DNA from: Telmatactis stephensoni
Lineage: Eukaryota > Cnidaria > Anthozoa > Actiniaria > Isophelliidae
Direction: 5' to 3'
Length of the DNA stretch: 64,000 bases
NCBI GenBank assembly: GCA_029948255.1
Contig: JALIZF010001494.1
Span: 297,704-361,703 of the forward strand
Shown here: in pieces, positions 1-64,000 of the stretch
Numbering within the stretch: the first letter of the stretch is position 1
Layout: every line of letters starts with the position of its first letter
Program-made: the position numbers and the translations under genes
The notes under the pieces: model-generated
What the model saw: the letters and a program-made list of their open reading frames with translations, nothing else
What the model was told of the DNA's origin: nothing
The model's database searches: none

Positions 1-2
1 GC

Positions 3-3000
3 CCAAACGATGTAGCTCATCAATTCAAAGTGCCATTTCTTGTCTCCGAGAATCCGCTTGAGTTACCAATAATTGGATACAATGTTATCGAGCAAGTTGT
101 AACCACCTTTCAAGGCGATGACAGCAATGAAAACGCTCTTCACTCGTTATTATCGGCGAATTTTAAAGGACAAGCTAGTCAAAATGCATGTGCAATAGTT
201 AACTTCATTCAATCAGTCAATCAAACGGAAGAACTTTGTGTTGTTAAAACGAACAAGAAGAAAATCGTCATCCCGAAATCGGATACTGCTATAGTTGTAT
301 GCCGTGCTAACACCGGATACTTGCAAAATGAAACGCCGGCACTGCTGGAACCGGAAATGAGTGACCACATACCGTCGGGTTTAGAAATACAGGAAACGTT
401 AGTGACACTACAGCGTGGCACGTCTAATATTATTCGTGTACAAGTTACAAACAATACTAAACACGACATTGTGTTACAAGGAAGGACTATTATTGGCCGA
501 CTTCATCTTGTTCGTTCTGTCACGCCTCTAGAGGTTAAACCCAAGGAATGTTCTGAGCTTAATGTTAATTGCGTTAATGACGTAGCAGTTACGGAAAAGT
601 ACGGAAAACAAACAAAACAACACGAGAAGCAAATTGGCGAATTGACGGGTTCATTGGCCGAAATTGATATTGGAGATTTAACTGACGAACAGCGCTCGCT
701 TGTCACGCAAATGTTGATCGATGAATCGGAATCTTTTTCAAAGAATGACACTGATATTGGCTGTATACCGGATTTTCAGATGGACATTAATCTAACTGAT
801 AATCAACCTGTTCAAAGGAATTACACGAGAGTACCTAGACCATTGTATGAAGAAGTTAAGACTTACATCGAAGACCTTTTAAACGAAGGCTGGATACGAC
901 CCTCTCGCTCAGCCTATGCTTCGCCCATTGTGTGTGTTAGAAAAAAGGACGGCGATTTGCGTCTTTGTGTTGATTTCCGGGAGTTGAACAAAAAGACTTT
1001 CGCGGACCGACACCCGTTACCACGAGTGCAAGACATACTGGATAATTTGGGCGGTAACGCATGGTTTAGTATGTTGGACCAGGGGAAGGCGTACCACCAA
1101 GGATTTATCGCGCCTACTTCGAGACACCTTACAGCATTCGTGACTCCATGGGGATTGTGGGAATGGGTTCGTGTCCCATTCGGCCTAAAAAATGCAGTCG
1201 CTGAATATCAACGCTTCATGGAAAACTGTCTAACCGGCCTTAGAGATGAGATTTGTATACCGTATATAGACGATGTTATTGTGTTTAGTAAGACTTTCGA
1301 GGACCATGTTGAACATATACGAACGGTCCTTCGTCGTCTGCGCGACGAGGGAGTTAAACTGAAACCAAGGAAATGTAGATTGTTTAAACGCGAAGTTACT
1401 TGCTTAGGCCGCATAGTGTCGTCCGATGGCCATCGCCCAGATCCGTCTAATATGCAAGCCGTGATTGCTCTGAAGGATAGCAAACCATCGACCGTGGGGG
1501 AGGTACGGAAGCTGTTAGGACTTCTTGGCTACCACCGACAGTATATCCCGAACTTTTCAAAGACTGCCAAATGTCTTTTTGAGCTTATACAATCAGACTC
1601 GTCTAGCACAAGAAAAGGGGGTTTGACTTCGTCAACTGTCATAACGTGGAAGGACAAACATCAACAAGCCTTGAACAATCTCATCGATGCTTTAATATCC
1701 CCTCCAGTTCTTATTTACCCAGACTGGCAGAAGCCATTTATTCTATTCACGGACGCCTCGAAAGATGGTCTTGGCGCAGCCCTTTATCAGGAGCACGACA
1801 ACGACATCAGGCCAGTTGCGTTTGCCTCTCGTACCTTAACTCCTGCGGAACGCAACTATAACTTGCACTCGGGGAAATTAGAATTCCTCGCGCTAAAGTG
1901 GGCGGTTAGCGAACACTTCCGTGATTATCTGTACTACGCACCTCACTTCACGGTGTACACTGACAACAACCCCCTAACATACGTTCAGACAACAGCGAAG
2001 CTCAATGCAACAGGACACCGATGGGTTGCGGAACTTGCAGATTTTAACTTCACTATCAAGTATCAGCCAGGCCGTATGAACACTGTGGCGGACACGCTTA
2101 GTCGTATGCCACTGGATAGAGCTAAGCTCGATGGACATTTTATTCAGACCGCATGCCAAGATGAAATAAGTGCTACCTTTGCAGGTGTCACAATGCTAAG
2201 TACGAGAGAGACGGCATGGGTGACTTCTATCAGCGACCGGCCAGACCTACTGGACAGCGGTCAGCCATCACTGCGAGACATAGACGGAGAACGTTTAACA
2301 ACACGCCAGTTACGGCTGGCGCAACAAAGTGACCTTGGCATCAGCAGAGTTCTGGAGTTAAAACGTGCGGGACAGCGCCCATCACAGCATAGAACCCGGA
2401 ATGAAACGCGGACAACCAGAGCATTACTTAGAGAATGGTCAAAGCTAGAGATAGGGGATGACGGACTCTTGCGCCGACGAACAGCAAACCATTTACAGCT
2501 TGTACTCCCTGGCAGTAAGCGTCCCCTTGTATACCGAGAGCTGCACCAGGAGATGGGACACCTTGGAGCTGACCGTGTTATTCAATTGGCACGCGAACGC
2601 TTCTATTGGCCTAACATGCAAAGAGACATAACACACTTTGTCACTAAGGTATGTCACTGCCTCAAACAGCGCAGGCCAAGATTGCCGACCCGAGCCCCTA
2701 TGGAAAGTGTATCGTCATCTACACCCTTTGAGCTGATCTCTATCGACTTTGTCCACTTAGAACGGAGTGCCGGAGGTTTCGAGTACCTATTGGTGGTTGT
2801 AGATCATTTCACACGGTTCGCCCAGGCATACCCAACCAAGAACAAATCAGCCAAGACCGTTGCAGATAAGATCTTCAACGACCTCATTCCACGCTTTGGG
2901 TACCCAGCTCGCATACTACATGACCAGGGAAAAGAATTTGAGAACCACCTATTCAAACAGTTGGAACAGCTGAGTGGTATTCATCACACACGAACAACGC

Positions 3001-4250
3001 CCTACCACCCTCAGGGGAACGGCAAAACGGAGCGATTTAACCAAACGCTGTTGGCCATGTTAAGAACCCTCCCTGAAAACCACAAGAGTCACTGGAAGGA
3101 TTATGTAAATAAAGTCGTCCACGCGTACAACTGCACTCCTAACGACAGCACCGGTTTCTCGCCATTTTACCTCCTGTACGGCCGCTCTCCTAGACTTCCC
3201 ATTGATCTGGTTCTGGGCACGGAAAACCGAGAGAACACCCCAACAAGTTACGGCGAGTACGTTAAGAAATGGAAGACCGCAATGCAAGAGGCATACAACC
3301 TGGCCCTTAAGAAGTCACAACAGAGTAGCACTCGTGGTGCACGAAACTACAACCGACGACTTACTTTCACGTTGTTACAAGCGGGTGACCGGGTTCTTGT
3401 CAGGAACCTAACACCTCGCGGCGGGCCTGGAAAACTACGCGCCTACTGGGAAAACGATGTTTACGTCGTGATCTCTAGAAGGGGTACAGGTCCAGTCTAC
3501 GAAGTCCGTCGAGAGGGGGGCGAGGGTAACACACGAGTACTACATAGAAACCTTCTCTTCCCCTGTGACTTCCTGCAACCAACAGATAAGAGACCACCAC
3601 CAAGGGCGCAACGACGGCCAAGGCTGGGACAGAGACAACGAAATCAACCAAGTGAACCTGATATGTCAGACGGCTCAGATACCCAGAGCGAGCACGAACT
3701 GGCACTTGCCGTCCGACCACGCCCAGTTGAGGATCAGACGATGATGACTAACGATGAACACGACAAAGGTCAAACTATGGAAGAGGACGATGGATTGGAG
3801 GAGATGGAAACGCTGCCATCAGATGGTGACAACGATAGTAATGACATAGAAGATGGAGTACTCGAACAAACAGAAGAGAGTGAAGAGAGAGAAGTATCAC
3901 AAAGTGTTGACCAGCATGATGATCCTGGACCTGTGAACTCAGCTGAAGAGTCCAGGTACCCCAGCAGAGAAAGGCGACTACCAGAAAGGTGGGGGTACGA
4001 TGTGTTTTCTAACACAGCTAATTCACAGACAACCCAAGACTGCCATCAGGGCATCCCTCATCCAATTCTATACCGCGTCCAGCCACCGTACTACCAAGCA
4101 AGACCGACCTTTTATCCTTACCAGATGCCCCATCCCTATCAGACGTTCCAACCTACTCATGGATGGCACGGGATCCGCGGTAGGAACCCAGCGTTTAACC
4201 CGTGGTTTAGCGCACCAAATCTTAGAGGAACAACCCAAACTACGTGCTAA
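3..4250 (+). mobile_element. pol: Ty3/gypsy LTR retrotransposon polyprotein (pol), 5' truncated by the window edge
   Basis: The reading frame is open from base 3, so the GTG at 30 is not a real start; gag and most of the protease lie off the left edge. Counting from base 30 (1406 codons), the first ~25 residues resemble the end of a retropepsin (PIIGYNVIE). Reverse transcriptase follows, with the YIDD active site at 412-415 and the [11 protein letters not shown] stretch common in animal gypsy elements. RNase H has FTDAS with catalytic D575. The integrase has an H839/H844/C875/C877 zinc region and a D906, D965, E1001 triad with the classical 35-residue D-E spacing. The tail is acidic, then Pro/Tyr/Gln-rich. 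No stop or frameshift interrupts it, which suggests a young element. By family knowledge it copies its RNA to DNA and integrates it. Orientation and class are certain; the clade is not assigned. Confidence 0.96.
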
Positions 4251-4347
4251 TGGACTTATTATTAACTTTGCTTATTATTTGCTTGAGATTATTGTTGAAA
4301 AATGTTGATTAAGTTAAAGAAAAAAACGAAAGAAAAACGGTTATTAG

Positions 4348-4741
4348 TGTTCGAAAATGTACGCTCATGTACATGGACGGTGTTTAACCACCTATTATCC
4401 ACTAAACGACGGAAGTTTGTAGTTGTAGCCGTCAAGATAATTTAGCCAAAAGGAACTTTGCGGTACATGGCTGGGACTGATCACTCCACCATACCACAAC
4501 AAAACAGTTCAAAAGAAGGTTATGTTATGTTTTATGTGGAGGTAACGCCCACACTTAAAAGCAGGAGAGAGTGTGACGTAGCTCATGTGACACATATTTC
4601 AGTAGTTAAGATTAGGAGTCAGATTACAGAACACGGGAGTTGTATAGTTGTAAAGAAGAACCTCGAATATTCGTGAGTAATAAAGAACACAAACCGAAGA
4701 TAAGGAGTTTTACTTTGAAGTCAAACCAGGAGTGTAACACA
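4348..4741 (+). repeat. possible 3' LTR of the gypsy element
   Basis: The 490 nt after the pol stop hold a purine-rich tract (about 4317-4340) that could serve as polypurine tract, then a TG at 4348. An AATAAA polyadenylation signal lies at 4679-4684, and CA dinucleotides at 4738-4741 could form the right end. The tract is not directly against the TG, and the 5' LTR and target duplication are outside the window, so both ends are guesses. Confidence 0.35.
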
Positions 4742-4862
4742 ATAGTCGTAGGCAAGTTGTAGGCTTGATTTACACGAAGCAGTACATGTTGTATGTGCGT
4801 GACGCAAGCCAGCGAGCGCAAGTTGCATGCGACAGTTGCAAGCAAATGTTGCGCAGTGCAAA

Positions 4863-4975
4863 TCGTCGGAGAAAATGAATGAATGAGCAAATGAATGATT
4901 GAATTGATGACTTGATGAATTGATGGATGGATGGATGGATAGATGGATGGATGATAGATGAATGAATCAATGATC
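4863..4975. repeat. impure GATG/GAAT tetranucleotide microsatellite
   Basis: Runs of ATGA, TTGA and GATG units. The minus strand reads as a repetitive Ser/Ile/His/Pro frame, which is an artefact of the repeat. Confidence 0.9.
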
Positions 4976-5111
4976 CAATAAATTAAATGGATAGTAAATT
5001 GGCCGAATTCAGCAAAGTCTTGATAATGGAACATACTTATATAGCTTATATATCACTTTTGTTGAAGGAGACCAATATAAAAATTCCCTGAAAACTGAGA
5101 CATTAAACCGA

Positions 5112-5374
5112 TAATTGCCCTATCGCATAATGACGTCACACCAAAACATTCTATTGTTTTGACGCTAAGGATTATGGTCGCCAGAGGGGATCAGAGTGAT
5201 TGCATATCAAATAAAATGCAGATGAGCAATCACTGATACATGATATATATCAAAACTCGATACATTGAAGCTCTACTTCGAAAAGGAATATTAATAGGTC
5301 CCAATTTCCACTGTTTCTGAGCATCTATCCCCCCAATGTAAACAAACTGTGACGTCATTATGCGATAGGGCAAT
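5112..5374. mobile_element. MITE-like element with 28-bp perfect terminal inverted repeats
   Basis: The 28 bases at 5112-5139 (starting AATTGCCCTATCGC) recur exactly as reverse complement at 5347-5374. The 263-bp element has no open frame of note. It also contains a 9-bp hairpin, AGTGATTGC at 5195-5203 against GCAATCACT at 5226-5234. No clear target-site duplication is visible unless AATT itself is the target. Confidence 0.75.
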
Positions 5375-6163
5375 TGTGCATTTAAAACACGGTTTTTTTT
5401 CGTACGATACATCAGAAACTCCCGCGGTGCTACATGTCACATGCTACATGTAGCCGATCTCAAGAAGGTTGGCTGTTCATCTGGCACGTGACAGTATGTA
5501 TTAGTGCATGTTTCATTTATTATGTGTTTGGGATGTATGTAGGAGCTGCCAGTTGAGTCGGGTAGTTACAATAATTTAACATATACTTAATTTGCAAAAA
5601 CCGCCAACCTCGAGATCGATATATAGATAGCTGTGAATAGGTTGCTTCAGTAGTTGTTAATAGTCTACGAATCTCATTATCTGCGTTTGACTGGGTGGCA
5701 AAACAGCCTCCATTAGCTTTCAACCAGATGAGAATTTTTATGAAAATTTGTAATTCAGCCGATTATACGGGACAGGATATGACGTAATAAGCTCTCTTAA
5801 CAGCATCTCAAGGAAACGCGCTCGTATATACATTTATCATATACCCTTGTCGATACGCGCGCTCTGATTGGCTGAAAGCTGTGCTTTATCAGAGAACGGA
5901 GCACAGCTCTGATGTCAGCAGCGCGAGTTCGACCGCCCGCGCGCACCTTTTGAATTTTTATACGGAGAAAATCGAACTTTTTAATTTCCCTTGAATGTTA
6001 ACTTAAAAACATATAATAAAACAAATAGAACGGCTAGTGCTCCCCTTACACTTCTTTCGTGCTCTCGTCACTTCCTGCGTGCTGTATTACTGAACGGAGC
6101 ACGGAAAAAGCTGTTCTTTTTGTTAAATATGTTTATATTTTTATATTTTTTCATTCAATGCAG
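5375..6163. other. non-coding stretch upstream of the first EGF exon
   Basis: No supported exon. At 5850-5935 there is a GCGCGCTCTGATTGGCT motif followed by short inverted repeats around GAACGGAGCACAGC. Similar GCGCGxxCTGATTGGCT segments recur at 17960 (+) and 40865 (-), so this is probably a degraded repeat. Upstream exons of the EGF gene, if present here, were not recognised. Confidence 0.5.
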
Positions 6164-6278
6164 TATGGTTGTCATAGCAACTCGTGTTATAATGGGGGAA
6201 CTTGTCGTTTGGATTGTTCAAGTCGAACAATAAAATGTGATTGTCCACACGGTTTCCAAGGAGACAGATGTGCAATAC
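6164..6278 (+). CDS. EGF-like exon 1
   Basis: Follows a T-rich tract ending TGCAG and ends before GTAAGT. It encodes one EGF module ([14 protein letters not shown]...[12 protein letters not shown]) with six cysteines. It lacks the DxNEC calcium-binding start of the later exons. It enters in phase 0 and leaves in phase 1, unlike the 1-1 exons downstream. The intron to the next recognised EGF exon is about 2.5 kb and holds several MITEs. Confidence 0.7.
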
Positions 6279-9200
6279 GTAAGTACTACCATATGCACCC
6301 ATGGCCATTTCAAGAAAAGTTGGCGGCAAACATGACTCGCCCAAAAGAGAGTATAGCTCACATGGGTTTTAGGCGTCTCGTCTTTTAACCCTTTTTGAAA
6401 TAGGTGTACGTACAATTTTTCTTATAAACAAATAAAAATGGTAATCAATGCATGGAGATTAGAATAATTAAAGCTGTTAATAAAATGGATGTAATGAATT
6501 TATGAAACAATCAAGAAAATGCATTTCAACAGTAGGTCATGGTGTACAGCTAATAAATGCACTAGCTGAGCTGACTGGAAAATATGAGTTTAGCAGCATC
6601 ACTCCGTACCATATCAGTTGCATTTCGCACTCATTCCACAGCCAGTGCGCGCGTGTATTACCACTAACGGTCATTGACGGCCGCAACAAAGTATAATAAA
6701 AATACTTTGTTGCGGCCGTCAATGGACCGTTAGTTGCCCTTCATGAGGACTACTGTGCAACATGTTCTTACGTACGTACGTACGTAGTCTTTACGCACGA
6801 ACTAATCAAGGATTAGACACGTCTAGTTGGTCCCGTATATAAGTGATAATACACGCGCACACTGGCTGTCGTTCTTGCTAAAGTTATAGTTTTCTTCATC
6901 TTACTCGTAATTGTTCAACTAAATTAAGATATCTGTCTTATATCAAAGTTTGATAGCTCTGCTTTGAAGCAAGGATAACACCGAAATTCAAATACGCCCG
7001 TAATCTTGAAAAACAGGGGGCTAGTGGGGGCAGGTCTCCTCGTGTGCAATTCTTAGGGGGAGTGTTTCAGGATTTAGGTAGCAAAGTTCCTACACATGAG
7101 GTGTCTTTTTATAATGACTCTTTTCATTTATGTTTTTCTTGTTTAGTATTGTTTAGTTTTTGTTTAGTTTTTGTTTTATCGATACCGCGGCGAAACGACT
7201 ACGCATGCGCGAGTTTTCGCGGGCTTACACGCGTCCGCGTCTTGACCGGCCACAGGAACCCCAAGCAATATTTTAGAAATTTTTTCAATATATTTTTCAA
7301 GATCATATCTTTGAGCTTAATTTTGAGCATTGATGCAAACAGGAAAGTACTTGGTGCAAAAGGCAGGCACCAGAATTCTACAGTGTCCTCAAACTGATTT
7401 TTTGGGAGACTAAAATTTGCTTCTATGGCTTAGTAGTTTTCGTCGATTTCATAATTCGCGCATGCGTGGTACATGTTGCTGCCGTTCACAGTGCACATGA
7501 TCGGATAAGTAATTTTTGGCTCAAATTGTCCCCAACTTGTATCCCACAAATTAGAAACATTTTGAATTCATAGAATTTGTCTTTAGGACCGATTTTTGCC
7601 CCGAAACAATTTTTGACGAAAACCAACAATACAAACGATCTCTGCAACAGCTTCCCACTTCATGTCACTTAGTGTGGAAAAAACAAAAGAACTCAGTTTA
7701 TTAGAGTGAATTGAATTAAATCCCCCCAGGAAAGATTTTAAGTATCATGGTACCGAACTACAGTGTTTACTGATAAATACGATAGTCCCGCTAAATGCCA
7801 AGAACGATCTATAGCGTACATGCCGCTTCACCCAAAAGGTGTTCTTACCTTATGGCGGATATTTACGTTGAATTCGGTTTTTTTGATATTCTTATAATAG
7901 CCTATAGCTTTGCGATGGAGACGATAGCGTGGTAGTAGCAATGATTAATAGGGAGACAGAGATTTCTAGTTGGTGCTTTGTCGGCAGAAATGTCGGTAAC
8001 ATATAATTCAAATTCGGTAAATGTAAAAACATGAATATCTTACTATAAAAATTATGTGTAAATGTATCTGATAAATGTGGTTTGAATTTTCCACTGGTTT
8101 AATTGCTTTCTTAATCCGCTTTCTTTTAGTTAAATAATCTAGAACGGTAGCCTAAATAGCCTATCTATATACTAGCCTTCTCCACAGGCAACCTTTTGGG
8201 CTTCCTGTGAGGCCACTACGTGTCTTTAACACAGGAGGCCCAGCGAAAAAGCGAACAGTTGCCTGCAGAGGAGGCTATATCTATACAAAATCCTGAAGTT
8301 TGGGGTCAATCGAGTCAATATTGAACGAATTACAGCTATATATTACAACCAAAATCGTTGCATCGCGACCATCAAATTACAAATTTTGTTTTGATTTTGT
8401 TTTTTTCTGAGCCGTCAATCAGTTTCGGGGCGGAACTTCTTTCAAATCAACCAATCACTGAACGATCGAGTTCGTGAAAGCTCCGCCCCCAAGAATGATG
8501 GACGGATCAGAAAAGACCAAAATCTTATACCGACGTTGGAGGTCGCGATGCAACGATTTTCGCTGTTAGAAATGGATGGTGTAGCACTGCCGGAGACAGT
8601 CGGCCGGCAATCCATACATTTCTTAGTAAATTTTGGAGTTTTTGAATGCCTGTAAATTGATCAATATTGACCCGATTAACACCAATTCACGATTTTATAT
8701 AGCTCGATGATTAGCAGAAACTCGTACCCAGTCCCCTGCACGATATGAAACTTGGCAATGGTATAAAGAGTGCATGTCAGTCTTGAGCCATTTAGTTTTT
8801 CGGTAAAACCCTTTCAGATATAGACGAATGTTCAAGAAACCCTTGTCAAAATGGCGGAACGTGTACAGATAAAGTCAACAGCTATTCTTGTACGTGTACA
8901 GCTGGATATACTGGATCTAATTGTCAAACAAGTAAGTTTAATTATTATAGTTATATGTTAAGAGAAGCCTGGCTGATGTTTAAGTTTTTTAATTTTAGAT
9001 ATCAACGAGTGCTCAAACAGCCCTTGTCAAAATGGCGGAACGTGTACAGATAAAGTGAACAGCTATTCTTGTGCGTGTATAGCAGGATATACTGGATCTA
9101 ATTGTCAAACAAGTAAGTTTAATTATTATAATTCTATGTTAAGAGAAGCCTGGCTGATGTTTAAGTTTTTTAATTTTTCAGATATCAACGAGTGCTCAAA

Positions 9201-9661
9201 CAGCCCTTGTCGAAATGGTGGAACGTGTACAGATAAAGTCAACAGCTATTCTTGTGCGTGTATAGCTGGATATACTGGATCTAATTGTCAAACAAGTAAG
9301 TTTAAGTACTATAATTCTATGTTAAGAGAAGCCTGGCTGATGTTTAAGTTTTTTAATTTTTCAGATATCAACGAGTGCTCAAGAAACCCTTGTCAAAATG
9401 GCGGAACGTGTACAGATAAAGCCAACAGCTATTCTTGTGCGTGTATAGCTGGATATACTGGATCTAATTGTCAAACAAGTAAGTTTAAGTATAATAATTC
9501 TCTGTTAGGAGAAGCTTGGCTGATGTTTAAGTATTTTAATTTTTCAGATATCAACGAGTGCTCAAGAAACCCTTGTCGAAATGGTGGAACATGCATCGAT
9601 AAATTAAACAGCTACTCTTGTAATTGTAGGTCGGAATACACTGGAGTTAACTGTGGAGTGG
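6164..9661 (+). CDS. EGF-domain protein gene (partial model, at least six EGF exons)
   Basis: Six EGF-like exons on the plus strand: 6164-6278, 8818-8931, 8999-9112, 9182-9295, 9365-9478 and 9548-9661. All are bordered by AG and GTAAGT or GTATGT. The last five are 38-codon calcium-binding EGF repeats of pattern D/N-I-N/D-E-C...C...C...CxC...C and are all phase 1-1. By family knowledge such repeats are extracellular, fold by three disulfides and bind Ca2+ between domains in secreted or membrane proteins. No signal peptide or start codon was found, so the 5' end is missing. A possible last exon at 10066-10088 would add a short Asp run and a stop. Alternatively the gene continues to the lectin exons at 31786, also phase 1. 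Domain identity is certain; the gene boundaries are not. Confidence 0.75.
6638..6869. mobile_element. palindromic element with double inverted repeats
   Basis: The outer arms are 6638-6665 (ACAGCCAGTGCGCGC...) and 6842-6869, its reverse complement with two mismatches. Inside, 6663-6694 and 6702-6734 form a 32-bp stem with a 7-nt loop and one bulged G. A TACG run lies at 6769-6786. This is a MITE-like element in the EGF intron. Confidence 0.8.
6870..8172. other. intronic stretch without recognised feature
   Basis: Lies between EGF exons 1 and 2 as modelled. I see no EGF module, RNA gene or clear repeat here. The longest frame (7044-7397) has no recognisable domain and is probably chance. Confidence 0.5.
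8173..8277. mobile_element. short palindromic MITE containing GGGCTTCCTGTG
   Basis: The ends TAGCCTTCTCCACAGGCAAC and its inverted partner (GTTGCCTGCAGAGGAGGCTA) flank a core with GGGCTTCCTGTG and its inverse CACAGGAGGCCC. The TA at both ends may be the target site. The core motif recurs in the palindrome at 31619-31731. Confidence 0.7.
8281..8702. mobile_element. 422-bp MITE with imperfect terminal inverted repeats
   Basis: The left end (CTATACAAAATCCTGAA, then GTCAATATTGA) matches the right end in inverse (CTATATAAAATCGTGAA...). An inner 20-bp pair, AAAATCGTTGCATCGCGACC at 8353-8372 and its exact inverse at 8542-8561, adds a second stem. It directly abuts the MITE at 8173-8277. Confidence 0.8.
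8818..9661 (+). repeat. five-copy tandem exon-intron repeat (about 183 bp per unit)
   Basis: Each unit is a 114-nt EGF_CA exon plus a 67- or 69-nt intron. The introns are 8932-8998 (67), 9113-9181, 9296-9364 and 9479-9547 (69 each). They are nearly identical to one another, including the AGAGAAGCCTGGCTGATG core. The fifth exon is the most diverged. The three 69-nt introns are multiples of three and lack in-frame stops, so retention would keep the frame; the 67-nt first intron would not. Confidence 0.93.
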
Positions 9662-9741
9662 GTATGTTTATAATTCCGTACGCTTTCCAGATGCGTTTTC
9701 AATGTCATTAAGAATACCCTTAGCAACGGGCGCTAGAGATA

Positions 9742-10023
9742 TACCTATTTCAATGAATGTTGTCGGCAAAAGCTTACGCGACTCACCCGAAAGGGAGTAT
9801 GGGTAGAAATTACTAAAGCTATAAAACCACATAAATCAGCCAAACGACAACACAAAATGTCTTGCCTTGACCTTAATTAAACACTAAACAATTTCACTTG
9901 CTGAAGCTAAAATCAAGACCAAACCTGAAAAAGAGTGATTTTTTTACATAATACCCATAATCCTTTTCGGTCTTGTCACGTAAGCTTGAGACCTCTCGTA
10001 CGACAACCTTTTTGAAATAGGTG
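9742..10023. mobile_element. MITE, CACCTATTTC family, copy 1
   Basis: 282-bp element with inverted ends (ACCTATTTCAA...TTGAAATAGGTG), followed inwards by GTTGTCG, ACGCGACxxxxCCGAAA and their inverses. It shares its whole length with copies at 18202-18487 and 22870-23149. Left flank TA; the right TA is degraded to TT. TA targets suggest Tc1/mariner-type mobilisation (inference). Confidence 0.9.
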
Positions 10024-10065
10024 TTTGTCCCAGCATCCTTAAAATGTCTTTTCATTCGATTTCAG

Positions 10066-10088
10066 AAATAGACGACGACGACGACTGA
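10066..10088 (+). CDS. possible terminal exon of the EGF gene
   Basis: An acceptor (CGATTTCAG) at 10065 would, in phase 1, add E-I-D-D-D-D-D and a TGA at 10086-10088. No close AATAAA follows; the nearest is near 10516. It fits splicing phase but has no homology support. Joining instead to 31786 is equally consistent. Confidence 0.25.
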
Positions 10089-10330
10089 GACTGATGATAA
10101 GTTTATTTGGATTGGTAGATACTACTGTAATTTATATAGTATATGTTTTAATATTCTGAGGAATAGACTTCATGAGCTCCGATTGGTTGACACGAGCTCT
10201 ATAATAGAAAAGGCAGAAATTATCACACAAACGATATTTAGGTAATAATGAGTGAAATCTGTATTGCCACAAGAAAAAAATATGTATATATCAAGAAGTT
10301 GTCTTGTACGCGGTCTAACAGAATGATTTA

Positions 10331-10555
10331 ATTAGCAAACACGACGCGACATATAAGCCATGTATAAGAGGACACTGCGCGCGTTGACGAATTTTGTTCA
10401 AATGACCGTTGACGTCGCCGCCGTCGAGAACAGAATGTGAAAACAAGCGAAATGGCATCCTGAGCTGAACGTTGTGGCGTGTCGTTGTCACGGTAGTCAC
10501 ACAACATACGAATGTAATAAATTCGTCATCTCCGTCGCATTGCATTTACTAAATT
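10331..10555. mobile_element. diverged MITE, homologous to 30783-31025
   Basis: It shares ordered blocks with 30783-31025: AACACGACGC near the left end, GCGCxCGTTxACGAAT, CGTxxACGTCG, GTTGTCACGG and a GTCATATCxx-like right part. The second copy has a clearer inverted end (ATGTCGCGTTCGCTAA against TTAGCAAACACGACGCGACAT here). Confidence 0.6.
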
Positions 10556-10907
10556 ACTCTATTTGCATTCAGGCGACAGAAAACAAAATATCAGACGTAT
10601 ATTTGCCTATTTGGGTTTATGGTGTGCATTGAATTATAAAATTGATTTTAAAACACTGAAGCTGCCACAGAATATATAATTACTCATATTGGCAGGTGTT
10701 TGAAATTGACAGTTAAGGCTCGGACCCCTTACGCTCTTGAAAAGAGCAAAAAATGGGTACTATTAAATAATAAACAAGTCTCTGAATGAATTAGATGAAT
10801 AAGTAACCATCATTGGAATTAAAAAACAGGTTGTTATGCACTGGAGAAGTTCAATATCAACCAATTTATGCATCACTAAGGAGTGGATCTGTCTCTCTTT
10901 TTTTCTT

Positions 10908-10912
10908 CTTCT

Positions 10913-10960
<48 letters not shown>

Positions 10961-10962
10961 TC
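10908..10962. repeat. (TTTC)n microsatellite
   Basis: About a dozen TTTC units preceded by TTC units. Confidence 0.97.
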
Positions 10963-11545
10963 GTTTGTTTATTGTTATTGTTTATTTACTACAGAAATAT
11001 AAAAGAACTCATTACGATATCAAGATATGAGATATATATTCATGCTTATGATTCTATAATGTGCCTATAAAACGTACATTGCTTTGTGTTTTTATAAAAT
11101 TCACAGTCTGAAATACAAGACTCCAAAATCGGTGGCTTCTGGGCTTCAAATTAATCAAGTTATGTGCCCTTAAAGCTGCGTGCCATCTGTCACCTAAATG
11201 ACGTCATTTTGGTTGCATGCAGAATATCGATATAGTTTGGTAAATAGTAAGAAAGGCATGTTAAGAAATGGATTTTTTTTTCTCCCTCTAAAATAATCAT
11301 CCCTAAAAATAATTAAATGTGCGTAAACAACCTTTCGGTACCAAAATGACTTTTCTTTAAACTCGTCCCGGTCTTCTGCGGCTATTTCAACGTCCTTAGC
11401 TTGTATTGATAGCTTTTTGAGGCAATAGACCTTAAAATTCTTTCGTGTCTTCCTTATTAAAGCCGTGTCCACGCTAATCAAAGAGTTAAAAAAAGAAAGG
11501 AAAGGAAAGGAAACAAAGGAATAAGGAGAAGAGAAGAAAAGAAAA

Positions 11546-11640
11546 GGAAGAGAAGAGAAGAGAAGAGAAGAGAAGAGAAGAGAAGAGAAGAGAAGAGAAG
11601 AGAAGAGAAGAGAAGAGAAGAGAAGAGAAGAGAAGAGAAA
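11546..11640. repeat. (AGAAG)n pentanucleotide microsatellite in a purine-rich tract
   Basis: About 18 AGAAG/GAGAA units within a wider purine-only region, 11490-11700. The minus-strand Leu/Phe/Ser frame across it is an artefact. Confidence 0.97.
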
Positions 11641-11769
11641 AAGAAAGAAAAGTAAAAGAATGAAAAGGGACGGAAGGAAAGGGACAGAAAGGAAAGAAAA
11701 GGACGCCAATGTTTGCATGCCCTCAACCAGCGCGCCATGCATAACGAAGATAGGAAGAGCAGTATCCAC

Positions 11770-13436
11770 ATTTTAGCTCAGCAGAGACCTGATTTACGTC
11801 ATCGATAAAACGTTATTAATTTTGTATAACTTATATGTTAAAACGAATCATGTGATTTTATTCAAACCTATTTCTGATACCTTATACCAAAGCCTTGTTA
11901 ATTGTGCTGTCGCTAATACTATGCATGGAAACTATTGAAATACCAAAATATTTCTAATTGTTTGTGAGCCGCGAATCGACACTCAGCATCCCTCACGCAG
12001 TCTGAGTATTGCAAAGACGTACATCGACGCTAAATATGAAAAATAGGAATCAGTTTCGACCAGCTACTGGGGACTGCTCGTTGAAAAGGCATCAATCTGA
12101 ATAAGTGTCAAAAACGAAGCTAATTGAACTACAGCTGAACGATTAAGAGTAGAAACCGCATCGAAGTTGGTAGACAGAAAAAAGCTCAAAAGAAGATTTT
12201 CAAGGTAAGAAGCTTCGTGATCCTTATTTGATAAGTGGGTTGCATATTATACACAAAACAAGAACGCTTGATTCACGATCTGAACTCTTTCAGTCAAACC
12301 AAGGCACAATCCTGTCAAAATATTTACGTTTGGATTCAAATATTCAAAAGGAAAACGATTGTACACGAGCACTTCAGCATACAGCCGGCACACCATGTAG
12401 TCTCCAATGATTTCAAAGCCAAAAATATTAGGTTTTGTTGGTAGAGTTATTGGTTTTTTATCAGGCAGTCACCTTTAGTCATCCCAAATTGGCTTTTTTG
12501 TGAATACGCTATACATAACAAAAACATTTTTAATGAAATGCGAATAAAAGGCAAGCATTGCAAATTTGAAAAATAAATTGGCCTTTCTGATTGATGAATT
12601 GATAAGCATAGAATCTAAATGAAAACATGCAGCAAAATCCACGTTAAATGATTAAAATAAAGCTTTAATATTAACAGTAATAAAACATGTAAATTACGCC
12701 AAAAATAGCAACTGCACAATTAGATGGATGGTAAGCTAGGCTCTCACTTCTCACCTATATAATCAATTCGACACGCGACAGTCAATCAAATAAGTGAGCT
12801 AGCATAAGTTCCTTGAGCAGGCTTAATATCCACATTCAAATATCACTCACAAACATATAAGCAAATTGCTTCCCGAAACCCGTAGTGTTTCAGGTTTCAA
12901 GGTAATAATGGACCAAATTATACCATGGCGTCAAAAATATGTTTTTGAGATGGAATTAATTGAAACAGGCTTAAATTATTGATATATAGAATCAAAACCT
13001 TTCTTCAAAAACCACTATTTTAATTTTCTCATACTGTATTTCGTCTTCTCTATTATTTTGTTTGCATTCTTATTCGCTTTCTTGCTTTCATTCCCGCATA
13101 TATATATATATATTCACTAGCTTACTAAAATGATTTCATTTGTTCCTTATCTTGTTCAATTTCCCTTTCCCCTTGAAACTGTCTCGAATTGTATTATTTA
13201 TTTTTGATATATCAATAGCAGAGCAGCTTTGATCGCTCTTTTTTTAGATTTGATGCATTAGTTCTGGCAACCTATTTAATCATTGTATTAATTCACTACA
13301 TGGATTCAATTCGTTTATTCATTCACATATCGTTTTGACTTATTTGTCAGTGTAATTTCTATAGAATCGCACATTGCCACTGTAACGCAGGTTAACAATA
13401 GCTCAACCATATATAAATCATTCACCTATGCAATTA
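11770..13436. other. AT-rich stretch with no recognised gene
   Basis: Only short frames, a (TA)n run near 13098 and scattered poly-A/T. Nothing supports an exon. Confidence 0.5.
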
Positions 13437-13600
13437 TCTCATCCATTCATTCATTCATTCATCCATCCATCCATCCATCCATCCATCCATCCATTCATTC
13501 ATTCATTCATTCATCCATCCATGCGCCATTCTTTCATCCATCCATCCATCCATCCATCCATCCATCCATCCATCCATCCATCCATCCATCCATTCATTCA
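13437..13600. repeat. (CATT)n/(CATC)n microsatellite
   Basis: Blocks of CATT and CATC in alternation, interrupted once near 13520 by a GCGCCATTC segment. The Ser/Ile/His/Pro frame across it is an artefact. Confidence 0.97.
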
Positions 13601-13943
13601 ATTTTTCTCTTCTTCTCTGAATTATGCCGTCAATGTTCCGAGTTCATTATTCACTCATCCAGACATAAACCTCAAACTTCTTGAAAACCCAGACACATGA
13701 GTACTTCCAAAGCTAGTTCATCTTCCTGTGTTACTTTATTAGCTTTTGTCCCTCGAAGTTCCTCGGAGCCCAAAGGATTAGAAAATAACCCTTACAACAA
13801 TCTAATTAATTCAAGTCAAAGATCTGATGCAGGGGAAGAGAGGCTGAAATACTGATTGAGGAATCTTGGGGGAGGGGAGGGTGCTTAGAGATAAACGTAA
13901 CCGCACACGGGAGGGACAAAGGAACGTATTTTGGCTCTCTAAA

Positions 13944-14091
13944 GCCTGGTTTTCACGGTACGAGCAACGAAAGCAGAAGTGGAAGCAACATGCGCAGACT
14001 CAGTGAATCATTGTCTTCTCTCATTAAATGCAACGCTGAGTCTGCGCGTCTTTCTTTCGCTTCTGCTTAACGTCGCTTATGAAAGCCAGGG
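13944..14091. mobile_element. 148-bp palindromic MITE
   Basis: The left arm (GCCTGGTTTTCACGG ... GCGCAGACTCAG) pairs with the right arm (CTGAGTCTGCGC ... GAAAGCCAGG) over about 60 bp with several mismatches and a ~30-nt loop. Confidence 0.8.
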
Positions 14092-17000
14092 ACGCAGCCC
14101 TAGCGAGAAAAAGGCTTGTCTCTACACATGTATAAGAAAAAAAGCCTATTACATTATAACGAAATTATGGGGGTATTCTATATTACCGATCTCTTTTGAT
14201 CAAATCCAAGAAAGAGTAGGGAAAAAATTTCAGGTCAGTTAAACTTCGAGAAGTAAGGCACTGGATGAGGGTTTTTCTGACGGAGGCAGGGAGAATATGT
14301 TACCGCCGAATCCGATGAAGAGCGACCACTTAGACTTTCATATCGATGTTTGCAAATCGCATTCGATGGACGTCAGTCATTCTTTAGAGACTCAAACTCC
14401 ACTCAAATAAACTATTCTTAACCCAAACATTTCTAAAGAAACTCTATTTCAACTTCTTTGTAACCGATATCAATTAATTTTTCTTAGAAAAAGAAAATTT
14501 TTCGAGACGCAATAATGATTGACGTCTGATCACAATGCAAACTGCAATATGTTGCAGTCTAGGTGGTCGAGCTTCATCAGAATCAGGGTTAATAGTATAT
14601 TAAATTCTAGGGAGAAAATCAGTCAAATTTTGATATCCTGCTTCAAAGCATCTGCTTCTATAATCATATACTGAAAACAATTGGCGACGCTACAAAACGT
14701 TTCGTGACGTTTAACAATTGCTAAATTGCCGTCGTATTTTTGTTATCAATTAATTTCAAGTTTTGTCAAGGAGCTAAGTCACGTGACAGGATGAAGTTTT
14801 GCCTTTAGGTTGACAAAGAAATTGACACATGTATGACATGAAATTAAATCTGAAAACGATTTTGTGATCAATGTCCTGACTACCACTCTTAAACTCTCCA
14901 CAAAATCTTGAAAATAGTTTGTGTGTGGTCAATTCGAGCCCTATTTTAAATAATCAATCAATCACATAAATTTCCTCCCTGCATGAGCTAACGTCTTTGC
15001 AACGCTTGTGAATTAAAAATTCCCATTTTGTTGGATAGCGCTTTGATGTTTGCTGGCTAGACTGATCTGCATGTAGTAGAATGCGATAATGTGGACTGAA
15101 TGTCCAATTGCTGACAATCTATTGTCACAGGGATTACAGTTCACTGAGCTAAAATAGTCATTAGGACCCCGCGTCAAGTTGCGCGTTCGCATTGGAGCAA
15201 ATCTTATTCATATCGTATCAACACAACGTATTTGGTCTTACCAACGGCACCAAGGTTGAAACCGCTGAAGCTCAGTACAGGAGAAGCAAGTAAGAACACG
15301 ACAAAACGTACATACTCTGTAACTCTAATTGATATTGTATTGAGATGCCAGTTAAGTAATAATCACCCGGAATGTGAATTTTTGTTTGTGTTACCGATTT
15401 TTATAACTTCACGACCTCGATGTTGATAAACTCTGGGACGTTTTCGCAGGATTTTTCCACAAAAACTTTCCATTTTAAACCTTCTTCTTATCTTTGAACA
15501 AACTCTTTGAAAGAACTTTTTTGAAAGCAAAAATTGGCTCTAAACAAACTTCGTTTATGCTAATTGGAACTAGCGATGTTATTGCACAAAGTTTTGTCTT
15601 TAGTTTTGAGCTCATTTCGAAATAAAACTTCTGCGTCATCGACAGATTGTTCAATTCCAGCATTTTTTACTTTCTTGTGTATTTGCCCAGATTAATGCCT
15701 TCGATGAATTCAGTATAAATTCTTCTACGATGAGTAAATGACTCAAAATCACTCAAGTTCATTAAGATAAGCACAGAACGTTCCGCTTTGGTGTGATTTG
15801 TAAATTATGCTTGCTTGTACAATTTACCGAAAGTTTGATTTTCTTGCGATTAATTTGAATGTAAACCAACTGTTCCTTCCAACGTTGAAATAATTGGTCA
15901 TTATCTAATCTGGTCGCATTTCAAAAGCTTGTAGTAAAAATCGTTTGAAGCGACATTAATCAAGATTCAAGCCATTATCCGCTTCAACGCTCAGAACATA
16001 CACTTTTGTTCACATGTGTTCAAGCCGTCAAAGGCTTTAAGACAGTATTTATAAACAAAAATTAATTGAAACACTGATACTCTTTCGCTGTCCCTTTTCT
16101 TCAATTCCCTATTCCAGTTCTCTTGTATAAATCTTTATCTTTTTTTCATTTTTTCTATTCATTAATCGTTTAGAATGCCAAAAATATACATTTTAATACT
16201 TCGAATTTCCATCACGAACTACAAGAAACAATTATTTTATAAGCAATTGCTGAAAGTTTATTGCGTCTTGCACTGGAATATATTGGCCGGGCGGAACTTA
16301 GGAAATGTTACTACAATCACGTTTTATCTGAATCGGTTGGTTTTCGTATTCGGATTTTAGTAGCAGTTATATTTTTGACTTTTCTTTGATTTCTGGTGTG
16401 TGACGAAGTTGATAATTCTTGCCTTTTGAAAATTCCGCAATCCCTGCTTTAGTTTATTTAGCGTTTGAGACGTCGGAAAAAAACGTCTAAGAATTCATTT
16501 CTGTCTCATGAGAATGACTTAAGATTGCTCTTAGCGGTAAACTTTTCTTTGTCTTTACTCAAAACTAAGCAAACACACAGGCAATATTAGAAAATAATTA
16601 ATATGAAACCCTACTTTTGACGTCCAACTCGGCAAGAGATGGAAAAAATACAGTAATTTTTAATTTGCATCCAATTTAGCCATAACACTTTGTATATCGT
16701 AAAACAGGTTTTTTGTTATTCAATACAAAGCATACGAAATGTGGTTTAGAGAACTGTAAAAGTGATTTATCCCTGATTTTAGTGGATTACTTTGTTTATC
16801 TAAGGAAGACAAACAATCTATATCGGACTAGAATTTCTCTAACGGGTTTAAAATCAAAGTGTTTTGGCTTAAAGGACAGCTAAACGATGGATCAATCTGG
16901 ATGAAGCTATATTCCGTCGTTTAAAGGTATCTGAAGTTTTCGAATGAGAGTGTTAATAGCCTAAAAGAACCGGGAATTCATGTATTGACTTAGTGAAGTG

Positions 17001-17157
17001 GAGTGTTTATGTTGTCATGACGACAGGCAGTCTACATCAAGGTGTTCTTGTTTCGTTCGTTTCGTCTGTTACGCCTAATACTGATATACTTGAGAATTCC
17101 GAGTATTACTCAATTACATGACGAGTGAAAAGCATCATATCTGACCGACCGACTGGC
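14092..17157. other. non-coding stretch without recognised feature
   Basis: No frame above 90 codons, no domain and no long inverted repeat that I could see. Possibly intron of a gene spanning from the EGF to the lectin exons, or intergenic. Confidence 0.45.
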
Positions 17158-17161
17158 CGAC

Positions 17162-17162
17162 C

Positions 17163-17220
<58 letters not shown>

Positions 17221-17250
17221 TTGGCTGGCTGGTTGGCTGGCTGGCTGGTC
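17162..17250. repeat. (GGCT)n microsatellite
   Basis: About 20 GGCT units with a few GGTT variants. Confidence 0.97.
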
Positions 17251-17944
17251 CATTGCATGATCAATCGAAAATCAGTTTAAATAAGTATTGTTTTGTTTAC
17301 TTCTTTGATTGATAGATTGACACATTTGCCAGATTAATGTCCTGCATGTTTCTCTTTACTCCACTTTTCACACTTTTTCTATTCTTTCATTTCCCCCTAT
17401 AATCAATTTAATCTATGTGCGCTTTATATTAATTCGATTTCTTCAAATTATTCACGTATCTCAGCCATTTAGATATAATTGAAATACATGATGGTAGGAC
17501 CTCCTCAGATTTTCAATTAAAATTTTCCAAAAAGTAATTGGATCTATTGAGCTGCTTGTAATATCCGGTAAAATAATGACTCTATGTCGTTAAAAGACCA
17601 TTTTTATAAGTTTTATGTTTGCAATAAACCATAGTTAGATACGATGCATTTCAGCAGATTTGAGCTTTAAACAGAATCTTAATGCGTTTCAAAGCACCTG
17701 ATGAAAAATCCGCCATAAACGGGCTTACGGGATTCACGATCGAGAGGGAGATTGGTTGACTAAAATACTTGATTTAAAACCATATGAACACGACAATTCA
17801 CATTTAGTTTGCTTTGGCATGTACCTCAAAGATATTCATTTTGAAGTTGTTAAATTTAAAAGACCAAAACCGAAAACTGAGAGAATTCAGTACTACATTA
17901 CCTCATCTACCCGTACTCCCTTTCGGTCAAGTCGTGTCCTTAAG

Positions 17945-18201
17945 TGAGATATAACGCGCGTGCTGATTGGCTGGCTACCATGTTTGTATCAGAGGACAAA
18001 GATATGGCTCGCACAAAAACGTTGAAAATATTTTATAAAAGTAAAATAAAATGATCGCTTATGTCTTTGTACTGTGATATAAACACTCTGGAAGATGTAG
18101 AGCACTCGAAAAAGCAAGAGAAACTATGCTTGCTTTTCTCTTGCTCTATATCTTCCATCGTGTTTATATCACAGTACAGAGATATACGCGCGCGTTTTAT
18201 A
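17945..18201. mobile_element. palindromic repeat interrupted at its right end by a younger MITE
   Basis: 17945-18115 (GAGATATAACGCGCGTGCTG...) is homologous to the reverse complement of 40697-40889. From about 18067 the sequence folds back. GTACTGTGATATAAACAC and the following AAGATxTAGAGCA pair with the inverse at 18118-18180, giving a ~50-bp stem. Its continuation after TTTTATA is split by the MITE at 18202-18487 and resumes as TATTGCTTAAAT at 18492. An uninterrupted relative is at 60325-60372. Confidence 0.75.
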
Positions 18202-18487
18202 CACCTATTTCAATAAACGTTGTCGTACAAAAACCCTCAAGCCTACGCGACTCACCTGAAAGGAATCATGGGTAGAATTTGATAACGTTATAAAAACACA
18301 CAAATATCCACATAACAATTCAAGTCTACCTTGCCCTCATCTTATATACCAAAGAACTTCATTTGATGATGAAATCAAGACTGAACTTCAGCTGAAAAGC
18401 GAGTGAGATTTTGCAACTTCCCATACTCCTTTTCGGTCTAGTCTCGTGGGCTTAATTCTCGTACGACAATCTTTTTTGAAATAGGTG
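18202..18487. mobile_element. MITE, CACCTATTTC family, copy 2 (nested)
   Basis: 286 bp, ends CACCTATTTCAA and TTGAAATAGGTG, flanked by TA on both sides (18200-18201, 18488-18489). It sits inside the palindromic repeat at 17945-18201. More diverged inside than copies 1 and 3. Confidence 0.9.
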
Positions 18488-18499
18488 TATATATTGCTT

Positions 18500-19366
18500 A
18501 AATACATTGTTTGGCCACAATACAAATATAATACTAATACTAGAGGACTAAGACAGTTCTTACTACATGGTAGCTAGACTTGCTTAGATCTTGTATAAAT
18601 TCGGCAAACGCTTCCTGTGAAAGTCATCAGTATACTATTTCCAGAACGAGAATAGCAATTTAAAGATTCATATACATATCTCAATTTGCCTCGCTACTGC
18701 TTTATTTCAACTTCTAAAACAAAGCTCAGACGCGGATCCAGACAAAAAGCTCACCGTTTTCCGAAGTCAATATGAGACTGCGACCCCGCCCCCCTCTCGC
18801 GCGCAGAGTATTTTTCCCCTCTTTGAATCCCTTAAGGGCATTTCCAAATCCCATTCTTAATTCTTAGATGAAGTTTTTATCATGATGAAAGCTTGCAAAG
18901 AGGAGAGTATTATAGATGATTGGTCTGTAAAGTTGATCCATGAAATTGATCTGTAAAAATCTAAAAATCTGACGGGCTTCCGTAAACCGGTGTAAACGGG
19001 ACTGGATCCTCGCCTGAAGCTCTTCTTTTTATCTTATTTCCCTATTAGCAACTAAGAAGCGCTTAGAATTTTTCCGGCCAATGTGAAACATAGCATTAGC
19101 ATGCATTGGTATTCGCCATTTCGAAGTTGAAGCTCGAGTTAAATCATAAGACTACTGTTCGTGCCTCCTGTCATGGCTGCCGTCACGTGATGGTGTAAAG
19201 CCTCTATAGATACGTAAAATACATTGAAACATTTTATGAAAGTAGTGATTTATGTTTGTAGCTAATAAATTTACTCTTGATATTCACAAATTTGTTAAAA
19301 TAATTGAATTCTTTTCATGTTTGAAACATTTTATACGCTCTTACCACAGGTAGCCCAAGCTGTACA
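18500..19366. other. non-coding stretch without recognised feature
   Basis: No domain-bearing frame or obvious repeat structure seen. Confidence 0.4.
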
Positions 19367-19655
19367 TCTTCCAAAGTCTTTGAAATATTAAAAACAAAAA
19401 ATGAAGCTTACCAAATAACTTATGGAGCTTTTATTACTTATTTTTTCTCGATGTTTATAACGCTTTTGAGCAAAATCGCGCGAGTTACAGCGAAAAGCCC
19501 AATGTAATTATTAAAGACCAATTCCAATTTTAAAATCGCTGTAACGCTCGCGCGATTTTGGCTCAAAATCGCCCTAAAAATTGAGAGGAAAAACTCCATA
19601 AGTTATTTACTAAGCTATATTTTTTATTTTTTATTTTTCCAAGCCATTTGGAAGT
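19367..19655. mobile_element. MITE with ~130-bp inverted arms
   Basis: The left arm carries CTTCCAAA, AACTTATGGAGCTTTT and AAAATCGCGCGAGTTACAGCG. The right arm repeats these in inverse order (CGCTGTAACGCTCGCGCGAT, AAAAACTCCATAAGTTATTT, TTTGGAAG). The loop is about 45 nt. Confidence 0.8.
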
Positions 19656-20153
19656 TTTATCTAACCAAATGTACTGCTTGAACTTCCTGTTGTCTTACAA
19701 TCCACTCATTAGTAATGGAAGTCGTAAAATACTATTTAATTGCTTCTTTATCGTTAGCATCGATACTATATTAAAAGCATATATAGTCTGCATGAGTTAT
19801 TATGCATTACATATATATATATTATTTTAAGATCGGTAAGTTATCTAAAAGCATCGAGACTATTCTATTGATATTCATTCAAGGAAGAGATACGGCGGAT
19901 GGAGGAAACGGCTTTAGAGTGAAATGAATTTCATTTATTGAATTTTACAGCTTAATGGATCAGATCTCCAACGCCGAGGTTTAGTCACAGTGTTAGGTTA
20001 TAATTAGACAAAAAAAATCATTAAAACTGGATTTATTACCTTTAAAGCGAAATTTAGATCATCCTCAGGGACTTACAAACACAAAGCCGATACTGGTTGC
20101 TAATTACTTTGTGTTTGTGGCGTTTTTCGACTTTGTTTCTTTTTTCGGTCTTT

Positions 20154-20156
20154 CTT

Positions 20157-20189
<33 letters not shown>

Positions 20190-20222
20190 CCGTCTGTCCG
20201 TCTGTCCGTCTGTCTGTCTGTC

Positions 20223-20254
<32 letters not shown>

Positions 20255-20283
20255 CGTCCGTCCGTCCGTCCGTCTGTCTGTTG
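20154..20283. repeat. (TCTG)n/(TCCG)n microsatellite
   Basis: About 32 tetranucleotide units. The Cys/Leu/Ser/Val frame across it is an artefact. Confidence 0.97.
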
Positions 20284-20724
20284 TCTAGTTCTTTCTTTCT
20301 TCCTTCCTTTTATTTCTCCTCTATGTCAATGATTACTTCAGCGAAGTCCCTTGCTTTGCAGGGTTTTATAGAATTCTTCTTTAAAAGGTTCTTAGAGCTA
20401 TGTTTTATGCTATGTTTATGCTATGCGACCAAAAATGTAGTCGTTAGGCGTTAAAATAGAAAAAAAACCTACCTTAAGCCGTAAAAAAAAGTTAGTCGTA
20501 AAACGTTTTTCTAGCAAACATTTTCAGTTCATTTTGAAACTACCAAGAACACTTGTCAACGCTTTTGTGAGGCATAGCTTATTACTTCGTATTTCGTGGC
20601 ATGGTATATACCGGTAAATATTAACTGCGGTCTTGCTCGGTAAACCAGAAGAGTCTTAAGACTTTAAATGTGTTATTCAACAATGAAAACTTAACCTCCA
20701 AAGACAATGAAAATCAATTATTAA

Positions 20725-21197
20725 AGTGCCCCTAACCCCTAAATTGAACTTCTGAGAATCGTTTCTTCATGAATGGAAATTTTTAATGGTGAAATATCCC
20801 CGGATAAAATCATCTCCTTTCGGAGCATTAAGCATTTGAAGTCAGGAAATGCAAATGAGATGACGTAAAAAAGGAATTTGCATGATTTTGTCTCCAATTT
20901 GAAACAAGTGTGTTTGAGTTGGGTGGCAAAAACATTCACCAAACTTTGTACTTAAGCATTGAAAATGTTTTGCAAATAAAAAAATGGTATAAAATTCATC
21001 ATCATTCAGTGTTTTTGTATATTTTTAAATACTACTTAAAAGTAGTCCTTTTTCTACGTCATCTCATTTGCATTTTCAGATTTCAAATGCTTAATCCTCA
21101 TAAAGGAGATGATTTTATCCTGAAATATTTAACCATAAGGCTTTTCCATTCATGAAGAAACGATTATCAGAATTTCAATTTAGGGGTTAGGGGCACT
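20725..21197. mobile_element. 473-bp MITE with TTAA target duplication (piggyBac-like)
   Basis: Ends AGTGCCCCTAACCCCTAAAT and its inverse. The inverted arms run about 155 bp each (20725-20880, 21043-21197) and include GATGATTTTATCC and GCAAATGAGATGACGTA. TTAA at 20721-20724 and 21198-21201 flanks it exactly. Short frames on both strands are shadows of the arms. TTAA is the piggyBac-type target; no transposase is present. Confidence 0.93.
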
Positions 21198-21846
21198 TTA
21201 AGTTCCCTTTTAAATAATCGTATAAAGGAAAGACTAAGCAGTACCGTAAAAAAGCCGAAATATTAATTAATCGTTAACCGTAAATGCTACCACCCCATTG
21301 AAACTCTCTCCTAGTTGGTGTGTAAAGCCACAAAAGTGCAAATGAATTATTCTAACTTCCTCAGTTTCTCGACGCTAGGAAAAATATACTAATCAAATAT
21401 CATATTGGCTGCAGCTACAACTAAAATGGTATGTATATGATTTTCGAATTCAATTCTGGGTTAAAAATATTTTTCCTAATAAACCTTTTTACTGATGATG
21501 ACGATCCTGTCCATTGACGACATGCCCATTGAGGGCACTCAAGCCGTGAAAACTTCGAGTATTATGTCACTTTTTTAAAATGCATCTCTTGAGCCATTGG
21601 TTTGGAAATACTACTCATTTTGATCATGCACTTGGTGTATTTGAACCCTTTGATTCATTTTAGAGTGTTTCTGAACATACTAACTATGGTTCATGAAGTA
21701 GAAGAAAGGTTAGAAACCAATCAATATATGACCTGAAAAAACTTGAGGTGTTAGGCTGGTTCGAGTGTCCTCACTATAAGCTAATCCAGTTACATTTTGA
21801 TGTGCACCTAATTCTTACTCAGTTTTAGACAAAAGAATATTAGAGG

Positions 21847-21915
21847 GTTATAGTCGGTTATTTAGTGCGCGGCCTTGTAAGTGAGATGTCCCGAATTCGA
21901 TTACCAACAACCTCG
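21847..21915 (+). repeat. degenerate tRNA-like sequence (SINE head relic)
   Basis: TAGTCGGTTATTTAGTGC resembles a Pol III A box, GGCCTTGTAAGTGAGA resembles a tRNA-Thr (TGT) anticodon arm, and CGAATTCGATTACC resembles a B box. It is too eroded to be a functional tRNA. Confidence 0.35.
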
Positions 21916-21975
21916 CACACTTATTTCGACTTCTTCAGTTTTAATCCTATTGCTTTGCTTAACTTCTTTAAATAG

Positions 21976-22031
21976 AGAGAGGGGGACGGAGGAAGAGAGA
22001 GGGAAAGAGGGAGGGGGGGGGGGAGGGGTAG
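21976..22031. repeat. purine/G-rich low-complexity tract
   Basis: GA-rich run ending in about a dozen consecutive G bases, then GGGG. Possible G-quadruplex former on the plus strand. Confidence 0.8.
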
Positions 22032-22869
22032 AGTACACACCATCGACTTCAATTTTATCAGTAACTTTTGAATTTAATTGACTGTCACGTACGAGTTACC
22101 GACGTAAAACCAGTTCGTTACCTTTATCGTTAACAATATTCCAGCGTGGACGGAACGTGACGAGATCTTAAGTTCAGTTCATAGTAGTAAAGGCTTTAGT
22201 TAATTCGGATGTGTTATTGTGTTAATTAGTCTGTTATTGTGTCCATTAGTCTGCATCACATCCGGAAAAAAACTCGTTTAGTTCGTCTGCATGGCAGCGC
22301 GACACGAATCGTGTTCTGGACCCCAAAGTCTTTCTGGTTTTTGAAAAGACTCTTGGGATTTGCTAAATCGTGAAGGTTACTCTAATGCCGTTTCTTATTG
22401 GATGTCCTTTCGCGCCAACATGACATGAGCACTGCTTCTATGGAAATACGGCCAACGGCAAGTAGCGTTATTTTAGCCAACCATGAAATTCTTTTCAAAT
22501 TAAATCAGAAAGATGTTAGAATACGATTCTTGTCGCTGTTATGCAAACGGAATAAACGAGAGGTTTTTTTTCGAATGTGACACTGGTTAGAACTAGATAA
22601 GCTGTACCGCTGACTATTTCAACAATGAAGTAGATCAAATGTTCGCCTAAAAACATCGACAATTGATCTTCGCCGTGTTTTCAAAATCAAATCTTTGCTA
22701 GAAAAACGTTGTACGCTGATTACCTTTGTTTCCAGCTAACGGTTAACGAGGGGGACATGTGGTTTCGGACAGGTGGATTCAGCCATTTTTTAGTGCGGAT
22801 TTTCGATATTTTTATCGCGGATTTGCGGATCGCTCACAATATAAAAAGTTTCGGTTTGCGGATTGTATA

Positions 22870-23149
22870 TACCTATTTCAATGAATGTTGTCGGCAAAAG
22901 CTTACGCGACTCACCCGAAAGGGAGTATGGGTAGAAATTACTAAAGCTATAAAACCACATAAATCAGCCGTAGGACAACTCAAAATAGCTTGCCTTGACC
23001 ATAAACACTAAAGAATTTCACTTGCAGAAGCTAAAATCGCAAGACCAAACCTGAAAAAGAGTGAATTTTTACCTAATACCTATAGTCCTTTTCGGTCTTG
23101 TCGCGTAGGCTTGAGACCTCTCGTACGACAACCTTTTTTGAAATAGGTG
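22870..23149. mobile_element. MITE, CACCTATTTC family, copy 3
   Basis: 280 bp, closest to copy 1 at 9742 (long identical blocks such as TCGGCAAAAGCTTACGCGAC). TA at 22868-22869 and 23150-23151. It is inserted between GCGGATT-rich sequence halves that themselves lie inside an inverted pair (CGTTAACGAGGGGGACATG at 22741 and CATGTCCGGCCTTCGTTAACG at 23220). Confidence 0.92.
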
Positions 23150-23269
23150 TATTCATTTGCGTGATATTTCGTGGTTTTAAAAGGTTTTATATTGCGGATT
23201 TACGGATTCTGCAGTCCCCATGTCCGGCCTTCGTTAACGTTTTGGCTGTCTTATCCATAGCTAACGGTT

Positions 23270-26200
23270 AAACCCCATTGAAACCCTCTAGAATATCACT
23301 GAATAATATATGAGATTGAGAGCGACACATACAGCTAATATGAGTATGACGTATGAACACAATTTCCACACAGGAATCCCAAATCTAACTAAAACAATTT
23401 TTCAAATAAAATTTGCAGCCTATCAGAACCTCCGCTTAAGTTGTCTTGTAATCAGGCTCATTTAATCATGTTAATATCTACATGTTGTTTTGGCTTGTGA
23501 TGGGAGATAATTTTGTCAATCGGTGCGCCTTTTCAGAACCTAAGGAAAATATGCATGAGAACAGTTTTTGATCATCTAAGTAACTTTTAAACTAATACAT
23601 ATTCTCACTTTTAATGCTATACAGAAACTCTATAATATAAGTGCTTTGAACATCTCGAAAAAGACAAAAAACCTTGACACATTTCTAATTTGCAACGTGT
23701 GACTCCGTCTTTGAAAGAATGCACCAACTCCTCCTCCCCCAACTCCAACATCCAATAATGTTTTCAACATAAATGTAATTGACCAGATTTTTTTTCTGGA
23801 AATCTTTTGATGTCATTTCACCAACGTTGACTTTTGCACTTGGCAGGAATTTAAGTAGGTAATATTATTAATATCTGCCTGGAAACTTTATGTCATTATG
23901 CCGAGCTATTAACGACGCCTCTTTATGCATTAACTGCTTTCTAATTCATATTGATGCATAGCTAAAATACTTTTAGAATAGAATGTAATTGATGGTTTTC
24001 AAAGTGAACAATGCATCATTCCCTTGAGGCTCACATTAATGCTTGTCTCTAAACCCTTAATCAGATAATTGACCATCCGCAGAATCTCGCATTAAATCGC
24101 AGATAACCAACTCCTTCTAGTTAAATACAGCTCGACTCCAGGCATTTTGAAATCAAATTTCCGATCATTTAACTACATGTTGACAAAAACCGCTCTATAA
24201 TCGGAGAGTATAATTCAAAAACGACCAAATGCTTTTGTATATTTTTAGAAGATGATTTGAAAATGTGAGCGATCTCAGTTGACTTCGAGTGCGTTTCTAA
24301 TAACGACGTTAGATTTGGCTGTCATTAGCGACATCAACTGAATAGTATAATTTGCGGCGTGTGACTTTGCCATCAGTATTCTTCTTCCCGCAAACCACTG
24401 AGCACGGCGAAGAATACTTCCTCGACTGATAAACAGAAAGGATTCAGGTCAGTACGAAGCACTCGTATTCATCTGTTGTTTATTTCACATCCACAACTAT
24501 CATCAAAACGTAGCAAAGATATACACACCTTAATTCTTGTAAAAACCATTAGAAATGATTTTCGTTTGCTTCTTCAGTGATTTGTCTTTGAATCTATGAA
24601 TTCTCGCGGTTTGTGACCAAAAATGTGTTTCATTATTTGATTCAAATTCGGGTTTTTGCTGGAAAGGGAATGTTAAAATTCCATAATTGGCTTCAGTTAT
24701 TTCTGTGTCAGCTAGTCAGTCTGTTTATATCTATTGCCTGCTTTAAGATAGCTTTTTGTAACTGAAATATTCGCCGTATTTTCGACATACGTTGAGTTTC
24801 AGTTAACTATAATTAAAAGCAGTATGAAATAATTTCTGAAGCCATGTCAATATTGGTAATTTTGAGGTAGCCCTCAACAGCATGCCATATAGGTTTACAA
24901 CCGCTCTGCTCACGGAATCCAGACAAATGGACGTTATTTTAACAAGAAAATCAATTTTCTTTCTTTTTCATCCAAAACAACTTTTGATAAACTGCTGAAA
25001 TTTTAATGAACATTTAAAAAAATATTTGTTACCTTTCTTCTGTTTTCGTACTAATTTGAAAGCTTTGTTGACAAAAACAATTCGAGTTATTTTGAAATGA
25101 CTTTTGGTCTTTCTTTCAGGGTAGGGGAGGAAACTGTTATTTCCTTGCAAAGAAATATGTGTCCATAACTTTCCCTTGGGGAGGGGAGATAGTCGGCGTA
25201 CAAACGCAATGCATTTTTTGTTGTTGCTACAAATAAAGCTGCTTTCATAATGTATGTAACAGTTACATAGATTTATACGTCTTGAGGTAAACATTTATAC
25301 CTCGAGATATATGAAGCAAACTATACAAGAAGTATCCATTTGGCTAGCATTAAAAGTTCGACTTACTACGCACAATCGCACGCAAGTACGTCATAGCACG
25401 TTGAAATTTTCAAAATTCAGTTCATAAATGGTTTTCACTGATTTTAACGGGTCTTTCTTTGGGGTTGCACGATGTATTGTTTTCTGGGTTAGAGTATTAG
25501 TATAGTAGGGCATTGTTTTATTCAAAGTTCTTTGTTTTTGGCCATTGTTTTATTATCTTTATGGCTTAGGTGTCCTGCAACACCAAGAAAGAGCCATTCT
25601 AACGAGCAAAATACTAGAAAACTGATTTACGACTTCTCATTATTATTTTCAATGGTAGTCAGCCACCTTAAGACGTTGAATATGTTGAATACGTTTTTGT
25701 TTGTTTGTTTGAACCATAGGTCTCTTTCTAATTAACCTATGATGGACTTGGACAAATTTTAAACACTATATTACGCTTGGTTGGATGTGTTTATTGTAAT
25801 ATAAGACTCATTGGATTCTTGCTTTCAGATACTTGATGTCGCTTCAGTGGTGTAAAGTAATGTGTCATGCGCAGTGTTTTACTCGCACTGATCGTGAAGA
25901 CGTTTCTCTGCTGGCAAGTGGTGTTCAGTGCAGAACAAAACTCCTTTATTACTAAGTTCGTTACCATGACAACCATGCATCAACATGTCACACATCGGTA
26001 GGTCCTAATATTTCTATAATAACCGGGTTACCTGTGTATTAAATATCCAGGGATCCCAAACTATATGTGGTTTTTGTGGTTTGGAAACGGACAGCTGAAA
26101 CCATAAATTTGAAAAAACTAGATGTACAAATATTTAGATAAATAAGACGACCGCTTTTAGTTTCGCTGTTTTATTACAAGACATGCATGTTTCAGCAATT

Positions 26201-26350
26201 TGCAAATCTCCTATTATGTTCTGAACCTTTTAAAAACAGATTTCTTTATACAAGAAGATCATGGTTTTTCAAACAGAATTTTTGTGGTCCAAAAAGAAAT
26301 AAAATACAAATGAATAACTGAAACAGTTTATTCATTTCTTTGGTAAACCA
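23270..26350. other. non-coding stretch without recognised feature
   Basis: AT-rich, frames under 110 codons, no domain recognised on either strand and no clear palindrome seen. Confidence 0.4.
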
Positions 26351-26358
26351 GAAAGAAG

Positions 26359-27277
26359 TTAAGTAATGGTTCGAGTAAGATCTAAGCAACTAAACGACGA
26401 AGAATGCAGAAAGGTGTTAAATGTGATATTGTTTTAACCTATTTATTTTGTTGGTTAAGTAACAGTGCGTGTAAAAAGCAGGCAACTCTCTATTGTTGCG
26501 ATGCATTTTACTTTCCCCATATAAGAATGGTTGCATTTTCAGGCTGAAAATACGTCAACCTATGAACAACATGTTATTGAAGTAAAATGCGCTAAAACTC
26601 TATTTAATAGGGAAGTTTCTTTTGTGTGAAAAGCTAGCTTTCATCCAATCATGAGATTCCAAAACAATAGCCAAGAAATAAAGCCTCCAATTTTCCATGT
26701 TCCCCACATATAATTTTTGTTGTATTAAAACTCAGAAAATTTTTAACCAAGAGAAAATCATCTAGTGAACTAGGGAGAAATGTAATATCTGTTGAAGATA
26801 CGTTGGATTGTCATGTTTTATCTAATGAGATGGATGGATTAAACAATATGAAATTAGCACCTTTATGCATTCCGGCATGCATTAGTGATGCCTACCTCTT
26901 ACTCGAACCATTACTTAAAACATGAAAATCTACCATAACTTTAAAATTTTGCCCATCTTGTTCTTTTTTATTTAATATATGATTCCTTCTTCATGAAAGC
27001 TTTCCTGAGTTTTAGTATAGCACAATTTTTATGTGGGAACATATCAAATTGGAAGCAGTCTCTTGGCTATTGTTTTGCACTTCTTGTGATTGGACGAAAT
27101 CTTTAGTACAAAAGAAACTTTTTTGAAAACAGGATTTTGGCACATTTTATTTTGAAAGAGCGTTACCATAAGATAATATATCATCAGTCCGCTGATAACC
27201 AATACGTCATTATTATGTGGGGAAGTTGGCGTAGAACAATAGAAAGTTGCCTACCTTTTACTCGGACCATTACTTAA
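26359..27277. mobile_element. nested foldback elements with TTAA ends
   Basis: The main element is 26459-27273, flanked by TTAA at 26455-26458 and 27274-27277. Its arms are about 75% identical. They include GCAACTxTCTATTGTT, the CCCCACATATAA/ATGTGGG region and TTGGCTATTGTTTTG with its inverse. An overlapping pair, TTAAGTAATGGTTCGAGTAA at 26359 and its inverse ending in TTAA at 26918, marks a second copy with the same tips. The left end of one element lies outside, and its right end inside, the other. Confidence 0.72.
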
Positions 27278-27532
27278 TGGATATTTGCACAATGAATTCT
27301 ACTTAGCTTCTTCGAGGAACATCGGAATATAGAATAGTTAGTAAGTAAACTCATAAATAATTCATAAACAGACCAAACTCGGTCGACATCAGACTACCTT
27401 AAAAATCATTAAATTAAATTAAACTAAATTAAAAATCTAACATGTATTATAAAAACATTATATTTCTAAACATACTGTCTATTATCTTAGCCTTTGTTGA
27501 AACAAGACAGTGGACTGTGATGTATATATATG

Positions 27533-27646
27533 TCGTGGTTCAATTTTAATTTTCCTTTGTTTTTGTGTATACTAATTTATTGACAATGAGTATAAAATAA
27601 AGGAAAATAGACATTGAACCAAGGATAAAATTGAACTACAACATAA
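27533..27646. mobile_element. short MITE-like hairpin
   Basis: GTCGTGGTTCAATTTTAATT and TTTCCTTTG on the left pair with AAAGGAAAATAG and ATAAAATTGAACTACAAC on the right, with an AT-rich centre. Confidence 0.6.
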
Positions 27647-27694
27647 ACACGAATGTCAAAATTACTCCTCACTGTTGTGATCAGGTCATACCCG

Positions 27695-28670
27695 TTCATA
27701 TGGTGCTTGTCACGCAACCAACGCTCGAGAACGTACACGTCGCGTTGCATGCACGTGACGACAAACTTTAGAAACGACTTGGAAAAGAACGGAAAATATT
27801 AAATAACAGCATAAAGGAGCACGAAAAAGTTTTGTTTGAAATGTTGTCTGTGTTGATTTTTTTTTCCGGACAAATAAATAAAAGTTGTGAAGCGTGCGAT
27901 ATCCCAGGCTTCCAGTAGAGATCGAGATATACCAGGCGTTCCTCGCTGTATCTATGAAGCTCGGAAGAAAGTGCACAAGGAAAGAATAGGCGTCCTTAAC
28001 GTTTTTTTCTCCTCGTACGACTTCATACTCATCACTTCGTAAAGAGGTGCTACAGTTGTCTTTCCTCTGAAGGTTTGAAAATCGGGTCAACATCATCACA
28101 ACGAGGAACGCCTGGCATATTTCGATTTCGATTTCGTCTGGAACATGCATCAAGCGCTTTGTACTTTAATTTTCAAAAAGAATCAACAAAATCCCAAACA
28201 AAATTTTGCTTCTTTGAACTTATTTTTATGCAACGTACGCACGTAGTTTCGTTCTACCGTGAAAAAGAGTTGCGTTACAGTGACGGACATGGTGTTCAGT
28301 TACTGCACTGATAAATTCACGAGAGAACGATGAGTGTACGTGACGAACTGCTTTAAAGACCTGCAGTGAGCTGGGAAAGTATAGAAACATCGAATCACAA
28401 AATATACTTACAACGTATGTGGTAAAAAAATGTTGCGGTGAAAAAATGTGGCGTTACAATAACGAACATGGCATAAGTTGTTGTCACGCAACCAATGCGA
28501 CAGATCTTTGTTTGCACGTGACGAAAGCTTTAAAAAAGACTCCAAAAACCGACATGCACTTAGTGAGCTGGAAGAAGTATGGAAAATATCAAACTACAAA
28601 GTATACATGCAATGTACGTAGATTTGTTCTGCGGTTATAAAGAAAGTGTTGCGTTGCGTTACGAACATGA
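27695..28670. repeat. diverged tandem repeats (~190 bp) with an internal inverted pair
   Basis: Blocks recur in order: GTCACGCAACCAAxGC, GCACGTGACGA, a CTTTAAA-GAC segment, GTGAGCTGGxAxAAGTAT, AAATATxxAACTACAAA and a GTTGCGTTAC-GAACATG segment. They fall in units near 27700, 28255, 28430 and 28620. An inverted pair, CCAGGCGTTCCTCG at 27932 and CGAGGAACGCCTGG at 28102, lies between the first two. No coding sense; the 147-codon minus frame here has no domain. Confidence 0.6.
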
Positions 28671-30437
28671 CATTGCGAGGGATCCGCTACGCAGGCTAGA
28701 CAAGACACAGCTCATTCTCAGTTTATCAATGTTAGCAATATGAAGGCATGTCAAGTAATGTTAAGTACAGTATTCATTGGTTCTGTCAATCATAACTCAT
28801 GCCGTGCATGGGCATTACAATCTCAAGGTCGAGGGGGGTGGGGGGATCTGTCAAGAGTGTTTTTAAAATGGGTAGGAGAAAGGATACTAGGTGCGCTTGT
28901 GATGGTTCTCCTGTGAACTCTTGGTTTGAAGGCTAATTTAGGCCAAAATTTTGGCTATGAACACACGTATAACAGCACAAATACAGTAAAGCGAAGTAAA
29001 ACTACGGTTTCTCGTTGAGAACCTACGTCACAATCTTACTGTCCAGCGGTAAATCTCCATATTGTAATCCTTTTTAATTGTATTATAATTTTAAATATAT
29101 TAGTCAGTAAATGACTGCTTTGTGTCACAAAAATATCCCAGATTTTACAGGGCTAAGGACAGTGAACTCCTGTAAGCAGCCACTCCTTTATCACCAGTAG
29201 TATATTTAAACCCGGTAATTACTGTCATTACAGACCACATTAAATGAATCGTTTAAAAAGCAATCAGTGCATGGTCAGAGAGGTGAACCAAAATTATACA
29301 CATGTACCTTCTGCAATGTTCTAGAATTCAAATCTTTGTTTGTCTAGAAATTTTTAGTTTGCTTACTCAAAGAGAAAATCTGTATCTTCGCTGTGAAAAG
29401 ATAATATCTTGTATTTTTTCCGTATGCAAAGATCATATCCTGTTTTTATTCTGATGAGGAAATATTTTGTTTGTCTTGATAAGGATCACGAAATCGCGTG
29501 ACGCAAGCTTGCCCAGGCCCATCTATAACAGGAAACACTATAATAAGTGGTTCAGTCTGATACTGATCGATATTATGTAAAAGTATTATACATGCTCGTA
29601 GTGAAAGATTCCATCCATATTCTGAAGCTATATTCTGTGATTTACTTCAAAGGTGTAAAAAGACAGCTCTTTTGAGTTTAAAAGAGGAAACGTTACAGCC
29701 AAGAAGTCATGTGATAGCAAGGCCTTGTCTAAATAGAAACTTACTTGGCTGTGAATATGATCGACAAATGAAGAATCCTTGGAATAAATCATGGATATAC
29801 AATGGTAAGACAGAAGTTCATAAGATTTATGGGATGGTAGTTTGTCCTGTAATTGTTTACACATGGTATTAGTAAGGTTCATATCACGAGAGTAACAGTA
29901 GAAATAATAATAATAATATACACCGACACCTCATGAAAACTTAAGATCTAATTAAGTGTTAGATATTTTCATAAAAATAGCTTGTTCTCTCCTTTAACTA
30001 TACATTATATGGTAAATATCCTGTCTATGGTTTTAATAGTATCATGGTATTGGTATATATAGAGAGAACTTTGAACCTTTGAGTATTGGTATAAAGAACC
30101 TTTGAGCCCTATCAACAGCTACTGCATATTGGTAATTCGAGTGACCAAGGTGGAGTAGTTGGTGCTCTATTTAAGAAGCATCAGATCATGATAAAGAATA
30201 ATTTGAGATTTTTGACAACATGATTTAGCAAATTTTAGCGAGCTCCTAAAAATTTCTAAATGTTGTTCTTGCTAAAATAAGTTATCTTTGGTATTCTTGG
30301 TCAGTCGTAGTAAAAATAGTCATCCCCCTACCGAAAGTCGCCAACTAAGTAACCGCAAAATCTTCCAATAGAGAAATCGCTACATTTAGTAGTTGCTGAA
30401 AATAGTAACTTTACGGTACGTAGGTGGAGTAGTTGGC
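28671..30437. other. non-coding stretch without recognised feature
   Basis: Short frames only. I recognise neither repeat ends nor exons. Confidence 0.4.
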
Positions 30438-30440
30438 TAA

Positions 30441-30673
30441 AGCTCGCCGCACACGTTGAGAAACTGCGTGAGGAAACTGCCACTCGAGGCACTTAGCTCA
30501 GACGATTCCTCGCCGCAGACGTTGCATCTTTGGCTACGCGAGGCCAAACGTATCAAACAAAACATAAAATCGGCGCATCGCCTGGCGAGACAGGTAAAAG
30601 AGCACACGGTGAGAAAAGTGCCTCGCGCGTGTGGCAGTTTCCTCACACAGTTTCTCAACGTATGCGGCGAGCT
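30441..30673. mobile_element. 233-bp MITE with TAA target duplication (PIF/Harbinger-like)
   Basis: Inverted arms of about 50 bp begin AGCTCGCCGCACACGTTGAG and end with the inverse (CTCAACGTATGCGGCGAGCT). Direct TAA copies lie at 30438-30440 and 30674-30676. A 3-bp T-A-A target is typical of PIF/Harbinger elements (family knowledge). No transposase. Confidence 0.92.
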
Positions 30674-30782
30674 TAAAAGGAGCATCAAATAGATAATTTA
30701 TATTCCCTTTGTTGGGATAATGAGCACGTTTGTTATCACATACGTATTGTTACACTATAACGTTAATTAGGTAGATTTAGAA

Positions 30783-31025
30783 AACACGACGCAAATGTGA
30801 AAGATGGCCCTGCGCACGTTAACGAATAATTTTCTGAAAAACCGTAAACGTCGTCGACGTCCTAAAAAAGACGGGGAAACGGACAAAATGACGTCCTGAA
30901 CGTGGCGTATATAGCAGTGTTGTCACGGAAGCATTTAGCAAGGACGACACAACGTGTAATGACGCAATGAACCAATGTGATATATCCGTCATATCACGTC
31001 TGTTCATATGTCGCGTTCGCTAAAT
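30783..31025. mobile_element. diverged MITE, homologous to 10331-10555
   Basis: Shares ordered blocks with the 10.3-kb copy (ACACGACGC, GCGCACGTTAACGAAT, CGTCGTCGACGTC, TTGTCACGG). It ends ATATGTCGCGTTCGCTAA, which inverts the TTAGCAAACACGACGCGACAT start of the other copy. Confidence 0.6.
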
Positions 31026-31233
31026 AATCCTACTAGTCACTAAACGTCTCGTTCTCACGTTCATTGCGTTAGCGAAATGCGTCTAGTCTTTTCTTTGAAA
31101 CTTTTATGATGAACTATGAGTAACTAGCAACCTTGAGTCAGTGCTTTAGTGTAGCTCTTACAGTGTAAGTGTTAGTCAAGTTCGTACAGTGAAATGAGCT
31201 ACATTCATCAAGCTAGGACCGCTATTGACAATA

Positions 31234-31598
31234 GAGACCTTAAGCAACGAAGACGGCAACGAAGACGGCAACGAGGACGACGACGGCATAAGACAATGGC
31301 CTTAATTACAAAATACGATAAACGCACGTGCAAATGAGCAGGACTGTAAGGAAATCAACCGTTTTCTGCAAAACTACAACGTGAAAAGTCCAGATTTCAC
31401 GCTCTGTAGAGAACGGGAACTTGAGGACGCAAACCAGATTATTTTCCGTTCGCCCAGAAACTCTCTCTTTCATTTCAAAACTCTGGTCTGAAATGGCAAT
31501 TCAAATTAAATAAGCGAAAAAAATTGCAGTAAATATTGCGCTTGAATACGTTTTGACGTCCCGTCCCTGCCGTCGTCGTCGTGGTTGCTTAAGGTCCC
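31234..31598. mobile_element. 365-bp MITE with GAGACCTTAAGC tips
   Basis: Left tip GAGACCTTAAGCAACGA and right tip GTTGCTTAAGGTCCC are inverse with one mismatch, followed by GACGxCGACG-rich sub-repeats in both arms. Flanked by TA at 31232-31233 and 31599-31600. The same GAGACCTTAA tip is on the 92-bp element at 49846-49937. Confidence 0.83.
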
Positions 31599-31618
31599 TA
31601 ATTAATGCCTCTTGTAAA

Positions 31619-31731
31619 GACGTCCCGACTCCAGACGCTGGGCCCTCCTTCGCCGCTGCTCTTCGCGACACAGGAAGCCCAAATGAAAAAGAGGAGCGGC
31701 GAAGGAGAGCCCGGCGTCTAGACTAAGACGT
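31619..31731. mobile_element. compact palindrome with shared GGGCTTCCTGTG core
   Basis: The arms AGACGCTGGGCCCTCCTTCG and CGAAGGAGAGCCCGGCGTCT pair over about 40 bp. The loop carries CACAGGAAGCCCAAA, the inverse of TTTTGGGCTTCCTGTG in the 8173-8277 MITE. Confidence 0.75.
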
Positions 31732-31785
31732 CCCTGGAAATATTGTCTACGGTTTTCCGGCACTAAATACAGTCTTATTTTGCAG

Positions 31786-32169
31786 GATTAATAAAGGATT
31801 CAAGACACTGTACAGAACTAACTGCAGCATGTCAGAAGAGAGTTGTAAATGGGACATCTAGTTTTATGATTTTTTTTACAAGAACAGAATCAATGTGGAC
31901 AAAACTTCTACTATTGTTAATAATTCGAGTCCTTCTTAAAGGCAATATTGCAACTGAACTTCAATTTATATCTTTAATTATTGTACAAATGGAACCATCA
32001 TTGGCAACATTGACTCCGTCGCCAGTGCTAACGTCATCATTGTCAACTCACGTGACTGAGGGGCGTGATTCAAGTAATGCAAATAGTGCAGTGTCTGCGA
32101 GCAATGTGCAGGAACGTGTACTCGCACAGAAACGTTCTAGCGAATCTAAGATACATCATTATAACAGAG
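31786..32169 (+). CDS. lectin gene exon A: signal-like segment and Ser/Thr-rich stalk
   Basis: Follows CTTATTTTGCAG and ends before GTAAGA. Entering in phase 1 the frame is open for 127 codons. ATGs at 31866 and 31893 precede the hydrophobic MWTKLLLLLIIRVLLKG, then a Thr/Ser/Pro-rich stalk. If transcription starts here, the AG at 31785 would be a 5'-UTR or trans-splice acceptor; if not, the exon is internal. No domain is recognised, so its coding status rests on phase and openness. Confidence 0.55.
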
Positions 32170-34759
32170 GTAAGATTTAACGCTTTAACAAGTAATGTCA
32201 TTTCTCTTCTCATCTTGACCTCGTCTTTCTCCTACTATTTTGATCTCTTCGTTCTACTTTCTATGAAAGGGCAAGCTCCTTGAAGCGGCTCGGCGATTGA
32301 TTGAAAATGTTGTTATCACAAACAACGAACTGGCATGAGACATTGAAAACAAATCACGCATAAAGCTGGTTTAGGACGCTTCATGCTATTTGCTCTGAAA
32401 TGCAAAGCTGCAGCCACCACTACCGATCTACCGTTGCACACAATAAAATGCAGCGCGCAACAGTTGCAGGGGTGGACTAACCTGCGTAGATGGCTTTAGG
32501 GGAGGAGGAAGGGAGCAGTAGGGGAGGGGAAGGGGACTGGGAAGGAGGGAAAGGAAGGTGCAGCCTCTTCCATTCCCTCCCCCTCACCTCCCCTTAGAGC
32601 TGGCCACACGCGCGGGCTAATGGTAGACACACGATGCAACTCTTATAATTTGTGAAACATGCCAAGGAAAGGTCAGTCGTACGTCCAGACCTTAACTTAT
32701 CTTTATCCGTCCTTTCAGGTGAATGTGATCTCGGCTGGTACCAGTTCGGTAAATATTGCTACATGCCAACAAATGAGATTAAAATTTTCGACCATGCACA
32801 ACGCGCATGCGAATACCATCAAGCAAATCTAGTTTCGATTTCAAATAAAGAAGAAAGTGGAATTACCTTAAATATTTCTAAAGACTTTTTGGATTTCCCG
32901 AGAAAAAGCTTTATATGGATTGGAATGGAGCGGAGAGAGGCTACTAATAAATTGCATTGGATTGATGGATCAGAGCTACAATATGAGAACTGGATACTAG
33001 GAGAACCTGATAGCAACGGAGCATGCGTACAAATGATAAGCAAAGGATTGTGGGAGGATACCAAGTTGTTTTCATAAGATGCCCTTCATTTGCAAGAAAA
33101 GTAAGTCATCCTGAAACAAATTTTGTTTATCAGTGAAGGTATGGATGAGTCGAAAATCGGGTTCTTAGTCAAATTAAACTTGAATCAACTTCGTTCAAAG
33201 TTCATTAATGTAATCCCCAGAGCCTGCAGGTTGTTTGAAGGGCGATTAGAGTTAATCCTCTGGGACCAGTTGCTAGAAGGATAGGTAAGCACTAACCCAG
33301 AGTTAATTAAGGCGAAAGTAAACCTTTAGAGTTAACTCTGGAGCTAACCCACCTTCTGGCAACCAGGACTCTGGGTTAATAATACTAATAATATTAGGAA
33401 ACGTTCTGGACACATATAAAAATCTCTATGCGTTTACAATTGCGTAAGAAATATAAACTGAATAAATAAAACCGACAGTGAAATGATTCAAAATCAAAGG
33501 CTTAATTCCTGGGTTAGTGTTAATCGTCTTTCAAACAATTTGGCCCAGTTCTCTGTACGTTGAGGAGCGCACGTTTCACGTGAGTGCGCACCACACGTGT
33601 CATGTGAAGAATGCGTGTTTGATATTCTGTGAAGCCTTCTAGTGCGCATGCCTTTGATTTGCACACGTGTTACATGGAGCAAGCTGTTGGTGGTCTTCAT
33701 CAGGAATAGCTTTACAAAGCTGATTGCAATTCTCTATTTTACCAGGCTGCCTGGTTTTAATGAAATAAATATGATCCTTTTTAGTTTTCCATAAAGCAAG
33801 CTAAAACATTTGAAGATCATCTTAATTGTTCGGGACCTGAATCTATTGTTTGATGATTAGTTGTTCAACTTTACTTTAGAACTGGCACTGATAAAAAATG
33901 AGTTTGTATTGTCAAGAGACTATAATACTAAGAGAGCGAAAATTCATAGTTCACTGTTCGGCGCGCGCGATGGCCTCAACTTCCTGTTACTAAAAATATC
34001 CTTACGCGTCAAGCACATCGCGCAGAGATCAATACCAGTTTCACTCTTTTAGTATTATGGTGTCTTGCATTGTACTTACTATAAAAGTCGAAAACAGAAA
34101 CTAATTCATTCGTCTTTGTACACACAGGAAGCTCCTATCCACCACCTTACTCCAGAGCAACAGAGCTTGGCATACTTATAGGCATCCCTTTCGCATTCAC
34201 ACTCATTGTTCTAGGCGTTGTAGGAGTTCTAATCCTAAAAAGCATTAGAGACGCCGACGACACTTTCTTTGGATATGGAAAAAATCGAAATAAAGAAAAA
34301 ATGCACGCGGCTTTGGTTGACCTTACAGCAAGCATTGCGCATGTCTCAACCCAGTTCTCCCCACCTGCGAGTCAAGTGGCCAGCCCTCGCAAAGGAGCCT
34401 CAAGATCAACCTCTAGGTCAAATTCCCACTCATCGTCCCGTGTGAATGCGGCTGTCGATATTTCAGATGTTGGATCTCAGTCTCCGATTAGAACGCGCAA
34501 GGAGTCGGAAAACGGGCATGTACAAGTTGAAAAAGAAAGAACACAAGAGGTTCAAGATCCTGAGGAAATCGAAATGCAAGTTTGTGTATCTAGTATAAGC
34601 ATAGAAAAGGAACACCCTCCATTTGTATCGGCAACAAGTTTAGATCAACTGGTGAATTTACAACCAAAAAGTCGAAGACTAAGAGGGTTAAAGAAACCCG
34701 ATGCAACAGTGCGACCTCCTGGAGTGGAAGGACCTTATAGAAAAAAGACTTATGTTTAA
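31786..34759 (+). CDS. C-type lectin transmembrane protein gene (frameshifted in the lectin exon)
   Basis: Three exons: 31786-32169, 32719-33100 and 34128-34759, all at canonical AG/GT sites and all joined in phase 1. They give a Ser/Thr-rich segment, a C-type lectin-like domain, one membrane helix and a ~165-residue Ser-rich cytoplasmic tail. By family knowledge this architecture is a single-pass surface receptor for glycans or proteins, often in innate recognition. A single extra T at 33066-33067 breaks the lectin frame and creates a stop at 33075-33077. The frame after it runs on correctly to the splice site and into the membrane exon. So either this is a recent pseudogene or allele, or a sequence error. 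The ATG at 31893 starts a hydrophobic, signal-like stretch, but the exon may instead continue an upstream gene such as the EGF array at 6-10 kb. Confidence 0.72.
32507..32600. repeat. G-rich then C-rich tract in the lectin intron
   Basis: At least six runs of three to four G between 32510 and 32556 make a possible G-quadruplex. A C-rich tract at 32575-32597 is partly complementary. Confidence 0.7.
32719..33100 (+). CDS. lectin gene exon B: C-type lectin-like domain with frameshift
   Basis: Starts after CGTCCTTTCAG and ends before GTAAGT. The domain opens with ECDLGWYQFGKYCYM (long form), then RACEYH, the IWIGMER core, an EPD motif (EPN/QPD position) and ACVQM. The WED triplet replaces the usual WND. 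Immediately after, a +1 T shifts the frame and hides the last two conserved cysteines, which are still legible in the +1 frame before FICKK-type residues. EPD with WED leaves calcium-dependent sugar binding uncertain. Confidence 0.85.
33066..33067 (+). pseudogene. single-nucleotide frameshift in the lectin domain
   Basis: AAG-TTG-TTT-TCA-TAA is read where the family expects Lys-Cys at this point. Ignoring one T returns the conserved cysteines and the correct phase 1 donor at 33101. Premature TAA at 33075-33077. Confidence 0.8.
33261..33371. mobile_element. short palindromic MITE in the lectin intron
   Basis: TGGGACCAGTTGCTAGAAGG and the AACCCAGAGTTAA segment pair with the AGTTAACTCTGG segment and CCTTCTGGCAACCAGGACT. 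Confidence 0.7.
34128..34759 (+). CDS. lectin gene exon C: membrane helix and cytoplasmic tail
   Basis: Starts after TGTACACACAG in phase 1 and encodes 209 residues to the TAA at 34757. A short Pro/Tyr/Ser linker is followed by a hydrophobic helix (LGILIGIPFAFTLIVLGVVG...LIL) and a basic stop-transfer segment. The Ser/Arg-rich tail (SRSTSRSNSHSSSR) and a final Lys/Arg-rich end suggest phosphorylation-regulated cytoplasmic contacts (inference). The helix supports type I topology with the lectin domain outside. An AATAAA at 35388-35393 could end the transcript. Confidence 0.75.
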
Positions 34760-34795
34760 GGAATTTTCTCTACTCTTTTATTTATGGTTTAATAA

Positions 34796-35316
34796 GTGGA
34801 AATGAATTTCAAACTACTGAAACACCAAATTCACTGAAGCAAAGTTTGTAATATAGACATGTATGAAATTGACGTTAAAGAAGCGACGCAATTGAAGTTT
34901 AAAGTATACACATGCATCATTTGAAAACGGAATTCAAGTTATCGAAACACCGAATTAATTAATTGAAGTACAGTTTGTAATATAGACATGTATGAAATTG
35001 ACGTTGTTAAAGAAGCGACGCAATTGAAGTTTAAAGTATACACATGCATTTGAAAACGGAATTCAAGCTTCCGAAACACCGAATTAATTGATCGGAGTAA
35101 CTGAGTTTTTAATATAGAATGTATGAAATTGAAATTGTTAATATTCCTCAAAGGCACGGCTCACTTTCAAGATGGCGCAGGGAACTGTGAAGGGGACCAT
35201 TGAAGTTTAAATTATACAGATGCATTGGAAAATGAAATTGAAGCTACCAAAACAATGAATGACAGGAGTAAAGCCTGTAATGTACACATATATATAAGGA
35301 ATTGAAGTTGCTGATG
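34796..35316. repeat. tandem repeat of ~127 bp in the lectin gene 3' region
   Basis: Four units begin near 34796, 34922, 35052 and 35227. Each has GAATTxAAxxTxxxGAAACACC, TTTGTAATATAGACATGTATG and GAAGTTTAAAGTATACACATGCAT. Units 1 and 2 are most alike. Unit 3 carries a ~45-bp insertion (about 35150-35195), and unit 4 is short and diverged. It lies between the stop codon and the possible poly(A) signal, so it may be transcribed as 3' UTR. Confidence 0.87.
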
Positions 35317-35399
35317 ATTTCATCGAATGATCAAAATTTGATGGATAGTAAACGATATTAAAGATAAAAGATTTTTCCAATTTTTTAAATAAAATTTAT

Positions 35400-36857
35400 G
35401 GTTTTAATTACCGATGAGGTGGCCGTCTCGCTCCTGCGGTGCCATGATCAATATTTAATTACATACATGGATTGGCTGGCGAGATTACACAAAGGGTGGA
35501 TAGAACTATTCGTTGCATAAATCCCCATCTAGTGGATAAAATATATGATAGCGTTTTCCAAAAAATTAATCCATTGGATAACGACTTTAATCCAACAGAT
35601 AGAGCTATCTATTCTTGGTGCAACTGGCCCATGATATTTTATGTAGGTGCAGATCAAAATGGCGACCATTTTTAGTGCTGTTGAAATCGTAATCTATTAA
35701 CAATGAGCCCGATTTCCTTATCAATTTTGTGTTTATACATAATTGAAATGTTGGTTTCATTCAAACTGAGGCCAATCTCAGTATCTTTACTGTGAATATA
35801 CAATGAACATTGAGCGTCATGGCAGCCATTTTGATGACGTAATATAGCAAATATGCAAAGTGAACCAAAATGTCGACGAGACTAACAGTACTAATGAGTC
35901 GCCCAGTTTCTGAAAGGACAATTAATTTTTAACTGTCCTCGGTTTTAAAATTGTATTATTTTCGAAAGATTTTAATAATTGCTAGAGTACTTCATTGGCC
36001 TTTCAAAACCCGTCAAAACTTTAATATGAAAATATGATCACAAGATAAATTGTATCAATCTTCAAACACATTCGCTCAGACGAACTTGTAAAGAAAATCA
36101 AATATTATTTGTAGGTATCTTAAAAATAGAAATTCAAATAGTTCAAACTAAGTTAGAAATGTACATATTTTCAATCCACGCCAATTACACCACAAAATGG
36201 CCTTTCAACCGATCTCTCAGTCTGCCGGGTGCGCAAAAATTATTTAGCTGACGTAAATTATTCATACAATCTATTTTACTCTGTGTTGTTGCTCTATCTT
36301 TTTTCACGCGCGAGTTATTCATTACACTTTATGAAATATTACACATCAACTGAGTGCTACGTAGGTTCTCCAGTGTAAAATCGACCATCACTATTTTTCC
36401 ATGTACCATTTTCGTGCACTCAACTTCTTAGAAACAAATTTTGCTTTCCGATAACAAATCATGTATCCACACGCAAACCCGGAGATGAGGAAGCGCGGCT
36501 GTTATGGATAACTGTTTTTGCCAAAGTAATAATAAAATGCTTATTTTTATCTGCATACTGTTTATTTAAAGAGTTTTTTTTTAGGGCATATACCTTGATT
36601 AAAAAGCCAATGACGAGAAGATTATACATTATCGTTTATTTTATTGTATACTGTTTTATTTCATTATATACTGTTTAATTAATTAATTAGCTTTAAATAC
36701 CCTTAAAACGGAGAACTGGTGGAGAGGGGGTAAAGGGCGTACCTTCGAAAGCTTGATAATGAGTCTCTGGCTCGGGAGATCTGGGCAACCACTCCCTGCG
36801 ACTTTTGAAGTAAAACATTAGCTTGCCTTAAACTGTTTATTAATTTGACGTACTGGA
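35400..36857. other. non-coding stretch without recognised feature
   Basis: No domain-bearing frame. Segments such as AAAATGGCGACCATTTT near 35655 look like fragments of dispersed repeats. Confidence 0.4.
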
Positions 36858-37077
36858 AATAGACCATTTCACGGTTTTCGTCGTTCATCCTCAGCCTCGA
36901 CAGCGTGTAGTATATTCTTTAGAATTTGACTTCAGCCCGTGGAATTTTAAAGTGTTTCGATTGTTTTGTTGATGTCTGCATTTCTGGCATTACCATGGGC
37001 TATAGTCAATTTCTAAAGAATATATTTCACGCTGTCGAGGCTGAGGTTGAACGACGAGAACCTTGAAATGGTCTATT
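36858..37077. mobile_element. 220-bp MITE with ~85-bp inverted repeats
   Basis: The left arm (AATAGACCATTTCACGGTTT...) and the inverse of the right arm differ at few positions, over blocks such as CCTCAGCCTCGACAGCGTG and ATATTCTTTAGAA. The central ~50 bp is unpaired. Confidence 0.92.
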
Positions 37078-37149
37078 ATAGTACTTTCCCATGACTTTTA
37101 TGACTACGTTATAACTTTTCCTAGTGAAATAGTATATCAGAACTTACAG

Positions 37150-37480
37150 ACTCGTTGATTTGCGGGAGAAAATACGGGAGCTAGTGCGCGATAAAAATTG
37201 AAAATAATGTGCACCTCTAGAAACACCCGTTAATGTTATCAGGTAAGTTAACAAGCCAGTAAAGTTATCAGGGGCCTGCTCAGTTCTCGAAAGGCCTGAT
37301 AATTTCCCGGTTCCGCCATTTAATTAAGGGAAAAATACGGGAATGCGCGAGCATCCCTAAACTTGCCTGTAAAATCATAGAAATTGAAATTAGCTCGCGC
37401 TTTGAGAAACACCCATAAACTTTATCGGTTAAGTTAATGGGCCTGTAAGGTTATCGCGTCTTTCGAGAAATCGGCCACTG
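37150..37480. repeat. pair of diverged direct repeats
   Basis: GCGATAAAAATTGAAA...GAAACACCCGTTAATGTTATC...TTCTCGAAAGG is echoed about 190 bp downstream as ATAGAAATTGAAATTAGC...GAAACACCCATAAACTTTATC...CTTTCGAGAAATCGG. Confidence 0.5.
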
Positions 37481-37564
37481 GGGACCATGAATTGTGTGTC
37501 ACAAATCTGCTTTGTCATATACGAAAGCTTGTTTTCTTACGGTTACGGTTATTTAAAGCTACGC

Positions 37565-37648
37565 TGAGCTACACAAATTAGAATGGGGAAGTCGAAGCGT
37601 GGGGCTCTCGCTTAAGAGCACAAGCACTAACCAACTAGATTAATAATG
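37565..37648 (-). repeat. degenerate tRNA-like sequence (SINE head relic)
   Basis: On the minus strand AGTTGGTTAGTGCTTG resembles an A box and GCTTCGACTTCC a B box, separated by about 25 nt. It lacks a clean cloverleaf. Confidence 0.3.
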
Positions 37649-38763
37649 ACATTGATAACGTTTTCTCTTGTTAAAATGTATATTTACAATACACCAAATC
37701 GAAATTAGCGGACGACTCGAAGAGCCTGGGTCGAGTTTCATGAAAAAATCGAGGCCAGTCAGTTGAGTACTGTTGTTTTTAGTAGTTTTAGTTGCAATGC
37801 TGTGGAAATTATGCTGACTGAAGAGGATATACACCGAATCGGAATATGGCGGACTACACGTTTGGCCTGGGCCAAGTTTCATGAAATCGAGACGAGTCCG
37901 TCGTTTGTTCGTTGATTCAAGGAAGTTCACTGCTTGTTTGGATGTTTGTAGTGATTTTAATTTTAATTTTTACTTCGAATTAAACTTCTTTAAAGCTATG
38001 CCCTCTCACTGTTCATGACAAATATTTTCTAATCTCAACATATCGACAGCCGGTTCGACGCACGTGTAATGTCAAGTCTCTCACCTCTAGACTTAGCTTC
38101 GTTTTGAGTCCTTTCAAAGAATCTCCTCTGCATTTTAGGCAGAAACAAAGTTCGTCTGAATTTCAGTAGCTAGAGTGGATGGTTTTGTACTATACCAGAA
38201 AGACCAGCTCCAGGAATATACATACAGGATTGTGGATTTCATTGTGACGAGAGACTGACGTTTTGAACATAAAAAATCTCAAGAGTTTTTGATTACAAGC
38301 AACGAATTCTGTTTTGATGGAGGATATAGTTCTTGTAAGTCGACTTTTCATGAAGCCGTTACTACTGATCGAACGACGGAGTTTGTAAAGCGACAGCGGC
38401 CATGTTGCATGACGTCATAAAGCTGTTTTTCTACCGTATTGGATGACAACAGTGCCTTATGTCATTTAGCAGTTTGGTTTAAACCATTTTTGTTTAGTGC
38501 GATCACATTTGTACTATGACAAATCTTCGATTTGATGTGTTCCATATTTAATTAGTTTGAAAACCAGATTTTCAACCAACAAAGGTGATTAAAGTGCAGA
38601 TTTCGACAACTGTAAATGAACGTTTTTGTAGGGATCATAGATTAAGTCCCCAAGCCCCAAACTCCTGTGAAGTTTTCATTCACTTTCATCTGAGTGCGTG
38701 CTCAATTGATAAACAGAGCTCTACTCAGCAGTCAGTTTCATTTGCTCTGGTACGTACCCCAAC

Positions 38764-39807
38764 TTATTCAACTGGAGTAATTGTTGCTGAAGCATTAATA
38801 TTAATTCGCGTAAGAATCGAAACTCCAGAACGTGGCCCATCTGAGTGATCAGGTTGCTTTGCGAACTTCAATCGAAAAATCTTGGCAAATTCGACTCGGA
38901 ATGATCGATTAAGTATTCCATAAATGAAGGGATTGATGGAACTACTGCCATATCCCATGTAAATATACATGAGATAAATCTGTCGTGGCTGGTTGACGGT
39001 GTGATCGGAAAACGTGTCAATCATGTCGATGACCGCCACCGGTGTCCAACACGCGACAAAGCCCACAACGGTAGCAAAGAGTGCCTTAGTGATATTCACT
39101 TCTTCCACATTCATTGAAGGCCCCGTAGAGCGTTCATCCCGTTGAGTTTTCATAGCCTTGGAATGAGCCTGGACTGTTTTGAAGATTCTATAGTAACAAA
39201 ACAAGGTGATGAGGATGGGGATGGTAATATAGAAGATCTTTAAGAAGATGGTGTAGGTATACGCTGCCGGTTTGGTGAGGTAATGAATATAGGAGAAGAC
39301 TTTCCCGTAGTGGAATATATAAGTAGCGAAACCGAATATCAAAGGCAGAGAAGCTCCAAGCGTTGCCATGACAATGATGATAATCAAGGAGAGAACCACC
39401 TTATTCATTGAGTTGAAATATTTTCGATACAAACTCGGTTTAACGATTCGATAAAAGCGATTGATTGCCATGGCTGTCATAGTCTGGATAGACGCCAAGG
39501 ACAGAAAGAAAGTGAAAAAGCCTTGAAATTGGATGACTTTGTCCCCATGGGTGTAAACTGGAACGATGGAAACCTCCACCGAAAGTGGCATGCATAGTAT
39601 GGCCATGAGAATGTCAAAGATTGCCAGCGCAATGATGTAGAGATTGGCCATTGTTCGTAGCTTCTTGCTTCGATATACGGCCCAACAGACCATCGAATTG
39701 CCAACTAATGCCGTCACTGTTATGCAGATAAAAATGGTTGTTTCGATTACCACAAGTGCAGTACTGCGGGCCTCCATTTGCTTTTGGTAGCGATTCGGGT
39801 CCAACAT
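38764..39807 (-). CDS. intronless class A (rhodopsin-like) GPCR, melatonin-receptor-like orphan
   Basis: A 347-residue uninterrupted frame with seven hydrophobic helices. The start ATG at 39805-39807 has A at -3 (CACCATG). Landmarks are N37 (GN in TM1), D65 (LAxxD in TM2), N116-R117-F118 at the DRY position, P197 in TM5, CWTP at 253-256 in TM6 and NPFIY at 292-296 in TM7. NRY-type motifs occur in melatonin receptors, hence the tentative label; the ligand cannot be read from sequence. Unusual points: I92 replaces the TM3 cysteine, no cysteine is in the second extracellular loop, and TM4 has no tryptophan. By family knowledge it sits in the plasma membrane and activates G proteins. Cnidarian genomes carry many such single-exon receptors. 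Confidence 0.9.
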   Translation of the reverse strand: MLDPNRYQKQMEARSTALVVIETTIFICITVTALVGNSMVCWAVYRSKKLRTMANLYIIALAIFDILMAILCMPLSVEVSIVPVYTHGDKVIQFQGFFTFFLSLASIQTMTAMAINRFYRIVKPSLYRKYFNSMNKVVLSLIIIIVMATLGASLPLIFGFATYIFHYGKVFSYIHYLTKPAAYTYTIFLKIFYITIPILITLFCYYRIFKTVQAHSKAMKTQRDERSTGPSMNVEEVNITKALFATVVGFVACWTPVAVIDMIDTFSDHTVNQPRQIYLMYIYMGYGSSSINPFIYGILNRSFRVEFAKIFRLKFAKQPDHSDGPRSGVSILTRININASATITPVE

Positions 39808-40696
39808 GGTGACAGCCTTTGTCTTCCTTTCTGTTTATGGTTTTCTTCTGAAAGAGAAGCTTCCAACCCTGACAACAAAAAGATAGTAAGAGCGAACTAT
39901 TCAGCACCAGATTTTGTTGACTTTCAGTTCATTATTACTAGTTTCTTTCTGACAAACTAATTAAACATAAAGAACCTAAGCCGATCATTTTTAACTGGCA
40001 AGTTATTAAAGCAACAATTGCTAGTTGTCATGGCAAAATAAAGCTGAATTAACGAAAACCTTCCATAATGAAGTAAAATAACAAAACCCATTCAAATATT
40101 TTCTTTCCGAATGTCACTGACATCCTCACTTCGACAAATTTGAATCACTTGGTTAGTATAGAAAATCAAATTATCCGAATGCGATTTGAAATGAAGAACG
40201 AGTGTATATATTTGAACTCAGATGAAAGGTAGAAGGCTTCTACCTTGAAAAACTATAGAGTGAGATAAATCAAACAAAATTAAAGTTAATGTCAGCTCTA
40301 TAGGAGAAATGGCGATACCTAGAGTACAAAACTAATTTGGATCAATCTAAATCTGATAACAATAAAGTAAGATGAATGAGATTTCGTGGGCTGTAATTAA
40401 GAAGCGATGGATTGCTTTCAAACCATCAGTCTTGGACTAAAAGGATCGATGCTATAAAGGATGATCTCGACGTTCTTTTCAAAAATGTAAAACGAAAGAC
40501 AAACAACGAAAAGCCAAAAATTATGCACAAGCAACCAAATAAACTAAATAAGAAATAATTTCATTTCCAAGAACAGTTCCCTTGTGGGACGTTTCTGTCT
40601 GGCAAATTGATTGTCTTGATTTGGTCTATCAGGCAGAAAAGCTAAAATTTTACTTAACGAATTAATGCAAAACAATTTGGAACACAAGACGTAGCC
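39808..40696. other. non-coding flank upstream of the GPCR
   Basis: No upstream coding exon or recognisable promoter element. AT-rich. Confidence 0.4.
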
Positions 40697-40889
40697 GAGT
40701 GTTTCTCTCGCTTTATGAGTGCTCTACATGTTTCAAAGTATTTACAGCATATTACAGAGACATACGCGATCGTTTTATATTGATTTTATAAAATGTTTTT
40801 CGTCGATCTAGTGTGAGCCATATACTGTCCGCTGATATGAAAAACATGGCAGTAGCCAGCCAATCAGCGAGCGCGTTATATCTCAAACT
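40697..40889. mobile_element. dispersed repeat, minus-orientation relative of 17945-18115
   Basis: The reverse complement reads GAGATATAACGCGCTCGCTGATTGGCTGG..., then ATGTTTxxxATATCAG, CGATCGCxTATGTCTxTGTA and ATGTAGAGCACTC, in the same order as at 17.95-18.1 kb. Confidence 0.72.
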
Positions 40890-41885
40890 AATGTTTATAA
40901 AAAGTAATCTTGGATTAGTTCCTGTCCCTCCTTCTGTAAAGAATCATCATAGTTTGTAACGCAATAAAATAAAATTGTTTCCAAGGTATTCTAAATCGAA
41001 GAAATACATACCGCAGTTATCTCAGTTGGAGCGTTTTGCTTCTGCCAATGGTGATAAGAAATCTCATTATTTTTTGTAATTTTTATTTGACTACTTCATA
41101 ATTGCACACTATTTCAGTAAACAAGTCTGGAAGGCGATTATAAATTTGATTAAATCCAGTCATGTTATTAAGGACACGTGAGAAATTAATATCAAATATG
41201 TGGGATATGGAAGGTATACACAATCAACTTTAACTAACAAAGCAATTTTATTTTTTTCCCTGGCTATGTCACACAAACCTATTAAGATGTGCTGCTGCTG
41301 CTGCTTTTCCTGAAGCTCGTTTACTGGGCAAGGCAAATATTCCATTTATTTAAACCGTGAAAAAATTTGGAAAACTCATATAGTTAGAGTAGAAAACTCT
41401 AAATCCAGTTAACTAGTTTTGACTGCGTCGGTGTATAAAGCGGATCCAATAAATAAGGAATTAATGGCAATCTGTAACACTGTATAAAAGAAAGTACTAT
41501 ATACGGTGTTATAGATTTCCATTCACTTCTTATTCTAAATCCCGAGGAGTTTCATCTGTTCTTTCCCAATGTTATGAACCGTGCACTTATATCTATCCAT
41601 TAATTACAAATCGAAAAATCCTGATTACAGCTGCGTAAATGTTAGAAGCCGAAGTTTTAGATTGAAATGAGATATTCGTTTGGCTGAACTTTCCGACAAC
41701 GCAACTGGAAAAATAGAGAATATGTTTATTCCAATTTATATCGATATCAGTTCATCCATAGTAAGATATTTTGTACTACAGCAATATCAACTAAGCTGGG
41801 TGGAATTGCCATTGTAAGAAGTACACGATAAGCACTTCTGTCATTGTACGTTGTTACTGAAGATCGCTCTTTTCCGACATATACA

Positions 41886-42493
41886 GTCAACTCTCAGTCC
41901 TAGCGGCCACTTTCAGTAAACACTCGCTTTGTAAATGACCGTTTTGTTCCACAGTCATATACTGTAAGAAATCTCTCTCGTAAGCGACCGTACTGGTGAA
42001 AATTCTCAAACGACCATGAGCACTTTTTCGGCTAGAATTGAACATATTCTATATATCAATTTTTTTTGTCTCCGGTAAGCGACCACTAAAAGGGATTATT
42101 AAAAAAAGTCGCCTATTTGTTTCTGATAACGATGGACTGGCAGCATAAAAAGTTAAGACAATCTCGTACCCAGAACCAGCGTTGTCTAGTCGTGCGCTGG
42201 TCAAAAGCAACACAGGCTCTGGGTACGAGAATGAAGTTAGGAAAGACCGATATATCGATCACCCGTACTACTAATGCCTTGCCCATTTTATATCTAGAAT
42301 GTTTTAAAACCACAAGCAAGATGTGTTTTGAAAAGCCAATAAAGGAGTTTTAATGAGAACAGTGTCTATTTGGAATGCGTGGTCTGAGCTAGCAAAACAA
42401 TATTTTCCTATATTGTTATTCTTCCTGTGAGCGACCACTTTTTCTTGCACCATAAATTTCAGGGTGGTCGCTTACAAGTACGAGAAAGTTGAC
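41886..42493. mobile_element. 608-bp inverted-repeat element with AAGCGACC motifs and an inner hairpin
   Basis: Tips GTCAACTCTC and GAGAAAGTTGAC are inverse. GTAAGCGACC/GGTCGCTTAC motifs recur inside. The inner hairpin at 42171-42231 has TCTCGTACCCAGA against TCTGGGTACGAGA. A similar TCTGGGTACAAGAGAA...GTCTGAGTACGAGAA pair is at 51832-51873. Confidence 0.65.
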
Positions 42494-43403
42494 TTAAATC
42501 ATTCAACCAAAACAAACAGCGATTTTGACACTAGAAAAACAAGAAAGTATCTTGTACTTACGAAGGAAAATACAAAATTTAAGCTTTCTAAATGAAAGTA
42601 AAGCTTATTCAATCAATACGAGTCAGTTCTTATTTGAGAGTAAAATTGTCAATTGTCTCACTGGCGTAATTTGATTAACGTCCGTCTCAATGCTTGTTTT
42701 CAAACGAGACTTTGGACTTTAAAGGTCGCACTTCAAGGATAACGGTAGTAAGTAAACCATAAACTTGTAGGTTGAAATATACATTTCACAATATATTCGT
42801 ATCTCGGTCCGGTTACACGAAAAGTAGTGGACGTCTATCGGATGGTCAATTCCTTATCCATGATATATCTACTGAATAACATTTCATCCACTCGTTAACA
42901 ATCTATGTGTAGCGGACACTAAATAAATCGGATCTTAACGATTGACCAGTAACATGTATTCTTACCTGCCTCAACTTGGATGAGTTGCAGAAGGAAGACA
43001 AACAAAGCTTTTCAAATACAAGGCTAGGAAACGGAACTGTTTACAAGTCAAAATGATTCAACTAAAATCTATTGCATCTTTACAACGAAAGTCCTATTTA
43101 TCACTCTATTTCTTGTCACTTGAAAATGTCAACGATGAAACACAAAGTCATCTCAGGAAGGTAGCATTTGCTGTTAAAAAGATGTTTCCAAACAAAGTCA
43201 ACGATTTAAATGAATTTCCTAATGATTGTTTAAGAGGTAGAAACCAATTTTTGCCATTAACCAAATTTTTGGCTTTTACTGATTTGATTAACAGGATGCA
43301 ATATGACATTATTTGTTTAATATGAAAAAGAAATGCCTAAAAATAAAGAAATGAAAGCAAGAGCTGTCTTTTTCATTGATTATAATCAAAGTGCTCCTTT
43401 AAA

Positions 43404-43462
43404 GGTTGGTTTCCATATGATCAGCGATCCACGTGATCAGCGTTCATATATGGAAACCAACT
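43404..43462. mobile_element. 59-bp perfect-type hairpin MITE
   Basis: GGTTGGTTTCCATATGATCA pairs with TTCATATATGGAAACCAAC, with GATCAGCG repeated inside. Confidence 0.75.
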
Positions 43463-43530
43463 AAGTTTAATCGACGATGCAACTTTATTTTCCTGTGCAA
43501 TTGCTTCCTGCAACAAATTTGCGAATATTC

Positions 43531-43612
43531 AAACAAACAAACAAACAAACAAACAAACAAACAAACAAAGGAACAAACAAACAAAGGAACAAACAAACAA
43601 ACAAAAACAAAA
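43531..43612. repeat. (CAAA)n microsatellite
   Basis: About 15 ACAA units with GGAAC interruptions. Confidence 0.95.
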
Positions 43613-43863
43613 CAAAACAATCAAATAAACATGCAAAAAAAAGTTCAAACCCCCACATAATTCAAAGAACCGAAAAGCAGTTCTGTCAAGACGGCTGCTT
43701 GACAACGAAAAAGATTGCCAGTTCCAATTATTTACAACATAAGAAGTGACGGCCTGCTCGATATTTTAACTGTTGTTTGCAAGGTATTTTTGAGGGCTAG
43801 AGAGCTTGTCCATATATTTATTTTGTGATTTAACTCTCCACCCATCATTAGGTAATCTAAAGG

Positions 43864-45317
43864 TACGGTGGCCCAGAAGTGCAATTCACAAATACAAATT
43901 TCAAATTCACAATATACAAATTCACAATTCACAATATAAATTCAAATTCAACAAATACAAATTCAAATTCACAAATACAAATTCTAAATTCACAAATACA
44001 AATTCAAATCAATTCAGCCAAATACAAATACAAATTCCAAATTAACAACATAACAATTCAATTCCACAAATTAACGAAATTCAAATTCCACAATATTACA
44101 ACATTCAAATTCACAATATACAAATTCAAATTCAACAAATACAAATTCGTATACACGAATACAAATTCGAATACACGAATACAAATTCAAATACACGATA
44201 CAAATTCAGATACACGAATACAAATTCAGATACACGATACAAATTCGAATACACGATACAAATTCAAATACACGATACAAATTCAGGAATTTTGGAATCT
44301 GCAGAATGTGGGCTGAACCAACCACAGCAAGCCCATCCAAAAAATTAAAAAGTTTTTTATTTAGTTCAGGAGGAAGTGGAATATTCCTGAGGTTTGTTTT
44401 CTTTCTTTTAGCTCTGGTTTGCGGTTAAGTTTGTAAGAAAGGAAAGGGCTTTTGAAACATCTATTTTTTGGACGGGGGAGAAATGAGTGTTATTTATTCA
44501 CTCTACACATTATTCTATTTTTACAAATTACTACCTAATCTTGATTTCTTTTATGATAACTGTTATAAAGTTGCCTTGATATCCTGTACTTTCAACTTTT
44601 TACTTAGCATTTTTCAAAAGAAAGCTTTATATTTCTTTATATTTTCTTTTTTTTTTTTTTCTTTATTTCTATCAACTCGACCGATTTGTGTTTCTCCCCC
44701 GTCCAAAAAATAGATATTTCAAAAACCCTTTCCTTTCTTACAAACTTTACCGCAAACCCGAGCTAAAAGAAAGAATACAAACCTCAGGAATATTCCACCT
44801 CCCCCTCGCGGTCGTCTGAACTATAACCACCCCTCCCCCCTCGCGGTCGTCTGAACTAAATAAGGATGGGCTTGCTGTTGTTGGTTCAGACCACATTCTG
44901 CAGATTCCAAACATACGTACCTGAATTTGTATCGTGTATCTGAATTTGTATCGTGTCTTCGAATTTGTATCGTGTATTCGAATTTGTATTCGTGTATTCG
45001 AATTTGTATTTGTGTATTTGAATTTGTATTCGTGTATTTGAATTTGTATCGTGTATTTGAATTTGTATTTGTGAATTTGAATTTGTATTTGTGACTTTGA
45101 ATTTGTATTTGTGAATTTGAATTTGTATGCGTGTATTTGAATTTGTGTTCGTGTATTTCGAATTTGCATTCGTGTATTCGAATTTGCATTCGTGTATTTG
45201 AATTTGTATTTGTGTATTTGAATTTGTATTCGTGTATTCGAATTTGTATGCGTGTATGTGAATTTGTATTCGTGAATTCGAATTTGTATTTGTGTATTGC
45301 ACTTGTGGGCCACCGTA
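43864..45317. mobile_element. foldback element with satellite-like arms, copy 1
   Basis: The tips TACGGTGGCCCAGAAGTGCA and its inverse (GCACTTGTGGGCCACCGTA) bound two ~620-bp inverted arms. Each arm has three parts from the outside in. First is a variable array of 19-20-bp units of consensus GAATACACGAATACAAATTC. Next is a unique segment (GAATCTGCAGAATGTG...). Last is a segment with TAGCTCTGGTTTGCGG and TTTTTTGGACGGGGGAGAAA, about 93% matched to its partner. The loop is about 200 bp (44488-44689). Array frames reading Thr-Asn-Ser-Asn are artefacts. No transposase and no target duplication seen. The layout recalls FB/foldback transposons (family knowledge). Confidence 0.85.
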
Positions 45318-46164
45318 GTTCCGTCCCTTAGTTCAGCAGTAGGGCAGAAACGTTTACCGCAGAAACCGGCCCATCTGAAAGATTAACAGCTAGTGTGGGT
45401 CTTGATTGGTCTTGATATTGGCCTTATTGTTATAGAAAAAGTCATATATTCCCTATTCCTTATTTATTTCGGTATGCAAAAATTCAATATTCCTTCAGCT
45501 TCTTTATTCAATATTCCGCTTCTACCAACTCCGAAAATAAGACTGAACTCAGGCCCTAACTCATGCCTCACAAACAACAACAGCGTATTATGTCTATTAC
45601 ACTGCTATAGGTACAAAAAGATTTCCATTCATCACTTACTTGCAGTTCAAGACGAAACAATGAACCAATATAACATTTCGCTTTCTTCGATGTTTGGAAA
45701 TTTGTACAAGTCCGTTTCCTACGTTGGAAATATGTATGAAATAAGCAGGAAATTTGTATTTCTCACCATAAGAAATTTCGATTTCCTGCATATTTTCAAT
45801 TGTTTGAAAATTCATTTTCCTATATATTTCCAGCGGTAGCTAGGAAAATATATTTCCAGTGCCAGTCTTTGTGTGGAGTACATTTCTTTGTTTGAAATGC
45901 TTGATTAGGAACTGAAGACAAGAAAGAATGTTCACCTCGGACGAAGAATCTTATTCCTCAAAAGGAATGCAGTGGGAAAACATTGAGGAAATTCGATCAG
46001 GTCTATCATTGTATCAATAAATTAGGGTAAAAACATCACATGTTCAATTAAGTCAAACATTTTGTTGACAAATTTTCCGAACCTCCCAGAACGGGAAATA
46101 ATTGCGAAGCGACCGGTCCCTTTTTGAAGGCTTCAAAGGTTTTTAGACCTGGTATACAAAAAAT

Positions 46165-46179
46165 AACAGACAAAAAAAA

Positions 46180-46219
<40 letters not shown>

Positions 46220-46226
46220 AAAAAGA
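46165..46226. repeat. poly(A) tract, copy 1
   Basis: About 45 A with few interruptions after AAATAACAGACAAAA. Confidence 0.95.
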
Positions 46227-46703
46227 AAAAAGGCCGCCTTATTGTTAAAGTATTGGTGTAAATTAAAAATCATAGAAAATATTTCATAAGAATGTAATTA
46301 ATGGCCGATGATTGGTGCCGTACTTTTATTGCAGCTTTACTAATAATAAACTTTAAAATGGCGAGGAAACATGCACGGAAAACAACTATTCTTTGCTACC
46401 GAAAATATATGTTACTCGGTTTATTTCAAACTTCGATATTTTTAATACTTTCTTGATACCCCTAAATTATGAAACCACCTATTTTTTTATGATCTCACCA
46501 ACATTTTCTTTACCTGTTAGTAGTTTTAGATCTCTCTTTCATCGATCAGTTGCGAAAAACGCTCTGTGAATTAGGCCAGAAAACTTGGATTTATCGGTCG
46601 TCACGACGATATTAGAGACCTTAAGTTTGACGATTTTGGCAAACCGCTAACGACAAACGGTGGTTTGGTGGTTGCCATTTGCCGTTAACGTCAATTTTAA
46701 GGT

Positions 46704-48505
46704 TTACACGAACACAAATTCAAATACACGAATACAAATTCAAATACACAAATACAAATTCGTATACACGAATACAAATTCGAATACACGATACAAATTC
46801 AAATACACAAATACAAATTCGAATACACGATACAAATTCGAATACACGATACAAATTCAAATACACAAATACAAATTCGTATACACGAATACAAATTCGA
46901 ATACACGATACAAATTCAAATACACAAATACAAATTCACAAATTTCACAATACAAATTCATAATTCCACAAATCAAAATTCAAATTCCAAATACAAATTC
47001 AAATTGCACAATGCAAATTACAATTCAATTTCAACAAATACAAATTCAATTTCCAATAAAATTCAATTCAAATTCAACTTCCAATTCACAAATACGAATT
47101 CAAACTTACACAATATACAAATTCAAATTCACAAATACAAATTCAAATTCGCAAATACAAATTCAAAATTCAAATTCACAAATACAAATTCACAAATACA
47201 AATAAAAATTCAAATTCACAAATACAAATTCAAATCACAAATACAAATTCAAATTCACAATATACAAATTCAAATTCACAAATACAAATTCAAATTCGCA
47301 AATACAAATACAAATTCAAATACACAAATACAAATTCGAATACACGATACAAATTCAAATACACAAATACAAATTCGTATACACAAATACAAATTCGAAT
47401 GCACGATACAAATTCGAATACACGATACAAATTCAGATACACGATACAAATTCAGGAATTTTGGAATCTGCAGAATGTGGGCTGAACCAACCACAGCAAG
47501 CCCATCCAAAAAATTAAAAAGTTTTTTATTTAGTTCAGGAGGAAGTGGAATATTCCTGAGATTTGTTTTCTTTCTTATAATAATAATAATACTTTATTTA
47601 ATTCACAGTATATTACAAAAAATATATACACAGTCTTTTAGCTCTGGTTTGCGGTAAAGTTTGTAAGAAAGGAAAGGGCTTTTGAAACATCTATTTTTTG
47701 GACGGGGGAGAAATGAGTGTTATTTATTCACTCTACACATTATTCTATTTTTACAAATTACTACCTAATCTTGATTTCTTTTATGATAACTGTTATAAAG
47801 TTGCCTTGATATCCTGTACTTTCAACTTTTTACTTAGCATTTTTCAAAAGAAAGCTTTATATTTCTTTATATTTTCTTTTTTTTTTTTCTTTATTTCTAT
47901 CAACTCGACCGATTTGTGTTTCTCCCCCGTCCAAAAAATAGATATTTCAAAAACCCTTTCCTTTCTTACAAACTTTACCGCAAACCCGAGCTAAAAGAAA
48001 GAATACAAACCTCAGGAATATTCCACCTCCCCCCTCGCGGTCGTCTGAACTATAACCACCCCTCCCCCCTCGCGGTCGTCTGAACTAAATAAGGATGGGC
48101 TTGCTGTTGTTGGTTCAGACCACATTCTGCAGATTCCAAACATACGTACCCGAATTTGTATCGTGTATCTGAATTTGTATCGTGTCTTCGAATTTGTATC
48201 GTGTATTCGAATTTGTATTCGTGTATTCGAATTTGTATTCGTGTATTCGAATTTGTATTTGTGTATTTGAAATTTGAATTTGTATTTGCGAATTTGAATT
48301 TGTATTTGTGAATTTGAATTTGTATTTGTGAATTTGAATTTGTATTGTGAATTTGTAATTGTATTTCGAATTTGCATTCGTGTATTTGAATTTGTATTTG
48401 TGTATTTGAATTTGTATTCGTGTATTCGAATTTGTATGCGTGTATGTGAATTTGTATTCGTGAATTCGAATTTGTATTTGTGTATTGCACTTGTGGGCCA
48501 CCGTA
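46704..48505. mobile_element. foldback element, copy 2 (left tip lost)
   Basis: Same structure as copy 1: a longer left array (46704-47450), inner arms, loop (about 47725-47925) and right arm ending GGGCCACCGTA at 48505. The left tip is missing because the duplication junction at 46703/46704 cuts inside the array. A ~61-bp insertion at 47576-47636 is absent from copy 1. Array lengths also differ between copies. Confidence 0.85.
47576..47636 (-). mobile_element. short retroposon 3'-end insertion, only in copy 2
   Basis: On the minus strand it reads ...GAATTAAATAAAGTATTATTATTATTAT-type sequence, that is an AATAAAG followed by a TTA-repeat tail, as at the 3' end of many SINE/LINE elements. The repeated CTT on both sides may be a short target duplication. 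The matching site in copy 1 (about 44413) is empty. Confidence 0.72.
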
Positions 48506-49365
48506 GTTCCGTCCCTTAGTTCAGCAGTAGGGCAGAAACGTTTCCCGCCTACGCCGCAGAAACCGGCCCATCTGAAAGATTAACAGCTAGTGTGGGTCTT
48601 GATTGGTCTTGATATTGGCCTTATTGTTATAGAAAAAGTCATATATTCCCTATTCCTTATTTATTTCGGTATGCAAAAATTCAATATTCCTTCAGCTTCT
48701 TTATTCAATATTCCGCTTCTACCAACTCCGAAAATAAGACTGAACTCAGGCCCTAACTCATGCCTCACAAACAACAACAGCGTATTATGTCTATTACACT
48801 GCTATAGGTACAAAAAGATTTCCATTCATCACTTACTTGCAGTTCAAGACGAAACAATGAACCAATATAACATTTCGCTTTCTTCGATGTTTGGAAATTT
48901 GTACAAGTCCGTTTCCTACGTTGGAAATATGTATGAAATAAGCAGGAAATTTGTATTTCTCACCATAAGAAATTTCGATTTCCTGCATATTTTCAATTGT
49001 TTGAAAATTCATTTTCCTATATATTTCCAGCGGTAGCTAGGAAAATATATTTCCAGTGCCAGTCTTTGTGTGGAGTACATTTCTTTGTTTGAAATGCTTG
49101 ATTAGGAACTGAAGACAAGAAAGAATGTTCACCTCGGACGAAGAATCTTATTCCTCAAAAGGAATGCAGTGGGAAAACATTGAGGAAATTCGATCAGGTC
49201 TATCATTGTATCAATAAATTAGGGTAAAAACATCACATGTTCAATTAAGTCAAACATTTTGTTGACAAATTTTCCGAACCTCCCAGAACGGGAAATAATT
49301 GCGAAGCGACCGGTCCCTTTTTGAAGGCCTCAAAGGTTTTTAGACCTGGTATACAAAAAATAACA

Positions 49366-49396
49366 GACAAAAAGACCACAAAAAAAAAAAGAAAAA

Positions 49397-49450
<54 letters not shown>

Positions 49451-49462
49451 AAAAAGAAAAAA
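49366..49462. repeat. poly(A) tract, copy 2
   Basis: About 80 A with G interruptions, at the position equivalent to 46165-46226. Confidence 0.95.
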
Positions 49463-49845
49463 GGCCGCCTTATTGTTAAAGTATTGGTGTAAATTAAAAA
49501 TCATAGAAAATATTTCATAAGAATGTAATTAATGGCCGATGATTGGTGCCGTACTTTTATTGCAGCTTTACTAATAATAAACTTTAAAATGGCGAGGAAA
49601 CATGCACGGAAAACAACTATTCTTTGCTACCGAAAATATATGTTACTCGGTTTATTTCAAACTTCGATATTTTTAATACTTTCTTGATACCCCTAAATTA
49701 TGAAACCACCTATTTTTTTATGATCTCACCAACATTTTCTTTACCTGTTAGTAGTTTTAGATCTCTCTTTCATCGATCAGTTGCGAAAAACGCTCTGTGA
49801 ATTAGGCCAGAAAACTTGGATTTATCGGTCGTCACGACGATATTA

Positions 49846-49937
49846 GAGACCTTAAGTTTGACGATTTTGGCAAACCGCTAACGACAAACGGTGGTTTGGT
49901 GGTTGCCATTTGCCGTTAACGTCAATTTTAAGGTCTC
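49846..49937. mobile_element. 92-bp MITE with GAGACCTTAA tips (intact copy)
   Basis: Tips GAGACCTTAAGTTTGACG and CGTCAATTTTAAGGTCTC are inverse with few mismatches and are flanked by TA at 49844-49845 and 49938-49939. The copy-1 equivalent (46616-46703) lacks its last few bases. Same tip as 31234-31598. Confidence 0.83.
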
Positions 49938-51733
49938 TATCATAAAACGGGGTGGCTTGTGTGAAGTAAGCGTTGCTTGTACAGTTATCTCAAGTTTGTG
50001 TGGTTATTAAGTGCAAATATTTTTTTCTTTTTCTTTTTCAAAAGCACCGAAAGTAGGTTTGGTAAAATTCCAGCTCTGCTTTTTCTTCAAGCGCGTCGCC
50101 AATGAATACTTGTTTAATTTGGACGCAAGTAATTATAACTTTCAGATTTGACAAATTACACAAATATTTCCCTTGTTACATAAAACACAAGTGTTATTAA
50201 AACATTTTTAATTAAAATCATTTTTGTTCTCTTTTCTTTCGCCCCCTCTCCCTCAAACCCCAAGAAAAACTTAATTTACCGAACGCTTGCATTTAAGAAC
50301 CATAGTTATTAAGCAAACTTAAATTTCTCCGACTTTGAATCACTTGGTTAGATGAGATGACATTGCAAACAAAGCGGCCTTCATTTGCAGAAGTATACTT
50401 TAATATATTACACTAAAAGTACTCCACCTTTCCGTTGTTTATCAAACTAACTTGACAAATTTTAACAAAACGTGATAACTCTGCTGGGAGTGCTCGTAGA
50501 ACATTTTCGAGGGTATTTTTTCCGGGCGCTATTTTAAGGTAACGACATGAATGAGGTGAAATTCAATATCCACAAGTACAATTGCTGCCATAATGGTGGC
50601 CATATGGAAGTACCAAATGAAAATCAATTTTTCTAATTAATATAGGGGAAATACCTAATTTATCATTAACAATACGTTCGCATTTTATTCTCATATTCAA
50701 CCGGTTTAAAACAAAGGTACCATCAATGTCAAGCAACACCCAACACATAGTTTCCCTAGGTGATTATTTACCTTCCAAGACGCCAATATCGAACGGTCGA
50801 CAGCTTGCAGTAATGAACAATTAAGAAAAAAGTAGAAAAAAGATTGAGAGAAATTGAATAAAAAGCAACTCGGTTAAATGGCATCGAAGAAAAGTGATCA
50901 ATTACAAAACAAAAGAGGAGAGAACTGACATGGGCGCTTTTATTCTTTGAAATTGAAATTCGAAAACAAAAATTATAAACGAGTCATGCATAAACATAAA
51001 AAAGTACATATTTCTTTAAATAATATGTCAATTTAATCTTTCTCAGAGAAATGTCTGTATAACTGTTTAGGCTTCTTGGCCAATACCTGCAAATTTTCCG
51101 GTTTTAAGGCGGAAAAACTAATGAATGTATTTAGTAAAGAAACTGCTTGTTAAGCTGATTTGCAAGTGGCTGAAATTTAGTTTGTCAAGAACCAGTGGTT
51201 TAAATATTCCAATTTATTGCAAGGAGGCAAAAAGATATATAAACTTACCTTGATTGATTTGTTATAGTATCCACCTTCACGCTTCAATTCACTTTGCTCA
51301 CCTGATAACGCTTTGAACAATTTGTGCAGCCTGTCACTGAACGGTGTACGTCATATAAGAACACGTTCTAACGTTTCCGTGGCAACACACCCGTCTTTCT
51401 ATTCTATATCACTTTCTTTAAGTAACAAGGTTCTTTTTTAGATAATTTCATTAAACACACAAAGGAATTTTTACTTAAAGAAATAATGGTATTTCTCAAG
51501 AGGATCATCGAAAATGGGGATAATAAGTTGTTCAATGAATGATGTATAATGAGTCATTCAGAGAGGAAGGCCGAATCTCCAAACTGATTAATATCTTTTT
51601 TTTCTTTTTACTATTTTTTCTTTTCTTTTTTGTTTTTAATTATATTTTGCTTTTTATTGTCAAGCTCTTTTGCACTTGATACGGCAAAAATATGAGAATT
51701 GCTCTGCCAAATTTAAGAGAGGATGTTTAAGAA
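49938..51733. other. non-coding stretch without recognised feature
   Basis: AT-rich with no domain-bearing frame. A T-rich tract is at 51595-51660. Confidence 0.4.
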
Positions 51734-51734
51734 T

Positions 51735-52370
51735 GGCGGTTTTTAGACTAGCTAAGCCGTCTAGATGACCTTGACGCATAATTTTAATAATTTGGTTGTG
51801 CGCTTTAACGGAATATTCTTGGAAAGAGGTCTGGGTACAAGAGAATCCTCCGAAGTGGAGTCTGAGTACGAGAATGACATTTACGCGGGAAAATCTATGT
51901 AGCAAGGCCGTCTGTTTTTGGTCGTCTTGTCTTTATACTGGACGGCGAAGCCGTCTGGCAAAATGAGGTCGACGATAAGGGCATCGTTTTGATGCCCTTA
52001 ATTTTAGACGTCTTAGCCGTTAGACGTCCAAGCCGTCTGCATTTTTTCCGCTCGTCTTTACACTAAAAGTTTAGGACGTCTTAGGCCCAGTTCAGACGTC
52101 GAACTTTTGCCGCGTCGAATTTAATAGTTGCATTTTGTAGATGAGAAGTGCGGCTTCTGAACCAAATGAATTTGACAAATTTCATTTAAACTGAATTTTT
52201 CAATTTAATACTTAATCAAATCTGTCAAATACAATAGGTTCAGACGCCGCACTTCTCATTTAGAAAATGTAACTATTAGATTCGACACGGCAAAAGTTCG
52301 ACGTCTGAACTTGGCCTTAGGAGCCTAAGGTCATCTAGACGTCTTAGCCGTCTCTAGTATAAAAACGCCC
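51735..52370. mobile_element. outer MITE, interrupted by a younger MITE
   Basis: The left end (GGCGGTTTTTAGACTAGCTA, then CCGTCTAGATGACCTT) and right end (AAGGTCATCTAGACG...CTAGTATAAAAACGCC) are inverse over about 40 bp. Inside are several direct copies of AGCCGTCT and GACGTCTTAG. The 52084-52316 element splits it. Confidence 0.78.
52084..52316. mobile_element. 233-bp MITE with TTA target duplication (PIF/Harbinger-like), nested
   Basis: ~85-bp inverted arms start GGCCCAGTTCAGACGTCGAA and share CTTTTGCCGxGTCGAAT and GAGAAGTGCGGC with their partners. Direct TTA copies lie at 52081-52083 and 52317-52319. No coding capacity. Confidence 0.93.
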
Positions 52371-55300
52371 AATATAATAAATTACTCGTCTCCCGCCGCT
52401 TGGATGCGGCGTTTGAGTGCCTATACTCAAGCAGGGCCTCAAACACAGTTCCAGAAACCCCCAAATTACAAGAGCACTCACAAGAAAATATATTTTACAA
52501 ATAACTGTAGATTCAAGTAATGTCAAATTCAAACTACTGAAACATTCGCGTCGTTATCTCTCTAAATAACAAGACGAAACTTGATATCGTAATAGCTCAT
52601 TTTGTTTATCTTTTTACTCTGCTCACTGTTAACTTGAAAGCTGGATCGCAGAGCTTTCATCCCTAACCTAAGGACTTTATAAAGCTTTATGAGCGTGATG
52701 CAATCCTTAGGTAAAGGATGGAAGCTCCTTCTAGCTTTCAAGTTAAGGGTGCTGGGACATATTTCGTTACTAAGCAACGTGGTTGCTATGGTAGCTGTAA
52801 GAGCGAGTGCCAGAGCTCATTGACGTCTTCGATTTTACGATGTTTTGAGAAAATGTCACTTTTGGAATGCCGCCGTTTCTTTGGGTCTTAAAGGTTTGCA
52901 TTTCTATCGACGGAAAGCGGAAAATATAATTTTTCATTGAAATTAATTCAACAACGTATGCTACCAATTTGTCAAATTATCAGTCGGTCGAAGCTAAACA
53001 AAATAATGGGTCAAAACATTGTAGGTAAAAGTCTTAAAACCAAATATAAGCATATTGAAGCTGTTCATTATGATACAGTCGAACTATAAAGTGTCGGACA
53101 TCTGAAATCTCCAGTGCGCATGCGCAAACAGCTGGTTTTCATTTTAAATTTGATAATCTTTGAGGAGTTTGCAGCTAAAATAATTATTTTTATCTTGAAA
53201 TGTTTTATGTATTATGTTCCACAAAGTTGCGTATGGGTTTCCTAGAAAAGCGAAGTTATCAGCAAAAATGTCTTTACGAAGACGAAAACAGAGCTCTAAA
53301 AATTCATCTGTCAACGAAATGAAAAATAGGCGCTTATTAAGCGCATGTGGCTACAGCCTTATCTGCTTATGGGATAGAAATAAAAGCATCAGTAAGTTAA
53401 TGAGATACAGTGTTGAAATACTGGCTATTTACTGTAATTTCTTACATCTAGTCTCCTTCGCAGCCGTTTTTAGTCTCGTTAATAAAACTTGAATAACACT
53501 TACAGAACACCGTGTACAGAACCTTTCATTTGATTGTATACAAATGCCAAATGAAAGCTGTGATAAATAATTCGTGTTGTAAATGAATAATTTTTGACTT
53601 ACCTCGACAACTCCTCTCGATAGCTCGAAGCTCATAAACCATGAGGCGGAATCGGTAAATTATCGGTAAAGCACGACGAACTACGAAGCTGTTCCGAGTG
53701 ATATCGAAATTCTTTTCTTTCAAAGCTGATTAGTTACGAAAATTGTCGTTTGTTTCCGAAGTGTATTATTGGGTTTCCTGTGGTGTTACGCTTTTTGTGG
53801 ACACCCTTACAACCCGATGACTAAGTGGCTTCGCCTCTTCGAGGCTGTAGCCACAAAAACACATAACGTCACTTTGTGAAGAATAAAGCTATACTATGTA
53901 GGAATTGAATAAAAATGTTTTGAAACGGCAAAAGTTGTAGAAACTTTCTGTTCCGATGACGTCATTTGATGACGTCACGCGACAACGTCATCAAACTCAA
54001 GAAGTTTTCCTCATAAGTATCACTTATGCTTGAATCCAAATATTAGCCGATTTACAAAAATATGAAGTTTCCCTAGCAACGGGCTCCAGAAATAGGTCCC
54101 AGCACCCATAACCTATTTGCGTGTTTACATAGCCTGAAGTAAACACTTGGAAAAGTTTTATGCAATCGCTCTCGACTTCTCCAAAACCTTCCCGCGTGTT
54201 TACGTCATGTAAACACGGAAAACGTTTTATATTTGTTAAGTATAAAGATTCTAGACTCCGAGCCGAAGATCTTTAGACCGGATCGATATAACGTGCCCTC
54301 AAGTTCTCCATTTAGCTGTGAAATATTTGACCAGAATTTACCAAGCTATGCAGTTATTTTTGGCTTAGGAAATCCAAGTTAAAGTTTATGTAAATTAAGA
54401 AAAATATTTATTCAATATAAAAATCTAGGTTACTCGGAAGTTGCTATTGAATTCTAATGAATTGTTAATGAGTTTGATAAGGGTAGGGAGGGTAGGGAGG
54501 GCCTCAATAGGGGTATAACTTTGACGATTAAAAATTCGGTGTTTTGACGGTTGGCTGTTAAATATTGCTGGGTTTCATCCATTCCTTTGGGAATTCAGAA
54601 GACAATAGAGCGGTAGCCATGTTGGATGAACAAACAAGGGACGCTAATGAGAAATCCTTTGTTGAAGTTCATCCAAGATGGCTGCCGTGATGTCACATGC
54701 AACCAAGAATTCGGTTGTTTGGCGGTTGATTTTAAATATTAATAAAGAAATTGAAATATATATGTATGTATATTTTTCTCATTGGCTTGATTTTATTTTT
54801 TAAAGCAAATTTTATCTGATTTATTTGATATAAAGGAACTCATTAATTATGGTTGTGGGTACACCAGGAAGTTGAACAGCTAGAAGAGAAATTTAGTTTT
54901 TATATGCTATTTTGATTATGCTCGATATTAAAAGCACGTTCATCGTTCTGTACAATATGTTCAACATTCGGACAATTGTAAATATTACGTCAAGTAGGCA
55001 CGTGACCAAAACAGGATGGTGCTTCATTTATGATGAATATCTTCAAAATGTTCGACAAGGAGATAGATTATGCCTCTACCACGATCCTTTCCCCAATACC
55101 CAAATACCCAAAATCATCCATCCTCGGTACCAAGGCCGCATAACTGACCTCATCCGACTCAAACTTTTGAGAAGTTCCCAAACCTCCCAGCCCAACTTTT
55201 TTCTGACAGTTCAAGTCCCCAGCCTTTCCCACCCTGATTCAGAGTTTGTTTCCAAATCTCCACACCTCGAGTTGTACTTTTAAAAGGGTCTCCAATCTCC

Positions 55301-55621
55301 CATCCATGAACAGTATATATTAAAGGCATAACTAACTCGATTATATCATTCTCTCTTAAGATGGACAACTATTATCAAGCAGTAAAACTCTGACTAAACA
55401 TCACAACCTTCATCTTCAAAGATTTCCCATATTCAACCCCACATTCACCCCCCAGGGCTGTTTCTGAACATGTAGAGGCAACAACCCTGCCTTGGCCTCT
55501 CTCAAACTTACTACCCATGTCGGCTCTGTCGTCATGTACCGGAATCTATTGTTTTATAATACAAAAACATACTAGTGTAGAGTGCTTTGTTTTGAGGATT
55601 GTTCCATTGTGAGCACCGTTC
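52371..55621. other. non-coding stretch between repeats and ANAPC2
   Basis: No recognised exon. At 53955-53995 TGATGACGTCA-type motifs recur. At 54620-54685 a GCCATxTTGGATGAAC inverted pair is visible. The 54912-55283 frame lacks domains. Confidence 0.4.
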
Positions 55622-55627
55622 TTTATT
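55622..55627 (-). terminator. probable ANAPC2 polyadenylation signal
   Basis: AATAAA on the minus strand about 145 nt past the ANAPC2 stop codon. Confidence 0.6.
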
Positions 55628-55768
55628 AACCGATACACGACGAAACTAGCCCCATGTCTAACCAGACTTCAACTCTCAATGATGACTTTTCAAGTCTCCC
55701 TACCTATCTTAGTATCTGTTCTGTCATTATACAGTATAGTAACTGTATAAGGGATCTCGCAATCTTTG

Positions 55769-55981
55769 CTATCTTCCAGACTTTGGCAGTTTATAAAATC
55801 CATTCACAAGCTGTAACTCCTGTTCTCTGACTTTGCGATCCAGAAATCGTCTTAAATCCTCCACACTGCATTGAGTCGAGGCTGGTCCTTGCATGGCAAA
55901 CATTCGTAGCATTGAATGGATCCGTTCCAGAGGAAGACTTTCTAAGTTTGTCAACATGCCCACAATGTACGTCCAAAACAC
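55769..55981 (-). CDS. ANAPC2: ANAPC2 terminal exon, WHB domain
   Basis: 70 codons plus TAG: VFWTYIVGMLTNLESLPLER, then an MLRMF motif, and ends FYKLPKSGR. This winged-helix-B domain contacts the E2 in vertebrate APC/C (family knowledge). Confidence 0.97.
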   Translation of the reverse strand: MFWTYIVGMLTNLESLPLERIHSMLRMFAMQGPASTQCSVEDLRRFLDRKVREQELQLVNGFYKLPKSGR

Positions 55982-58900
55982 CTTGAACAATATTAAAAGA
56001 ATGTTAGCTAAAACTCTAATGGTTCGATTGTAATGGACGTCTGTTCTCATCTGCAGAAGAAACTCATTTCGTATGACTATAAAAATGTCCGTGCCTTATC
56101 GTGTTGCACAGTGGTATGTATTTTCATTGGTCATCGCTGATGTCGAATCAAAACAAGGAGCAAGGGTGGCCGAGTGGTTAGACCGCTCGCCTCTCACCGC
56201 TGTGGTTGGTCCCTGGTTCGATTCCAGGACAGGGCACTTCATGTGAGTTGAATTTGTTAGTTCGTTCTCTCCTTTGCTTCGAGGGTTTTTCTCCGGATCC
56301 TCCGGTTTTCCTCCCTCCATCAAAACGAACTGCATGGTGAGTTGAGAGTTGGGTGTTTAGAATATTTAATGTAGTAAGAAATGTGTGTGAGAGTATTAGG
56401 ATTTCTACATTGTAAAGCGCACTGAGACAATGTGAAATGCGTTATATAATGGCATATAAAAAACGCTGAGACACGGAGCGGTACAAGACGACAAAGGCAT
56501 GAGCTTTTTCAAAGTCTTACGACTTATTTGCCCTATAAAGTTCCTCTACACATGACGTCACAACCTACTGAATCTCATTACGCCGCCTCTTTTTTCCGCC
56601 ATCTTGGAGGACAAATAAACGTGGATTCGCATGTTGACACGCAAAAAGTATGGTCTAAATAGGAATTTTTTGACTCTGCAAGAGTTCAAGCCTATCAAAT
56701 AAGGCAAAATATCAAAATGGCGTTAAACAACACTAAAGTTGTACCCCAAGTTCTCTCCGTTTTTGGGCCTTTTAGACAAAAGAGTAACGCCGTTTTAGTG
56801 CTGACGGAAGTACAAACGCATCGGAAATAACGCGTTTTCAAAGAAAACACTTTAGCTAGTGTGGACGGGCCTTAGGTTAGTGCAGTCAGGATATATCAAA
56901 AGTTACACTATCCCAGTATACCTGAAGTTCTTCTTCTCTTTGGTGTTCCGCTGAAGCAGTGACTGACTCTGGCTCGGCATCCATGACCATATCTACGATA
57001 ACAACAGGGAAAGCACTTGAAATGAACAGTCGGAAAATCCAACTCATAGAGTTTTTTTTTTCGCCCCTATAATCAAAACATCCTCCACCCCCTTGAAATG
57101 TTTCATCTGTTCAAAGGGGGTTCGTCAGAGGTTCATCTGTTTTATACCAGCTCTACTTGAAATAAACAGTCAGTAAATCGCACTCATAGAGTTTCCATCC
57201 CTCCGATCAAAACATCCCCCATGCCACCCCTTCATAGTTTTCTTCTGTTCTCAGGCGGCCGTTCATCTATTTATTACTGATGATGCATGTCATGTGTGTA
57301 TGACTAATGTCATAAGAAAAGGTAGCCAACTAAGCTTCCATCGATATTCTTGTTTTGCAACCATCCCCAGGAGACTGAATTGTAAAAGGTCCACCAGTCA
57401 CGGTGGTGGTTTTCTTTGTCAAGACCACCGGCATGGCTGCCGTGTCTTTTGTTCAATTCACTCTCCTGGGAATGGTTGCAAACCGAGAATACCTTATTTT
57501 TTGCGTTTCTTTGTTGGCAATACTTTAATTACGAAGACACGAAAGAATGTTCACGACCTCTAGAAAAATAAATCTTATTTCCCAAGAAGTGTTCGCTTCT
57601 AATAATGGGAAAATATTGAGGTAAATCAAGCAAATAAGATACACTGCGAATATGAGGATCTTCTAACAGATGCTGCCTTTTGGTTTAGGACATTCTTTAG
57701 AGACAACCTTTGCATTAATCCTTTCGGTTCCACAATATTCGTTTAATACTGCACTAACCATTCGGTAGTTTGTTGTTTCCTTTTTGTTTTTCGACAACAA
57801 TGTACGCATCGTGACCATCCTCCTTCAAGACACCTTGATTTACCCAGAATGCCAAGCGTTTGCGTAAAGTGGCAGGCGTTACTTGCATCGCACTGCTGAG
57901 TTCATCCACGTGCCAGCGATCTGGTAACGAATGCAGAAAAGAATGCTTTGAATAAAAATTCGACTTTTGGATTTGAAATGAACATTTTTAATGCGTTGAT
58001 AATGGTGAAGATGTTGATTAATTGTTGACTAATGGTCGTGCGTCGAGTCGTCGTGGGTCCCAAGTCGTGCGTGATAGGCAAAGTAAAATAAAAGAGTTTG
58101 ACTAATGGTCGTGCGTCGTGCGTCGTGGGTCCCAAGTCGTGGGTCGTGGGTAAGGTCGTGGGTACCCAAAATGTTCCAAAAAATGATATAGAAGTAATAT
58201 GATCACTCAGCAGGTAAATTAGTTAAAACCCCGAAATAAACCATCAAATAATTAATTTATTTGCCGGAGTACCCTGATTCAACGATGAAGTATGTTTTTT
58301 ATACATACTTTTGTAGGAATATCAGTTGTACCACTAGGTGACATATGAGGTTGGTTTACATTTCTTCTGTGAAAACATAGACCATTTGTCAACAAACCGA
58401 TGTTCCGTAGCACTGACCTTTCAGTACTGTCACTGAATGTAACGCAATCAAGGCTCACAGAAGGTTGATTTACACCCCGGGGGGGGGGGGACTCCTATAT
58501 ATAAGAGGACGGGGATGCTCGTCGGAAATTTTGAAAATGACCCCTAAAAGGTACCTGAGTGGGAGTGGCAACAATTGATTTCTACCCCTAAAAGGTACCA
58601 ATTCAAAACAATAATATAGAATTAAAGTAATGAAACACTTTGTTATCGATGTGCTTTGAAGATTCAATTCAGATCATCGAAATCGTCCCTTTCATGCTTA
58701 TTTTAGGTAGTTTATTTACCCCAAAACAGTCCCTAAAAGTCCACTTAAGTCTGAGACACCCTAAAAGGTACCAGATTGCAGATTTTGACCCCTAAAAGGT
58801 ACGACGAGCATCCCCGTCCATTTACAATCGGAGTCCCCCCCCCGGGATTTACACGTCAGCATTTGTTGCGCTTTGTTCGGAAACCAGCTATAAAGTTTCT

Positions 58901-59815
58901 TGTATGTCGGGCCGATTTTTGACGAAATCAAATGAATTGGAGCGCGAAAACAATGGATTTCAAATCGGGCCGACAAATTAGTAGCGTCAGTAAAATGGTC
59001 TTAACAGGGAATCCACGAGACTTACGACGTCTACACAAAAGCTATTTCACTCGAAGATAAACTTCATATCTTCGCGCCAGCCTGTAATACCCTCTATATA
59101 TTTCTGTCTTTTTCGGCAAAATTTAACGGTATTCAACATGTGTTACGGACTGGACAGGTTGTCTAGAATATGGGTGTACTGAGTTACGACTACCGTTGTT
59201 GTAATGGCATTTTAAACAGATTACGTGATCGTTTTATTTGCATTACAGACATCAAGCCCGGCTCCCTGTGGAACTACCGAAAGGGCGGCGTAAAGGGAAG
59301 CATGCAAGTTGACATGACAGTTTTATCACTGCTGTAAAAGAGCAGATACCAACGTGACATCTGATCAGACCTTGCGTTATTTTTCTGATTGTGAAACTGC
59401 TTGCAGCCCTACATATTCTAAGGCGGTTATCACTGGCGAACTCCGGTGTCTGCGGCATCGGGAACGGGACATGTACGTACAACTGATATTACTATAACTA
59501 ACTTATTTACCCGCTGAGTGATCATATTTCTTCTATATCATTTTTGGAACATTTTGGGTACCCACGACCTTACCCACGACCTTACCCACGACGCACGACT
59601 TGGGACCCACGACGCACGACGCACGACCGTTAGTCAAACTCAAAATAAAAGTAAAACAAATAAAAATTAATTAATTTTTAAATAATTAATTGATTGATTA
59701 AATAATTAATTTTATTAATTTATTCAACCCACCCCAAGAAACTCTTGGGTATGAACAAATAATAGAAAGAAGAAAACAACAGCAAGAAAAGAACAAAACA
59801 AAACAAAACAAAAAT

Positions 59816-59858
<43 letters not shown>

Positions 59859-62800
59859 TATTTAAAATTGCCACCTAGGAAAAGCATATAGCCTTTATGT
59901 TGAGGACTGGGAGAGAGGAGAGGGAGGGAATAAGGGGGCAGAAATGCTCGTCAGGTTAGAATATGCCAAATTCAACATGTATACATAGACTCAGTACAGC
60001 ATTAGGCATTAACACAGTGCAACATATGAAAACCATAGAGTATACGGGTCCTTCAGAAAGTAGGACTACAATAAAGAGAAACTCGGGAGGTTCAAAGGAC
60101 CAAAAGACGGCAAGGGCCAAAGTCACATGCAAAAACGTAATGGACTGCAGCACACGAGGAAATAAACGAGCAATACATTATGTTCTTGAGCTAATGTTGA
60201 TGTAGATTTATATAATATTTAAGGACGGTGGCTTATGTTGTCAGGGCGCACTGTTCTGCGCATGTCAACCGATGTGTGCGCGTAGGCTTGAGGCCGAGCA
60301 GCGACAACGTTTTCTGAAATGACTATATCACAGTGCAGAGACATGCGCGCTGGTTTTATATTGCTTAAATTCAAATGGTTGTTGATAGGATACCTTTTTC
60401 TTGGAAATGCCATATAGCTGTAGCATGAATAGGTGACACTGTAAGGTTTAATGTTCGATCTTCTAATTCAATCTCTACATCAACCAAACCAAGGTGGCTC
60501 TTCCAGTTCAGAGTACGCATACCCTTTAGTGCCTCATAACCAGACCGATATTCATCCATTGACCTATCATAACATAGCACTTACTTTAAATAAATAACCT
60601 TACTTTACAAAAAAAGGATTTGAAAAACGTTTGTCATTGATTTTGATGATCGTTTTAATTCTAGACATTTTGGTAGTAGTACTACGCCTAGAAGTATAGC
60701 GATCATCAAATTTAGTGACAACCATTTTTCAAATAATGTTTACAATGCCTAATTACAAAATTTTCAACAAAAAATAGCCCGAGTATCATGTACTCTTTAG
60801 GAGGGGGAGGGGAAAAGAAAAAAAGAGAGCTTTCCTTTCCCTTTTCGCCATTTTCCCCTTTCCCTCCCTTTAGAAAGACTGATGATCAGGCTAAACTACT
60901 CAGGCTAAGCAAAAAAGGAAATTATGAACTGGGGACTCACTCTTTTACTTCCTCTGGAATTTTAAGTTTTTCTTCTCTAAACGATGGCCAGAAGACCGCT
61001 GACAAGATCATGGCATTCATATCGATATCACTGACCTATGAAAACCAATGCAAATAGAACATGTCTGTAAAACAGTGCAGTGTTCTACTGTTCTTAAAGC
61101 AAGGAGCTTCACGTCACAGTGAACGGTAGAGAGAAACACATGACCTGCTTTCGTTTGCGTCTTGTATTCCCATTCAAACCCGAAGTTGAGCCATTTCCCG
61201 TTTGCCGACAAAAACAGAAACGGAAAGAGCGAACTGTTCAGACCATGAGCTCACTACTCAGTGCTGGATTTTTTAGAAAAGAAAATAACCAGAGCATTAA
61301 TGAGTCTGCGTTTATTTACTCTTCTACTTCTCTCGCTCGTGAAAACCACGCCGTATCTTTGCATTTCTCAGTCAAACGCCCAACGCCACATGGGCGGGTC
61401 CAGGTTTATCTTCAGGAGGGGGTGCACTATTATATAAATTGGAAACTGCCGAGAGGATATATTGGAAAAAATATTTAGGAAAAAAGGATTCAAAGCGATC
61501 TCAGGAGGGGGTGCGCACCCCCTGTACTTCCCCCCCCCCAAAAAAAATCCACCTCTGCGCCAGATGAAAAACTCAGATCACCTGATCCTGTGTTGTCTGC
61601 CAATCCTCATTTCTAATACAGAGATGTATATCGTTTCACAATTATATCAAGAACTGCTTACCTGTTCGCCGGATCTTTCCTTGTGAGTGTGAATGTGACT
61701 GTTAATTCGTCTCGAGTCTGCAACATCTTTTAACATGATTTCACAGAAATGTAGATGTGACTCTCCGAATCGCAGTTTTAGAAGTTCAAGATATCTTAGC
61801 TGAAGAGTGAAGGTAGTAAAGAATACCACATTATTTACTTGAGAATTTACAGTGCAATTGATATAATGTTCTCTCTCGTAGAATGAGGCCTGGATTCTCA
61901 TATTAAGGCTTATTCTTAGGCTTATCACGCATTGGATGGCTATTATGCTATATAATAATTGGTATATTACGCGCGCTATAATTGGTCGAGAACCGCGTGA
62001 TTACAGAATACATGCACAGATGACGTCACAGAAACTTATGCGCGCTCTGATTTGTTGGAATGCTGACAAATATTACATAAAACAAATAGATTCTATTTCT
62101 CCTTGCGTTTGTACTCTAACAGATGCAAAGAAGACGTCAAAACATGATGAGAACAACAGTCACGCCACTCGACTTCGACTGATGGCCTGCTTTTTTCCCG
62201 ACACGTTTTGACGTCATCTGTGCATCTATTATAGTACAGATGAACGGAATATAATTGTTAAAGAGTTCATGCGTTGAGTTATATTCACCTCTTTATCAGT
62301 GTCATAGTTAAAAGTAGACAATATGCGATCAGCAAGAAGGGTACGGTATTCTGACACAAACAGGTCCTTACTGCCATAAATATTCACCAACATACTGAGA
62401 GAAAAATAAATTTAACAGTAAAAAAGTGAAAACTCTAACAAATACAATTACAAGTAGTATCGTATATATCTAGGCTGCCTTAAATGGATTTCTCCAAGTT
62501 GACGCGGTCGCTTACGGGAGTGATCGCCTGCACAAAGGCTTTTAATGAGTTTGAGTAGCACCTCAAACGGGGTTTTAAAGTGGTGGTTGCATTTATACCT
62601 GGTCGCCGCATACAAGAGCGGTTGATCAGGGTTTCCACTTTTCTGGTAAAACAAAATTCCCTGACTTTTCACTGACCAAATCCCATTTTTCACTGAAAAC
62701 AAATTTAGGACAATTTCTATTCTACCGATATCAGTCTGCGGAATTAAGCGGTTGAGGTTTGTGGAATTCCACATCCAAGCTGCTAAAAGGGCTGTTTGAC

Positions 62801-64000
62801 CTTTTCAACACGAAATTCTCTTACATTTTGACAATTTCCCTGACCAAATTAAAAATTAAATTCCCTGACAATTCCCTGACCTTGAAAAATTTTAGAAATT
62901 GCCTGACATTTCAAGGTCAGTGGGAACCCTGTTGATACATACGAGAGTGACCACAAGGAAAATTCAAGTGTTCATAAAAGCCGTGTATGTAAAGAGAGAG
63001 TTTAAAACATCTCAAACTAAATACCTTATGATGTCTGGAGTTTTACCACCACGTGACGAGCGTTCTGAAACGAGACCAATCAAGTATTTCAATACAAACA
63101 TCACAAACCTTTCAAGGGTACAATGTATAATAATGAATGGTATTGTTAACTGAAGGTAATAATCCCCCCCCCCCCCCCCCCCCACCCCGCTAAAAGAACT
63201 TTAAAAATCTAGTTCTTCCCTTTTGAATACCAAAAAGATATTTTAACTGGTGATCAATAGACCCTTGAAGATTTATTTCACGAAGTTTCTGCTAAATAGA
63301 ATTTCACCGTTTTTTTGATCGGAGTAGCACTTTAAACTCAACACAATGTTTGATGGGGGGTACCTGCAGGTGCATCTACTGGGTCTGGCATCCATTCCTC
63401 TGCTTCTTCCTCACTCTCACTTGCTCCGGGTTCATCAATCGGGTGTGGTTCACCATGCATTAATTCCTGTGGCAATAATCAAAACTGCTAATCATTATCA
63501 TCATAATATCATTAGAACCATCATCATCAGAGTTTACACTACTGCCAGTGTCAGCAAGACATTACCCTCACAAATGTAACTCCTCACTACTACCCTAAGG
63601 GTCAGGCACTGGGCAAATTGACTGGTTGTGAACACAGTCGAAACACAACTTTGCTGGGTTTCACCTGACTAGCTGTCTCAAGAAACTCAAACCAACTTCT
63701 GGTTAATATATGCAAATTTCTGGTATTGCCTATGTATATGTATATGTAGCCAAATGTTCCAGCTTAAAATCGTAATGAACCTCCTGACCAAAGTACATGG
63801 AGTAGCATAAAACCACTAAAGATGAATGTCAGTATATACAATATATGGTACTGCAATCACCAAATCACTGCCAATAACATCAATATTGACATCATAATCA
63901 CCACACCACTTCTATTTGCATTAGAAGTAAAATATCAATTACTTCATTAGTTGATACAGTACTACCTCTGCAAGTTCTGTACTACTGTCATCTGTTAGAC
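55769..64000 (-). CDS. ANAPC2: ANAPC2, anaphase-promoting complex subunit 2 (C-terminal 376 residues, ten exons)
   Basis: Exons in transcript order: 63966-64000 (partial), 63364-63466, 63025-63064, 62289-62394, 61662-61799, 60941-61035, 60394-60563, 57759-57920, 56922-56992 and 55769-55981. All junctions have AG/GT and the phases join without a gap, giving 376 codons and a TAG. Recognisable stretches include PDPVD, LVNIYGSKDLF, LELLKLRFGES, MLKDVADSRRIN, MRTLNWKSHLGLV and the final WTYIVGMLTNLESL winged-helix segment. This is the cullin-homology and C-terminal WHB part. By family knowledge it anchors the RING subunit APC11 and positions E2 enzymes so the APC/C ubiquitinates cyclins and securin in mitosis. 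The 5' exons lie off the right edge. Introns carry a SINE and several DNA elements. Identification is very secure. Confidence 0.97.
56157..56465 (+). mobile_element. tRNA-derived SINE in an ANAPC2 intron
   Basis: Pol III A box TGGCCGAGTGG at 56167-56177 and B box GGTTCGATTCC at 56215-56225 lie in a Leu/Ser-type tRNA head. A body follows, and a 3' part with TTGTAAAGCGCACTGAGACA and GCGTTATATAA typical of LINE-shared tails. Inserted opposite to the gene. The antisense frame here (56096-56335) is a known kind of SINE artefact. Confidence 0.9.
56922..56992 (-). CDS. ANAPC2: ANAPC2 exon, acidic linker to WHB
   Basis: Begins DMVMDAEPES and ends REEELQ; phase 1 to 0, acceptor TATCGTAG, donor GTATAC. 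Confidence 0.92.
57016..57280. repeat. diverged tandem pair of ~140 bp in an ANAPC2 intron
   Basis: GAACAGTCGGxAAATCxxACTCATAGAGTTT, ATCAAAACATCC and TTCATCTxTT recur in order in two units. Confidence 0.65.
57343..57492. mobile_element. 150-bp MITE in an ANAPC2 intron
   Basis: TATTCTTGTTTTGCAACCAT and CCCAGGAGA on the left pair with TCTCCTGGG and AATGGTTGCAAACCGAGAAT on the right; the centre has GGTGGTxxTC pairs. Confidence 0.8.
57759..57920 (-). CDS. ANAPC2: ANAPC2 exon, winged-helix segment
   Basis: RWHVDELSSAMQVTPATLRK, RLAFWVNQGVLKEDG. Phase 1-1, after a ~2.5-kb intron that contains the 58094-59641 element. Donor GTTAGT. Confidence 0.95.
58094..59641. mobile_element. 1548-bp non-autonomous TIR transposon with 9-bp target duplication (MULE-like)
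   Basis: Tips GAGTTTGACTAATGGTCGTG and the inverse (CACGACCGTTAGTCAAACTC) head ~125-bp inverted arms that include TCGTGGGTCCCAAGTCGTG, GGGTACCCAAAATGTTCC and GATCACTCAGC. AAAATAAAA is present directly on both flanks (58085-58093, 59642-59650). No transposase frame. A 9-bp duplication fits Mutator-like elements. A partial extra tip lies just outside at 58016-58076. Confidence 0.88.
58476..58846. mobile_element. 371-bp MITE with 8-bp target duplication (hAT-like), nested in the MULE-like element
   Basis: Tips CCCGGGGGGGGG and the inverse, then GGACGGGGATGCTCGTCG in both arms and multiple CCCCTAAAAGGTACC motifs. ATTTACAC flanks it directly at 58468-58475 and 58847-58854. Eight-base duplications are typical of hAT elements. 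Confidence 0.9.
59819..59857. repeat. (GA)n microsatellite
   Basis: About 18 GA units in an ANAPC2 intron. Confidence 0.95.
60228..60372. mobile_element. eroded composite of two repeat families
   Basis: GCGCGTAGGCTTGAGxxC...GACAACGTTTTCTGAAAT resembles the right arm of the CACCTATTTC MITE. It is followed by ATATCACAGTGCAGAGACAT and TTTTATATTGCTTAAAT, the uninterrupted form of the repeat found at 18160-18200 and 18492. Confidence 0.55.
60394..60563 (-). CDS. ANAPC2: ANAPC2 exon, cullin-homology region
   Basis: 56 codons containing ALKGMRTLNWKSHLGLVDVE and a LTVSPIHATAIWHFQEK end. Phase 2 to 1, donor GTATCC. Confidence 0.96.
60941..61035 (-). CDS. ANAPC2: ANAPC2 exon, cullin-homology region
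   Basis: VSDIDMNAMILSAVFWPSFR then EEKLKIPEEVK. The AG at 61036 (TTTTCATAG) keeps phase; a nearby CAG five bases further would give an immediate stop. Donor GTGAGT, phase 2. Confidence 0.94.
61662..61799 (-). CDS. ANAPC2: ANAPC2 exon, cullin-homology core
   Basis: 46 codons, phase 0-0: LRYLELLKLRFGESHLHFCE, IMLKDVADSRRINSHI. Donor GTAAGC. Confidence 0.96.
62289..62394 (-). CDS. ANAPC2: ANAPC2 exon, start of cullin-homology core
   Basis: MLVNIYGSKDLFVSEYRTLL then ADRILSTFNYDTDKE; acceptor TTTTTCTCTCAG, donor GTGAAT. Enters completing a Ser codon, leaves in phase 0. Confidence 0.96.
63025..63064 (-). CDS. ANAPC2: ANAPC2 40-nt micro-exon
   Basis: Encodes the basic ERSSRGGKTPDII segment. Phase 1 to 2, between TCTCGTTTCAG and GTATTT. 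Too short to appear as a frame of its own but required for continuity. Confidence 0.92.
63164..63183. repeat. poly(C) tract
   Basis: Nearly 20 C in an ANAPC2 intron, with one A. Confidence 0.95.
63364..63466 (-). CDS. ANAPC2: ANAPC2 exon, acidic linker
   Basis: Phase 0 to 1. An acidic Glu/Ser stretch then EEWMPDPVDAPA, matching the conserved PDPVD segment just before the cullin core. Acceptor TTGCCACAG, donor GTACCC. Confidence 0.9.
63966..64000 (-). CDS. ANAPC2: ANAPC2 exon (partial at window edge)
   Basis: Reads LTDDSSTELAE and stops in phase 0 before GTAGTA; the 5' part is outside the window. Confidence 0.8.

Follow-up and report, generated by a model that had tools for sequence, protein, structure and literature searches.

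Foldback elements have been linked with inversions and, in the case of Tetris, with the origin of a satellite. The FB/NOF elements of Drosophila show the same foldback layout as the element described here, but their target duplications are approximately 9 bp long and their ends are unlike those of our element, while Galileo generates target duplications of 7 bp. Galileo, which belongs to the P superfamily, likewise has long arms with tandem repeats, and some of these repeats bind the THAP domain of the transposase, the arm having four long direct repeats, of which the first two contain the sites (PMC3688188); it differs from the present element in its ends and in that the binding sites lie in long direct repeats and not in repeats of 20 bp. 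Tetris, from Drosophila virilis, also combines long inverted arms carrying internal tandem repeats with a variable, non-coding middle, is represented by few complete copies and varies in array length between alleles, but has a unit of approximately 220 bp, target duplications of 8–10 bp and satellite-like arrays that were demonstrated by its authors (PMC4079207).

The foldback-type elements compared here belong to groups other than IS3EU. Fungal IS3EU elements create 6-bp duplications and have terminal inverted repeats of more than 30 bp ending in TAYGG..CCRTA (PMC12730594), and complete IS3EU families always have TA..TA termini and usually 6-bp duplications, with GingerRoot grouped in the same lineage (PMC10045372). 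The fungal element Styx, which has an IS3EU-type transposase, shares the 6-bp target duplications and has been tied to chromosome rearrangements, but it is approximately 8 kb long with four coding sequences, and foldback arms are not mentioned in the consulted part of its description (PMC10853768). A connection between tandem repeats and IS3EU has also been reported before: in an oyster, two satellites of 690 and 129 bp are labelled DNA/IS3EU (PMC8268682), and one half of the beetle satellite TCAST10 is 86% similar to an IS3EU element (PMC5844308). The units of these satellites are, however, much longer than 20 bp, and foldback arms are not described in the relevant portions of either report (PMC8268682, PMC5844308).

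The locus studied here lies in a stretch of 64,000 nucleotides from Telmatactis stephensoni, referred to as the window. A preliminary description, made from the sequence alone, had proposed a foldback element at 43864–45317, with matched tips, arms of about 620 bp built on a 19–20-bp satellite, inner segments of about 93% identity and a loop of about 200 bp. These coordinates proved exact, and the stretch is a palindromic foldback element of 1454 bp from tip to tip. Its inverted tips match exactly (TACGGTGGCCCA/TGGGCCACCGTA), giving ends that in short form read TACGGTGGCC..GGCCACCGTA, i.e. of the TACGG..CCGTA type. The arms measure 627 and 633 bp and are identical at 530 of 589 ungapped columns of their alignment, which scored 793 compared to −4 to 70 in ten shuffles, and the innermost arms are 207 nt apart. 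The array has a period of 20 bp, and the inner segments are complementary at 94% over 116 nt and 96% over 48 nt. Folded as single-stranded DNA, the region 44284–44925 reached −190.6 kcal/mol, against −53.5 kcal/mol (sd 4.0) for 20 shuffles. The layout is accordingly that of a foldback element, in which a variable middle is enclosed by long inverted arms that contain tandem repeats, and the features of the locus, including a second version found on another contig (C39), are as follows.

43864–45317, + strand: complete foldback element, 1454 bp
43864–43885, + strand: left terminal inverted repeat, the 'G-end', TACGGTGGCCCAGAAGTGCAAT
43883–44285, + strand: left 20-bp array, about 20 copies, irregular at about 43900–44130 compared to C39
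44291–44338, + strand: left inner conserved segment, containing CTGCAGAATGTGGGCTGAACCAACCACAGCAAGCCCATCC, present at most ends of copies
44368–44483, + strand: left half of the inner palindromic core, 94% complementary to 44691–44806
44484–44690, no strand: loop, 207 bp
44691–44806, − strand: right half of the inner palindromic core
44864–44911, − strand: right inner conserved segment, 96% complementary to 44291–44338
44922–45298, − strand: right 20-bp array, 19 copies
45296–45317, − strand: right terminal inverted repeat, the 'C-end', TACGGTGGCCCACAAGTGCAAT
46703–48505, + strand: partial second copy, left tip missing, with left array 46705–47454 (about 37 copies), right array 48151–48486 and right tip 48494–48505
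47633–49933, + strand: tandem duplicate of 44403–46702, missing where C39 carries this locus

The tip TACGGTGGCCCA was found in the window at 43864–43875 (+), 45306–45317 (−) and 48494–48505 (−), all three exact; the count by itself is within chance, as 1.47 occurrences with up to two mismatches are expected and 17 of 100 shuffles reached three. The irregularity of the left array is largely missing from C39, where the array is regular, and may thus reflect decay, a haplotype difference or an assembly or consensus error.

The preliminary description had proposed a search for further copies with the same tips, and dispersed copies were indeed found when the genome (483,535,264 bases in 1782 contigs) was searched. 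The inner 631 bp matched eight contigs beyond the window, namely C39 (the same locus), C705, C19, C530, C163, C233, C318 and C122. The best matches, on C705, C19, C530, C163 and C233, were 94–97% identical, suggesting that the family is probably fairly young. Both tips were present at the window locus (also on C39) and on C705, C318, C163 (where the right tip is damaged), C19 and C233, with lengths of approximately 1.2–9.9 kb, and the copies sit in different flanks. The long copies on C19 (6.6 kb), C233 (9.9 kb) and C530 (approximately 9.6 kb or more, the right tip not being found) contain other tandem repeats, and among the nine longest matches listed per pair their interiors had no match in common except the palindromic core. 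On C530 the core is detached from the left arm as a separate module (L031 9085–9923), and in this stretch an inserted sequence separates off a portion of the right array, which stops without a tip. Searches with the tip or array patterns gave no match in viral and prokaryote contig collections, nor did the inner segment in a plasmid collection, and no inference is drawn from this.

The two ends of the element are not equivalent. The G-tip was accompanied by CCACAGC and the C-tip by CAACAGC at 14 of the 16 ends where tip and inner segment were readable, a count to which the window, its duplicate and C39 contribute non-independent entries; the exceptions were the right ends of C318 and C163. That this end-specific pairing is kept across copies argues that the whole unit moves, rather than each palindrome arising on the spot.

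The tips are enriched throughout the genome, with the 22-bp tip found at 44 places (up to two mismatches) compared to one for the reversed control, and the exact 12-mer occurring 499 times compared to six. Among the first 100 of the 499, neighbouring tips less than 12 kb apart faced inward in 20 cases, outward in none and the same way in one. Moreover, a perfect 6-bp target duplication flanked 14 of 27 tip pairs, while none of 702 mismatched combinations of left and right flanks did so. The remaining pairs comprised three that match at 5 of 6 bases, nine, including the window locus, at no more than 4 of 6, and one with a 7-bp duplication (C833). For 15 of the 27 pairs the flanks were taken from 50-base ends, and for the other 12 from longer loci; the pairs include C253 and C14:843116, which have common flanks, and the window locus was entered once, via C39. 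The pair on C27, 77 bp from tip to tip and without a duplication, is counted among the 20 inward pairs and was excluded from the 27, since an array lies beyond it, an indication that the pair does not delimit a whole element. The search with the 22-bp tip gave 28 further loci, of which 8 were read as long stretches and 10 + 5 as short ones. Elements of 251–280 bp with these tips were also observed (L044 736–986 and L057 301–580); as these places share their flanks, the short elements probably lie inside a larger repeat.

Within the window's own family, four of six loci carry a perfect 6-bp duplication (C705, C318, C19 and C163) and C233 matches at 5 of 6 bases, while the window copy lacks a target duplication, matching at 1 of 6. 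The perfect score of C163 required an apparent 8-bp insertion in the right tip to be skipped by hand; otherwise the overall count is 13 of 27. The check for target duplications proposed in the preliminary description thus came out positive for the group and negative for the copy that had motivated it. The missing duplication, together with the variable array lengths in the arms, is what would be expected of an immobile palindrome that arose where it now lies when a satellite array was duplicated in inverted orientation. This is nevertheless an extremely improbable origin, as tips, arms and inner segments recur at other loci with end-specific variants preserved and duplications intact at most of the family loci, and it is already contradicted by these dispersed copies. 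Insertion of a unit is therefore favoured over the local inversion that the preliminary description had named as the alternative, and we regard the copies as a real family of non-autonomous foldback transposons.

The ends and the duplications indicate, with good confidence, that the element is a DNA transposon of the cut-and-paste type, non-autonomous and with a foldback architecture, and that it most likely belongs to the IS3EU/GingerRoot superfamily, which has an integrase-like DDE transposase. Both window tips agree exactly with the TA..TA termini of IS3EU and with the TAYGG..CCRTA of the fungal set, the arms by far exceed 30 bp, and 6-bp duplications characterise the tip-sharing group, though not the window copy. 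The assignment is drawn from ends and duplications, as no transposase, and hence no autonomous relative with the same tips such as the preliminary description had envisaged, was found among the copies examined; this sets them apart from IS3EU/GingerRoot elements, as do the arms of approximately 20-bp arrays and the palindromic core, which are not mentioned for IS3EU in the consulted parts of two accounts (PMC12730594, PMC10045372). The likeness to Drosophila FB-type elements noted in the preliminary description therefore holds for the layout, while the duplications and the ends fit IS3EU/GingerRoot instead.

An affiliation with a superfamily known for the foldback layout (Drosophila FB, Tetris, or Galileo of the P superfamily), or with another one making 6-bp duplications, e.g. 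hAT6, appears improbable. Tetris (PMC4079207) and Galileo (PMC3688188) do have the same long inverted arms, internal tandem repeats and variable middle, hAT6 does produce 6-bp duplications (PMC12730594), and the C833 pair has one of 7 bp. The duplications of Tetris, however, measure 8–10 bp (PMC4079207) against the 6 bp found at 14 of our 27 pairs, and TACGG..CCGTA corresponds to the ends published for IS3EU (PMC12730594). The least excluded of the rival superfamilies is hAT6, for which the comparison covered the duplication length, and this fits. Other assignments were considered and rejected: a Tc1/mariner-like reading, with a TA target duplication and a CGGTGGCCCA inverted repeat, because other copies show 6-bp duplications outside TACGG; Dada, described as having no terminal inverted repeats; and IS481EU, described with TG-type ends and duplications of approximately 4, 15 or 25 bp. 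The 6-bp duplication and long repeats would fit a Polinton as well. Polintons are 15–25 kb long and contain polymerase and capsid genes. Neither the listed frames nor the ten that were scanned included a gene of this type, and the two-tipped copies measure 1.2–9.9 kb, which would also fit a non-autonomous derivative. The coral CMITEs, finally, were set aside since they have TTAA duplications (PMC2872659).

The search for coding capacity covered several groups of copies. No Pfam model scored above the curated cut-off with any of ten frames (six from C530, two from C233, one from C19 and one from beside C122), and the long copies on C19, C233 and C530 were rejected as autonomous partners because, beyond translated arrays, they contain no large frame. 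Three other loci (L068 81–4416, L069 81–4459 and L050 860–6122) are non-coding elements of 4.3–5.3 kb with the same tips and subterminal arrays of 40 bp (2 × 20); L068 and L069 also carry internal 10-bp CTTGCGTCGT repeats. Stop-to-stop frames reach at most 223 aa in L050, L068 and L069 (5.3, 4.3 and 4.4 kb), and these three, as non-coding elements, were rejected as partners too. Tips spaced like theirs were frequent among neighbouring tips less than 12 kb apart in the first 100 of the 499, the paired tips of this group being mostly approximately 3.5–5.6 kb apart.

Several other families have the same tip but different arrays, mostly of approximately 20 bp. The periods are at or near 20 or 40 in C257, C363, C833 and kin, C338 and C27, although that of C363 is weak (0.42 compared to 0.36 when shuffled). 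Not all tip loci follow this pattern: the arrays of C1172, C134 and C43 have periods of 14, 18 and 32, C23 holds a 20-bp unit in 2.3 copies, C139 has short arrays of 23 and 33 bp, and behind the tips of C691 and C141 the survey, part of which gave high-scoring arrays only, reported no such array. Six unit consensus strings were identical at 9 to 16 of 20 positions in their best rotation. The units of the window and C833 share 9 positions, compared to a shuffled mean of 10.5, while certain other pairs are more alike than shuffled strings, which may point to a common origin for part of the units.

A possible explanation of this arrangement, by analogy with Galileo, is that the arrays would serve as docking sites with a preferred spacing. 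A transposase encoded elsewhere would recognise the tip of approximately 22 bp, the repeats behind it, one per two turns of DNA, could help the enzyme to dock, and cleavage at the tips would be followed by insertion with a 6-bp stagger. Slippage and unequal exchange would then lengthen and shorten the repeats. The long inverted arms would render the locus prone to rearrangement, which could explain why the window has a tandem duplication and why its copy lacks a target duplication. We further suggest, as a doubtful proposal, that the transposase reads the tip and that the spacing of the repeats matters rather than their sequence, forming a phased landing array; the repeat sequence would then be replaceable, and foldback arms could arise repeatedly within the IS3EU group. 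Tip-sharing families within a single genome provide a natural experiment on the function of the repeats, and a foldback layout on IS3EU-type ends would suggest independent evolution in an integrase-like superfamily.

Array length also differs between copies, with up to approximately 45 units in C318 and approximately 37 in the second copy of the window. The element is a candidate source of satellite DNA, as the preliminary description proposed, and its arrays differ in length between the two arms. In the window, the 20-bp unit (up to three errors) was found only within the two copies, one match beginning 1 base before the second. It is plausible that the family is undescribed: a full-text literature search for the tip core yielded no paper on a transposon, as judged from the title and the opening of the abstract, and literature searches by topic yielded no description of the element.

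The partial second copy had been overlooked in the preliminary description. It forms part of a tandem duplication with a spacing of approximately 3.2 kb that takes in the right half of the element and its right flank, and the two stretches (44403–46702 and 47633–49933) differ by 17 mismatches and 7 indels by alignment, or 15 mismatches by BLAST. The duplication may represent a haplotype difference or an assembly error. That it is an assembly artefact, with two haplotypes joined head to tail, has in our estimate slightly less than an even chance. C39, which matches the window in pieces over 42744–50771 and is either an allele or a large duplication, carries the locus in reverse orientation with a single element, and the low divergence of the duplicated copies over approximately 2.3 kb is as expected of two haplotypes. 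In addition, some haplotypes seem to have been kept separate in the assembly, since a stretch of 2980 bases is nearly identical (99.7%) in C253 and C556. The junction, on the other hand, lies at one defined point, 46702/46703, where a short MITE-like repeat abuts the array, and the second copy has a private insertion of approximately 62 bp at about 47575, although neither proves that the duplication is real. This insertion (about 47575–47640), which is missing from the first copy, begins with TTATAATAATAATAATACTTTATT and looks like a retroelement tail. The MITE-like repeat (46613–46702) has inverted ends TAGAGACCTTAA/TTAAGGTCTCTA and is complete at 49844–49939, the junction falling approximately 6 bp short of the end of its first occurrence.

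Elsewhere in the window, an EGF-like exon is tandemly repeated at 8812–9621 (183 bp, 4.4 copies). A receptor gene with a single uninterrupted frame was observed on the − strand at 38764–39834, with relatives in Actinia and Nematostella named melatonin-receptor-like; the best named matches of its frame (38767–39834) were from Actinostola (80% identity), Actinia tenebrosa (73%) and Nematostella (64%).
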